Below are positions 1 through 64,000 of a stretch of 64,000 nt of DNA, piece by piece (positions within the stretch are counted from its first letter, which is position 1; the number at the start of each line of letters is the position of its first letter). Origin of the DNA: Acholoe squamosa. Its lineage: Eukaryota; Annelida; Polychaeta; Phyllodocida; Polynoidae. A model generated the notes under the pieces. It worked only from the letters and a program-made list of their open reading frames with translations, did no database searches and had not been told where the DNA came from. Made by a program: the position numbers and the translations under genes. The stretch spans positions 40,365,250 through 40,429,249 of the forward strand of contig OX439051.1 in the NCBI GenBank assembly GCA_949317995.1. The letters run 5' to 3'.

Positions 1-412
1 TATTCAACGACGCCTTATAGTATTTCATTCCCCCGATTGAATATGGCGGGTCTAGTACTAATCTTTAGGGTTGTTCATATCGACCATGACATAAATAAGC
101 AAATGTCCATGACCAGGGAATAAATTTGCATCGTATTCACCGAGGTGAGGCTGTCCGTATTCAACGACGCCTTATAGTATTTCATTCCCCCGATTGAATA
201 TGGCGGGTCTAGTACTAATCTTTAGGGTTGTTCATATCGACCATGACATAAATAAGCAAATGTCCAAATAAAGAAAAACAACTCAGATCTGTTCAAAATC
301 CAAGATGGCGGACACCCATTGAATACAGACACATTGTATTCAATGCCCCCCATTGAATACGGTACTTCCAGTACTAATCTATAGTGACGGTCGTATCAGC
401 CATGACATAAAA
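1..412 (+). repeat. Local direct repeat, two close copies plus one diverged copy
   Basis: Bases 1-109 recur at 158-266 (period 157) with almost no change. A more diverged third copy is visible at about 333-412, sharing the words ATTGAATA, AGTACTAATCT and CCATGACATAAA. A relative of the same family appears on the far side of the retrovirus-like element near 16150-16200 (CCATGACATAAATGCAAATGTCC-type sequence). No coding potential is seen, and the left end is cut by the window edge. Confidence 0.85.
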
Positions 413-805
413 TGTGATACCTTGTTTATGTGGTGTTCTTTTGGTATGAAAGACTACAGGAGTTGATATTTTTGCTCAATAATGCGGACACTGATCCAGA
501 AATATCTGAGTATTTATGGGGTATGTTGGAAATTAATGTATACTGTGTGATCTGGTACTATTAGAATGATTAAATTCATGAAGAAAAGACATCTGTTCAC
601 CATTTTGTGAGTACCAATTGGGAGACTATCGGTAGTGTATCTTTGGCTTTGAAATAATCAGATGTATGAATATCTGAGGATACTTAGAAATAACTTTGAT
701 GGAGACAGTTAACAGGTACCTACAAATCATCTAAAATACAAACATGAAACAAAAGAAAAAACAATCTAAAAAGCATCAAAAAGTATTATTTTAATCTACA
801 TAGTC
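413..805. other. AT-rich stretch, nothing recognised
   Basis: No reading frame, RNA gene or repeat is supported here. Confidence 0.5.
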
Positions 806-974
806 GGCTATGTCTCACCACTGTGGTGTGAGGGTTTCTGACCAGGATGTTTCTGACCGGCCATGAAGTTGCAAGATGAAGGTGAATTTCATAAGACTTC
901 CCCTTACCCTGCAACTTTATGGGCAGTCAGAAACCTTCACACTCAGACTTGCATCACATTGGTGATACATAGCC
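806..974. mobile_element. Small hairpin element (MITE-like)
   Basis: The left arm begins GGCTATGTCTCACCACTGTG (806) and runs to GTTTCTGAC. The right arm is its imperfect inverse, from GTCAGAAACC (about 930) to TACATAGCC (974). The arms are about 37-49 bp around an 85-bp centre. There is no coding capacity, so it would be non-autonomous. Its right end abuts the dispersed repeat that hosts the LTR element. Confidence 0.6.
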
Positions 975-992
975 ACTCAATATTGAAAGGAT

Positions 993-996
993 TAAA
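993..996. other. Target-site duplication TAAA (left half)
   Basis: TAAA at 993-996 matches TAAA at 15707-15710 just outside the right LTR, giving a 4-bp duplication as is common for Gypsy/errantivirus integrases. One base (T997) lies between it and the TG...CA end, so the boundary is uncertain by one base. Confidence 0.7.
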
Positions 997-997
997 T

Positions 998-2344
998 TGT
1001 CATACTCGTGATTGGCATGATCAAGTTGTCATATGAGAAATATCATAAGACTAGTGGTATATAGTGTAAATACATCAGGCTCATATAAATAGAGTTATTT
1101 CCAGTTGTCACTGGTTTATTCAGCTTTAGGCAACATGTAAGAAATATCAATCATACAGTAGTTAGTATGTAGGTAATTTGTACATACAGTAAACATACAG
1201 TAATTTATAAAGTACAATGTTCAGTTCCACTCCACCTGTGAGGTAATAATAATACAATGTCCAGCATAGTTCTAGGTGGGTTCCCACACCTAGCTCCTGA
1301 CCTGCTGTTTAGAGGAATAATGTAATAATGAATAACTTTACCCTCTGGTGGAAGTCTTGAAGAAGATAGCCCCTGGCCACTAATGATAGAAAACCAATGC
1401 CTGTCTAGCATAGTTTCACCATAGTGCAGTGGTATAGCAGGTAGCAGGAGATGACTGGAGATGTTACCTCTAGAGCGGTTCTTGGTGATCTGTCTTCCTG
1501 GAGGTGCAGACAGGCTATTTGTAGCAAATCTTGGAAAAGCACCTCCAGACTGACTGGAGCCAGCAGCATCTGCCTAACTCTACAATTGTTTGAGGGGACT
1601 CTTTCAAGTGTCACAGGGGGACAAAGGACCCCCATGGACGCCGCTATGCCCCCCATTGTCTTGGTCGGTTCTGCATCTTTAGACCCTCATATCTCGGTCG
1701 TTTATGCGTTTATAACCGCCATTTTGGGCATGCGCGGAGTTGAATATGCCAAGTTTATATTGCCCGCTGGATAGGCGCGTAATTCGCGCCGGTTTGTCTG
1801 TAGTGCACTTGGAGCTCCTTTCAGTCTCTATGGCATAACTTCCTTAATAATGGGAGTACCGCCTTGATCTTGGGCTCATTTTGACCGTCTAATTATGGGC
1901 TTTCCATAAATGCTTTGATATTTGACCTAGCTTGCTCAGGAGCGACGCTAGAGCGACCGGAAGGTTATGGCGTCGTGCTTATGTAACCCATTGTTCAGTC
2001 CTTAGAGTGCTCAGACACTCATGACGGCGTCAGCGGTGCTCAGGCACCCGTGACGGCCGGTTGCATTCACTTACAAGTTATTAATTTGTGCATTGAACCA
2101 TGAGGTCGCACACTGAGACCCTCATTTTTATTATATTGTGCAGTGAACCATTAGGTCGGAGCCTTTGATGTCAGAGAGAGTGTTTGTAACTGACCTGGCT
2201 GGTGTGCAGTGGGGCATGAACGCTCTTATACAAAGTTTGAGCGCTCTTATAGCTCTTAGAACCAACCCATGTATTAATTTCATAGATATCCTTTGATTAA
2301 TACAAAATATGTTACAATTTATGGAATAGTAAAATGGTATATCA
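998..2344 (-). repeat. 3' LTR of the Gypsy-like element
   Basis: Matches 14360-15706 at a constant offset of 13,362 with no net indel. On the minus strand it starts TGATATACC and ends GTATGACA. The short frames inside it occur in both LTRs and are not supported as genes. Confidence 0.95.
1115..1120 (-). terminator. Polyadenylation signal AATAAA in the 3' LTR
   Basis: The plus strand reads TTTATT, giving AATAAA in CTGAATAAACC on the element strand. The same signal is at 14478-14483 in the 5' LTR. It is the likely 3'-end signal of the full-length transcript. Confidence 0.6.
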
Positions 2345-2350
2345 TAGAAT

Positions 2351-2365
2351 ACTCCCTCTCCCCCG
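2351..2365 (-). other. Polypurine tract (plus-strand primer site)
   Basis: The minus strand reads CGGGGGAGAGGGAGT, ending a few bases before the 3' LTR. This is the expected position for the primer of second-strand DNA synthesis. It also shows that everything between env and 2351 is internal to the element. Confidence 0.75.
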
Positions 2366-2639
2366 AAAGAATGCGAAACTCCGTCATTTCGCCGAGGGAA
2401 TGTACAATTTATACAATTTTTACCTTATTTTGGAGTTATATACTGTTTTGTAAGAGGATTTGAAGTGATGGGGAGTGCTTCAAATGCAATTTTTGTGGTA
2501 GGGCTTTGTCAGTATAAACAATTTTCTCCTGGGTATAAGTACATTTCCGAGTTTCTATATCTTACCATACCTGAGCTTTTTGCTTATGTGACATCAATAT
2601 TGGGTACAATTTCCCATTTTTATGTACAACATACAATTT

Positions 2640-3170
2640 GGCAAATAGTGTGCAATTTTGGCATTCAATATTCAATTTAGCGTGCAAATTGAACATAAAT
2701 GACAATTTCAGTGTGCAAATTTACAATTTCGCGTGTAATTGCGTTCAATTGACAATTTCAGTATGCAAATATATAATTTTTGCGTACATTTGGCAATTTG
2801 AGTGTGCAAATATATAATTTTCGCGTATATTTGGCAATTTTAGTGTGCAAATATATAATTTTCGCGTATATTTGGCAATTTTAGTGTGCAAATATATAAT
2901 TTTGCGTACATTTGGCAATTTTAGTGTGCAAATATATAATTTCGCGTGCATTTGGCAATTTTAGTGTGCAAATATATAATTTCGCGTGCATTTGGCAATT
3001 TTAGTATGCAAATATATAATTTCGCGTGTATTTGGCAATTTTTGGTGTACAAATATATAATTTTTGCGTACATTTCACAGTTTTAGTATGCCAATATATA
3101 ATTTTGCGTTCAATTGATAGTTTCTGTATGTACATATATAATTTTGCGTACAGCTTGGATACACATAGAA
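2640..3170. repeat. AT-rich minisatellite, 40-41 bp period
   Basis: The unit contains TTTGGCAATTTTAGTGTGCA followed by an ATATATAATTTCGCGT-type segment. Unit starts are at about 2789, 2830, 2871, 2911, 2951, 2991 and 3031, with degenerate units on both sides. It lies inside the 3' non-coding region of the LTR element. Confidence 0.9.
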
Positions 3171-3224
3171 ATGTTGATTTTCTAAAAATCTGACTTCAGT
3201 GTATGAATTGGGTACAGACATACA

Positions 3225-3600
3225 GTATAATGTGCAACATATAATTCAAATGTAAATTGGATACAACTTACAATCTAGTGTGCAAACATGCAATCTTTGT
3301 GTGCAAAATTGGGTACAAGTGTACAATCCGGTGTGCAAACATACAATTTTAGTGTGCAAATTGGGTACAAGCGTACAATCTGGTGTGCAAACATACAATT
3401 TTAGTGTGCAAATTGGGTACAAGCGTACAATCTGGTGTGCAAATATACAGTTTTAGTGTGCAAATTGGGTACGAGCGTACAATCTGGTGTGCAAACATAC
3501 AATTTTAGTGTGCAAATTGGGTACAAGCGTACAATCTGGTGTGCAAACATACAATTTTGTGTGCAAATTGGGTACAAACGTACAATCTAGATTACACTAT
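3225..3600. repeat. AT-rich minisatellite, 52 bp period
   Basis: The unit contains TTGGGTACAAGCGTACAATC and GTGTGCAAACATACAATTTT. Starts at 3361, 3413, 3465 and 3517 give an exact 52-bp period. It shares the words GTGTGCAAA and ACAATTT with the 40-41-bp array next to it, so the two probably arose from related sequence. Confidence 0.9.
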
Positions 3601-4341
3601 TCAATTTATGGGATTTGAGACAAATTTTTCCGAGGGCCGGAAAAACAAAGTACTTCATGTACAATAGGCTTGTTTGTCTCTGAGTTACTCATTGATTTTG
3701 CTATATGGGTGTATTAATTGGCAATTTCGGCAGTGGGCCGCTGCTTAATTGACTTTTCCCCTAGCCTTTTGAGTATGTGTCCCTGAAAGAGAATTATTTG
3801 GTGAGTATCTTAAGTAAACATGTTTTATGTCAACCATTTTCTCAAAAAATTTTTTTTTTTTTTTTTTTTCATTCATTTTTCCAACAATTTACTTGGATAC
3901 CTAAAGTGTGTTACTTTAAGTAAACCTTGGCATAGTATACAAGTGCTAGTGGGTACAAAAACTGTCTTAGTTATCTACCTGCATTCATGTATATTAATGT
4001 TAGATTTGTACAATTTTACAATTTGTAATTTGCACTTTCGCAATTTTGCGCGTATATGCGCGCATTAATCATCGGTTTTGTGAGAATACCATAGATTTTC
4101 ATATTATACATCAACAAGTGGCTGTGTATATAATTTTTTTTTTTTTTTTTTTTTCTAATACTTTGATAATTTCATTGACCGTGGAGGTGTGTCAGGAGTG
4201 AGATGTGAGTCTCCTCCCTGGTGTGCTCATGCAGTGGTGGCACTTGAGGTGTTAGGTGCCAGATTCTGGCATGTGTCTGTGGCAGTGCCTAGCTTGGTGT
4301 CAGTGGACAGTTCAGGGTGGGGGGGGGTGTGTGTGTGTCCA
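3601..4341. other. Non-coding 3' region with two long T tracts
   Basis: T tracts at about 3850-3869 and 4135-4154 (A tracts on the element strand) break otherwise mixed sequence. From about 4180 the composition shifts to G/T-rich, leading into the antisense gene. No element-strand reading frame is seen. Confidence 0.6.
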
Positions 4342-4379
4342 TTTAAGGAGTGTGTGGCTGGTATTGGAGTATCAGTTCC
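4342..4379 (+). promoter_or_regulatory. Candidate core promoter of the antisense gene (TATA-like + Inr)
   Basis: TTTAAGG at 4342-4348 is followed by TCAGTT at 4372-4377, a match to the metazoan initiator. If A4374 is +1, the TATA-like box is at -32 to -26, the canonical distance. The start codon at 4406 would then follow a 32-nt leader. Each motif is weak alone; the combined spacing is what makes it worth noting. No transcript evidence is available. Confidence 0.4.
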
Positions 4380-4405
4380 TCTCTGGAAGTCACTGCTGTA
4401 GTACC

Positions 4406-4885
4406 ATGGCCCATCTACAAGCTCTCTTTGCTCTGCCTGTCCCCCAGGTGATGGAGGTGGGGAGTCCAGTTAGGGCCCTGGTTGAGTCTAACCAGACCAT
4501 CCATTATGGGTACATAGTGAGTAATTTCAAGGAGATCATTGAGCATGGTGATGTGATGGTCTGTAATTACTCCTGCCATTATTTTCTGGGCTCAGCCTTG
4601 CGTCGGGGGGCCACTGTGGCCCTTCTGACTAGGGCCTTGGGTAATATGGGTTTCTGGCCCATGGATTATAACCTAGGGCCGCGGGAGCGAGTGCTATGGG
4701 ATTATCTGTTGGCGGCATCCCTCCTCGATCTTGCGGCATCCGGGAATCCATCCACGGCTGCCGAGTATGGACTGGGGATGCTGGAGGCCCGGCTCGCTGA
4801 GTGGGAGCAGGATCACGGCCATATGTATGGCTCGGACTCGGCCCCGGACTCTCCCATTGATGTTGAACCCGAGGATCTGTGGTAG
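4406..4885 (+). CDS. Antisense accessory protein of the LTR element, 159 aa, unknown family
   Basis: This plus-strand ORF lies opposite to gag-pol-env, between env and the 3' LTR, and converges on env (3' ends 149 bp apart). I chose the ATG at 4406 because it sits in ACCATGG and follows the candidate TATA/Inr pair. The frame is open further up to an ATG at 4256, without comparable context. The sequence is clearly more GC-rich than its flanks. The protein starts MAHLQALF, has a Cys/His patch (CNYSCHYF) in the middle, a Leu/Ala-rich helix-like stretch (LLAASLLDLAA), and an acidic tail ending DVEPEDLW. It is acidic, has no signal peptide or membrane span, and does not look like a core histone by sequence, although its 3' flank is histone-type. 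No minus-strand frame overlaps it, so it is not a shadow of another gene. It could be a regulatory factor or a captured host gene; function is unknown. Confidence 0.6.
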   Translation: MAHLQALFALPVPQVMEVGSPVRALVESNQTIHYGYIVSNFKEIIEHGDVMVCNYSCHYFLGSALRRGATVALLTRALGNMGFWPMDYNLGPRERVLWDYLLAASLLDLAASGNPSTAAEYGLGMLEARLAEWEQDHGHMYGSDSAPDSPIDVEPEDLW

Positions 4886-4932
4886 GATCCCGACTGACTG
4901 AAACCTAGGGTGTACAAACCCGCCATCCCAAA

Positions 4933-4971
4933 GGCCCTTTTCAGGGCCGGCAAATTGTCCGAAAAGTTCTG
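4933..4971 (+). terminator. Replication-dependent histone-type 3'-end stem-loop with HDE-like element
   Basis: GGCCCTTTTCAGGGCC at 4933-4948 folds as a perfect 6-bp stem with a TTTC loop, matching the metazoan histone mRNA consensus GGYYYT-TTTC-ARRRCC. It is preceded by the typical CCCAAA. Downstream, GAAAAGTTCTG (4961-4971) resembles the histone downstream element that pairs with U7 snRNA, at normal spacing. The stem begins 47 nt after the stop of the antisense ORF, the usual distance in histone genes. In known genes SLBP binds the stem-loop and directs cleavage without polyadenylation in S phase. The reverse complement does not fit the consensus (its loop is GAAA), so the signal belongs to the plus strand. 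Confidence 0.75.
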
Positions 4972-5034
4972 AATACTGTCTCTGATGTGTTGTCTCCTGG
5001 TGGTGGACTGGGGGCAGCCTAGGCTGTGGGCAGT

Positions 5035-7282
5035 CTAGGCTGTTTCCACAGTCACCGGGGAGGGCTGGTGGTTTAGAAAATTAGCAATAGTCTGCATGTT
5101 TGACCTTGCGGTCTCCTCCTGTTGTTCGTCAATAATTATATCTGTTGTATTTTCCAGTGCTGTCATGGTCACCGGGCTGGTGCCACAATCATTCTGGAGA
5201 AGCATGGAGTAGTACAGTCCTTTGTTTTTAAGGGCTGGTATAGTACTGAACCTAGTGCGCCAAGGTAGGTGTATCACCTGAGGGAGGTGATAAGCAAATT
5301 CTCCTCTCTGTGTTGTTATAACTGCTGGTCCATTCCAGGTAAATATAGCCTTAGGTAGTGGGAAGGTTTTAACCACTATATCCTTATAGGTAGGGGCAGC
5401 TGCTGATTTAATCTCATCAAATTCATGTGGTATTGGCCTCAAGGGTAGCGCGAAGTTTGAGTCTCCACAATATATTTTAAAATATATTGTGGGGTTTGTG
5501 CGCTTGGCCACATTTTTCTTGCCACAGTGTGTCTGTGCAAATTTCTTAAGGTACTTCATTATTCTGTAGGCTGAGTAGATGGTCAGGGTGAATAATATAG
5601 CAATTATCAGGGTGTGGGTTTCCTGAATTGTGAGGAAAGGGGTGTGGGTTTCCTCTGTAGGGGTTAGTTTGGTAGGATTCTTATCTGGGAGCAATTTGTG
5701 TAGGGGCAGCTCGGTGACTAGTCTGAATGCTTTGGCTGTAGGCAGGTAGGCTACAGTTCCTCCTAGTCTGTACAGTTTGAGTAGTATGTATACTATAAAA
5801 ATGTGAGCTGATATCCCTAGGATGAGTGCTAAGCTTTGGAAGATTGGATGCTCTGTAACTCGACGTAGGTATGATTCCTCGTAGCGCGTTTCCATTTCCT
5901 TATTAAGGTTGGAGGCATCTTTTAATACTGTTTTAGCAAAGGGCTCTAAATTTAGTTGAGTAATATCATCCATGATTGGATTTTCCTGTAGTTTTTCTAA
6001 GGTTCTAGAAAGGTTTACTACTGGGAAATTTGGAAGATTCTCTCTTTCATCTGGTTTGGTTTCAGAAATTTTGTTAAGTGCTGCCATGAATGGTAAATTA
6101 ATTGTCTTGAGAATGTAATGAAATGATAAGGTTGAGTTACAGGGCAACCTTGTGTTTGGAAGAGAAAATTCTCCTACACTGATCGTGCACCCACAGGGTA
6201 CACCTATGATTGAGTAGGACTGGGCCTTCCGAGTTTCAGACGTTTTACCATGGCAGTTGATAAAGTAATGGGGTTCATTAGTAGTGACCAGATACTCATC
6301 TTCAGAAATGGAAATAGCATGGGTGGTAGGTGCTTGCAGTGGTGAAACTGTAAACTTGCAATGTTCCTTAATCTGTTGAGCCTGGTTAGTAAAAATGGCT
6401 ACAGGGCATGTAGGCCTGTGTTTATAGATTCTACCATTTACATCTCTGCATACTTTTACTGTAGTACCTTCACATGCCTGCATATCTGCTGAGTCCAATT
6501 CGATGAATAATGATTCGTCGTAAGATACTGCTAGAAACTCAGTCGTGGTTTGTAATTTGGTGACTCCTCTGGTGGGGGTCTCCTGTGTGTCTATAGGCAT
6601 GGGTGATGTAATCATTTGGTACAGTTTGAAGGTTGAGGTGGTAGATTGAATTATAATGTCCAGATGAATATATATATGGTGAGCTGAGTAAGTGTATGAG
6701 GTCAGCTTCTGTGAATAATAGAAATCTAAGTCATTAATTGCGACTTGTGCTCCAGGGTGTGTAATCCTAAGTTTGTTATTAATGTCAACTAGGTATCTAG
6801 CGAGGTCTGAGGGTGGTACTATATCAGGGGTTAGGATCCCTGATGATAGCATCCTCAGGGCTGCATTTGTCCTTTGCAGTGATTGAACTGTATTCATTCT
6901 TGCTGCTATGATAATTAGTGCATCATTTAATACTTGCATTTTCTCCCTTTGAGTTTTCTCGTGCCTTGAATATGAATCAAGTGACCTGGACATGTTAGAG
7001 GCCCACAGGTTGACAGTGTCACCTATGGTGTTGATTGTGCTGTCCAGTACCTTCTTATCTTGGATGTATGCTTTAACAAACTTATCTTGTCTGTCTGTGA
7101 TCTTTTCAATGAGACTAGCTGCTTCCTGATCTTGTTTAGCAAATTTTCTTAGTATTTCATCTATGTTCTTGAGCTGTCCCATTACTTGGTTTACATCTTC
7201 TACTGTGGCTAGACCTAGCACACCGCGAAACAGGGGTGCTAGAAAAACCCAGTATGGCCTCTCTTTTGGCCTTGTCCAATGT
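5035..7282 (-). pseudogene. env: Envelope fusion-protein region, 3' part of frameshifted env
   Basis: The frame is open from 7282 to the stop at 5035. Its first 20-odd codons (YWVFLAPLF...) are hydrophobic and fusion-peptide-like. They are followed by a long predicted alpha-helical region rich in E, K, Q and N, a Cys-rich ectodomain, a membrane span near residue 467 of the 728-codon frame (ALILGISAHIFIVYILL), and a second hydrophobic span near residue 540 (LIIAILFTLTIYSAYRI). About 170 more residues follow. The layout fits insect errantivirus / baculovirus F-type class I fusion proteins, except that the second span and long tail are unusual. It is out of frame with the signal-peptide part, so this copy of env is broken. 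Assignment is from layout and position. Confidence 0.75.
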
Positions 7283-7660
7283 GTTTATGGGGTTGGATAG
7301 GAACAATTTGATGGAGGCTAATGTTTCATTTATCTCCTTGTCTGCAATTTCCAGCAAGGTGTCAAGCTCTTTGGCTTGTTGGATAATTTGACCAGAGGTA
7401 TGATCTTGTAGAGTAGGAGTGGTCAATTGGAGTATTCTATCCCTTATGGATCCTTGGGTAGCGGGTGCCCGAGGTATCTTGTAGGGGATAGCTAACAACA
7501 GTGTTGTGGTTGTATGTCCATTGACCAATGGTTGAGGGCTAGGTTTGAATACTACTCCTATGTTTTGTCTCACCACAGGTGTATAACCTGCAGTAAGTGG
7601 TTCTATAGTATATAATAACAGCATAGTAAGCAGTATGGGTGAAACTCTCAGTCTCCCCAT
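7157..7660 (-). pseudogene. env: Envelope, 5' part with signal peptide (frameshifted env)
   Basis: ATG at 7658-7660 lies in ACCATGG context and opens with a signal peptide (MGRLRVSPILLTMLLLYTIE). About 120 further residues include an NET glycosylation sequon and a basic DKAKRE sequence near the end, in the place where F-type proteins have a furin site. The frame then runs into unrelated sequence and stops at 7157. The other env frame is open from 7282, so the lesion lies in the 7157-7282 overlap, most likely close to the basic site. An indel in this copy or a sequencing error are both possible. Confidence 0.75.
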
Positions 7661-8619
7661 GGTGCTTGTGTAAAGCAAGTTTGCTGTTGTTAAAGTCTTG
7701 TCAAATTTGTAGTGATTTGGTGCTGGTAAAGTCTAAGTGTATGGTGTAACACTTTAAATGAAGTGGTTCAAACTGTACCTTTGCAAGATTGAGCTGTCTT
7801 GGCAATATGTCCGGTGAGTCTATAGAGATTGACCAGTAAATGGTGAGGTCAGGTTAAAGGTGAAGTAGGTGTGTTCTTTATCCTAGTGCAGTCTCTCCTA
7901 ATGGAGAAGTGGGCTGGCTAATTCCCAAGTGGGGTCCTGTAGACTTGAGTTCCAGACTGCAGCTGGATGAAGACTGATGGTGGGCTATGGTCCACAGTGC
8001 TTCTTATGTAGCCTACCCTACCCACATCCATTGTGGGCATGGTATTGTTTCTCTGGAGTCAGTGCACCTAATCTCCAGTGTCTGCAACTGTGGGGCTCTA
8101 TTGTATAATCTGTGTACTGGTAATTAGCTCCTCCTGTCATCCAGGACAGCCATTCATGACCGTCTAGACAGTTGTCTGAGTGTAGCTTATAAGGTCAATT
8201 GATCTCTATAGACTGCTGTGTTGGCATAGCGTGCTCTTTCATGTGGGGATTAGGCTTTAGACACTCCATTGTGTTACCCTTACTCTTCTTAGACTTCATG
8301 TCTGCTTTACTTGGGGGGTCCCAGTCTTTGACCCTTTCAGAGGCAATAACCTACTGATATATTTACAAATTTGATTGGCTTTATATACATATAAGTAATT
8401 CATTATCAGTCACACATGTCTTATGTGTGGATGAAGAGAATTTGTAATACATTTTGAAAATCTTATGTTCTTTTGGTATCTCAATCTTGTTTCTAACTTC
8501 TTGAAACTGCACCACACCTAGATGTCTTTCTTAGTATGTGGTGTGCAGGCCTAGGCTTGATAGGGCCTATGCCTGTGGTTTTTCTTGTAAGGGTGATATC
8601 ATTTTTGTTCCTTACAGTT
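7661..8619. other. Gap between pol and env, no gene seen
   Basis: About 0.96 kb with no convincing frame on either strand; the 64-codon frames near 8493-8730 lack support. In related elements env is expressed from a spliced RNA, so a splice acceptor may lie here, but I cannot identify it with confidence. Confidence 0.5.
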
Positions 8620-11600
8620 TTATCTGTAGTATTTGGCCTCATGTGGAATAAGCCTGTGTGCAAATTCATTGTTTCTGACAGCCACAACCTTTTTCAGTCT
8701 GTCTATGTGCACTGGTCTGGCCACCAATAGATTGGTGTCCAAGTTTTTGAGTTTGGCACTTGTCAAACTAGGTCTGTCTACTACAACATATGGTCCCATA
8801 AAAAGGGGTTGAAGTTTCTTACACTCTGTGTTGGTCAGGATTCTTGGTATGTTTAGGTACACCATGTCGGTGACCTTGATTTCCTGTGGTGTAAGTTTCT
8901 TATCATATCTATCCTTCCTTTCCTTTTGTAGCTTGGCGACCCTTTCTATAGCTTTCCTCCTAGAGGTATCTTGATTTGTTATCATGTTAGCTACATGGTC
9001 TGCTACGGTGGATATGTCTTCCTGTATTCCCAGCCCTAAGTCCATTGGGGTGGCTGGGTTTCTTCCATGGAGTAGGAAGAAAGGGGTGAATCCTGTGGTT
9101 TGGGATTCAGTGTTGTTTAATGCAAAGGTTATGGGTTCAATAAATGAATCCCAATTGTTTTGGTGCTTTGAGCAGAATGCTCTGAGCGCTGTGCCTATGC
9201 TAGCATTGAATCTCTCTACAAGCCCATTTGATTGTGGCCTGTATGGTGAGGAGAATTTATGTTTGATCTTGAGGTGTTTAGTTAACTTTGTGAACTTTGC
9301 ACCTGTATAACATGTCCCATTGTCTGTTTGAAGAGTGGCTGGTGTTCCATGATGACAAATTATATTCTTGTAGAACTCTGCTGCTGTTGTTTCAGCTTTT
9401 AAGTCAGTAGTAGCCCAAGCTGTTGCATATCTGGTAGCATAATCTATGCAGACCTGTATATGTTTGTTTCCCCTGGCAGTTGTGGGAAGTGGTCCCACCG
9501 CGTCTAGGTTTAGGAACTTCATTGGTGAAGTCATGTACTCTCTCACTGTCATTGGTGTTTTGTGTGAGTGTACTTGCCTTTTTGCTGTGAGGCATGTGTG
9601 GCAGGTGGAAACATATTTTGTTGTGTCTGCTAGCATAGACTTCCAATATACCCTAGGTCGGAGTGCTGACAGCATCCTACTTGAACCAAGATGGCCGCCA
9701 GTAGGTGAGTCATGGAAATACTGTAGTGTACTTGTTACCCATTGCTGTGGTATAACAATTTGAAGTGGTACAGTATTGGTTTTTCTCCAATTTATGGGGC
9801 ATATATGGACTATTGTACCATTTACCAAGGTGTATGTCTGGCCTTGGTTGATGATTCTGTTTCCTTGTGCTTTTGGTGCAGGCAAGGTCCCATCCTCAAG
9901 ATACTGTATGAGGGGCAATAGGTCCTTGTCTTTCCTTTGTTCCAAGCCAAGGTTTGTACCTGAGATGGATGTGTCGGGAATCTGATCCAGTAGTTGATTT
10001 ATATCTAGCACATGTTGTTTTATTCTGTCTCTTTCTTTTTCTTTTTCATCGACTATTGGCCTATCTTGTGCCTTTTGTTGGGGTGTGTCACTCTTGTTTT
10101 GGTGTGTAGGCTCCTTTGGAGGGCCTATTCTCGCCTTGGTGGGAGTGGCAACCTTTTTCTTTAAAGGCACAATTTGCTTTTTGTCATTCTTCTTTGTCTC
10201 AGAGTTCTTTGACTTAGTAGATGCAGTGTCTTTTGTGACATTTTTCCTGGCAGGTGGGGTTTTGGTAGGTTTGTTTCCTGTGACCTTTTTCTCATTTAGA
10301 ATAGTTTGTGATTGTGTGGGGGGTTTTGGTGTGCCCTCCTGAATCATTTCTCTAGTCTTTGAGCGTGTGGTCATAGGACACAAATGGTTTGATGTTTCCT
10401 CTCCCTGCATTGATTCAAAGAATCTGACTGATTTGGAAGTTGCTTGAGTAATAGCATATAGTGTGTCTTCTGAATCTTCATCATCTGAGTCAGGTGGGGT
10501 GAAGGGTGGTTCCTTTGGAGTTGCCTTCAGCATCTGATTGAGTGATGAGAATTCGATAGGCTCGAAGTCATTATCTGGAAAGAGTTGTGAGTATTCTCTC
10601 TCACAGTGGCAAAACACATAGTGTGTAGATTGCTTCAAGATACCCCTAATGGGTGTCTCTGGCCTTTCAATGGTGTTGGGTGGATCATCCCTTTTGAATG
10701 GTACTTTCTTTGTTACTTTTGCAAACTTGGTTCTACTGGCTGCTCTAACTCTCCTTGGTGGGGGTGGAGGGTTAGTCATGGGTCCAGAATCTGGGTATTC
10801 TCTTCTAGACATAGCATCTGGTGGTGTGTTATCATCACCTTTCACGTGTTGGATGGTGAATGAAAATTGTTGTATGTCTAGAGCCCATCTGGCCCATCTA
10901 TGTGTGAGTCCTGTATTGGTTAGTAGCGGGATTAGGGCTGCATGGTCTGTGTATAATTGGAAGTGTCTGGTCTCTAGATAGTGTCTGAAGTGTAATACTC
11001 CATACACTACTCCCAGTAGTTCTCTCTCTGTGGTATTGTAATTTCTCTCATGTTTGGAGAGGGTTCTACCTGCAAAGGCTACTGGTCTGAGCACTCCTTC
11101 ATTATCTCTCTGTGAGAGTACAGCTCCTAAACTCACATTGGAAGCATCAGTTGCCAAACTGAACTCTTTCTCATAGTTTGGATATCTGAGAAGAGCATTG
11201 GTACAGAGGGCATGCTTTAAAGTTTTGAAAGCATTATCTGCATCCTCTGTCCAGACAAATGCTTTGAGATGTGTCTGTAGATCATACAGTGGTCTAGCAA
11301 TTTGGGCATAACCTTTGATAAACTTTTTGAAGTATTGGCATAGGCCTGTGAAGGATCGGACATTTTTGACTGATTTTGGTGTTGGGAAGGTTTTGATTGA
11401 TTCCACCTTTGTGGGAGATGGTTGCAGTCCCTTGGGTGTGACTCTCATTCCCAAGAAGTCTATTCTGTCTATGAAGTATTCACATTTTGATTTCTTCAGT
11501 TTGAGTTTACCAACTCTTAAGCTGTTGAACACATCTTCCAGGTCATGGAAGTGTTGTTCGATTGATGGTGATAATACCAATATGTCATCTAGGTATGGTA

Positions 11601-13335
11601 GGGCACATTTGTATTTGAGTTTGTTCAGAATTAATGTGACTAGATGGCAGAATCCCGCAGGTGCGGTCTCTAAACCCATCGGCATCCTTTCATAGACATA
11701 TTTTTTGTCATTTGCTATGAATGCGGTTTTATGCTGATCCTCCTGTCTTATAGGAATTTGAAAAAATCCCTGTTGGGCATCTAGCTTACTGAATACTCTT
11801 GGTCTGAGTGACCCTATCATGTCTAGAGTGTCATCGGCCCGGGGTGTAGATAAGGCTTGATTTATCGTGTTTTGGTTCAAATAACGAAAATCTGTGACGA
11901 GCCTATGGCCTCCCGATGATTTTTGTACTAAAAAGGATCTGGAAGCCCAGGGGCCCTCAGCACATTCTCTCAGAATGCCCTGTTGTACTAGCCTTTCACA
12001 CTCTTCCCCTATTGCAGCCTGTTTTTCTGGTGTTTGTCTATATGGTAGGAAATGACATGGTACTGCCTCAGGTTTTACATGTATTGAGTGTGTATACAGG
12101 TGTGTGGCACCAATGTCTCCATCTTTTCCTACAAATATATCATCATACTTGGTCAGCAGTGATTCTAATCTGTCATGCTGACCTTTGGATGTGAGCACAG
12201 ATTTTGGTGGAACATTCTCTTCCAATTCTGGCTCGAGGTCATGTGCCTCACTATGTATAGCAGCTATTTCAGAGAGTCTGATTGAGTTGGGTTCAGGGTC
12301 AGCGTATGTGGACTCAGAGTCTGAGTCTGTGTCACTGAATTGAGTTACATCCTCAGGCCGTATGGCTGAGATGGATTGATCAGTGTGTGGGGTAGTGTCT
12401 GACACCTGTTGAGGTTTTTCTAAATCAGATTCCTTGACTTCCTGAAATAGAGCTATGATGGCACCCTTTTTGATTTTATGTGGGTGCCTGCTGGTGTTGA
12501 GTAACACTAGGGGATGTTTGTTATTTTCCCTGGGGGTTACTGCTGCCCTTTGAACTAGATATGGGGCATTGTTATTTCTTTGGAGGTTATCTACTACTCC
12601 AGTTTTGCCTTGCAGTGATTGAGTAGATGTGACTTTACCCAATACTGCAAGTTCAGAGAATGGAGGGATGGTAAAATCCCTCACTGCCCTAATGGGTTTG
12701 AGAATTTGTTCAGGATCAACATTAAATTCAATTTGAGATTTTGTAGTGCTTAAGAAATCTGTGCCGAGTACAACGGGCTGTGTGAGGTTGGATATTACAG
12801 CAAATTGGTATTGGAATCTGACACCTTGGATTCTAAAGTTCAGCATAGCTGAATGTCTAACATGACACACCGATCCATCTGCCAAGTGGATGTTGATTTT
12901 AGATTTCCTCAGTTGGATATGGAATCTCTTTTGGAGATCCATGAGGAATGATTGTCTGACACAGGTGATAGTAGCACCTGTATCAACCAAACATTGTACA
13001 TCTGAAACATCATATAGATTTGCATTGATACAGCCATTTTGAAGAAGTACAATAGAAAGCTTAGTACTCTCACCTGTATCCTTTGATGATGAATCTGGTG
13101 GGGTGATGTGTATCACTGATGGACGTCTCTGTCTGTTAGATGGTAGATTGGCACTAGCAATTGTCTCTGGTTGGATCTTTGTTAATCCTGATTGATTGTT
13201 TGTATTTGGGGTGTCACAGTGCACTGGCCCATCGGCACTGTGACATCCTAGTTTTCCTGGTTCTGTGGGGTGGTTGCGATGCTTGCGACCAGGAGCTTGG
13301 AGAGTTGATCCATCACTTGAGGTATTGTTTGGGGG
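8620..13335 (-). CDS. pol: Pol polyprotein: protease, reverse transcriptase, RNase H, integrase
   Basis: The frame is open from 13335 to the stop at 8620, about 1,570 codons and intact. Residue numbers count from the codon at 13224. Protease: LVDTGAT with Asp81, and the later VLGTDFL. Reverse transcriptase: LVTDFRYLNQ near 439 and the catalytic YLDD at 544-547 (DNA 11584-11595). RNase H: LATDAS then YTDHAAL, ending at about 805. Next is a charged, Lys/Pro/Thr-rich linker of roughly 270 residues. Integrase: zinc-binding HDSPTGGH...CHTC (about 1173-1207), core Asp in NLDAVGPLP (about 1240), QTDNGT (about 1302) and Glu in GLVERFN (about 1338). A GPYVVVDRP segment close to the end marks a GPY/F-type C-terminal domain. 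There is no ATG at the start. The frame overlaps gag's end and is in the -1 register, so it is probably made as a Gag-Pol fusion. Confidence 0.95.
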   Translation of the reverse strand, partial: PPNNTSSDGSTLQAPGRKHRNHPTEPGKLGCHSADGPVHCDTPNTNNQSGLTKIQPETIASANLPSNRQRRPSVIHITPPDSSSKDTGESTKLSIVLLQNGCINANLYDVSDVQCLVDTGATITCVRQSFLMDLQKRFHIQLRKSKINIHLADGSVCHVRHSAMLNFRIQGVRFQYQFAVISNLTQPVVLGTDFLSTTKSQIEFNVDPEQILKPIRAVRDFTIPPFSELAVLGKVTSTQSLQGKTGVVDNLQRNNNAPYLVQRAAVTPRENNKHPLVLLNTSRHPHKIKKGAIIALFQEVKESDLEKPQQVSDTTPHTDQSISAIRPEDVTQFSDTDSDSESTYADPEPNSIRLSEIAAIHSEAHDLEPELEENVPPKSVLTSKGQHDRLESLLTKYDDIFVGKDGDIGATHLYTHSIHVKPEAVPCHFLPYRQTPEKQAAIGEECERLVQQGILRECAEGPWASRSFLVQKSSGGHRLVTDFRYLNQNTINQALSTPRADDTLDMIGSLRPRVFSKLDAQQGFFQIPIRQEDQHKTAFIANDKKYVYERMPMGLETAPAGFCHLVTLILNKLKYKCALPYLDDILVLSPSIEQHFHDLEDVFNSLRVGKLKLKKSKCEYFIDRIDFLGMRVTPKGLQPSPTKVESIKTFPTPKSVKNVRSFTGLCQYFKKFIKGYAQIARPLYDLQTHLKAFVWTEDADNAFKTLKHALCTNALLRYPNYEKEFSLATDASNVSLGAVLSQRDNEGVLRPVAFAGRTLSKHERNYNTTERELLGVVYGVLHFRHYLETRHFQLYTDHAALIPLLTNTGLTHRWARWALDIQQFSFTIQHVKGDDNTPPDAMSRREYPDSGPMTNPPPPPRRVRAASRTKFAKVTKKVPFKRDDPPNTIERPETPIRGILKQSTHYVFCHCEREYSQLFPDNDFEPIEFSSLNQMLKATPKEPPFTPPDSDDEDSEDTLYAITQATSKSVRFFESMQGEETSNHLCPMTTRSKTREMIQEGTPKPPTQSQTILNEKKVTGNKPTKTPPARKNVTKDTASTKSKNSETKKNDKKQIVPLKKKVATPTKARIGPPKEPTHQNKSDTPQQKAQDRPIVDEKEKERDRIKQHVLDINQLLDQIPDTSISGTNLGLEQRKDKDLLPLIQYLEDGTLPAPKAQGNRIINQGQTYTLVNGTIVHICPINWRKTNTVPLQIVIPQQWVTSTLQYFHDSPTGGHLGSSRMLSALRPRVYWKSMLADTTKYVSTCHTCLTAKRQVHSHKTPMTVREYMTSPMKFLNLDAVGPLPTTARGNKHIQVCIDYATRYATAWATTDLKAETTAAEFYKNIICHHGTPATLQTDNGTCYTGAKFTKLTKHLKIKHKFSSPYRPQSNGLVERFNASIGTALRAFCSKHQNNWDSFIEPITFALNNTESQTTGFTPFFLLHGRNPATPMDLGLGIQEDISTVADHVANMITNQDTSRRKAIERVAKLQKERKDRYDKKLTPQEIKVTDMVYLNIPRILTNTECKKLQPLFMGPYVVVDRPSLTSAKLKNLDTNLLVARPVHIDRLKKVVAVRNNEFAHRLIPHEAKYYR
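13248..13257 (-). promoter_or_regulatory. Possible -1 frameshift site at the gag stop
   Basis: The minus strand reads GGAAAAC-TAG, where TAG is the gag stop and pol is open in the -1 register from 13335. The A-site codon AAC can re-pair as AAA, but the heptamer is not a perfect X-XXY-YYZ site. The overlap (13248-13335) is where any shift must happen. Confidence 0.25.
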
Positions 13336-14390
13336 TTACTGTGTTGGTTCCCCTGGTAGCCTCTTGTGTTAGGTTTGTGATCCTCCTGATGTGGGTTGAA
13401 ACCCTGGTTATATTGACCAGAGTTGCTGTATTGCCCAGAGTTATTTGAACCCTGGTTGCTGTAGGATCCAGAGTTGTTGGATCCCTGTTTGTTGTAGGCA
13501 CCATTGTTGTTATTGTAGGATCCACTGTTGTAGTTTCTATGTGGACTATGGCTTCTACTGTTGGATCCTTGATTATAGGATCCGGAGTTGTTTGAACCCT
13601 GGCTGTTGTTGTAGGAACCATTGTTGTTGTAGGATCCAGAGTCGTAGTTCCTATGTGGACTATGGCTCCTACTGTTGGATCCCTGATTATTATAGGATCT
13701 GCCATTACTTGGGGTTCTGTCTCTCCTATCACTGTATGAAGAGTTACCATTGTTGGAGTTGGAAGAGCTGTTGTCTTTCCTACTGTTGTGACCCCCCCGG
13801 TTGTTGCTGTTGCCCCCCCTACCTCTACCTCTATTGGATTGGTAGTTGGGGTCATAGTTATTTCCTCTATATCTACCGGTAGGGTCTTTGGATATAGCCT
13901 TAGCTTCCTGTTGCCTTACATTGGCACTAGACATTAGGTTAACATCTTCATCTGAACTAGTGGTGATTTCCTGGACCTTTTTCTTAGTAGGCTGTGGGTT
14001 AGACTCTGCATCCCTTGTTTTCCTAGATCTTTCTTGGGTCTCAACCTCTAAGGCTAGGTCTAGGGCTTGGTTAAAAGAGTCTATTTTCTTGTTCTCAAGA
14101 GCTACAGAGATCCAGGGCCTCATGCCTTGGATGAATGTTTTAAATAAGGTGTCGTCCTTTAGGCATTGGGCATTACACGCTTTTCTGAGATACATTGCAT
14201 AATCAGATACAGGTTCATCTATCTCTTGTGCACGGAGTGCAGTCCTGGAGATAATATTGTCTTGAGTAGCAAAATACTCTTTTAGTTCATGTACTACATT
14301 GGACCATGTCAACTTATCAGGTGTGGCACTTTCCTTGAAGGTTTCAAACCAAGCCACTTTGTCATACTCGTGATTGGCATGATCAAGTTG
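13248..14390 (-). CDS. gag: Gag, apparently N-terminally truncated, with RGG/Asn-Ser-Gly-rich tail
   Basis: The frame is open from 14390, inside the 5' LTR, to the TAG at 13248. No ATG occurs before the capsid-like region; the first alternative start is a GTG at 14357. The N-terminal third (DKVAWFETFKES..., then LTWSNVVHELKEYF and later PVSDYAMYLRKAC) fits the retrotransposon Gag capsid family. The C-terminal half has no CCHC zinc knuckle. Instead it has RGRGG and a long low-complexity region of Asn, Ser, Gly, Tyr, Gln and Arg, with an internal duplication containing SRSHSPHRNY. Family Gag proteins normally have about 100 or more residues before this capsid segment, so the 5' end seems to be missing, together with the primer binding site. 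Confidence 0.75.
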   Translation of the reverse strand, partial: QLDHANHEYDKVAWFETFKESATPDKLTWSNVVHELKEYFATQDNIISRTALRAQEIDEPVSDYAMYLRKACNAQCLKDDTLFKTFIQGMRPWISVALENKKIDSFNQALDLALEVETQERSRKTRDAESNPQPTKKKVQEITTSSDEDVNLMSSANVRQQEAKAISKDPTGRYRGNNYDPNYQSNRGRGRGGNSNNRGGHNSRKDNSSSNSNNGNSSYSDRRDRTPSNGRSYNNQGSNSRSHSPHRNYDSGSYNNNGSYNNSQGSNNSGSYNQGSNSRSHSPHRNYNSGSYNNNNGAYNKQGSNNSGSYSNQGSNNSGQYSNSGQYNQGFNPHQEDHKPNTRGYQGNQHSNPQTIPQVMDQLSKLLVASIATTPQNQEN

Positions 14391-15706
14391 TCATATGAGA
14401 AATATCATAAGACTAGTGGTATATAGTGTAAATACATCAGGCTCATATAAATAGAGTTATTTCCAGTTGTCACTGGTTTATTCAGCTTTAGGCAACATGT
14501 AAGAAATATCAATCATACAGTAGTTAGTATGTAGGTAATTTGTACATACAGTAAACAAACAGTAATTTATAAAGTACAATGTTCAGTTCCACTCCACCTG
14601 TGAGGTAATAATAATACAATGTCTAGCATAGTTCTAGGTGGGTTCCCACACCTAGCTCCTGACCTGCTGTTTAGAGGAATAATGTAATAATGAATAACTT
14701 TACCCTCTGGTGGAAGTCTTGAAGAAGATAGCCCCTGGCCACTAATGATAGAAAACCAATGCCTGTCTAGCATAGTTTCACCATAGTGCAGTGGTATAGC
14801 AGGTAGCAGGAGATGACTGGAGATGTTACCTCTAGAGCGGTTCTTGGTGATCTGTCTTCCTGGAGGTGCAGACAGGCTATTTGTAGCAAATCTTGGAAAA
14901 GCACCTCCAGACTGACTGGAGCCAGCAGCATCTGCCTAACTCTACAATTGTTTGAGGGGACTCTTTCAAGTGTCACAGGGGGACAAAGGACCCCCATGGA
15001 CGCCGCTATGCCCCCCATTGTCTTGGTCGGTTCTGCATCTTTAGACCCTCATATCTCGGTCGTTTATGCGTTTATAACCGCCATTTTGGGCATGCGCGGA
15101 GTTGAATATGCCAAGTTTATAATGCCCGCTGGATAGGCGCGTAATTTGCGCCAGTTTGTCTGTAGTGCATTCGGAGCTCCTTTCAGTCTCCATGGCATAA
15201 CTTCCTTAATAATGGGAGTTCCGCCTTGATCTTGGGCTCATTTTGACCGTCTAATTATGGGCTTTCCATAAATGCTTTGATATTTGACCTAGCTTGCTCA
15301 GGAGCGACGCTAGAGCGACCGGAAGGTTATGGCGTCGTGCTTATGTAACCCATTGTTCAGTCCTTAGAGTGCTCAGACACTCATGACGGCGTCAGCGGTG
15401 CTCAGGCACCCGTGACGGCCGGTTGCATTCACTTACAAGTTATTAATTTGTGCATTGAACCATGAGGTCGCACACTGAGACCCTCATTTTTATTATATTG
15501 TGCAGTGAACCATTAGGTCGGAGCCTTTGATGTCAGAGAGAGTGTTTGTAACTGACCTGGCTGGTGTGCAGTGGGGCATGAACGCTCTTATACAAAGTTT
15601 GAGCGCTCTTATAGCTCTTAGAACCAACCCATGTATTAATTTCATAGATATCCTTTGATTAATACAAAATATGTTACAATTTATGGAATAGTAAAATGGT
15701 ATATCA
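14360..15706 (-). repeat. 5' LTR of the Gypsy-like element
   Basis: This is the promoter-bearing LTR for gag-pol-env. About nine substitutions separate it from the 3' copy, and most fall in one short stretch (15124-15210 here). A minus-strand TATA-like site and an AATAAA lie close together near its inner end. That gives a long U3 (over 1.1 kb) with short R and U5. Confidence 0.95.
14565..14575 (-). promoter_or_regulatory. TATA-like box in the 5' LTR
   Basis: The minus strand reads TTTATAAATTACTG here, about 90 bp upstream of the AATAAA in the same LTR. That is the usual U3/R spacing. The transcription start itself is not determined. Confidence 0.45.
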
Positions 15707-16060
15707 TAAAATCATGCAAATAAGCGTATAGGTGCTTGAGATTGAAGCTACATCCCTGGGGCTCATTTCAATAAATCTTAAGTGAATGTATGACTAAAGT
15801 CATCAAGAAACTCATGATGAGTTATTACACACATTACATTATTTCTACTGTGTTCACAAGATTTCATCTTTAGGCAATTATCAGTCAAATTTCCTGAAAC
15901 TTGATTTGAATGTCACAGGAGAGTGATTGCGATTAAGATGTATTCAGACTGAATAAAATGCATCTCAGGCGTAGGGTTTAAACTCTGCTGCAGCTACTAT
16001 AGATTAGTACTACAACTGCCGTATTCCATGGGGGCATGGAATACAATATGCTTGTATTCC
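15707..16060 (+). repeat. Dispersed repeat, copy A (split by the LTR element)
   Basis: This right part joins with 975-996 on the other side of the LTR element to rebuild one copy of a repeat that is uninterrupted at 41001-41545. Shared words include ACATCCCTGG, TTTCATCTTTAGG, CAGGAGAG and TATTCAGA. No coding capacity is seen. Confidence 0.75.
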
Positions 16061-17111
16061 ATGGCTAGTGATCATGTGACCTGCCACAGCAAATAAAGAG
16101 CTAAATCTATCATTGTTTTTCTTTATTTTAAAACAAATTCATCTCGTAGGGCCATGACATAAATGCAAATGTCCACTTCCATCGAATATTTCTGCATCAC
16201 ATTCCCCTCTGTGGTATTGGTCGCATCCCACCCTGCCTATAAGGCATCGTGGGATACGACCATTTCCTTATTTATTCTTACCAATTAAAAATCGTGATGA
16301 ATATCTATAGGGTGGTCATTTCTTTTAAGGCATCATTACCTATTACAATATTTTTTTCTAGCCTCTTGACATCCTCCTGCAGTAGATTTTTTGCTTGTAT
16401 GAGATCAGGGGTACTGTTCATAAGAATTAGATCATCTACATATAGCGCATGCACTTCTTAATGGGAGGTATCATGTAAAACATCTAATCTATTAGGGAAG
16501 CAGGGCTATACTTTGATCTGAAAAAAATCCATGTGCTTATTCACCACTGCATACTTGTGGAACATAGCTTAACGACCTTATTTGTCTGGGCAGGGTGTCA
16601 CCTATAGGGAATACCTAAACCTATGAAGATGAAATTCACATTACTGGTGATGAGTTTACTGACGTATTACTACTGACAAAATGCATGCTATTTCTAGCTA
16701 AATATATTGCTGATATCATGTGGCTTTATTCTTTGTTATAACATGGTTATCGAGTTTATATACATTGTTTGAAGACTTACAGAGACAATACCTTTTAGTG
16801 TTCAGTGATATACATGTTATAATGTTTTTCTAAAGCTCAGAATCCCATAATGACACATATAGACAATGTCCACAATAAAAGATCATACATGTGGTTCTAC
16901 CCTATAGTATCACTACCTATGCACTATCTGGGGAAACTGTTTCCCTCACACCAATTTTGTGACTTTTGTAGGGGCAGTAATTCCCCGTACCTGGTGGAGA
17001 TACCGAGTGGTCCCGCCTCGCAAGGGGGATCTCTAGAGAGCTCAGTACCAGGTAATCACTGCCCCCTAGTGTGTATATCATACCAATCCAGGTGTAGAGA
17101 ATGTCAGGCCA
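16061..17111. other. No gene recognised
   Basis: Contains a short palindromic TATTCCATGG region (about 16020-16065) and sequence related to the repeat at the left edge (about 16150-16200). The frames here have no recognisable protein features. Confidence 0.5.
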
Positions 17112-17183
17112 GGGGAAGTAGCTCAGGGGTAGAGCTTCCGCTTCGAAGTTGGAGGGTCCCAGGTTCAAGTCCTGGTTTCTCCA
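17112..17183 (+). tRNA. tRNA-like Pol III unit 1 (CGA-type anticodon loop; tRNA or SINE head)
   Basis: A 72-nt cloverleaf: acceptor GGGGAAG/TTTCTCC, D arm GCTC-AGGGGTA-GAGC, anticodon loop TTCGAAG (nominal CGA), T arm CCAGG-TTCAAGT-CCTGG. A box TAGCTCAGGGG and B box GGTTCAAGTCC match Pol III consensus, and a TTTT terminator follows 6 nt later. The anticodon stem has a mismatch next to the loop, and the variable loop is short, unlike a normal tRNA-Ser(CGA). It could be a diverged tRNA, a pseudogene or the head of a SINE. Confidence 0.6.
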
Positions 17184-17379
17184 TGACATTTTCCGCTGAC
17201 CACTACATTGGTGGAGAAACCAAGCATCCTAATGCAATCACGGATTGCAGGTATGGGAACCCCGTATCTTAACGCAATCATGGATTGAGGACTCGGGAAC
17301 TTGGCCAATATGTTACAGATGACGCTTCGACCAATCCGGTAATTGTACCGGTACATCCACTGGGAAATCATGAGTGCCA

Positions 17380-17453
17380 GGGGAAGTAGCTCAGGGGTAG
17401 AGCTTCCGCTTCGAAGTTGGAGGGTCCCGGGTTCGAGTCCCGGTTTCTCCGTG
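17380..17453 (+). tRNA. tRNA-like Pol III unit 2, 268 bp downstream of unit 1
   Basis: Identical to unit 1 except in the T stem, which here is CCGGG-TTCGAGT-CCCGG, and at the discriminator base. The stem changes pair with one another (G-C versus A-T), so pairing is preserved in both copies. The same TGACATTTTCCGCTGACC sequence follows, including the TTTT terminator. About 11 bases before the unit are also shared, suggesting a duplicated transcription unit. Confidence 0.6.
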
Positions 17454-19146
17454 ACATTTTCCGCTGACCACTACACTTTCAAGAATTTATAAGTACAATT
17501 ATCATCCACAACCTGGGATGATGGTTGCGCCTTGTACGCAGATCATACCTCAGGAATAAGGGGTGCTCCTTATACGTGAACCATACTTTCCTGAGTAGGG
17601 GGTGCGCCTTTTTACGTGGGCTGCGCCTTCTACGTGGGAGATTACGGTGTGTTACATTCATATTGGTTACCAATGCAGCATGAATAAGGATTACAAGAAC
17701 AGGTTTGCATCCCTAATAGAGCTTAGTGTAGACCTGTCACTAGGTCTATACCCAGCAAATAGTCGTGAGTCCTCGTCAACCTGTGTGAAGTGGCTCACAC
17801 ATGTCGCTAGATGGAACACGACGTCGTTATAGCACAAGATCACCAGGAATAGCAATTGCTATGTCACGTGAGTCTAACACACAGTGGCGAAAGATGACGG
17901 AATGAGTTATCACTCAAAAAGGAGTCACCATTGATGACCAATCATGGCGACAGATGACGACAATTTGCTGGGTAGTATAGGTACATATAGTGTAACAGAT
18001 GCTGACCTATTTTCGGACCTGACATTTAACCTACTGACCTAATTCATCTCAAAAGTATGATCCCCATTTTGAACACATGTACCTACACTGGTTTAATCAT
18101 AGATAGTTGAATAATTCAATGAAATTGTTGTTAATACTAGGATTGATGAATTAATTTGAATTAACGATAATTTAATTACTTTTTTTTCTTTAAACTCATA
18201 TTCTGAAAAATACGGTTTTTTGGATTTTTTTTACACCTGGCAAATCTGTAATCCTGAGATTCTAAGCTTTCATTTGGTTTATAGCATGTTTTGTTTTTCT
18301 TTGGTGATGGGTACAACCTGAAAAACAGCTCCTAGCTCAGCTATGCTGCAGTAGTACAGAGGAGTATCAGGATTTTGATAACATATAGTGGTGATACTAA
18401 GAACTATTGTGGTGAGACAATATGGTGGTGTATTTAAACTGAGTAGTTTGAGTACTAATTATTGCTATTTGATTAGGAATGTAAAGTTGAACATTAAAAT
18501 GTTGATATTTAGTGAGGCAAGCTCTATTTAGTTTATTGGTACACCCTTTTTAGACACTTTATGGCAAACATTTGCATATCTCTTTGGATCAGCTGTGGGT
18601 CGGTATCTTGTTTCACTGTTTCCGAATAAGTTATTTAAGTCTTCAACCCCCTCTTGCTATTTATAAAGTGAACTAGGTACAGTTACAAAAACAAATTGTA
18701 TCATACTGGAAAAAATCTCTATTATACTTAATTCAATACTTCACCTAATATTGCGCATAATAACAGATGTCACGAAATGGCATTTAAAATGAGTGATGGA
18801 AGATTTGTAAAACACACCAAAAGGTAAGACAAATAAATGTAGGAAGTATGTTAAGAGTTTGTGAAAAGGTTTAAAATGTTATCCAGCTTAGTCTAAGAAA
18901 CACTAACAATAGGCACAACAGCATGAAGTGTTAGATCAAGCATGAGGACACCAGGAAGCAAGGCAAGTACAGTTGAATGAGGCATAATCAACTTGCAATC
19001 TCATTGATCTGTATCTTGATTGCCCCACAGTCTACATTACGTTCGTTCCGTCCACCCCTTGCTAGTCATACTGAACACTGGCTCTCTTCAGATGAATTTA
19101 TTTATAGCCAGGAACCTTAGCATCATACCAAGCATATTATCAAATA
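17454..19146. other. No gene recognised
   Basis: AT-rich with short local repeats (GTGCTCCTTATACGTG / GTGCGCCTTTTTACGTG near 17550-17630; GGCGAMAGATGACG near 17885 and 17945). Frames are short and featureless. Confidence 0.5.
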
Positions 19147-21642
19147 TGGAGTCATTCAAGTGAAAAATTAAGTTATAAAAGGTCATGTCCTGTTCTATAG
19201 ATCCCTGATTTCACCATAACGTCTACACCGCGCATCACCATTGCTATCACATTACCACTGTTATCTGCCCATTACATTGATGCCATGGTTAGCTTAAGCC
19301 ATTTTCAGCTGGGAAAATATGCAATTCGCCTGCTCCAGGGTCGTCGAAACGTGGGTAATGTAAGATTGATGTCTTACTGAAAGCAGAGGACATTTAGATG
19401 ATACATAAAATTCAAGAACGATAAGACAGTGGGAAAATGAGTGATCAGCGCAGCTGCACTTGCTCTCACACGGGTTGATATCTCATGGTGCATGCATGGC
19501 AAAAAACATTATAAATCCACATCTTAAGTAGTAAGTTAATGGTATGAATTTATAGGAAATGGTCCTGTTATGAGATTAGCTCTTCAGTGCCATTTTGGGT
19601 TCTGAAGTTCTAGATCAAGCTACCTGCTGGAAATTGTATTAATGTAACAGCAATTTATGTGCTAGCTATCATTGCAGCTCTTCATCATATCACATGCAAA
19701 AATAAATGCCCTTTTGATAAGAATCCAATGATAAATGGCACCAGTGTTGTCTGGCTGCCCAGTTAGTGTGAACAACCCATGTAAACCCCACCAAAAACAA
19801 AACGATGACACAGAAAAAAAGGATGAAAATATGAGTTGATATGATTATGGGTCAAGCTCTGATTCTTCTTCTCCTGCCCTCCTGCCACTGCACATATCCC
19901 TGCCATAGTTCAACAAGAAAGAACCCTTTCTCTAATATTTTTCATTCAGGGGTATTTCTGCAAACATGACCTCAGTGGCTGTTGATGGTGAGAGTTGGTT
20001 TTGATTAATGTGTGTAATATCAGTACCCATGTGAAGGCTACATAACACAGTCACCAAGAAGTGCCTACCCTGGTCATCTACACAATATCACTGGGGCCTG
20101 CTACATAATTGTAAAAAAACACAAAAATTCTGCTGGCCCATTATTGGAAAGAACGAGAAATATTTGGTAGACTGGGGGCAAGGTTTTTGACATGACTTTC
20201 ATCGGAGGGATGCCTTTGGTAAATTCCCTCCCATCACGTAAAATCTATGTTGAAGTCAATCCTAAACACTAAACAGTATTCAAACAACAACCTAAAATAA
20301 GAGCCTTGGATATAATAGGGGAGTATTGGAAGTCTTCGGGTGCAGAAACTATGTACAGCATGTGCAACACACCCCAGTGGGCAAGGCCATATTTAATAGG
20401 CTAGGGACATGTTTGCTCCACTCTATTGCCGTTAGGTCTGAAGAGAGAAGCAAAAGCTGGCTGACAGACATGAAGGAAGAGTAAGCATTGGAAACATCAC
20501 CCTGACAATGTTTGCACCATTTTGTTATGGCAGAGGTGATACAATGGAAGTGTCAAAGATTATTATATCTATCTAGACAAGATTGAATTGCAGGACCTAT
20601 TACCTAGATTGAGGTGTAAAATAGGTCAATTATCTAAATAGATGCTTATCTATGTTTGGATAATATGGACATGACGGAAAACGTATTGACAATTTATTCC
20701 TTTCCACCTCCTTTCATAGGCTCTGACAACCAATCGTTGCCAGCTGGCTCTAATAAGCCAGGATGGAATTACAGGTCTCTGAATATAGGATACCTAACTA
20801 CTGCTAATTATGTTGGATCAGACACAATAGTAAAGAGCATCACAGAGCCTCAGGCAGCCTTTATTGCCATTACCTCCTACAGGGTTTAGTATCCCCCTAA
20901 TGGATTCCCTACTTAGGTGCATAGGAGGAGATTGAATTATTCAGACTATATTCTAATGTCAAAATATGATCTACACATTAATTGGCAATTCTGAATTATG
21001 CACAAAATAGTTTCTCAAGGAGCGTTCACAAGTATGATGGGTGTACTTTAAAAGTCTCTTGCAGTCAAAGTTTCAGAATTTTAAAAAAAAGGGGGCTTGT
21101 GCCCCTGCCCCCCCCCGATCTAAATATGCCACCGTCTTGATCAGACAATAGAAGGGGCAGGAAGTGGGGTTGTATCAACTGATAACTAGACTATTCTCAA
21201 TTCCCAATTCAATTAGAAACCCCAATCTTAATTAGACGAAACTTCCATTTTTAGGGGGTTAAAATGGCTATGAAGTATGATAGTGTTGAAATATCTATCA
21301 TAAGAAAGGTGCCACCTAGACACGTTACTGGACATCAATATTCCCCCGCATTGTAATTGAAATTAATAGTTGATGAATAAATACCTGAGGTTATTGTTTG
21401 TTCAATAAGTAGATTTTGTAATGGAAAACCTCCTTAGAGCTGGAGGTTTTGCCATAAACCTCCGAGGCGAAACTGAGGACTTATACTCCATCCACTGAAG
21501 TTTATGTAACAGTAAACCCATAAATATAAGTATATTTTGACATAAACTGTAGAGGCCTAGAAGAGGATTTGAATCTTCTACACTGGCTGTGATACAAAGC
21601 TACGATAAATATATGGTGTTCCAGTCTACAATCACCAGCAGT

Positions 21643-21715
21643 CTCAATAGTATAATGGTTAGCATTTTGAATCACAGAATGTGGGTTCAAGACTGCATGG
21701 GGAAAGTGTTTTCAA
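21643..21715 (+). pseudogene. Decayed tRNA-like sequence
   Basis: Has an A-box-like TAGTATAATGGTTAGCA and a B-box-like GGGTTCAAGAC at normal tRNA spacing, but the acceptor and anticodon stems do not pair well. Probably a tRNA pseudogene or SINE remnant in the stretch unique to block 1. Confidence 0.4.
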
Positions 21716-21867
21716 CTTACAAATACAAGGTAAAAGGAGTCTTTGTAAAAGACCCCCCTGAAGCCCCCCTTTATCATTTTGGCAATCAGAGGATGTTCAT
21801 TATAATACATTATATTTAGAATTTGTTGCAAAAATGACAGTGGTCAACTGAGAATAAAACAAAATCA

Positions 21868-21935
21868 CACCAGGGTTTTGAACCTGTGTGGTCTAGATTT
21901 CTAGTCCCATGCCTTAACCCCTAGGTGCCCAAGCG
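21868..21935 (-). pseudogene. Decayed tRNA-Ser-like sequence
   Basis: On the minus strand GGTTAAGGCATGGGACTAGA continues as AATC, and CAGGTTCAAAACCCTGG follows. The GACTAGAAATC loop is what tRNA-Ser(AGA) has. The stems are incomplete, so a pseudogene or SINE head is likely. Confidence 0.45.
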
Positions 21936-22786
21936 CGCTTTAAAGCGCGGTTTTGGGCTTAAATGCATGTATAAATGAATGGCATTTTCACACAGAAACT
22001 TCTACTGGTCCAATCTGCTAAGTTAGACCCTCTTTGGAAAGCTTGTGACTTCCCAACTATGATACAACCATGCATTTGGCTCTATCTCTATTATACAAGG
22101 CACACAGTGTCAAAACTTGAAAATGAGCTGTCTTTTTATGTGATTCATTTAAGGGGAACCCTCCAGGGAGCTAAATCTGACATATTACAAAAATGATGAT
22201 GTGTCATACAAACACAATTTCCCATACTCCCATTAGATTTTATGACAACTAATCATATCCATAATGATATTCCATGTATTGTTACTAACACATGTTCCCT
22301 AAATAGCAGTACACATGCAGACAGAATCTGCTTTGCAAGTTCTCTAAGCTCTCATGATTGCAGGGGTTATGGCTATATATTTATATAGCACAAGAGAGAC
22401 CAAATACTACTAAGTAACAACAAATGGAAGATTTTGGTAACTATGGTTACCAGACCTGACCTGAAATACCCTGCCCTTAACTGAAAGTCTTCACCACTGT
22501 TCACTGAGTTATTAGTATTCGGAAAATGTACTGCACAGCCCATATCAGAGGAAAAGATTAAAGTAACTCATGGTCTTATCAACAATGTGATACAATTGTG
22601 AAATAATGTCAAATCATCAAATAATTCTGGGCACAAAAAGGTTAACCACTACACTAGATTGTCCAGTCAAACGTTCAAAGTGAAATCACCCTGTTTATCT
22701 ATAATTGCTTACTCAGTCATAGAAGTAGCATATTGCTCTTCAGTAAATGTTCTAGCACCCACAGTATCAGCTGAGGACTCATAGTG

Positions 22787-22860
22787 TGATGGTTAGTACA
22801 TGAGACTCAGGATCCCAGCACTGTCTGGTGCGTAGATAAGAATCCCACATGGGACAGAAT
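22787..22860 (+). pseudogene. Weak tRNA-like sequence
   Basis: CATAGTGTGATGGTTAGTAC resembles an A box, and GACTCAGGATCC resembles a Leu-type anticodon arm. The B box is degenerate. This is the least certain tRNA relic of the set. Confidence 0.25.
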
Positions 22861-25800
22861 TTTCCCAAGAATTACATCTGCTGTTCAAAAATGACCTTAT
22901 TCATAAAACCTTCTGCTACGCTTGGCCTATTTCACAAAACCTCCTCCCAGACCTGACCCAATTCACAAAACCTCCTGCTAGAACTGACCTATATCATAAA
23001 AACTCCTTTTGGCCCCCAAACTGTAGAATATGGAAATAAACCTACAGTAGGAACAATAGGGTGCAGAGCCAGGTGGAGTATAAATATTCAAACCCCATTT
23101 AGATCAAATGCATAATTAAATTCAGTAATGTTAAACAAAACTTTAGAATGGCCCAGAGAAAAGAAATCATTCTGCGTGTGAGTATTCTGTAATCAGGAAA
23201 AGGTTGTACCAATGTAATATTCCCAAAGAGAATAACTAGTGTTGATTGTCTAAACAGAAGGATGCCTAGGGAGGTAAAATGAAGAACTTAATCCTCTTTG
23301 CGTATTAGACAGACAGAGCTGCAATATACAATAGGTTGGTATTATGTAATATGGGTTGAGGGCATCCATAAGCGTCTGTGGCCATGAATGACACTCAAAT
23401 CTAACATATGCAATCAAAATAATATCTTATAGATGACGAGGAAGGTGAAATTACTAGAGGACTACCTTTGGTCTACATAAAATGTGATGCAAGGTTATGA
23501 GACTAAATGACATTAAATCATCAGATTGAACAGTACACAATGCTTATACATTGTATCTCAATTTTTCGAGATTATCAGAATAAATTAAATACACATAATG
23601 CAGTGTTCCTTTATGAATCAGAAATCAATTACCATACCATTTTGTTTCAGCAAAAAATAAGTTAAACTGACTTATTGACATCAGGTACGGGAGCATAATT
23701 CCTGGGAAACAAAACATGTTTACTGCAATTTGAGTAAAAAATTAAAACCGTTTCTCATTTTGTATTGCCAATAAGAGATTCTGTGCATGTCCATTATCTG
23801 GCAGGAACTGGTCATGATAATCATTGATAAACCTACGAAGAGTTGTGCTGCATTTTATCTTAACTCTGTTTACAATGACATACTGAATACATGTCGAAGG
23901 CTTCCCAAACTATATGTATACTAGAGCCCAAGATGATACATACAGAGATAGTAGACTATTAACAACCAGGTTACAATGATGCTCCTACTTTAAAAGTTAT
24001 AACCCCTAATAGTATGACATATGCTAAAAGTGTAGAACACTTTGGTGCCCTAAGCTGGAATGCATTGCCTACGGGAAGGAGGAATACAGACAGTTTAAAA
24101 AAATTCAAATATGACTCTAAGAAATCACTCCTCTCTCTCTTCCCGTATGTAAATGGATAGACTGTATACATACCCCATAGTAGTAAATGATCTATCTTCT
24201 TGTGTCTATTTATTACAGCCCATTAAGTAATCCAATGTGTAACATGGATTATTATTAATCATCCTTTTATGGTTCCCTATATATAAATGAATGTATTAAT
24301 TTATTTTCTCTGAAATTATGTGCCAACAGTTTCGTACATATTCTTGTGAAGTAAGGTAGGACCAGAATTATCAACCTAACACTATATAGTGGGGATGAGG
24401 TCCTCTTCCTTCTGTTTGACATATTCTATCGTTCGTTATACTCATTAATTGTGATAACTACTTTAAGCATGTGAAAAACCGGTAATAATTGTAATACTCT
24501 AACACCCTTATATATGAAGACATACATCATTTAATGAAAATGATATATGTCTCACTATGAGTAATACCCTACACACTTAAACATACTTGATCAATATCTA
24601 CTTGACACAATTGAAAAATGTACTGTTATGAACTCATGAATGATCCAATAAGTCAATAAAGTAAAGTCAAACCAAAAGCTTGGAATTGTCCTTCCCAGGA
24701 ATGGTTTTTAGTATGCCTGCACCTTCAGCACTAGCAATCATGGTTGCTGTTTAAAAAAATTCTGCCATCATAAATACCTCATTCATAAGAAGGCAATGAA
24801 AGATAACACCACTGCTGTCCAGCTACCAAGCTATGGAAAATTGCCCACATCAAAAAGGAAAACACAACCCCAAAAAAGGATAACAAATACTAAAGGCTGC
24901 AATTATGACCTAGAAGGATGAAGGGGCTACTAATGCGAGTGCTCCTTGATGTGCTCTACCTACCCTACACAAACCCCTACCATACCTCAATAAACAACCT
25001 TCCAGCCTGTTATAGTCAGAGCATGATCTCAGCGATTGTTGACAGTGAGAGTGGCAACTGATTAATGTGTGTAATATCAGCATCCATGGGGCACCAAGAA
25101 GAACAGTTATGCATACGTTGCTTGCCTGTCTAGTGGCACTGGGGTCTTCACCATCATTATGAATGGCATAAGGTATACTTAGATGCAACTAAGAGCTACT
25201 AGTATTACAAAGTGGTTTCACCCATTGTATTCAATAAGTATTATGAGGAGCCTCCAGTACATGAGCTTAGTAGGGCATACTCCCTACCTTACCACCAGGT
25301 TCAATGTTCCTATGCTGTGTGCATTGACTGATTGTGGGCATGAAAGCGCCACTACGGCGTGATCTGGAAGTAATGTGGTTTTATTGAGTAAGTATATCAA
25401 TAAGTGACCACCTGGAGACAACTGATGTTACTGGTGTTACAACTGAATGCAACTGATGATCACCAGTGGTTGTTCCAGGGCTTATATCCCAGCCCTGGAG
25501 CAACACAGGAAGTCAGTGTCTCCATGGTGACTGGTCGGTACATATAGTAAACAAGGTATATTATTGATGGGGAGTATCACATGGTAGTAAAGCTAGCTGC
25601 TGATTGGTGCAACGGAAGCTTTCACCAGCCTCAGGGGGTGCCGCCTGGAGGGCCTGAGGTGTGAAAGCAGCAAGCTTTTGTGTAGATTTAGATATGTCAA
25701 CTACATTTCATTGATTCAAACACAAGCAAGCATCCTGTGTTGTCCTATAGTACATTTGTGGGTTTGTTGTCTTGTCATCTACTTGTCAAAATCCCTTTAG

Positions 25801-27094
25801 TAGATGGACTTTCACCACATGCCCTTATTGTAGATGTATCTGCAGGATGTGACCTTGGTGATAAAGACATTCACCCAGCTCTTTTCTATGTATGATGCGA
25901 AATCAATAGACTTTCATTTTAAGCATCTCTTGGGAATAAACATTACTAAATTGCCCCAGTGAAGTTACTTTTTGAGTAAAAGAAATATTAGGAAAACTCA
26001 CTGTCAATCATTGCAACATACAACAAATCTTACATGCCTATTTCCAACTTTAGAATGTCATAAAGAATGGCACAGAATTTAGTATTACAGTTTATTTTAT
26101 TAATATCCATGCAATGATTGTAATTCTCATTTCATAAAGTTGTTCTGATACTTAATATCTCTATTTATCTTTTGTTTTATGCCCTTGGCCATTTTCTACA
26201 GTGCTTTAGTGAATCCTTAAAGATATAGTTTCGAAGTTCCAGGTTTGCAAATATCTCAGACTGTTTCGGATGTGGTGTCCTGGAAAACACTAATGTTTAT
26301 CTTTCTTTTACCTAGTGAGGCATGAGGAATGCCAATTTAATCAAATATTGTAAATATATGAAATTATTCATAACCAACACATGAGAAACCAGGGTGTCCA
26401 GGTGAAACAAAAAGATCATGTGTCCGACTTAAGGTGAAATAGCACCTTTTAATATACTCTGATTCGGTGACTAATTGTGAATTTATAGTCTATCACAGAT
26501 GTTGATTTGAAAGTATACCATCAACTATAAATTCTCCTCTCACCATAGGTACTTTCAGAGAGGTTCTCTATAAAACAAAAACATATCTATACCAAAAAGA
26601 AAAATTGTCATCTTTAAAATGAAAATGAACGTCGGAAAGTGGTGAACCTACCCTATGTTGGAGAAAGATATCACAGGGCCTGAGACAACCCTGTCAATAC
26701 CTCCTACAGTATTTCTCTATTCCCTTAATGGAACATCTAAACTGAAATCGGTTAGCTGTAGTATTGGTGTAGTAGTATTGTGCTTAGATGAGCAGACAGA
26801 AACTGAATTAGGTGGAATTGTCTGCCTATGTTACGGCACCTAACCTATGGCCAATACATCAATTGGAATTTCTGAATTATCATTGTCATTGCAATAATGG
26901 GCCTTAAGTGTTTGTTGATTAGAAGAGGGAAAGAAAAAGAGAAGAGAGGTTAATCACATGGCCTCAAATGGTTCCTACTTGAAAGAAAATAGTAGGAAGT
27001 TTCCAACACATGGTAATGCTTAAAGATTAAGATGAGGAGGAGAAGTAATTGTGTCGATGTAACATCTAAGACCCTAACACATACTGTAGTCCTT

Positions 27095-27342
27095 CACTGA
27101 AAAGAAAACTTACTTGAGTCTGGATCCATACTCAGGCAATGTCGCCAGGATGAGTATGCTTTGAGAGTGAGCCTGATCCTGGGATGATACTCAGGTAGAC
27201 CCAGAGTATTACCCCGAAATCAGCCTCAAGATGTGCCAGAGGATAACCCCAGGATCAGGCTGAGCTTCAACTCATACTCATTATGGCGACAGTGCCTGAG
27301 TCTGGATCCAGACTCAAGTGTGTGAGAATTTTTTTTTCAGTG
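27095..27342. mobile_element. Fold-back element (MITE-like), 248 bp
   Basis: The left arm from CACTGAAAAG through TTGAGTCTGGATCCATACTC is mirrored by the right arm ending TTTCAGTG. Arms are about 110 bp and nearly complementary (CTGATCCTGGG...CCCAGGATCAG at the centre). It has no coding capacity. Confidence 0.65.
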
Positions 27343-28721
27343 TTTTAAACAAGTGAAAAGGAATTGGTTAGCTGAAGAAGGTCAAGCCCATAGAACTGTG
27401 ACATCAATAAGCCCTTGTTTTGCTTAAAGCCTGCACAATTAATTGCTGCATGGGAGTGAAACTTGATGCATAGGTCAACATGGCGGGCAGAGATCTAATT
27501 CTACTTACCTATGAATACCTCCAAGGTTTAAAGAATACTATCTATTCAGAAGAGGGGGAAATCATTGTGGTGACCAAGTAGACTTACGAAGAACTGTCAC
27601 TCTATGCACAAAATTTAATATTGCTTCATTAGAAATCTTCCAATCATGGATGCAATTATCGCCAAGCAAATAACCTAATATAATTTCGACAGATGTATAT
27701 ATTATAAGCCTCTCAGCCTTCATCAAAGGTTTAAAGAGTACTACCTATTTAGAAGAAGGGCTGAGGAAGGGTTATTTTCAATAAGCTTGAAATAGAAAAC
27801 ATCCACAGAATCTTTAATCAAGTAATCCATATTTTGATGCTTGTAACCCAACGTCAATGCCGAGACTATAGAAAGAAACTATAGAAACATCCAATGTGTA
27901 ATAAATCATGTAGGGAATCATCATTATCTAAAGGGTACAAGGCATGTTTCCCCTGCATCCCAGGGAATGAGACTTCAGAAGCATCGGGAGACGTCAGTTG
28001 GGGTGAGCAATGTTAATCTCAGCTTACAGCTATAGTATTGCATTACATGAAGCAATCATAAAATGATGCCTACACTGTAAAAGGAAAATGCAGTTGAAAT
28101 ATTGAAAGGGAAAATGCAGAAAAAAAATGTCAGCTCTCTAGGAACTTTCTTTACAGAAACCTCTCATAACACAGTTCTTCATCATCACGAAATTACACCG
28201 GTTCGCTGCATTGGAAATATAGCAATTCACTGTACAGTTTACTGGTCTAACAGTCATTTCTTAGAGTGAACATTTCTATTGTCATCTCAATGATATTCAG
28301 TGGAAATATTAGCCGGTGCTGTGTATCATTGTTTCCATGTCAACAGTGAAAACTAGATGACATGACATTGACAGGCTGATTCCGATGGGTAGATGTCCTA
28401 TATGCAGGAACAAGACATTATGTGAGATAGACATTCGAGTAGAAGGCCTTCATAAGCTGATTTGGTTGCTGTTACCAGAGTATGAAAATGATATCTATTA
28501 GCAATAAGTGAACAATGATTATCAACTTCATTACCTATGAAAGACTAAACAAATGCCACAAAAGAATTCAAGTTTGCTTCTTGAATAGGAAATCCACTTA
28601 CACATCAGTTTGGTGTTACTTGGCAGTGACATGATAATCCAAAAAACAATTATGTTGTGACACATATTACTTTACCATTGTTCATAATGGCCTATGTTAC
28701 CCATTCACACCATGCAGCTAC

Positions 28722-29695
28722 AGTCAGCGTATTTCTTACAGTGACAGAGTGGCGGCAGTCAGCACTTTGGATACGCTGACTTTTCGGTCACTGGTCTCTG
28801 ATGACAGCATTGTCAGCCTATCAAACCGTATTGCACAACCCATAACCTTGAACACCCTTTCTGTGACTTGTACTCTGGGTGTACTATATAAAGGCTGGAG
28901 GTGCATTTCTCCCATATAACCTTCTATCTTATTCCTATATATAGAATAGAATTCTATACTATATTCCAGGTATAGAAAAGAAGCTTGCCCCGCAGGCCTA
29001 CTAATATAGGACAGAATAGAAGGTTGCCCCACAGGGCTATTTTTTTTAAATTGATACTTATAGGGGAAAAAGAATAGAATTTTGCCCCACAGGGCTATCA
29101 ATTTCAAACTTTCTATCATCTATAATAATAGCCCTGCAGGGAAAAATTCTATTATATTCCTTAAAAGTATCAATTTTGAATTAATAGCCCTGCAGGGCAA
29201 CCTTCTATTTTATTCCTCATAAGCATCAATTTTAATATAATATCCCTGCGGGTCAACCTTCTTTTCTATTCCTTATAAGGAACAATTTTGAATTGATAGT
29301 TCTGTTGGGCAACCTTCTTTTCTATTCCTTATAAGAAACAATCTCAAATAAATAGCCCTGCGGGGCAAAATTCTATTCTATTCCAAATTGATTAAAAAAC
29401 CCTGTATACAACCAATAGGGACAGTATCAGTAGGGTTTAGGGCTGTTCCTCTAGTTCTATTAGAAGAGAGGGATGTTATCATGGTTTGAAAAAAAACATA
29501 ATTTTTTTTATAGAAATTGTTGTTTATTCAAACCATGATAACACCCCTATCTTCTAATAGAACTAAAGGAACATCCCTAAACCCTAATGATACTGTCCCT
29601 ATTGATTGTATACAGGGTGGGTGACCAGTGACATGAAAGTCAGCCTATCTAATAGGCTGACCGTGTGCCCTGTCACCGTATCGGATATGCTGACC
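28722..29695. mobile_element. Composite fold-back element with nested palindrome and inverted minisatellite
   Basis: Outer arms of about 75 bp begin GTCAGCGTAT (28723) and end ATATGCTGAC (about 29694). Both contain GTCACTGG and CTGACTTT in mirrored positions. Inside are about six 60-bp units built on ATAGCCCTGCAGGGCAAC and TTCTATTCTATTCC. The first units lie in one orientation and the rest in the other. A second, nearly perfect palindrome occupies 29399-29617. No transposase is encoded. Confidence 0.7.
29399..29617. repeat. Long palindrome nested in the fold-back element
   Basis: The left arm CCTGTATACAACCAATAGGG runs to CATGGTTTGAA and is mirrored by TTCAAACCATG to TTGTATACAGG. Arms are about 90 bp with few mismatches, around an AT-rich centre. 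Confidence 0.8.
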
Positions 29696-29699
29696 GCAG

Positions 29700-31978
29700 A
29701 CGGGTGGGGTGACCCATTTTAGCTCAGGAGGGTGTTGCGAAAGGACAGGAATTCAATTCTGTCGGAGGTGCTATTCCCAAATGGGAACTGACTACCCCCA
29801 AGCAATGACTTCTCCCCTGTTTTGCAGCAAGGTAATAGGTTATAGAATTGATTCTTATGATTTCATGAATTGGGGAATGCTTTTCAGTATGACTCACATT
29901 AAGAGGATTGATTCTGAGTGTAAGGTAAGAAGTTTGTTCTGAGCAGCAGAACAGCCAGGAACTGGAAGGTGAGTTACGTCAGTGAGAATCCGCTTCCGAT
30001 TCTTTTCGCAATAGCCTCCAGATGATTGTTGATAGCCATGAAGTCACTGCAGTGAATTCCAGTATTCAGAATCGTTCTACTAAATTGGGATAGCATTTCC
30101 CTACTTTATGGTTTGGTTATGCTTTGTGGTTTACACTACAGCTGCTGCATCTATTACTTAACTTAAAATGGTTGTCAAAAAGAAAATTTGGAACTAAGGC
30201 CTAATTGCCCAATGACTACACTGTTCCAGGCTTGTCCCTTCTGAATTGTGTATTCCACCATTGGAGAAAACAAGGAAACATGGGAAATGTCAAATAAATG
30301 TGAGCCAGCAAGCAGAAATGGGGGTTCCTGCGGGATTTAGTACCTATTTTAGCCACCAGGGGGCACCACTATGGGCTAGAATAGGAAAAATATGCCTAAA
30401 ACTGCTATAGGCTACTTTTTTGTGGAGAATTTAAAGATTTTGGATAAAATGTTCTATTTTTGGGGGAAAGGTTCCATATTTGGCATTAAAAAGAATGTTT
30501 TTTGGCCAAAATAGGCATTTTTGTTGATTTCTGTTGCCATGGAAACATGATATTCATTCTAAATAAGAAAATTGATGACCCTATTTGAAAAAAAACGTTT
30601 CACAAGTTCCACTATGGTGAAAATAGAATAAAAATATCATTTCTAGATCAAAAGTTATGGGCAAAAGAATGAAAATTTATGCTAATTTAGCTAATTAGCA
30701 TAAATTATGCTAATTATAGTTGTATCTGATGACCATGGAGATGTAGGGCCTATTGACATTCACGAAATGGTCATACATACCCATATTTAGCAAGCTATTC
30801 CTCCAAAACTAACAGGACTATCTTTTCATGCAATATATCACTGTAAAGCTAGTGATCTGAATTTTAAAGTTGACTTTTAGCACGGAGCACCCTTTCTTCT
30901 TGCCTCTACACAAATCTGGCCAAAATAGCAAATTTATGAATTTTCTGCAGTGGGTAGCCTGATGCGATATGTGAACCTAAAGCCTCCGACAGTAGAGTTA
31001 TCCCCCCTCCTTTCTTTTTGTGTCAGAACCACCATGGAAATTCTATGGGGGGAGGGCATTGTGTTAGGCTTCATTCGCAAACTGATGACCATCCTGTCAC
31101 CTAGCAAAAAGTAGCTCTATAGTTGGCTGCATGTTTTGTTTTGGTAAGAGGCAAGACCTTTAGGAAAACAAAATTAATGCAATCCTACCATAATCTGATA
31201 ATCCACAAGCTCAAAACATGTGGCAGCATTAACTCTGACAGTGGAATCCTTTGTTGTACTTGAATCCATTTACATTTTCTGTTGGTTCCGTTTGCACCTT
31301 CTTTTTGATATTGTTTTGCCACACAGAATGTTCTCAGAGGGTTCTTAGTGTCTGAGGTACAGCTGCCTAAATTGTTGCAATAGTGGAGCCCTGGCTATAG
31401 TAGGTCTGGTCTGCAGTCAGATCACGTCCTCATAATGGCATCTTGTTAGGACAGAGTAGCTGTGGTGAGCCTCGAGTAGGATGATTTAGAACAATGTGCT
31501 CAGGTATGGGCCAGAATATGGAGGAAATATCATGATTTATATGAGAAGTACTGGCCTGGCTAATGAATCAATATAATTTGTGTAATCTGTTTATGTGTTT
31601 GACAGAGTGATGGTCAGTCAGTGGCCCTATATAACCTGTGATTGCATGCCAACCATACAGTGTGCAAGCATATAATTATAATTATCTACAGGCCATTAAA
31701 AACCCCTGAAGAACCCACCACTCATACTGAGGGGAGCCTATATACCCAAGGATTCTCTCCTGATCAAGGCTATGCTGGTACGACTGGGGAGCACCCTAAT
31801 CTTAACGTCTGAGAAATTACTTCCAGTTGTGAGTAGACCTTTTGGGAGACAGAAACCCTAAACTGTTAAACTGAGTGACACTCATCCAATACTCATTCCC
31901 CTATAATATTATTAATTTGCCTTTGTTCTTCATGCAGCAAGTAAAATCGTAGCACCCCCTGGCTCTCATAGTTAGAAT
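29700..31978. other. No gene recognised
   Basis: AT-rich sequence without convincing frames, RNA genes or long repeats. It ends at the target site of the DNA transposon. Confidence 0.5.
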
Positions 31979-31982
31979 ATAA

Positions 31983-32007
31983 GGGTGATTCTTGTGAAAC
32001 CTCCCAC
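31983..32007 (+). repeat. Left terminal inverted repeat
   Basis: GGGTGATTCTTGTGAAACCT then CCCAC, matching the inverse of 40889-40913 with a single T/C difference. Weaker similarity (GGGGTC) continues about 20 bp inward. Confidence 0.9.
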
Positions 32008-32371
32008 TTTCTGGTTTTTGGGGTCTTTTTGGCTTTGTGTGGCTGTGGAAAAAAAATATTTAACCATTCTTCTTCTTATTGTTTCTATTTGAAAGACACT
32101 TGGGCCTACAGAAGTAGGGCCAATTTGCATACATCGGACCAATATTTCCAGAGATATGATGATCCAAAGTTCAAAAATGGCCCAAAATGGCCTTTTTTTC
32201 AATTTTCACTCCATTCCAGGCCTTATAATATCAATCCAATGAGTTAGAGGTCATCATAATTTCATCTGATCCTTAGGGGGGGGGTCCTATCTTACATTTC
32301 CATGTGGTTCGGAGGTGATATGTCTCATAGATTTTTTACCCTTATGGTTCTTATAACTTTAAAACAGCGTT

Positions 32372-32390
32372 GTAATGCGCGTGATGAATC
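32372..32390 (+). promoter_or_regulatory. 19-bp transposon motif (first of twelve)
   Basis: GTAATGCGCGTGATGAATC. The same word or a variant differing at one to three positions occurs at 32726, 33090, 33111, 33460 (minus strand), 35653, 38830, 39193, 39574, 39955, 40346 and 40712. Such a conserved GC-rich word in AT-rich DNA is expected of a protein-binding site. Subterminal transposase-binding repeats of this kind are known from several plant and animal DNA transposons. Eleven of twelve copies point the same way. Confidence 0.6.
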
Positions 32391-32728
32391 AAAAATGTCG
32401 GCTGATCAGCCAATAATATTTTATCCTCAACCTTCTAATCTATCAGGATCAAGGGGGTCCATATAGGGTATTTTTGGGTAAAAAAAATTTTTTCCTGCGT
32501 ACAGGCACGTAAGCGCAATACGCATTCAAGTATTTTTCAAGTCAGTACTTCCCACACCCTCTGCAACAACACTTTCCTCTGTACAGCCTATATAAATTAA
32601 TATGGGATTATTTCACCTATAATACAGTGTGTATCTATTGGTAAGGGGTCGATTTAAAAAAAAAAGCTGGTCTCTACGTGCCTTGGTTACCCCAAACCAG
32701 GGTCACTCGCTGTCCCTCGGTCAATGTA

Positions 32729-32905
32729 ATGCGCGTGATGTTTCGGCGCGAAATTCTGGGCGGGAAAAGACAACCAGGCCTGTTATCCGACCGGAACCAG
32801 CTACATCCTGGAACTTTACCGGAAGTGATAGAGGAGACTCCCAAGCTTGTTTGGAAACTTCTACAGGTGTTTACCACCGACAGTTTGTCCGATATCTACA
32901 AAAAG
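32729..32905 (+). CDS. Transposase gene, proposed exon 1
   Basis: The first in-frame ATG is within motif copy 2 (gtaATGcgcgtgATG, 32726-32744). The frame reads through LPEVIEETPKLVWKLLQVF and ends at AAAAAG followed by the donor GTGAGT. Its phase (0) matches exon 2, whose acceptor TTTTTTATAG ends at 33970. The region is more GC-rich than its surroundings. The start codon is uncertain because the frame is also open a little further upstream. Confidence 0.45.
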
Positions 32906-33970
32906 GTGAGTGGTATTGATCCAAATTTGGTGAAATGTTGATTATAAATGCCGATTGACTCGTTTGATGTGCTTTTTGTGTACCGAAAGTGTTCAAATAT
33001 TAAAGAATACGTCCTAAACGATCGCCCTGAGCAAAACTCCGGGCCCCGCCGCCATGTTGGAAAACACAGGGGCCCCAAAATTAATTTTTGTAATGCGCGT
33101 GATATTTCGTGTAATGCGCGTGATGAAACCGATTCCGGCCCGGCTACAGCCCTCTACCCCCCCAAATCGTGTACATTTGGTGTCTATATGACAGAATACG
33201 GTCTAGGCTTTGATATTATGCACTTTCAGAGCACCTCCAGTCATATTGGCACTCCTCACATGCTGCAAACCACTCTTTTCAGCACCCCCACCTTTGTTTT
33301 CACTCTTTTGCACTTCAATTATGACAATTTATTCAGTATTTACACACTTTTATGTGGTTATAGTTCATCCCCTATGTGTTTCTCATTGTTTTATTGTATT
33401 AAAATGCTGCTGGGTTTGGTTATATTGCCACAGTGGCCGAGATTGTGTATTTTGTTATCGATTCATCACGCGCATTACATAAAAATAGAAAATTGCTCCT
33501 GTCAACTCATTAACATCAAACTTCTACGTCTTGCATGTTGATATGTAATTTGGGACTGTTGGCTAATATCCTGACCTAAAAACATGTAGCTTTTGCAATT
33601 ATATATATGATTTATAGAAGAATTTCGTTTCATCACATTACATTTTCTGTATTTTGTATATATTTTGTACTAATGCTGCACTCAGCCGCTCCAAAATTTG
33701 CCATAATGTGCCCCTACAGTACCCTTTTAATAAAGAATGGTCATTGGGTCATTCCTGAAAACCTTATTTTCACTTGGATTAGTGTAGGGGCCTTTTTCAC
33801 ATATTTTCTTCTGTAGAGACCACAATTAGCTCTCCTGATGTGTATTACCATGCTAGATTTATTGAAGGGTCCCTTGCATGTTAAAGGCTTGCTCTAAGTA
33901 TGTACATTACATCCACTTTAACTATAAAATTGTCAATGTTTACAGTTAATTGATATCATCTTTTTTATAG

Positions 33971-34267
33971 TATTCTACGATGCCGCGCCGACGCAGAAAC
34001 GAAGACGGTAGTCTTGTCACGGGTGCTGAGGCACAGCATGATTACCTCGGGAGGAGGAAGGAGGAGGAGGGGAAGGCACAGTTCAACCTCAGTGAGAATG
34101 AGCGGAAGAGCAAGAGTCGCGAGAAGTGCCAGGCAACTCGGACGGAGGCGGAGAAGAGGAGGCAGCCTCTTATGAATGCCTTCGGGGTGAAGAAGAGCCG
34201 TGCCATCGCAAAGGCTAAGAAGGAGGGCACTGCACCACCGGAGTGGACGCAGCAGAAGCCGTCCGAG
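33971..34267 (+). CDS. Transposase gene, proposed exon 2
   Basis: Follows a T-rich acceptor. It encodes MPRRRRNEDG and a long basic stretch (RKSKSREKCQATRTEAEKRR) typical of the N-terminal region of large animal transposase-like proteins, probably DNA-binding or nuclear-targeting. It ends in phase 0 at GAG followed by GTATGA. If exon 1 is not used, the ATG at 33980 would be the start. Confidence 0.65.
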
Positions 34268-34392
34268 GTATGAAAATCCAAATTAATTGGTTTAACCCTT
34301 TGTTTGTCCTGGCCATGGGGATTACATTACATTTGTAAGTCTTGCTGACAAATATACCTTTAACTTAGAGTTGTATCCCTTCTCTTATTCAG

Positions 34393-34705
34393 TACGTGGA
34401 TGCCCTACTGGCCCGCGAGGAGGCGGAGCGAGCTGCCGTAGGGGAGGGCAGCTCGGGCGTGCCCCCCATGAAGAAGCCCACTGCTGCACCTGCCGAAGCT
34501 GCTAAAGCCACTGCACCCGCTCTGGTCAAGACACCGGCCGTAGGCAAGGGGAAGGGACCCGGGAAGAAGTCTACCAAGAAGCAGACACCCGCAGGTCGCC
34601 CAGCGCGTGGACGCGGTTGCCGCCTGCCGGTCGCGCTGTTCCGCACTTCCCGGCTCCCTTCACCTGACTACGAGCCGGTGGACATTTTTGACGAGGAAGG
34701 AGTGA
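34393..34705 (+). CDS. Transposase gene, proposed exon 3
   Basis: Acceptor TCTTATTCAG ends at 34392. It encodes YVDALLAREEAERAAV, an Ala/Lys/Pro-rich stretch and SPDYEPVDIFDEEG. Two donors overlap: GTGAGT at 34702 (phase 0) and GTATGA at 34706 (phase 1). Only the second keeps the frame into the acidic exon 4, so I end the exon at 34705. Confidence 0.6.
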
Positions 34706-34912
34706 GTATGAATTTAAAGTGTTGCATTGGCATTGTTTTCTACAATATATAAATTCTCATGCATCATTACAAACCTAAGCCAGTGTCACCAGTAAACATA
34801 CATGTACACATGTTCAAATTTAAAATCAGTTCTAGCTTAATATATCACTATCATATACCTACAAGGGGCATGTGTAAGTTAATTAGTAAATCTAGTCTTG
34901 CCAGCACTTCAG

Positions 34913-35168
34913 TGCTCCTCTCTGATGAGGAAGTGGGAGCCAATGTGGTCGTGGCTGGCAGTACCCCTGAGGCACCCCTCCTGCTGTCTTCAGAGGAGGA
35001 GGCCCCTGCAGTGCCTGCACCACCGTCGCCTGCAGAGGCCCCAACACAGGAGGGGGAGTCCACCAGGCCGGTCCGCCAAGCTGCGCAACGCATCTCACCA
35101 GAGCGGCGTCGCAGTGACCGTGTCCAGGCTGTTACCACCTTTAACGTGCCACTCCTCGAAGATATTGC
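34913..35168 (+). CDS. Transposase gene, proposed exon 4
   Basis: Starts after CACTTCAG and encodes an acidic linker (LLSDEEVGANVVV, LLSSEEEAPAVPAPP) followed by a basic patch (PERRRSDRV). It ends at GATATTGC before the donor GTATGT, in phase 2, which fits exon 5. Confidence 0.6.
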
Positions 35169-35754
35169 GTATGTATTAAGATCATAGTTTGTTGTTATGA
35201 GTAAATTTGCTGTTAAGAATATATATAAATTAATAATCCTTGATAATAGATTTAAAGTGGATTTGCCAGTATTATAGTTTACTTGCTGTGATTTATTCCC
35301 AATTTCTACCTCAAAGAGTGTTAATATATTTCTACAATTATTATTTATAACTGTTATTAACTTACAGCGCCACGATACGCAAACACAGCACTGAGTAAAT
35401 GTAATTAATCAATATGATTAAAATTGTAGAATAGAATAGTTACATGTTGAATGTTTCCCTGCTTGTTGAATTGTTTAACTTACCGTGGTACCGCCCACAT
35501 AAGCCGCAAACATTTTAACGTCTCCGGAACAATGGTGCGCTTATGGGCAGTGTACTGCGGTATTGTTTAGAATTAAGATTTCTGCCTTGTTTAAAAGCAT
35601 TTCAATGATATATCTATATATATGTATATGTTCATATAGTGATAATGTATGTGTAATGCGCGTGATGAAACGCGAGTGACAAGTATATATACTAATCCAC
35701 AGTGTAATGTCTCATGAAAAACCTTAAAATAAATGATTCTTCATTTTATTGCAG

Positions 35755-35853
35755 CCCACATGCACTGCCCGGCCAGACTTCGACGACGACGACCCTAGCA
35801 CCGCCCACCACACTGACACCGACCACTCCTAAAAACCTGACAAACAGGCCAAG
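35755..35853 (+). CDS. Transposase gene, proposed exon 5
   Basis: Acceptor TTTTATTGCAG ends at 35754. It encodes a Thr/Pro-rich linker (QTSTTTTLAPPTTLTPTT) and ends at CCAAG followed by GTAAAC. An in-frame TAA at 35855-35857 lies just after, so continuation needs the short intron proposed here (35854-35931, 78 nt). Confidence 0.5.
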
Positions 35854-35931
35854 GTAAACCAACACACCAAGAACCAACCGTCACTACTACCAACGCGGGT
35901 TACTTACAACGGCCCTGACTGATGCACAGAG

Positions 35932-38632
35932 ACTGAACGAGGAGTTGCATGCTCAGCTTGCCCGTGCTCAGTCAAACGGGCCACCCCCCGCTGTAGCGCA
36001 CACGGAGGAGCGCGTTACACGGGACGGCGCTGAACCCACTGTAGCGCACACGGAGGAGCGCGTTGCAGTGGCTGCACCGGATGGGGAACCCACTGTAGCG
36101 CACACGGAGGAGCGCGTTGCAGTGGCTGCACCGGATGGGGAACCCACTGTAGCGCACACGGAGGAGCGCGTTGCAGTGGCTGCACCGGATGGGGAACCCA
36201 CTGTAGCGCACACAGAGGAGCGCGTTGCAGTGGCTGCACAGGACCAGGTGGATCCAGCTCGGCTGACGGCCCATGACAGGAGTGTGAAGGCTGTTTTTGA
36301 AGGGTTGGCCAACCTTCCTCCTAAGGACAAAGCCTCCATCATGAACAAGGTGCTTTCGCCTGTTGTTATCAAAGAACAGCGCATCACTATGACCTTGGCA
36401 AAGACCCTTGGCATGGACAGGCGAACCCTAACAAAAACCCCTTCAGACCAGCCATCTGCACGCATGGTGAACCAGGAGGCCAAGATAGAGAGAGTGCGGC
36501 AGTTCTTGTCAGACCCGGAGAACTCCGAAATGAGACCTGGTAAGAAAGACACTAAGACCTTCAACAAAGTGATGCACCAGCAAATGTACCTCAGGGAGTT
36601 TGTCCATGTGCTTCACAAGAGGTATGAGGCAACGCACCTTGACTTGCCAGTCTCCCAGTCTCTCTTCTATCGCATCCGTCAGAAACACCTCCCCTGGTTC
36701 ATCCCCGTGGATCTCCAAAGTACCGATCTGTGCCTTTGCCAGAAGCACCAGAATTTTGCACTCCGGCTTGCTGCCGTCAGTATCCCTTTCAAAGACGAGA
36801 TGTTCGTGACAATGACATCTGAGGATTTGGAACGGACTCTCCAGGAGAAAGCCACCGAGACTGTCAAGTATGAAGTGTGGAAGAATGTGGACTATGAGTA
36901 TGTGTCGACAGGCAAGGATGGAACGAAGAAAACAAATACCATCAAGAAGCTCCGCCCTTGTACAGAGACTGTATCTAAAGCGGACTTCATCAAGAAAACG
37001 AGATTGGAGTTCCTCACCATGGCTGCCCATGTCGACCGTGCTCACAACCAACACCGCATCGTACGTGAGCTGCGAGCGAGTATGTCGTCGCTGGAAGTTA
37101 CCATCCAGATGGACTTCGCTGAAAACTGGATGGTAACATACCCCGATGCCCCACAGAGTACATACTATGCGAAGGAGCCAGTGACCCTGCACCCTGCAGT
37201 CATCCACTACCGTGATGAGGACACTGGCGCCACAAACCACTACTCTGTGGCTCTGTGCACCGACGACCGGAAGCACGACTCTGGTGCCATCTTGGCGTTT
37301 CTACGCTGTCTGGCAGCATTCCTCCGGGAGAACCTGCCACACGTCAAGGTGGTCCACTATGCTTCCGACTCACCCTCCGGCCAGTATCGAAACATCTCGG
37401 TGTTCTCGATACTCGTACGCCACACTGAACTGTTTGACGGACTTCGGGCAACATGGACCTACTTCGAGGCGGGTCATGGAAAGGGTCCTTGTGATGGTGT
37501 TGGCGCTGCTGCAAAGCGTAACGCTGACAACATCGTCAAACGCAACAAGGAAGGACACCCCGTCATCAATAATGCGGAGGAGTTCGCGGCCGAAGGTAAC
37601 AAACTTGAAGGCCGCGTTCACTACATCCATGTCCCTCTGCAGGATGTCGCCTCAGCCCGCCTCACTCTCGGCTCAGTGGTAGCAGACAAACCAGTGAAGG
37701 GCACCTTGAGTGTCCACGCTGCCATGGTCAAGCAGGAAGGAAGGTCACTCGCTGTCCGTGACAAATCCTGTTTTGACCCGTGCTGCTGGGTTGACCTTAG
37801 GTCCATGACTGGCTGCTCCGGATGGATTGAGCACGAGCTGGATTTCACCAAGGACAAGAAGCCTCCCCCACCAAAGCAAACACGGCAGAAGAAAATGCGG
37901 CCTGCCAGTGTCCCTGCTGAGGTGGACGACGCGGATGCCAGCACTACTCCCCCACCACAGCAAGCCCTGGTTCAGATGAAAACGCGGCCTGCCAGGGCCC
38001 CTGCTGTGGCGGACAGCGACCCTGATTATGATCCTGTTGTGCGCACCACTGTCTGCAAGCGCACCAGGGACGGCTCACCAATCGTGGCACGCAAGCGCAA
38101 CCGAAGTGACCGGGTGCCAACTCCTGCCACGGCTGACAAGGAGAACGTCACCCCGTGTGCCGCACGAAAGCGTGCCGCGGAGCGAGTCGTCGCCGTCCCT
38201 ATCAACAAGCGAGCAGGACCGGATCTACCAACCTCCCCCCTAGGATTTGACAACAATGAACCCTTGGACAAAGAAAAAGCTCAGGTTCTATGGCAGGAAG
38301 AGTACAGCTATGGTGACCATGTCGCTGTGGCCTTCCTGCATGATTCTAATTCCAAGAAGGACACCTGGTACTTGGGGAAAGTGATATGTATGCATGACGT
38401 CGGATACGAGGTCAGCATGATGGTGCGACACGAGAAGGATCCTAATGCCTTCCATTGGCCGCGGGTGAAGAATGTCTTGACTTTGGACAATGATGACATC
38501 CTAGGAAGGGTACAGTATACCCCAAAGAGGTTTGGCACCTCATCACGCACTGTATCTTACCAGCTCGCAGGCCTCACCGTCACCATCGCCAACATGAAGG
38601 TCAAGAAGAAGCGAGATAACCTGACCTCATAA
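35932..38632 (+). CDS. Transposase gene, last and largest exon: DDE-like catalytic domain and C-terminal chromatin-reader-like domain
   Basis: About 900 codons, intact to the stop at 38632. Order: tandem VAHTEERV repeats; a helical region (AKTLGMDRRTLTKT may be a helix-turn-helix); a Cys-containing segment (DLCLCQKHQNF); then an RNase-H-fold-like core. The core has candidate acidic residues in QMDFAENW (Asp codon 37112), YASDSPSGQY (37367) and GHGKGPCDGVG (Asp codon 37493). The FEAGHGKGP...DG signature is one I associate with a broad group of uncharacterised animal transposase-like proteins. Next comes a basic linker (about 37850-38260). The C-terminal region (GDHVAVAFLHD, WYLGKVI, FHWPRVKNVL) looks like a small beta-barrel of SH3/Tudor type. 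The proposed splicing gives 1,280 residues in total. Transposase activity is inferred from the TIRs and target duplication around it. Confidence 0.8.
35984..36246 (+). repeat. 54-bp in-frame tandem repeat in the transposase exon
   Basis: The word GTAGCGCACACGGAGG starts at 35993, 36041, 36095, 36149 and 36203 (last copy one base different). Four units share an 18-residue EPTVAHTEERVAVAAPDG-type unit and the first is shorter. Near identity of the units points to recent expansion. Antisense frames here are by-products. Confidence 0.95.
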
Positions 38633-38896
38633 CCGACTGTCATGCTTCATATCATATCATTCCCCCAGTCCAGTTGTCTGCACCCCCTGGCCCAAACTAC
38701 AGTACTGAGATGTATAATTTTTGGTGTGAATCAATAGACCAGAGTGCATTCTACTTGTATATGTTATATTATGATGACTTGTCAGGTTTAGGCAGCTCTG
38801 TGATAGCATTTACTTTTAAATATCACGTTGTAAGGCGCGTGATGAAACGCAGTGATGTTATCTAAGTTAATTTCACTAAGCATCTTTGAGATTCCT

Positions 38897-40372
38897 GAGG
38901 TAATCTGATGTTAATTAAACCATTAGTAGACATATTTGGCTAGTAATTAAAGCCTTGTATGGTATTCCAAGACAGAATATTTTCACCTCAGGGTCGCACT
39001 GAAGTCAGAAATTGGTTGAAAAATTGTGATTTTTTTTTTCGGAGCCTGAATGATCACCCTAAATGTGTAGATAGTGTACTGTTATTGGTTTTATTCAATA
39101 GCCCAAAGGGTTTAGTAGCTCTGTATGTAATTCTATTAAGATATGAAAAGTTTAAGTGCCTCTGTGAGGTTATTTACTTTGTGATGGTGAGTGTAATGCG
39201 CGTGATGAAACCCGCCTCCGTGGAGGGTATTTGACCTAGTGTAACTAAAAGGTTTGTGGTGAATGTGATTGTAACATGAGGTAATCTGATGTTAATTAAA
39301 CCATTAGTAGACATATTTGGCTAGTAATTAAAGCCTTGTATGGTATTCCAAGACAGAATATTTTCACCTCAGGGTCGCACTGAAGTCAGAAATTGGTTGA
39401 AAAATTGTGATTTTTTTTTTCGGAGCCTGAATGATCACCCTAAATGTGTAGATAGTGTACTGTTATTGGTTTTATTCAATAGCCCAAAGGGTTTAGTAGC
39501 TCTGTATGTAATTCTATTAAGATATGAAAAGTTTAAGTGCCTCTGTGAGGTTATTTACTTTGTGATGGTGAGTGTAATGCGCGTGATGAAACCCGCCTCC
39601 GTGGAGGGTATTTGACCTAGTGTAACTAAAAGGTTTGTGGTGAATGTGATTGTAACATGACGTAATCTGATGTTAATTAAACCATTAGTAGACATATTTG
39701 GCTAGTAATTAAAGCCTTGTATGGTATTCCAAGACAGAATATTTTCACCTCAGGGTTGCACTGAAGTCAGAAATTGGTTGAAAAATTGTGATTTTTTTTT
39801 TCGGAGCCTGAATGATCACCCTAAATGTGTAGATAGTGTACTGTTATTGGTTTTATTCAATAGCCCAAAGGGTTTAGTAGCTCTGTATGTAATATTATTA
39901 AGATATGAAAAGTTTAAGTGCCTCTGTGAGGTTATTTACTTTGTGATGGTGAGTGTAATGCGCGTGATGAAACCCGCCTCCGTGGAGGGTATTTGACCCA
40001 GTGTAACTAAAAGGTTTGTGGTGAATGTGATTGTAACATGAGGTAATCTGATGTTAATTAAACCATTAGTAGACATATTTGGCTAGTAATTAAAGCCCTG
40101 TATGGTATTCCAAGACAGAATATTTTCACCTCAGGGTCGCACTGAAGTCAGAAATTGGTTGAAAAATTGTGATTTTTTTTTCGGAGCCTGAATGATCACC
40201 CTAAATGTGTAGATAGTGTACTGTTATTGGTTTTATTCAATAGCCCAAAGGGTTTAGTAGCTCTGTATGTAATATTATTAAGATATGAAAGGTTTAAGTG
40301 CCTCTATGAGGCCATATACTTTATGACAGTGTTTGTAAGGTGTGTGTAATGCGCGTGATGAATCCCGCCTCC
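38897..40372 (+). repeat. 381-bp tandem array in the right subterminal region
   Basis: Unit starts at 38897, 39278, 39659 and 40040 give an exact 381-bp period. The first three are almost identical, and the fourth diverges in its last third. Each unit carries one copy of the 19-bp motif (39193, 39574, 39955, 40346) followed by CCGCCTCCG. The repeated 91-codon frames are translations of the array and not genes. Confidence 0.95.
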
Positions 40373-40826
40373 GCAGAGGTCATCTTTCGAGGGCCAACCA
40401 TACAGAGGATATACTAAAGAAGTGGTAGATGGTATTTGTTACTGGAAGTGTATGTCCTGAAGATGTAATACATTGATTTTTATGCTTATCCTACAGGTTT
40501 TGTGTCTTTGAGACTAAAGATAAGGTTACATGCAAAAACATTTTGATAAATCTCAAACTCTGCTATACAAGATTTTCGACAATTTCAGGAGTTTTCTAGC
40601 CACAGTTATAATTTTTGGTGTACACATACTAGGGTATTGTACCAGTTTGGACATGTAATTTTGTAATGATAGGATGGTTTTTAAAGGTGTGGTGTGTTGT
40701 ATAAGGTATATATAAGGCGCGTGATGAATCAATTTTGTGATTTTATGGTGATTGCGATAAAAACTGACCCCCTGGGAGTTAATGACTTGAATGAACCTTT
40801 TCATAAAGCCAAGATATAGGGCTATC

Positions 40827-40837
40827 AATAAAATAAA
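40827..40837 (+). terminator. Polyadenylation signals near the right end of the transposon
   Basis: Two overlapping AATAAA words (AATAAAATAAA) lie about 50 bp before the right TIR. They are the first perfect signals I find after the transposase stop. Variant ATTAAA words occur earlier, once in each array unit. Confidence 0.4.
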
Positions 40838-40888
40838 GTCTTAAAATGTAATGCTGAGTTTGTCATCTTGACCCCCTGACCCCCATAG

Positions 40889-40913
40889 GTGGGAGGTTTC
40901 ACAAGAATCGCCC
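40889..40913 (-). repeat. Right terminal inverted repeat
   Basis: Plus strand GTGGGAGGTTTCACAAGAAT then CGCCC, followed by the ATAA target duplication at 40914-40917. Confidence 0.9.
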
Positions 40914-41000
40914 ATAAGGTGCACATGGGCCGTGGTTTTGACCAGTTGAGTACTCACTCCACGGTATACAGTTTCTCCCTAGTCTTATGTTAATCTAGAT

Positions 41001-41545
41001 ACTCAGTATTAAAAGGATTCATCCATACAGATAGGCATGTAAGTGTGTCCCTTGAGTTTGAAGTTACATCCCTGGTGCTCTTTCAATGAAGCTTAAGACA
41101 GTAAATGGCTCAATTGTGAAGAAACTCACTATCTGCCAGTGCACGTATGGCTACCTACATTAGTTCTATAGACATGGTTATAATAGGGGCCAGTCTTAAG
41201 GAGGGATTTCTGAGGGGGGGGGGGGTGCCAGCTATATTGAGATAAGCCTCTTAGGTTTCAAAATCAAAATGGCTTTGATGATAATGTGTGTCACTATGAA
41301 CATCTCAAATTTTGAGACTTAAATATTTTACTGCTGCATTGACAGGATTTCATCTTTAGGTAATCTTTATTACTCAAGCTTCCTAAAACTTTATTTGAAT
41401 GTCCCAGGAGAGGGATTGAGATTAATACCTATTCAGATTAAATAGGACGCATATCAGGTTTGCTGCAGCTACAAACATTTTGTGTCCATAGTGGTGAGGG
41501 GAGGATTATTGTAACCCAATGAGATGACGTCCTGGACTAGGATAC
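41001..41545 (+). repeat. Dispersed repeat, copy B
   Basis: Uninterrupted counterpart of copy A (975-996 plus 15707-16060) and similar to copy C near 55560-55850. Copies B and C also share GGTGAGGGG and GATGACGTCCTGGA at their right ends. Not coding. Confidence 0.7.
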
Positions 41546-43263
41546 ACAACCAGAATGTCTACATTGGCCCCAGATGAGAACCCATTGGGTTTTCTCAGCT
41601 AGTTCAGATGTGGGTTCAAGCTGGTAAAATTCTGGGCTGCCAAGTTGTGCCCAGGTTGCCTTGGGCCAGAAGCCAGCCTCAATAACCCAGCCCCTAAAGT
41701 GGGACTGGACCATTTCTTTTCAAATCACTGCAAAACCTTCTTTAAAATGATCCATGATCCTGGATCATAATTATTCTCATAAGATAGTGGCCTCACTGAT
41801 TGGTACATTCCCCCATGTGCTAATGAATATTTATTAATGGAGCTTGTTACCCTGTGACTCTATCTGTTGCAACTTCATTACTAGAACCAGCAGGCTCAAT
41901 GCAACTACAAAATATGAGCATGGGCTGGGATTGAACCCATGACCCCTGCATTTGAAAACCTCTGCTCTTCTGACTAAGCTAACCAGGCAATCAATCTACA
42001 AGCAGCCAAGGGAATGACATTCTCTTGGCTGTAGGTATGAGGTACACTATAATGAATAGCACTAGATTGATACATACCTAGATAGAATTAGCCTAGAATT
42101 AATATCTCGGACCTGATGAATTGCAACAAGATTTGTTGGTGTATTAGGTTGATCCTGAGGACACATCAGCAAGAAAAGTACAGGTGCCCTTTCATGCATG
42201 GAGCAGTTCCAAAACTTTATTAATTGAACTGACCTCTTTTGCGGCATTTAAAATTGCACACTTTTGAAACCCTGACCTATAATTCCCCATTTGCCCCTGC
42301 CCACCTTCTTCCCTCTACCTATTCTCCATTGAAGCCTACTTGAGTTCAGTGAGTCCTAGGCAGACTCATGTATTGTACGAATTCACAATTAAGACAAAGA
42401 AATGTGGATTACATGCCATTCAAGTATGGAACCAAAAAGCCATTTCATACAGTCATTGAAGATAAATCAAATATATTATGTACCCTTCTGAAACATGCAA
42501 GGCTAATTGGTATGGTTACTTACATTTCTAGCAGGCCATGCGACCTTAGTGTGAACAGCAATCTTACCTGCAAGTAGAGAGAGAGAGGAAGAAAACATTA
42601 CATTGTATTTTACTTAAAAAGTTTTCTGTTAAATTTTATTGGGATGAACTTTTGTAACCTAGCCCTGTATGTCGAGCAAGAGGAAGAAAGGTAATTTTGG
42701 CATTCTATACAGAAAGGTAGTTCTCTTTTTAATTTTGTTGAACCTTTTTAAATCTGGCCCTGAGTGAATTGATCAATTATTTTCCAATGTATACAAGGGT
42801 AAAGTGACCATGAGCCCTCCATTTGGATCACTGTGCAACCTCCAACTTTATTCTAGAATATATGCTATGCTATGTAGGAAAACGGTTAGATGGACAGGCA
42901 TTATAGGCCTAAATGTTTTATATTTCAGTATGACAGCCCGCATCAAGTATAATGATGGCTGATGTCATGTAACTATAGTATTTTTCACGAAACATTATTC
43001 ATATGTGAAGATACTGTGTAACTGGTAACCTCAATATTGCCCAGCACTTCATGAATGCTTTTCCATGTCATATATGTAATTAAAATTGTGAAACCATTCA
43101 ATGTTTGTACTGCAATGTTTCTATGATGATGAGAATGTTGAGATGAGTGACATCTTTTTGCTTCAGTTGTAAACATGATGTCAGTGTAACTTTCCGGGAA
43201 GTATATCTCATTGATTTGTGAGCTTGTATCACTGTTGTTTCTGTATAAGCCATATTTACGTGA
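41546..43263. other. No gene recognised
   Basis: Contains one tRNA-like relic (separate entry). Frames are short and without recognisable features. Confidence 0.5.
41930..42000 (-). pseudogene. tRNA-Lys-like sequence
   Basis: The minus strand has GCCTGGTTAGCTTAGTCAGA, then AGAGC, and later ATGGGTTCAATCCCA, a good A box, B box and D arm. The anticodon arm (TTTCAAA loop) is poorly paired. Probably a tRNA-derived SINE head or pseudogene. Confidence 0.5.
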
Positions 43264-44646
43264 TCATTCAAGTGAAAAATTAAGTTACAAAAAAGGATGT
43301 CTCGTTCTCTGCCAGATTTCACCAGTAGGTCTACACCACTCATCACCATTGTTTTTATATTAACACTGGTACTTTCTCAATACATCAATGTCATGGTTAG
43401 TAAGGGAGACATTTTCAGTTGGTAAATAATAATGCTAGCTCAAATTTCTTTCTGATATCAAAATCTGAAGTAGCGATTTAATGGTGTGGAAGAGGAAATG
43501 GTCCTGTTATGAGATTTACTCCTCAGTGCCATTAATTTTAGGTATCTTTTGTTCTAGTTTGATCAATCTGAAAATAGTATTAATATACCAGCATTATGTT
43601 ATGGATCTCTTCATCATGTCATATACCAAGATGAATGCCCTTTTCATAAGAATTCAATGATAATTGGCACTAGTGCTGTCCTGCTGCTAAGATAGTGTGA
43701 ACTAATATCAATAGAAGAGACCTCACAACCCAGATGAAAACACACAAAAAAGCTTCAATTATGATTGGAGAGGATTATGGGTCCAATCCCTGACCATCTT
43801 CTCCTGCCCTCCCACCATCACACACATCTCTACCATACTTCAACAAAATCCATCCTCTCTCCGATATTTGCATTTAGGAAATATTTCGGCAAACAAGATC
43901 TCAGTGGCTGTTCATAGTGAGAGTTGCTATTGATTAATGTGTGTAATATCAGCCTCCATAAGGCTACATAACGTAGTCACCAAGGAGAACTTTCCCTGGT
44001 CACCTGCTCAATGACACTAGGGCCTACTACATAATTGCAGTAAATGACAAAAATTCAATTGACCCATCAAGGGACAGACAGTGGGATAATTTGAATGGAT
44101 AGGGGTAAGGTTTTTCAACTTGACTTTCATTAGGGGAGTGCATTTGAAGAGCCAATGATAAAGAGGTGCTTAAGCTGGCAAGTATAGTATTTGCAACAGG
44201 CCCTTGCAGTGGGTGAGTGAGTAATGGTTGTTTAACGCCAAGCCGACAGCTAAGGTCATATTCATGGCGGAAAAAGTACATTAGACATCACGTCACAAAG
44301 GAATAAATGTGCCTGTGCCCGTGCATATGAGGCCCTTGCAGTACATGGGTAAGAGCATATTTGATAGGCTAGAGACATGTTTGCTCCACTCTTTTGTCTG
44401 ACGAGAGAAGAAAAGGCTGGATGACAGACATGAAGGAAGAGTAAGCATTGGGGATAGCTTGACAAGGTTAGAAACATGCTGTCTTGCAATCTGTTATGGT
44501 AGAGGTAATACATGAAAATATCAAAGATGATTAGTTCTAGATGTGAATTTTACCTAGATCGAGGTGTAAGATAGATCAACCATTAACATTGATCTGGATA
44601 TAGTTTGGATGATATGGCCATGGCTAATAAATATACTGACAATTAT

Positions 44647-44785
44647 CTTATTTCTTTCCACCTGTTTCATAGGCTCTGACATTTAACTTATTTCTTTCCA
44701 CCTGTTTCATAGGCTCTGACATCTAACTTATTTCTTTCCAACTGTTTCATAGGCTCTGACATCCACCTGTTTCATAGGCTCTGAC
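44647..44785 (+). repeat. 40-bp tandem repeat (3.5 copies)
   Basis: CTTATTTCTTTCCACCTGTT-TCATAGGCTCTGACAT repeats at 44647, 44687 and 44727, with a partial copy from 44757. The related sequence in block 1 (about 20695-20732) is single copy, so this expanded after the segmental duplication. Confidence 0.9.
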
Positions 44786-47700
44786 AACCAATCATTGACA
44801 GCTTGCTTAAATAATGCATTATAGATGACCTAAGGTACTTAAGCCAGGTCGGAATTAAATGTAGGATACCTAATTCCTGCTAATGAGACTATAATGTTGA
44901 ATCAAACATGGTAGAAAAAAGGCATCACAGATCTTCAGGCAGCCGTAATTGCCAATGACCCCCACAGGTTTTAATATTTCCCTAATGGATCCGCTTCCTG
45001 GATGCGCATGAGATTACATCAGGTGGTATTTTTTATCTTCTAATGTCAAACATATGATGTATACATCACTTGGCACTGCATAAATATGATGTAAGGTTAT
45101 GAGGCTACATTGCATTAAAATTATGTTGTTGTTTTTGTATCTAAATTCTTTGAGATTATTAGAACCAATGTCATACACATAATGCAGTGTTCATTCATGA
45201 ATCAGTAGTCAATTACCACACCATCTTTTGTCAGTAATATAAGATAAAATAATTCAGTGACATCAGGTACAACAGCAAATGTACTGGGGAAATAACATGT
45301 TTGCTGCAATTTGAGTAAGATGATAAAACTAATTCTCACATTGTATTGACAATAGGAGGTTCTATGCGTGTCCATTGTCTGCTATTAACTGGTCAAACCA
45401 CTGATAACCCTATATGAAGAGTTGTGCTGCACATTACCTTACCTCTGTTAACATGATATATTGAAGACATGTTCAAGGCCTCACAAGGCAATTTGTACAT
45501 TCTGTATTAGGGCTTACCCTATTAGTTGGTCATTTTAGTGACTGTGGTTTATACTACAGTTGGCCTTCCAACCTTTCAATGACGATAAGAAATCCGTAGT
45601 AAATCAACTAAATTGATGATAAAGAATGAATAAGAACGTGGAGTCATCATAGGTCTCCTAGCATGTTCAGATTAGTAGGGCTTTTTATACTGCATTTTTC
45701 CCCAAATGGGTAGTACAATTTGGAATGATTCTTCATAGGTGGCATGTACATAGATCGGTACTGCTTAAATGATATTTAAAGAAGCGATCTGATCTACTTA
45801 TAAATGAGATTGTGGACCAAAGCGCACTAAATACTTTACCAATGTCAATGTAACATACCCTGTTGCCTTAATAAAGCTCCCTGGCCTTCTTTCTAAATTA
45901 CCTTTTCCTAAACACACAATTACCTACTCCAGGGAGATGATACAATTTAACTGTTATGATTGAGATTGATTTTGATGTTTCTCAATCCATGAATGGTATT
46001 TCGTGCGCCAGTGCCTTCATCCCTAGCAATTATCAGTTATAGATAACACCACTGCTGTCCAGCTACCCAGCTACAGAAAATTACCCACATCAAACAAAGA
46101 AAACACAACTGAAAAATGAGAAAACAATGCACAAGGCTTTAATCATGACCTGGAAGGATTATGGGGTTAACACCACTGCCCTTTCGACTGCCATACCTTC
46201 CCCACCCTAAAACCCTGTCATACTTCAATCAAAACCTTCATTTCTCTCATATTTCCAGATTAGGGACAGTTCTGTGAGCATGATCTCAGTGGTTATTTAT
46301 AGTGAGAGTGGTTATTGATTAATGTGTGTAATATCAGCACCCATGTTAAGCCAACATAACACAGTCACCAAGAGGTACATGCAGTGCTTGCCCGCCTAGT
46401 GACATATCCTGGAGCCTGGTGCATCGTTATAATTTATGTCAAAATGTATACTTGAATATAACACTGCATATTGATGAAATTGTCATTGCAGTGGCCAATG
46501 GTCTATAAAGTAAATTTTAGAAAGAAAAGGTACTGCATAGACACTTCCGGCTCTGGTGATAAGTCAAAAGGGTTAAAATATGACATTATCCCAATGTCAA
46601 TATTTTGTCCCGTGGGCCTTCTTACAATTATATTTGTATATTTATGCTGCAACCTGTTGTTCATTATAATCAATCATCATGAGCCTCCAGTACATGGGCT
46701 AAGTTATGCATACTTTCTGCCTAAGGACTAGTTTACAATATCATTGGTGGAATAATTGTCAGGAACATACTCTGGACTAAACATTGGGTAAGACCATCCT
46801 CAATTTACTAGGGATATGGTTGCTCTATTCTGTTGCTGTTAGGTCTGAGGGGAGAAGCAAACGCTTACTGACAGACATTAAGGATGAGTAAGCATCGCGG
46901 ACATTTGCTTGATACGACTTTTGTGTTTGTAACCTGATATACCAGAAGTGATTCACCTTAAATATCCGAGATAGTTAGTTTGAGACATGCAAATTTCATT
47001 GATCCAAACAAAAGAAACCATCCTGTATTGTTCTTACATTATAAAGTGGTGTAACTACCTTAACTCAACTAAATGACTAGAAGAACTTGCTATTACAATG
47101 AGGTTATAATGATGAATAGCATGCAGATACAACAAAACGTCTAATAAGCTTATTCCCTACTATCTCCATTGGCCCCCACCAGCCAAGCATTGGTAGTCCT
47201 TATCTGTATCTATGTCCTTCCCCTGCACACCTAGCAGTGATTGAGACATGAACCTTGAACCAGGTACTAAGCCCCTTCCCTGACCTCTGCCACTTGCCAA
47301 CATAATACATCCTCCTCATGGTGTTCTATTCAGCAGAGCTTAAGGAAGCCTTACGTGACCCTAGACACTGACACTGGCAGATGTAGTGTGAGACATTTAG
47401 TAGTCCTTGACATGTCATTTATGATTGTTGGTTTGAGATATTTTGAGACGGTGATGTTTCAGCTTGCATGTAATTGCTTGGCTGAAATGCCAGTACTATT
47501 ATTTTCTTTTGATATTGGGGTGGTATTTTTTATGTGAATAATGATACTGGAAATAGTTAAAGTTTCAATGCTTTAACTTTATGAAGCCTGGCCCATACTT
47601 TGTTTATTCCTATAATCATATATATAAAGCATTATGTGCGTAGCTAAAATATTTTAATATACAATTCAAGAATCCATCGTTAACATCACCCTAGAAGAAA

Positions 47701-48123
47701 ATTACTACTAAATGTAAGAAATCTAATTTTGTACTGATGAAACTATTAAGCTGTGCCAAGCACTCTTAAATAAGATATCCCAGGAAGGCATCACAGGGCC
47801 TGAGGCAACCCTGTCAATACCTCCTACAGTATTTTTTGTATTTCCTTAATGGAACATCTAAACTGAAATCCATTAGCTGTGCACACAGTTAATAGTATTG
47901 ATGTAGTAGTGTGTTGCTTAGATGAGCAGACAGAAACTGAATTAGGTGGAATTGTCTGCCTATATTATGACACCTAACCTATGTTCAATACATCAATTAG
48001 CATTTCTGAATCATACATGTCAAAGCAATGGTGATCATTAGGTGTTAATTAGAAGAGAGAAAGAGAGGTTAATAACATGGCCTCAGTTGGTTCCTAATCA
48101 GAAACAAGAAATGCCGTTGTGAC

Positions 48124-48262
48124 CGCGTAAAAAAACGCCTCCCACTGTTATTTTGTATTGTGAGACCTCATCACATGGGGCAAATGAAATCATCATAGCA
48201 CACTCCCGTACCGCTTCGCGGTATCGCCGCTACGCGGCGTGGGAGGCGCTAAAAAAAAAAGT
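48124..48262. mobile_element. Small GC-rich hairpin element
   Basis: Outer arms GCG-TAAAAAAA-CGCCTCCCA and TGGGAGGCGC-TAAAAAAAAAA flank two adjacent short hairpins, TACCGCTTCGCGGTA and CGCCGCTACGCGGCG. It stands out in AT-rich DNA and interrupts duplication block 2. It looks like a non-autonomous element. Confidence 0.55.
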
Positions 48263-49000
48263 TGTCCTAATATATTGACCAGCAGCAGTGAGCAGATAAG
48301 TAAACATGGCTGACAGAGATCTAATTCAACGGACCTATGAATACCTTCCATCGTGGTGTTAAGGTAGACTTACAAATAACTGTCAATCTGTGTGCAAGTA
48401 TTGCCTTAGTAGAAATCCTGTAATTATGGGTGCAACTTTTGCCAAGCGAATGACTATCTATTTGTCAAATAAGAAGAAGGGCTGAGGAAGGGCTATTTTC
48501 AATAAGCTTGAAATAGAAATGTTCCATTTATGAGCTGTGTACAATTTCACCTGACCTTAGAACTAAATGTCAACATCCATATAACCAAGTAATGCATATT
48601 TTGATGAAGCATGCCATGCTTGTAACTCAATGTTGATGTGGAGATTATAGAGAGAAACTATTGAAATATCCCATGTGTAATAGAAGATGTGCAGCATTAT
48701 CATTATCATTATCTGGTTTCAGCAATCCTAATCTCAACTTACACCTATAGTATTGCAATACATGGAGCAATCATAAAATTTGTATCTGCACTTTAAAGAG
48801 AAGAAGCAGTTAAAATATTGAGAGCGGAAAAGCTGTAAAAAGTAATAACAGCTCTCCAGCAACTTTCTTTACAGAGAATTTTCATTCATTGCATTGGAAA
48901 TACAGTGAATCACTGAAGAGTTCACCGCAGAGTTTACTGGCCTGGCAGTCAATTTTTAGAGTGTTTCTATGTGTCACCTCTATAATACTCAATAGTGGAA

Positions 49001-52000
49001 ATATTGGCCCGTGCTGTTTCTCATCATTACCATATGAAGGATGAAACCTACATGGCAAAAGATTCAGAGCCTAATTCTGATGGGTACATGGGGGAGTAAT
49101 TAGTTACATTAGAGTTTTAAAACTGCTTACTATAATGGATAATAAAAGCCATTCTACCCTACCATAAGCTCATGCTCGACTAGCATGACACAGACAGCAG
49201 TTTTCCTCTGACACTAGCACAAATTCTTAGTGAGCCATCTTTAATGACAGCATGGACCTCCAATAATATGGGCAAATCATCAGTAGTATCTTGGATTGTC
49301 AGCTATATTGAAAAAAAACGCCTCAGGTTCCAAAATCAAAAAGGCCTCTCTAATTGTATGTGTCATTTTTTAGATTTAATCTATGTTCAATACGTGGACT
49401 TCCATGACTCTAAGATCATTTTCATGACTATGATCATTATCAGGTTTCTAGATTTTATCAAAGTGAGGACTTCATATATCTGTTGGAAATACAGCATTGC
49501 TATAATAGCTGCTCGGTCGTATTTTCTGAATTCATTTACTTATGGTTATGTATTCTATTATCAGTTAGAAATACAGCATTGCTGTAATAGCTGCTCAGTC
49601 GTATTCTGTAGATTAATATAATTCTATTATCAGTTATTGCATTATTACTGAAATATTCTGGTTAATTGCTGACAAATAGTGAGTAACTCCTCACATATAT
49701 TGACTAATTGCTGACATATTGTGAGTAGATACTGACATGTGTTGACTAATTTCTTATATATAGTGATTAAATACTGACATATACTGACTGGTTGCTGACA
49801 AATTGTGAGGAATTACTGACATATATTGACTCATTTCTGACAAATTGTGAATAAATACATGGCAGTATTTACTCACAATTTGTCAGCAATGAGTCAATAT
49901 AAGTCAGTAGGATACAAGGATGCAAGGTAATGGATACAAAGGTAAAGGATGCAATTATTATGAAGGCTTAGGGAGGTTTAAGATACTTTAAAAAAAAGTA
50001 ACTGTTAGGTACAACATTGTTGAAGTGGCAGATGACCTCTTAAAGATTAAATATTGAAACCTTTCCATTATTTACTCGCATTTCAATGAATAAATGTTAG
50101 TAATTACTCACTAGCCATTGGTCAATATATATATGTTAGTAATTGCTCACTATTTGTCAGCAATTAGTCAATATATGTTAGTACTTAGTCACTATATAAC
50201 AACAATTAGTCAATATATGTTAGTAATTACTCACTTTGTCAGGAATTAGTCAATATATGTCAGTAATTACTGACTATTTATCAGAAATTAGACAATATGT
50301 CAGTAATTACTCACTCTTTGTAAGCAATTAGTCAATATGTGTCAGTAATTACTCACTATATTGGCCCGTGCTGTTTCTCATCATTACCATATAAAGGATG
50401 AAACCTACATGACAAAAGATTCAGAGCCTAATTCTGATGGGTACATGGGGGAGTAATTAGTTGCATTATAGTTTTAAAACTGCTTACTATAATGGATAAT
50501 AAAAGCCATTCTACCCTACCATAAGCTCATGCTCGACTAGCATGACACAGACAGCAGTTTTCCTCCGACACTAGCACAAATTCTTAGTGAGCCATCTTTA
50601 ATGACAGCATGGACCTCCAATAATATGGGCAAATCATCAGTAGTATCTTGGATTGTCAGCTATATTGAAAAAAAAACACCTCAGGTTCCAAAATCAAAAA
50701 GGCCTCTCTAATTGTATGTGTCATTTTTTAGATTTAATCTATGTTCAATACGTGGACTTCCATGACTCTAAGATCATTTTCATGACTATGATCATTATCA
50801 GGTTTCTAGATTTTATCAAAGTGAGGACTTCATATATCTGTTGGAAATACAGCATTGCTATAATAGCTGCTCGGTCGTATTTTCTGAATTCATTTACTTA
50901 TGGTTATGTATTCTATTATCAGTTAGAAATACAGCATTGCTGTAATAGCTGCTCAGTCGTATTCTGTAGATTAATATAATTCTATTATCAGTTATTGCAT
51001 TATTACTGAAATATTCTGGTTAATTGCTGACAAATAGTGAGTAACTCCTCACATATATTGACTAATTGCTGACATAGTGTGAGTAGATACTGACATGTGT
51101 TGACTAATTTCTGATATATAGTGATTAAATACTGACATATACTGACTGATTGCTGACAAATTGTGAAGAATTACTGACATATATTGACTCATTTCTGACA
51201 AATTGTGAATAAATACATGGCAGTATTTACTCACAATTTGTCAGCAATGAGTCAATATAAGTCAGTAGGATACAAGGATGCAAGGTAATGGATACAAAGG
51301 TAAAGGATGCAATTATTATGAAGGCTTAGGGAGGTTTAAGATACTTTAAAAAAAAGTAACTGTTAGGTACAACATTGTTGAAGTGGCAGATGACCTCTTA
51401 AAGATTAAATATTGAAACCTTTCCATTATTTACTCGCATTTCAATGAATAAATGTTAGTAATTACTCACTAGCCATTGGTCAATATATATATGTTAGTAA
51501 TTGCTCACTATTTGTCAGCAATTAGTCAATATATGTTAGTACTTAGTCACTATATAACAACAATTAGTCAATATATGTTAGTAATTACTCACTTTGTCAG
51601 GAATTAGTCAATATATGTCAGTAATTACTGACTATTTATCAGAAATTAGACAATATGTCAGTAATTACTCACTCTTTGTAAGCAATTAGTCAATATGTGT
51701 CAGTAATTACTCACTATATTGGCCCGTGCTGTTTCTCATCATTACCATATAAAGGATGAAACCTACATGACAAAAGATTCAGAGCCTAATTCTGATGGGT
51801 ACATGGGGGAGTAATTAGTTGCATTATAGTTTTAAAACTGCTTACTATAATGGATAATAAAAGCCATTCTACCCTACCATAAGCTCATGCTCGACTAGCA
51901 TGACACAGACAGCAGTTTTCCTCCGACACTAGCACAAATTCTTAGTGAGCCATCTTTAATGACAGCATGGACCTCCAATAATATGGGCAAATCATCAGTA

Positions 52001-53073
52001 GTATCTTGGATTGTCAGCTATATTGAAAAAAAAACACCTCAGGTTCCAAAATCAAAAAGGCCTCTCTAATTGTATGTGTCATTTTTTAGATTTAATCTAT
52101 GTTCAATACGTGGACTTCCATGACTCTAAGATCATTTTCATGACTATGATCATTATCAGGTTTCTAGATTTTATCAAAGTGAGGACTTCATATATCTGTT
52201 GGAAATACAGCATTGCTATAATAGCTGCTCGGTCGTATTTTCTGAATTCATTTACTTATGGTTATGTATTCTATTATCAGTTAGAAATACAGCATTGCTG
52301 TAATAGCTGCTCAGTCGTATTCTGTAGATTAATATAATTCTATTATCAGTTATTGCATTATTACTGAAATATTCTGGTTAATTGCTGACAAATAGTGAGT
52401 AACTCCTCACATATATTGACTAATTGCTGACATAGTGTGAGTAGATACTGACATGTGTTGACTAATTTCTGATATATAGTGATTAAATACTGACATATAC
52501 TGACTGATTGCTGACAAATTGTGAAGAATTACTGACATATATTGACTCATTTCTGACAAATTGTGAATAAATACATGGCAGTATTTACTCACAATTTGTC
52601 AGCAATGAGTCAATATAAGTCAGTAGGATACAAGGATGCAAGGTAATGGATACAAAGGTAAGGGATGCAATTATTATGAAGGCTTAAGGAGGTTTAAGAT
52701 ACTTTAAAAAAAAGTAACTGATAGGTACAACATCGTTGAAGTGGCAGATGACCTCTTAAAGATTAAATATTGAAACCTTTCCATTATTTACTCGCATTTC
52801 AATGAATAAATGTTAGTAATTACTCACTAGCCATTGGTCAATATATATATATGTTAGTAATTGCTCACTATTTGTCATCAATTATTCAATATATGTTAGT
52901 ACTTAGTCACTATATAACAACAATTAGTCAATATATGTCAGTAATTACTCACTTTGTCAGGAATTAGTCAATATATGTCAGTAATTACTGACTATTTATC
53001 AGAAATTAGACAATATGTCATTAATTACTCACTCTTTGTAAGCAATTAGTCAATATGTGTCAGTAATTACTCA
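49001..53073 (+). repeat. Three tandem copies of a 1,358-bp unit
   Basis: ATATTGGCCCGTGCTG starts each unit at 49001, 50358 and 51716. Copies 2 and 3 are nearly identical, and copy 1 differs by a few substitutions and one indel. Each holds a piece of the dispersed repeat (GGTTCCAAAATC), minisatellite in one orientation, a unique segment, then the same minisatellite in the opposite orientation. The 108-125-codon frames that recur with this period are by-products. Confidence 0.95.
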
Positions 53074-53710
53074 CTATTTGTCAGCAATCAGTCAATATAT
53101 GCCAGTACTTAGTCATTATAAAACAACTTGCCATATATTCGTCAATAGTGAGCAATTTCTAACATACATTGACTAAATGCTGATAAAATGTAAGTAACTA
53201 CTATCATGTATTAACTAATTGCTGACAAAATTAATAGTGAATAGTTACTAGCATATATTAACTTATTGCTGACAAATAGTCCATAGATACTGACATATTT
53301 TGACAAATACCAGTCAAGGCAGGATGCCCAGGAGGAGGAATCAATGGCTATTTCTCTGTTATATATTGACTAATTGTTGACAGATTGTGAGTAAATACTG
53401 ACATGTATTGATAATTGCTGATATAGAGTGACTAAGTACTGACGTATATTGATTAATAACTGACAAATAGTGAGTATTTACTAATATATATTGACTAATT
53501 GCTGATAAATGGCGAGTAATTACTGACATATATTGACTAATATCTGAGAAATTGTGAGTAATTACTGACATTATGTGGACTAAGTGTTGTTATATAATGA
53601 CGAAGAACTGGCGTATATTGACTGAGTGCTGACAAATAGTGAGTAAATACTGACATATATTGACTAATTGCTGACAAATAGTGAGTAATTACTTATATAT
53701 ATATATATTG
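53074..53710. repeat. Minisatellite continuing past the triplication
   Basis: Built from TGACTAATTGCTGACAAATA and GTGAGTAATTACTGACATAT-type words (about 43-bp unit). It is first in the CACTATTTGTCAGC orientation, then in the opposite one from about 53140 onward. Confidence 0.85.
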
Positions 53711-53717
53711 AATAATT

Positions 53718-53985
53718 GGTCACTAACATCCATCTGATAACTTTTGAAGATCAAAATTCACCATATATGGCCTGGATCCCTGTTTTTCCGAAAAACAAGA
53801 TGACCGACACACATGAAAAAACAATAGAATTGGGTATTTGAGGTTTCCCAATGGTCACTAACATCAATCTGCTAACTTTTGAAGATCAAAATTCACCATA
53901 TATTGCCTGGATCCCTGTGTTTCCGAAAACCAAGATGGCTGACACACATGGAAAACAATAGAATTGGGTAGTTGAGGTGTCCCTA
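53718..53985 (+). repeat. 135-bp direct duplication
   Basis: GGTCACTAACATC starts at 53718 and 53853. The two copies are about 90% identical, including TTTTGAAGATCAAAATTCAC and CCTGGATCCCTGT. Confidence 0.85.
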
Positions 53986-55559
53986 TGGCTACTATTATAC
54001 ACTAACCTGTTATATCCCTTTACTCAATACATGTACCATAAAAACACACATTGAAACACAATTTAAAACACAGAATGACATCAACATCTTTTAATCAAAC
54101 ACCAGAGAATGGAGAAATGGAAAGACAGTGCAAACAGGGCTTGTGCCCAGGGTGGCTGCAGGTATTGATGTGTAAAGCTTATCAACAGTGATAATGCACT
54201 GGTAATTAGCATTTTGATCTAAAAGGTCAAAGCACCTGATCAAGCAATGGCTGCCTACATTGAACAACTTGATTCATGCTATAGGAAGGTAGGGGAGGGG
54301 TATTTTTTTCGAAACCTCAACTAGGTGTCAGTAATTTATACGTGCAAGCATATGAACTCTATAAGGGAGCAATGACACACATCTATATATATGGAAAAGT
54401 ACCAAGACACTGCATAATTATGCTAATTATGCATTTAAAATGCACGGATATGGAATGTTAGGTATCAATCTGGGGTGTTTCGTCCCCCTAAAGAACATGC
54501 CCCCTAAAAAATTGGTTTAAAAAAAGAATAAGCGAAATAGTTTTTTTGACTAGGTGCCTTTTCGGCCCAGCCAGTCTGCCTGTGCCCTTACCATGGTGTG
54601 GACGCGCACTACCTTCTGCCAAAAGATACCTGTGTTGTGCTCAACTGGCAAAAAAAGGCTATGTTTAAGGCAGGAAGAGGTCGAAAAAGGGTTTTTGAGG
54701 GGGGGTTACATGCCAGTGCAGGACTGGCAAAAGGGGGTGCAGGGGGTAGTCAAAAACCTCATATAGGAGTTTTCCCATAGTGCGACCTATAATTTAAGGG
54801 TATTTCGAGCTGGTAATCATCATGGCAATATTTATTTTCAAATCTGCACAATGGGAACAAAGTTATCAATAATTTTAGCAATTTTAGCAATGTTTGGAGG
54901 GTATTAATGATACCATAGGCTTAGATATTGATGTTTAAAGCTATGACATCACAAAAATGGCCATAACTTTCCACCAAATCGTTGTAGGAAAAATATTCAA
55001 ACAGCTATGGACTCCTCTGGAAAATCATTATGGTCTGGGCATGATGCACCAATTTGATCAATTACACCAACTTAGTTGAAATTATGATGTTTTGAGGCTA
55101 TTAGATCTTTGCCGATACATACTATACTACTCAAATGAGCCAAAAACTCATTACTACAGTAATGCTTTGCCAATACACACTATACTACCGAGACTGGGGA
55201 GCGGCTTTCTCGGCTTCATGAAATCAACAAGAAAAACTATCAGGCAGCCTCAAGACTACCAGGTGGCCCAGAACGACCTGTGACAAACATAGACTTGCAT
55301 AGGTCTTATATAAGTCCGTTTTGTTATTGCCTATTTAGTCTGAGGTGAGGTCTTAAATATCATACCTATGCAGGCACAGAAAAAAAAATGAATAACTGAA
55401 AGGACCTCATCAAGGCCTAAGCGGTCTTGGTCAAGATCTGATGATTTCAGTAGATTAGCTATTGTAGATGTTTGGGTCGACAAATGGGTAGTGATTCCTC
55501 CCTTTCCGAGGACGATGTACTATAGCTGGGATGTGTAGACCTCCCAGCTAATGATGACC
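53986..55559. other. No gene recognised
   Basis: A G/A-rich patch (54600-54780) gives two overlapping short frames without recognisable features. The rest is AT-rich. Confidence 0.45.
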
Positions 55560-55850
55560 AGATTTCATCAGCGCCTAAGGTTCCAAAATGGCCTCTCGAA
55601 TTGTATGTGTCGTATTTGAAACCAGATGATGACCAGATTTCATTTTCAAGCAATTATCACTCACATTTCCTTTAAACTGTTTTTGAATATCCCAGGAGAG
55701 TGATTGAGATTAAGACGTATTCAGATTGAATAAGATATCATGTTAACTGACTTTAACCTTTGATGCAGCTTCAAACATGTTGTGCTTATAGCGGTGAGGG
55801 GGAAGATTAAAGTAATCCCACAAGATGACGTCCTGGAGGACAATGAAGTG
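55560..55850 (+). repeat. Dispersed repeat, copy C
   Basis: GGTTCCAAAATGGCCTCTCG at the left, CAGGAGAGTGATTGAGATTA in the middle and GATGACGTCCTGGA at the right match copies A and B in the same order. Confidence 0.7.
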
Positions 55851-57300
55851 CACCTTCCTTTCAAGATTATTTTGGAATTTTCAGTACCATGGAAGCTGGG
55901 ATGCAATTGTAGTACATCAGGCAATGACCTCATCATTGATTGATATATACCATACCTGTACACTTGAGCATGATTTGTTCTCATTATCCCTTATGTCCCT
56001 GTGTTGCTTCCAACAGCTGCATTGTTACAAGGAATTCCTAGAGGGATTTCAAAATCATTATGTGATAAGTACCACTCAACGTGTTAGCACCAATCCACAC
56101 CACCATCTGATGTAGGTCAATGCCAGGTTTGGTGATTGGCACGTGATACTTAATGTTTCAAGTAAGTGTGGTTTCAAATCCATCCTCAAGCTTGATTACT
56201 GTTATTGATTACCAGATCTTACTGGAGTCAGATTGAATGGATTGGATTCCACAGCTATAGGGTTACAAACATGTCAACATGCTCCAATGCCGAACAAAGT
56301 TTGCACCAGCAGTAGTTGTCCTACATAGAATTATCATAATAACTAGTTTAATATAATATTGTAACGTTGTATCTGTTTCATGGTACATTGTTCTTGCACA
56401 ACTTCCCTAGGGCCTAAAAAAGGACCATTAAAGAAAAATGCACATCTATGTAGGTCATGTAGACCCTTGGCTGCAGAATCGTCCTAAAAAGTTAATGTAT
56501 TGATTCAATAGAGCGGATAAAAAGAGCTTTGGCATTCAGGCAAATACAACATGCATACTATTGAGTAGAACAAAGGTAAAGGGGAGGTCAACATTGACCC
56601 TTGATCTTAAGGAATAGGACACAAAATGTGAACTAGTATAGCATATAATAATACACATTTGCTTGAAAAGATTGACAGATCAGTCAGGGTAGCCTGGTGT
56701 TGAAATGGCTTCTAATAACCATTTCCCATTTTTTTTGATATTTTCAATCTTCAACAACAGTTGAAAAATATTGATATTCTAAATAGCTTCTGTAGTGTAG
56801 ATTTATTTGGGGTTCACTCTGCATGCATTGCGCCGAATACTATGATAACGTTGATGTCAATCATTTGGAAGTACAAGATATTGCATTATTCTGATACCAA
56901 AACTCAGCCAAATAACAAAATCTGCCGAGAGGCACTCTATAAGGATCTTCTCCCTTTTGGGATTCTGATTCCAATAGTCCTATTATATGTGATAAAGCCA
57001 CAGAGGATATTATACACTCCTATAATTTGTCGATGTAGCTTTCTGCGTCAGGGGATCTTATGTATTGCACTCACTGCCTATAAGGATTATGTGGTATAAA
57101 CCTCTTTCTGTGTCCATTATAAATTATTACCTGTACTGTCAGACAGATCTCATTTAGGCTAATCTCTTAAGCCTAAAACCCTGTGTAGTGTTTAACGTGC
57201 TATAAATAGTCTTCGTTATTGTGCATTTGTGGAGACTTGGAAAGTACACATTGTGGGCAACTTTCATGTGGTGCTGATACACTCCCAAAAGACAGCATGA
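55851..57300. other. No gene recognised
   Basis: The 112-codon frame at 56761-57099 has no recognisable features. Nothing else is supported. Confidence 0.45.
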
Positions 57301-57905
57301 TGCACCAAAGCTGTCACCCAGTGTCACACCTGAGTTGGTTAGACCTGAGCATATTTGGGTGAGCAGCTCAGTGTGTTCTGTTCATTCAACAGGCTGCAAC
57401 TGTACACCAAATCCCAGCTATATACTGACTAATGTGCAATATGTTCCAGAGGGCATCAGCATACGAGTGTCCATTAAAATTCCAATAATAACCTTTCCCT
57501 ACTAGATATTGTCTCAAATCAGACCAAGAGACCTCCATTATTTTGTAGGATACATAAACTGGAGAATGGCCAGTCATTACTTTGCATCAGAATGCTCCGT
57601 CATTCATGTTCAAAAACATGTACCAATTTAATTTACTTTGAGACTCTAAGCAGCAGAATGTGATCTCTTGCCTTGTAGTATGTGGCCTCGAAATCCACAG
57701 TCACCATGCAGCATCAAATGGCCCTACCTCTTATGTTGAGATATATCAGTTTACATTTAACAGTTGGCTTTTATTTAAAGCATGGCTGATACAGTTACAT
57801 AAGAAGTCAGATTGATGGCGTGACTAACGCGTTTTGGGTAGCTTGAGTACCCTTCTTCTGGATCTTCCTTTATGTTAAGACAAAGGTGGAGTATCTCCAT
57901 GTGAT

Positions 57906-57908
<3 letters not shown>

Positions 57909-57950
<42 letters not shown>
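57909..57950. repeat. (AC)21 microsatellite
   Basis: Uninterrupted AC dinucleotides inside one copy of the local repeat family. The Cys/Val-rich minus-strand frame here is its translation. Confidence 0.98.
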
Positions 57951-57952
<2 letters not shown>

Positions 57953-58790
57953 ATCTTTCTGCATGCTGCCCTGTTTATACCTGTGTGCCTGTCTGCCCTA
58001 CCTCTGAGCTGCCATAGGTTATGAGCTTTCTTTGTCAGAAAATCAATAGGTGCAGGCAGGAGACCAGTGTAGAGATCCGTCTTAGTTGACATTTTATAGC
58101 TGGTGAGTAGGCCCGTTGGTGCCACTTATGATGTCACTTCCTCTGTATTTCTATGGGCTATTTCTGGGGTGTTTACATTCTAGATTTCTTATACCTATAG
58201 CTTCCTTATGGAAGATGCACGCAAAAGCAAGATGGCGTCATTCATTTTTTTCAGGCCATTTCAATTATTGTGATTATTACTCGATGTATAAAACAAGTGA
58301 GTGGAAACAAGTCGATGTATTATAACGTCAGGTGACAATCGGGCACATAGGCCAAATGCTGTACTACAACAAATAGGAGAAGACTCTAATGGGATCACCA
58401 AGACATGATTAATCCTCTCCTGTCAGCCATACAGTCCCCAATGTCACCCCTGAGCTGGTTAGGGCTGAGCCTGTTTGGGTGAGCAGCTCAGTGTGTTCTG
58501 CTCACTCCAGAGGCAGTACCTGTAAATCGGATCTTTGCTGTATATACTGACCCAGTGTGGGGTATGTTTCTGACGGTATCTGGAAGTTGTCAATTACATG
58601 TCCTTGTCTGATGGCCCCTATTCCTATGTGACTTAACATTATCAATAATACCACATTTCTATGATGCATTAACTGGAAAGCCCCCCAGTCATCTTTCTGC
58701 ATCGGAAGGCCCTATCATTCATGCCCAAGCACATGTATGAATACCCTCTAAAGACGACTCGTGAATTGAACATTCTCACAAACCAGTCAG

Positions 58791-58990
58791 TTCTTGCGGG
58801 GATCACAAAGTCATGAAACAAGTTAACAATTGCAAGTTATTCCTGCAAATTGACCGTGTTGATTCTCGTGGAAATCACAAGTCATGACACGGGTTGAAAT
58901 GTTGTGTCATTCTCGAGAATTAAGCGCATTCTTGTGACAATCACGAATCGTGACACACATCTACATCTTGAGTTATTCTCAGGAATTGAC
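58791..58990 (+). repeat. Diverged tandem repeat, about 70-bp period
   Basis: TTCTTGCGGGGATCAC, TTCTCGTGGAAATCAC and TTCTTGTGACAATCAC begin at about 58791, 58863 and 58930. Each is followed by a TCATGACA-like word and TTATTCTC/TCATTCTC. Confidence 0.7.
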
Positions 58991-61900
58991 TATATTACTA
59001 GCCCCATGTAATTGACTTTATGGTTCTAAGGGGGAGAATATTTTATCTTGCATTCGAGTATGTGGCCTCGAAAATGCCCAGTCAACATGCAGCATTGGAT
59101 GGCCCTATTGTCTATGTTGAGTAGAGTAGCTCCGTATGATGTAACACACATACTTATATACCTGAACCACTCTCCTGTTTATACCTGTGCCCCTGATTGT
59201 ACTACTACTTAACTGCCATAAGTCTGGACAACAAATCAATAATTCCGACAGGAGACCAGTGTAGAGATCTGTCCAAGTTGACATTTACACCCGGTAGGTA
59301 GGCAGGCTGGTGCCACACATGACGTCACTTCCTGTGTGTTCTATTTCTAAGGGTCTCTATATAATCTATACACTGCACAATGCCTGTGGTTGCACAGAGC
59401 AGCCCTAGAGAAGATGCATTATGCCACCTCTTTCATTGTCATAGATACTATAATGCATTTACAATGTATAGGGTGCCCCCTGAGTTGTAAGAAATGCTAA
59501 GAGATGCAGTTTGGAATTGACTTTCAGTAGTTTAATACTTCCTATTGTATGATATCCTTACATATATTATAAAGTGCACCCCAAACTCAAGGAAAATTGA
59601 TTGTCACTGTCCCCATGTAATCACTTGTCTCGATCTCCACCCCTGGTCATGTTACCTTACATGAAATGGGCGTAGAAATGAATTCCCTTGAATACACTCT
59701 TATCAATCTATGTTAGGATACTATCTCGCCCTTGGGCCTTGCCCTTATGGTAGACAGGATCCCTCGGGATGGTTCAATGACAAAGTATGCCACAGTCATT
59801 TACCTCTGTCTATATATTATATATCACATACTCCAAAATATCTGTATGCTGTTCTGTTCCAACCTGTGCCGAAGTCTGCCCTACTGTTCGGCTGCAAGAA
59901 GTCCCGCTATAAGCTTTCTTTGACTGCAAATCAATAGGTTCAGACAGGAGACCAGAGTAGAGATCTGTCTTAGTTGACATGTACACCACGGTACCGCGCC
60001 CTTTGGTGACACCCAAGACGTCACTTCCTCTGTATATCTATGGTGTATGTTTAGGGGTTTCAGTTTACTCAGTACATTACAATATGGCTGTTTTTGCATG
60101 TGACTATAGTACCTTTATGGAACATGCAAACAAAAGTGACATGACATCACACTACTGAATGATTATATGTATACCTATTATATACAAAAGTGGAGGCATT
60201 CCAGATTTGTTATACAGTGATTGGAGCCAATATGATTATCTTTTGACCAATTTGCATCAAAAGAGAGAGAGAGTGAATTCAGCTCCATTTTCTTTTTAGC
60301 TCAGGAGGTATCATCTCAGATCCACCCATGCCATTGTCTGAATCAGTAAACTGTCACTTCAACCATTTATCAATCTTTAATGAAATGTAGATAACTGGCC
60401 AATTATATGATAGAACTGCACATAAGATTCATGTAACTAACTAATACAAAGTTTATGGAGTTTTGTTAAGCCAACACATTGTACTCCCTCCTAATCCTCT
60501 TCTTGTTACTGACCCTCTAACAACAGAGAGGTCTACAGGTACGGTAGAATGAACACCCTGTCCTTCTGCAGGTTTGCATTTTACTTGACCATGACAATAA
60601 CTTTGATTTATTTTCCCTTTCTATGCTTATATTTTCACACATTAAAAGCATTAGAAATCCGCCTCTATGACAACTTTCAATGTGTCCATTAGACATTGTG
60701 GCAGAGGAGACAAAGTGCTTTTACAGATATATTTAAATCCAAATATGCCAGAAAATTTTTATTCAATATAAATGCTATCAAAATATTATATCATGAATCT
60801 AGGGTACTGTTTTCCTTTCAAGTAGTGCTCTACTTGGAGAATAGTAAATAATATTGTTCTTTTTTTTACATAGACAGACATTCACCACAGTAAGGTCATC
60901 ACTAAAGACTTTCTTCGGTGTAAGTGTGTTGCCATCGCCAAAGGCAGATGGAAATAATCTAATCTAATGGGATCACTGAGACATAATCAATCCTCTCCTG
61001 TCACCCATACAGCACCCAGTGCCACACCTGAGCTGGTTAGAGCTAAGCATGTTTAGGTGAGCAGCTCAGTGTGTTCTGCTCATTCCACAGGCTTTAATTG
61101 TACACTAAATGTCAGCTATGTACTGAGCAGTGTATGGTATTTTCCAGAAGGAATCTGAAGCTTGCCCATTATATTCCAATGTTGGCCTTTTCCCTATCTT
61201 TCTTAAACTCTACAGACGGAGAGACCATCTTTTGTAAGATGCATGGAGTGGAAAGTATCCAGTCACCATTCAGCATCAGAGGGCCCTCTTTTTTTTCTTG
61301 AGAAAAAGGTAAGTAGCCCCATGTGATGCTAAACGTTCAATTGGACAACCTGCCGTGTCTTGTCTATTAAAATTCAACAACACACATAGGTCAACCTATC
61401 TGCTACTCGTGTGCCCTGAGGTATAAACCTTCAGGGTGCCACCATACACAAGCAGCAATGCATAGTGCCAAATCCGCGCCTTGCCCCGTTAATGTCCTGG
61501 GAACCGGAAATGGAACGGGAAGTTCTGCTCACTCTTCAAGTATAGGTTGCATTTTTGTAGTCTGCAGCATATATATGTGGATATGCTTGCAGGGTGAAAG
61601 TTCTGGATACTTTGAGTGGTAACTAGTGCCATATAAATATGACGCTAGGTATGAGTGTACCTATCTGCCTGCTATCCTGTTCAAGCCCATGTTTTAGTCT
61701 TCCCTACTGTTCCACTGCAATACGTCTAGTTATGAACTTTCTATGACAGCAAATCAATAGGTTCAGACAGGAGACCAGAGTAGAGATCTGTCTTAGTTGA
61801 CATTTACACCCAGTTGCCAGGCTTTTGGTGACACCCATGACATCACAACCTCTATATTTCTATGACTAGTTCTGAGGGGTTCTGTTTACCCAGTACATTA

Positions 61901-62000
61901 GAATATGACTGTGTATGCAAGTACCTATAGTACCTTTATTGAACATGCAAACAAAAGTGGCATGACATCACATTACCATATGACTGTATGTAACCTAATA

Positions 62001-63802
62001 TACGCAAAGTTAGAGGCATTCCACACTTTTTAAATATGCATTAGCTGGGAAATGTCTAATTATCTTTCCCTCTGTTTCTTTTTTAGATTAGGAGGTATCA
62101 CTTCATATGCACCCATGACTGCATTCGGGGTCTAGACATTGTATTAAGTGGCGGATATTGAATTTTCCCATTGATTCATCTTCACTCAACCTCATTCATA
62201 TATAATTGGTCTATTGGACAATAGAAATTTGACATGACTACATAATCATGTGGCCAACTGATGCAAAGTCTATAGAGGTTTGGTTACCCGCCACACAGCT
62301 CTCTCGTCTAATCTTCCTTGTTGACCTCCTATTCACAGAAAGGTCTACGGTTGAAGTAGAAGTCATCCTGCAGGTTGGCATTTTACTTGGTCGGGAGGGT
62401 GAAGAATAGTCCACTATAGCAACACGTAAAACGTGAATGAGACATTATTATCACGTCATGTATTGAGGCCTATACTTGCCTTTCAGAGTATCAAGGTTAA
62501 AACAATAGGGAATTTCCGCTTGATTGTTTCATAACCTTTCAGGTGTATTCAAAGGGTTATATAGATAGAAATAAGCTATGCTTTGTCTATACCTGGTTTT
62601 TCTATCATGTAGAAATGTCATGATCTATATACCTACTTAGCCTAAGCAATGCACGGAGAACCGTTAATAGTCAGTACTGTATCAGTCAAATCATAACCAC
62701 TAAAATGTATACTCCTCCAAAGCACGAAATTTTAATACTAGAAACCAGCCTAGGGTTTTGGTTTACCATGTTGTGGCTTTAAATGATTAAATTCATGTCT
62801 GGTCTTGAAACTAACATATAATGTACACAATATATGTCAATGAGGGATTTAACATTTAAGCTACTTTCCACAACAATAGTTGTGACAAGTAGCAGATCCC
62901 ATCTTTGATTCATTTGCATTTTCAATGCTTACTTTTTCAAAGAATGAAATCATTAGAAAGCTGCCCCTATGACAACTTTGAATTGGTCCATTAGACATTG
63001 TGGCACAGAGGCACAGAAATATTCAAATCCAAATATAGAATGAGACCTGCTATGTACTTTGTCATCTTTTTGATAAAAGAGAAGCATCAACTATTTTAGG
63101 CCAGACATGACTGGCATTATCACGGACAGGCCTTGTCACTATATAGAATCTCATCTGGGTGACTTGTATGGGCACACTCACGTTCATCATTACATTAATT
63201 GCACAGAGTTCTTGATAACCTGGTATTTCCAGTGTTGTTGTCAGATTTCTTCATATCCACAGAGATATTCGAGTACATTGATGTCACTGTGTCAGTGTAT
63301 AAAGCTGACTCTATTTTTTCTTGAAGCAATTCAAACATATATGTGTATGATTATTTTGAAAAAAAAAAAAACATTGTATGTGTTTTGCATTGACTTCTAG
63401 TGCTTCCCTTTGCCATGTCTTCTATTCAATTGTGTTGGACTGATTCTTAAAAGAAACTGAATGTGGGCGAATGTGTACAGTCTACAAAGCATTATAGAAT
63501 AAATGAGCTTTTTTTCATAAAGAGAATGAGTGCTCCAGACTTCCTTCCCGCCCCCTGTTTCTTTGTGTGCCCTTCCTTCCTTGACTAATAAGTTAAACAT
63601 CAATGGAGTTCGTATGATAATGAAACAAATACAAAGGACTTTCATCTCTCTTCATTACTAACAAAGGGAGTTTTGCTGGCACATTTATAGCATTAAGCAT
63701 TTCGAAGTGACCAAGCTGGGCTTAAACAATTCACATCTCTGACATAAACTGAAGTTCCCTACTTCAAACCGTTACTTTATAATACCCGCCATGTATATAT
63801 AT
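62001..63802. other. No gene recognised
   Basis: AT-rich with short frames only. Confidence 0.45.
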
Positions 63803-64000
63803 TGTAGCGCTCTCCAAGCTCCTCCGGATAAGAGAATGACGACCAGTAACACGGACAAGTATAATTAACGTGAATTCTTTATTGCCTGGCTTGCTCTGCC
63901 ACACCAGCTAAGTATATCTCTATCTATATGCCGCTGCTCCTCCTCTCTGGTGCAAGTGCCGGTGCGTCCTATAGCCACCCCAATCTCAGACTGCCTGTCC
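63803..64000 (-). mobile_element. Possible LTR or other element end running off the window
   Basis: TGTAGCGCTCTCCAAGCTCC begins an abrupt shift to GC-rich sequence. The minus strand carries AATAAA (plus TTTATT near 63880). This fits the 3' end of a minus-strand LTR, but only 198 bp are visible and no partner LTR is present. Confidence 0.3.

Follow-up and report, generated by a model that had tools for sequence, protein, structure and literature searches.

A probable antisense accessory gene with a histone-type 3' end in an env-bearing Gypsy element of Acholoe squamosa

The 64,000-nucleotide stretch of Acholoe squamosa DNA analysed here (called the window for simplicity) raises the question of what an open reading frame on the strand opposite gag, pol and env of an LTR element is doing in front of the kind of 3' end that, to our knowledge, is nearly confined to replication-dependent histone mRNAs. 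A first-pass annotation had described a 159-codon antisense ORF with a Kozak-type ATG and a stem-loop 47 nt past its stop, and had taken the two for a separate gene with a histone-type 3' end. Both were confirmed at the positions listed in Table 1, and the reading as a separate gene is supported by promoter-like motifs of its own and by the same arrangement in relatives. We consider it quite likely that the ORF is a functional antisense accessory gene of an env-bearing Gypsy element, with its own TATA/initiator promoter, an orphan protein product and a histone-type 3' end processed by SLBP and U7.

Anatomy of the provirus and of its antisense ORF

The minus strand of the window holds an env-bearing LTR element and the plus strand holds the antisense gene. 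Judged by the Pfam domain order of pol (PR-RT-RH-IN), the element appears to belong to Ty3/Gypsy. The gag-like ORF seems to have lost its start in the window copy. The env relatives P0001-P0003 show 57-61% identity; Baculo_F (PF12259) was matched by one of the four aligned env members and not by the 728-aa env piece of the window, which can be called Baculo_F-like by way of a relative. The viral contig collection contained no relative of env. From the env stop (5035) to the 3' LTR the element extends over 2.7 kb, composed of an AT-rich, repeat-containing part and a GC-rich part that carries the antisense gene. Elsewhere, the window contains an 895-codon ORF with short repeats at its start (35945-38632, plus strand), which may be a host gene or belong to a further mobile element, and two tRNA-Ser (CGA) genes on the plus strand (17112-17183 and 17380-17451, 268 nt from start to start).

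Table 1. Features of the element and of the antisense gene, in window coordinates.
Feature	Position	Strand	Remarks
5' long terminal repeat (element's orientation)	14359-15712	-	1354 nt; 99.26% identity to 997-2350
3' long terminal repeat	997-2350	-	1354 nt; paired with 14359-15712
Purine-rich stretch	~2352-2372		immediately internal to the 3' LTR
Gag-like ORF	13248-14357	-	abuts the LTR directly; presumed gag
pol: protease, reverse transcriptase, RNase H, integrase	8620-13224	-	Pfam PF13975, PF00078, PF17917/PF17919, PF17921, PF00665
env	5035-7678	-	the window copy has it as two ORFs in separate frames, 7157-7678 and 5035-7221
AT-rich region with tandem repeats	2609-4070	none	tandem repeats 2609-3588; 3590-4070 similar by eye
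TATA-like box ATTTAAGG	4341-4348	+	antisense gene; by motif
Initiator-like TCAGTT	4372-4377	+	~30 nt downstream of the TATA-like box
Antisense ORF	4406-4885	+	159 codons; acidic orphan protein; purifying selection
CCCAAA flank 5' of the stem-loop	4927-4932	+	end of the 47-nt 3' UTR
Histone-type stem-loop	4933-4948	+	stem GGCCCT/AGGGCC, loop TTTC; Rfam RF00032; kept in relatives
Histone-downstream-element-like GAAAAGTTCTG	4961-4971	+	core AAAAGTT at 4962-4968

The antisense ORF lies between env and the 3' LTR, has the start context ACCATGG and encodes a product of 159 aa with a pI of 4.6. The TATA-like box reads CATAAAAGG or CTATAAAAGG in other lineages. TATA-like and TCAGT motifs occur with unchanged spacing in the window, in the copies L046, L124 and L126 and in all 20 copies of the set L098-L117 described below; the scan returned none for L118, L121 and L038 and matched another site in L123 and L127. 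The length of the ORF is only mildly unusual: when the local region was simulated, 57 of 3000 Markov-1 and 95 of 3000 order-2 runs gave at least 159 codons. Its three-base periodicity exceeded that of all 3000 simulations, but elsewhere in the window 12 of 490 stretches attain it as well. What decides in favour of a gene is the evidence from its other copies.

The protein matched no Pfam family at E 1, including the TRP28 domain (PF04195), and its nine aligned relatives gave a single Pfam match, Rpn9_C at 0.08 in one of them. No relative was found in Pfam, PHROGs, NCBIfam, PDB, viral contigs or genome contigs, nor in a search of 5.8 billion proteins queried with the window protein and with a 10-sequence alignment, and the gene family is known from one genome. 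The earlier description of the product as acidic and not recognisable as a histone holds: a diverged histone was considered and rejected on the lack of a Pfam match, the pI and the presence of a single lysine.

The 3' end and its counterparts in host histone genes

The stem-loop GGCCCTTTTCAGGGCC comprises the 6-bp stem and 4-nt loop of the SLBP consensus together with the A-rich 5' flank, and the AAAAGTT core follows the stem after a 13-nt spacer. The env stop codon is 63 nt from the downstream element. Searched against all 4227 Rfam families over 64 kb, the window stem-loop scored 23.5 bits with the Histone3 model (E 0.038, or by division ~9e-6 for this single family), which is below the Histone3 cut-off of 34 bits; 34 subtelomeric copies lie just above it at 34.3. 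Markov-1 sequence simulated from the window, 39.2 Mb in all, contained no hairpin of the same consensus. The 19-mer AAAGGCCCTTTTCAGGGCC alone is not diagnostic, as it is contained in eight stretches of seven viral contigs (L001-L008). Four of these eight stretches lie 2-6 nt past the stop of a long ORF, some are then followed by T-rich DNA, and none reaches the Histone3 cut-off. Judged by this layout they may be phage intrinsic terminators; a likeness of this kind may account for the viral contig matches and was rejected for the window stem-loop. The viral stretch L008 also contains two hammerhead ribozyme matches.

In the stretches of contig C6 that were read, host core histone genes have the stem-loops GGCCCTCTACAGGGCC or GGCCCTTTACAGGGCC, and host H1 genes have GGTCCTTCTCAGGACC and its relatives. 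AAAAGTT follows the stem at 12-14 nt in seven of eight host histone loci with a stem-loop (12 nt in L093, L094 and L096, 13 nt in L040, L119 and L120, 14 nt in L037), which brackets the 13 nt of the element; no AAAAGTT was found behind L095, and no stem-loop was seen in L097. The window gene thus resembles host replication-dependent histone genes in its stem-loop, its AAAAGTT spacing and its short intronless layout, and differs from them in its acidic non-histone product and in being carried by a retroelement. Among the host loci, the core histone genes form a tandem array (C6:82684380-82769134) with a unit of ~4884 bp, and the H1 genes L037, L119 and L120 have two or three stem-loops in series.

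Being a palindrome, the hairpin can form on the sense strand as well, where its loop in the window copy is GAAA, so that it could act in the sense RNA of the element, in packaging, dimerisation or stability, and resemble a histone end by coincidence. The sense loops, however, vary by lineage (GAAA, AAAA, TACA), and an AAAAGTT near the host spacing together with the A-rich 5' flank suits a reading in the antisense direction; we regard a role in the sense RNA as very improbable compared with a histone-type end of an antisense gene.

The pairing of the downstream region with U7 gave a mixed picture. The human U7 sequence pairs strongly with the flank as a whole, a level matched by 2 of 2000 shuffles; with the core, 604 of 2000 shuffles and 1123 of 4412 window 30-mers did as well. 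With four candidate host U7 sequences the window flank showed no advantage over shuffles, 182-364 of 500 of which paired equally well. The Rfam U7 model had no match in the host genome and none in control genomes either, so that an absence of U7 is not implied. A U7-like pattern matched the host genome 10 times, against nine times in a reversed control; six of the matches were read, four were tested for pairing and none stood out as the U7 of the host, so that a claim of U7 pairing was given up.

Copies, selection and separate histories of gene and env

The host genome searched comprises 1,481,437,319 bases in 63 contigs. The best 40 of 1399 candidates of a DNA search were all at least 99% identical over 566 nt, and the best 150 of 1671 candidates of a protein search were all at least 99% identical, with 148 of the 150 free of stops, a rate that applies to the best-scoring copies rather than to a random sample. 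Loss of the ORF or decay of the stem-loop, for which the first-pass annotation had proposed to inspect other copies, is rare in those read: among 28 near-identical copies (L009-L036, including that of the window) the stem-loop is identical in all 28 and the 159-codon ORF is present in 26, the exceptions being L023 with an early stop and L034 without the start string that was searched for. The intactness of the window copy itself was not counted as selection, its LTRs being too alike for decay to be expected.

The genome was also searched with the Rfam histone stem-loop alone, blind to the ORF; 75 of 291,945 candidates were scored and 53 matches were listed. Forty-one of these lie behind members of the antisense gene family, four behind histone H1 (L037, L040, L119, L120) and eight elsewhere (L039, L041, L042, L043, L044, L122, L125, L128). 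The family matches consist of 34 subtelomeric copies and seven divergent ones, of which L121, L123 and L124 have open frames and L038, L118, L126 and L127 have broken ones. Protein identity among the family members goes down to 48%. The lineage of the window is absent from the matches listed because its Rfam score is too low. Since a search blind to the ORF reaches relatives with the same ORF at 48-61% identity, the arrangement is old.

Three of the remaining loci with stem-loops contain non-histone ORFs (L043:1087-1410, plus strand; L128, at C5:51.79 Mb; L039:1646-2101, minus strand) of 108, 129 (stop to stop) and 152 aa, with the stem-loop 92, 37 and 101 nt past the stop, respectively. L043 and L128 share 27% identity over 85 aa, and judged by these ORFs the three may be another family of genes that have histone-type ends. 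L041, L044 and L122 belong to a dispersed repeat family (75-93% DNA identity) that has a histone-type stem-loop and no recognised ORF there.

The 34 subtelomeric matches all score the same and mostly lie within ~325 kb of contig ends. They were treated as one lineage, because in the six stretches read they prove to be pieces of a sister element embedded in a subtelomeric repeat. Twenty-two copies were cut out, all of which align with the window gene and keep the stem-loop (10 were displayed with their ORF), and the other 12 matches coincide by place with ORFs listed in the protein search described next, in which the subtelomeric ORF was the query. The subtelomeric ORFs are free of internal stops in 33 of 34 cases; one is truncated short and one has a deletion. 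The repeat itself, found near many contig ends (e.g. C3:25001-45000, L067 and L068), carries 1.3 kb of the sister element, antisense gene included, and a 550-aa ORF lies near this fragment in four of the six stretches read.

A protein search with the subtelomeric ORF returned, among the best 150 of 1672 candidates, 116 copies at 75-89% identity, mostly away from subtelomeres; the stops listed in them are probably for the most part the natural end of a shorter ORF. Twenty copies of this set, picked independently of the stem-loop, were read (L098-L117). Their ORFs run to the natural end in 16 of 20, with early stops in L098 and L099, a deletion in L107 and a late frameshift in L114. The stem-loop is exact in 18 of 20 (an extra loop T in L105, one changed base in L107), and AAAAGTT is in place in 16 of 20, displaced by a single base in L116 and altered in L101, L106 and L117.

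A chance hairpin behind a chance ORF could draw on the long ORFs that GC-rich sequence of this kind occasionally yields in simulation, and on the presence of the 19-mer in phage contigs, but it is refuted by the relatives, in which the same arrangement recurs across many lineages and the ORF bears the marks of purifying selection set out below; we give it next to no credence.

Between the window and L046, 103 of 158 residues are identical (dS 0.91, dN 0.22, dN/dS 0.24, pN/pS 0.36 with a bootstrap range of 0.26-0.51). When the 128 differences between the two were placed randomly, at most 95 identities were obtained in 3000 runs and 98 of the 3000 runs were without a stop. The comparison was extended to 18 ORFs (the window, L046, L121, L123, L124 and 13 of L098-L117; L099, L104, L107, L110, L111, L114 and L116 were left out). 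Of the resulting 153 pairs, 124 with dS of at least 0.1 gave dN/dS of 0.08-0.57 with a median of 0.22. The remainder consists of nine pairs with dS below 0.1 (dN/dS 0.11-1.12, the highest value being a single pair with dS 0.018), 19 saturated pairs and one pair without silent change. These codon comparisons show purifying selection on the antisense ORF, in line with the dN/dS below 1 that the first-pass annotation had named as a check.

Conservation of the 3' signal was assessed in 15 copies that DNA or protein searches had turned up (the window, L046, which was found both ways, and 13 of L098-L117). Summed over pairs, the stem agrees at 1260 of 1260 positions, the spacer at 1267 of 1365, AAAAGTT at 679 of 735 and fourfold sites of the ORF at 5612 of 7069. 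The stem is therefore held, its full agreement contrasting with that of the fourfold sites, although its sameness may be due in part to shared young history. In this set AAAAGTT does not exceed the spacer in conservation, which makes the support for a processed histone-type end slightly weaker, and the entire 3' region is less diverged than the silent sites of the ORF. Seven representatives that include old lineages gave 252 of 252 for the stem, 67 of 84 for the loop, 100 of 126 for the 5' flank, 193 of 273 for the spacer, 147 of 147 for AAAAGTT and 516 of 1019 for fourfold sites; the invariance of stem and AAAAGTT in these seven is partly a product of hit selection, since it was the stem-loop search that supplied L121, L123 and L124. 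Compensatory stem changes, the other proposed sign of selection, were not seen among the copies compared, in which the stem hardly varies. A near-invariant stem sequence is what is expected of an SLBP site.

It is possible that the element captured the 3' end of a histone gene. The antisense gene could then be real and its stem-loop a mere relic of the capture, the mRNA being ordinarily polyadenylated. The indifferent conservation of AAAAGTT in the 15 copies would fit such a relic, as would the three bases after the stem, which are GGC in the window lineage as against ACC or CCA in the host. A relic is harder to reconcile with a stem that stays unchanged while fourfold sites diverge, and with the recurrence of the whole arrangement in lineages whose silent sites are saturated, and we consider it unlikely, though less so than a function in the sense RNA. 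A 3' end still in use by the antisense gene is the reading we prefer.

The antisense gene is adjoined by env in all three divergent lineages examined. The env of these lineages (L129-L131) shows 86-93% protein identity and dS of 0.20-0.21, and the reading frame of its copies is itself broken up, L129 and L130 each containing one stop; the env tail in the subtelomeric fragment has a dS of 0.18. For the antisense gene, the same four copies have dS of 0.91-2.15 against the window, the upper values being near saturation, so that its synonymous divergence is about five- to tenfold above that of env in the same copies. Given the far lower env dS, gene and env differ in history. Judged by these divergences, the antisense gene or env has probably been swapped between element lineages, and either could be the mover.

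A possible link to the histone mRNA pathway and its precedents

In the mechanism we propose, the accessory gene between env and the 3' LTR would be driven by its own short TATA/initiator promoter and would give a transcript with a short leader followed by an ORF without introns that encodes an orphan protein of ~158 residues. Host SLBP and the U7 snRNP would cut this antisense transcript right after the stem, and the resulting mRNA would be non-polyadenylated and either made mainly in S phase or kept in oocytes and early embryos. As the cut would precede the end of env, the antisense RNA would stay unpaired with the env sequence of the genomic RNA. The element might gain in timing, in translation in oocytes and by an antisense transcript that ends short of env; that the protein is regulatory, in replication or in germ-line spread, is a guess. 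More broadly, and with less confidence than in the gene itself, we tentatively suggest that in a group of env-bearing Gypsy elements an accessory gene has become coupled to the histone mRNA pathway, with an antisense, SLBP/U7-processed message of S phase or the early embryo, a new protein family, exchange of the cassette between lineages and further non-histone genes of the host genome that end likewise; we would put this just short of an even case.

The closest elements by content are errantivirus-like Gypsy elements with a Baculo_F-type env, which share with the window element pol and, by its relatives, an F-type env. We know of no antisense gene with a histone-type end in such elements, and none was found in a literature search. 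Nor did that search, which lay mostly outside subscription papers, turn up any retroelement with a histone-type 3' end, in agreement with the first-pass annotation. Antisense genes of complex retroviruses include HBZ of HTLV-1 and APH-2 of HTLV-2. The HBZ promoter is in the 3' LTR, and HBZ RNA is spliced and ordinarily ended. The window gene resembles HBZ and APH-2 in encoding an accessory protein on the antisense strand of the provirus; unlike HBZ, it has internal promoter-like motifs, is intronless and carries a histone-type 3' end.

APH-2 is also named in the accessible part of an article on the plant elements Retand, Grande and RIRE2, in which the stretch from pol to the 3' LTR contains antisense ORFs whose function is given there as not known (PMC11963269). 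Antisense ORFs in this position are thus already known from plant Retand-type elements, as far as the accessible part of that article goes, and these elements share with the window element a long region from pol to the LTR, often with tandem repeats (PMC11963269). In the same part of the article most of the plant ORFs are described with a TRP28 domain, which the window protein lacks, and the word 'polyadenylation' does not appear (PMC11963269). Set against the plant elements as described there, the window element is from an animal, bears an env, encodes another protein and has a histone-type 3' end. As far as we have seen, what is new is that an antisense accessory gene carried by an LTR element has a type of 3' end apparently unreported for such genes.

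Genome searches for histone-type stem-loops can recover mostly transposon genes, as they did here in 41 of the 53 matches listed, 34 of which represent one subtelomeric fragment. A retroelement gene family with a histone-type signal is present in lineages at ~50% protein identity. If the proposed explanation is true, a gene of a mobile element would be tied to the DNA-replication programme of the cell, and the element could keep step with the cell cycle and be translated in settings that use maternal histone-like messages.
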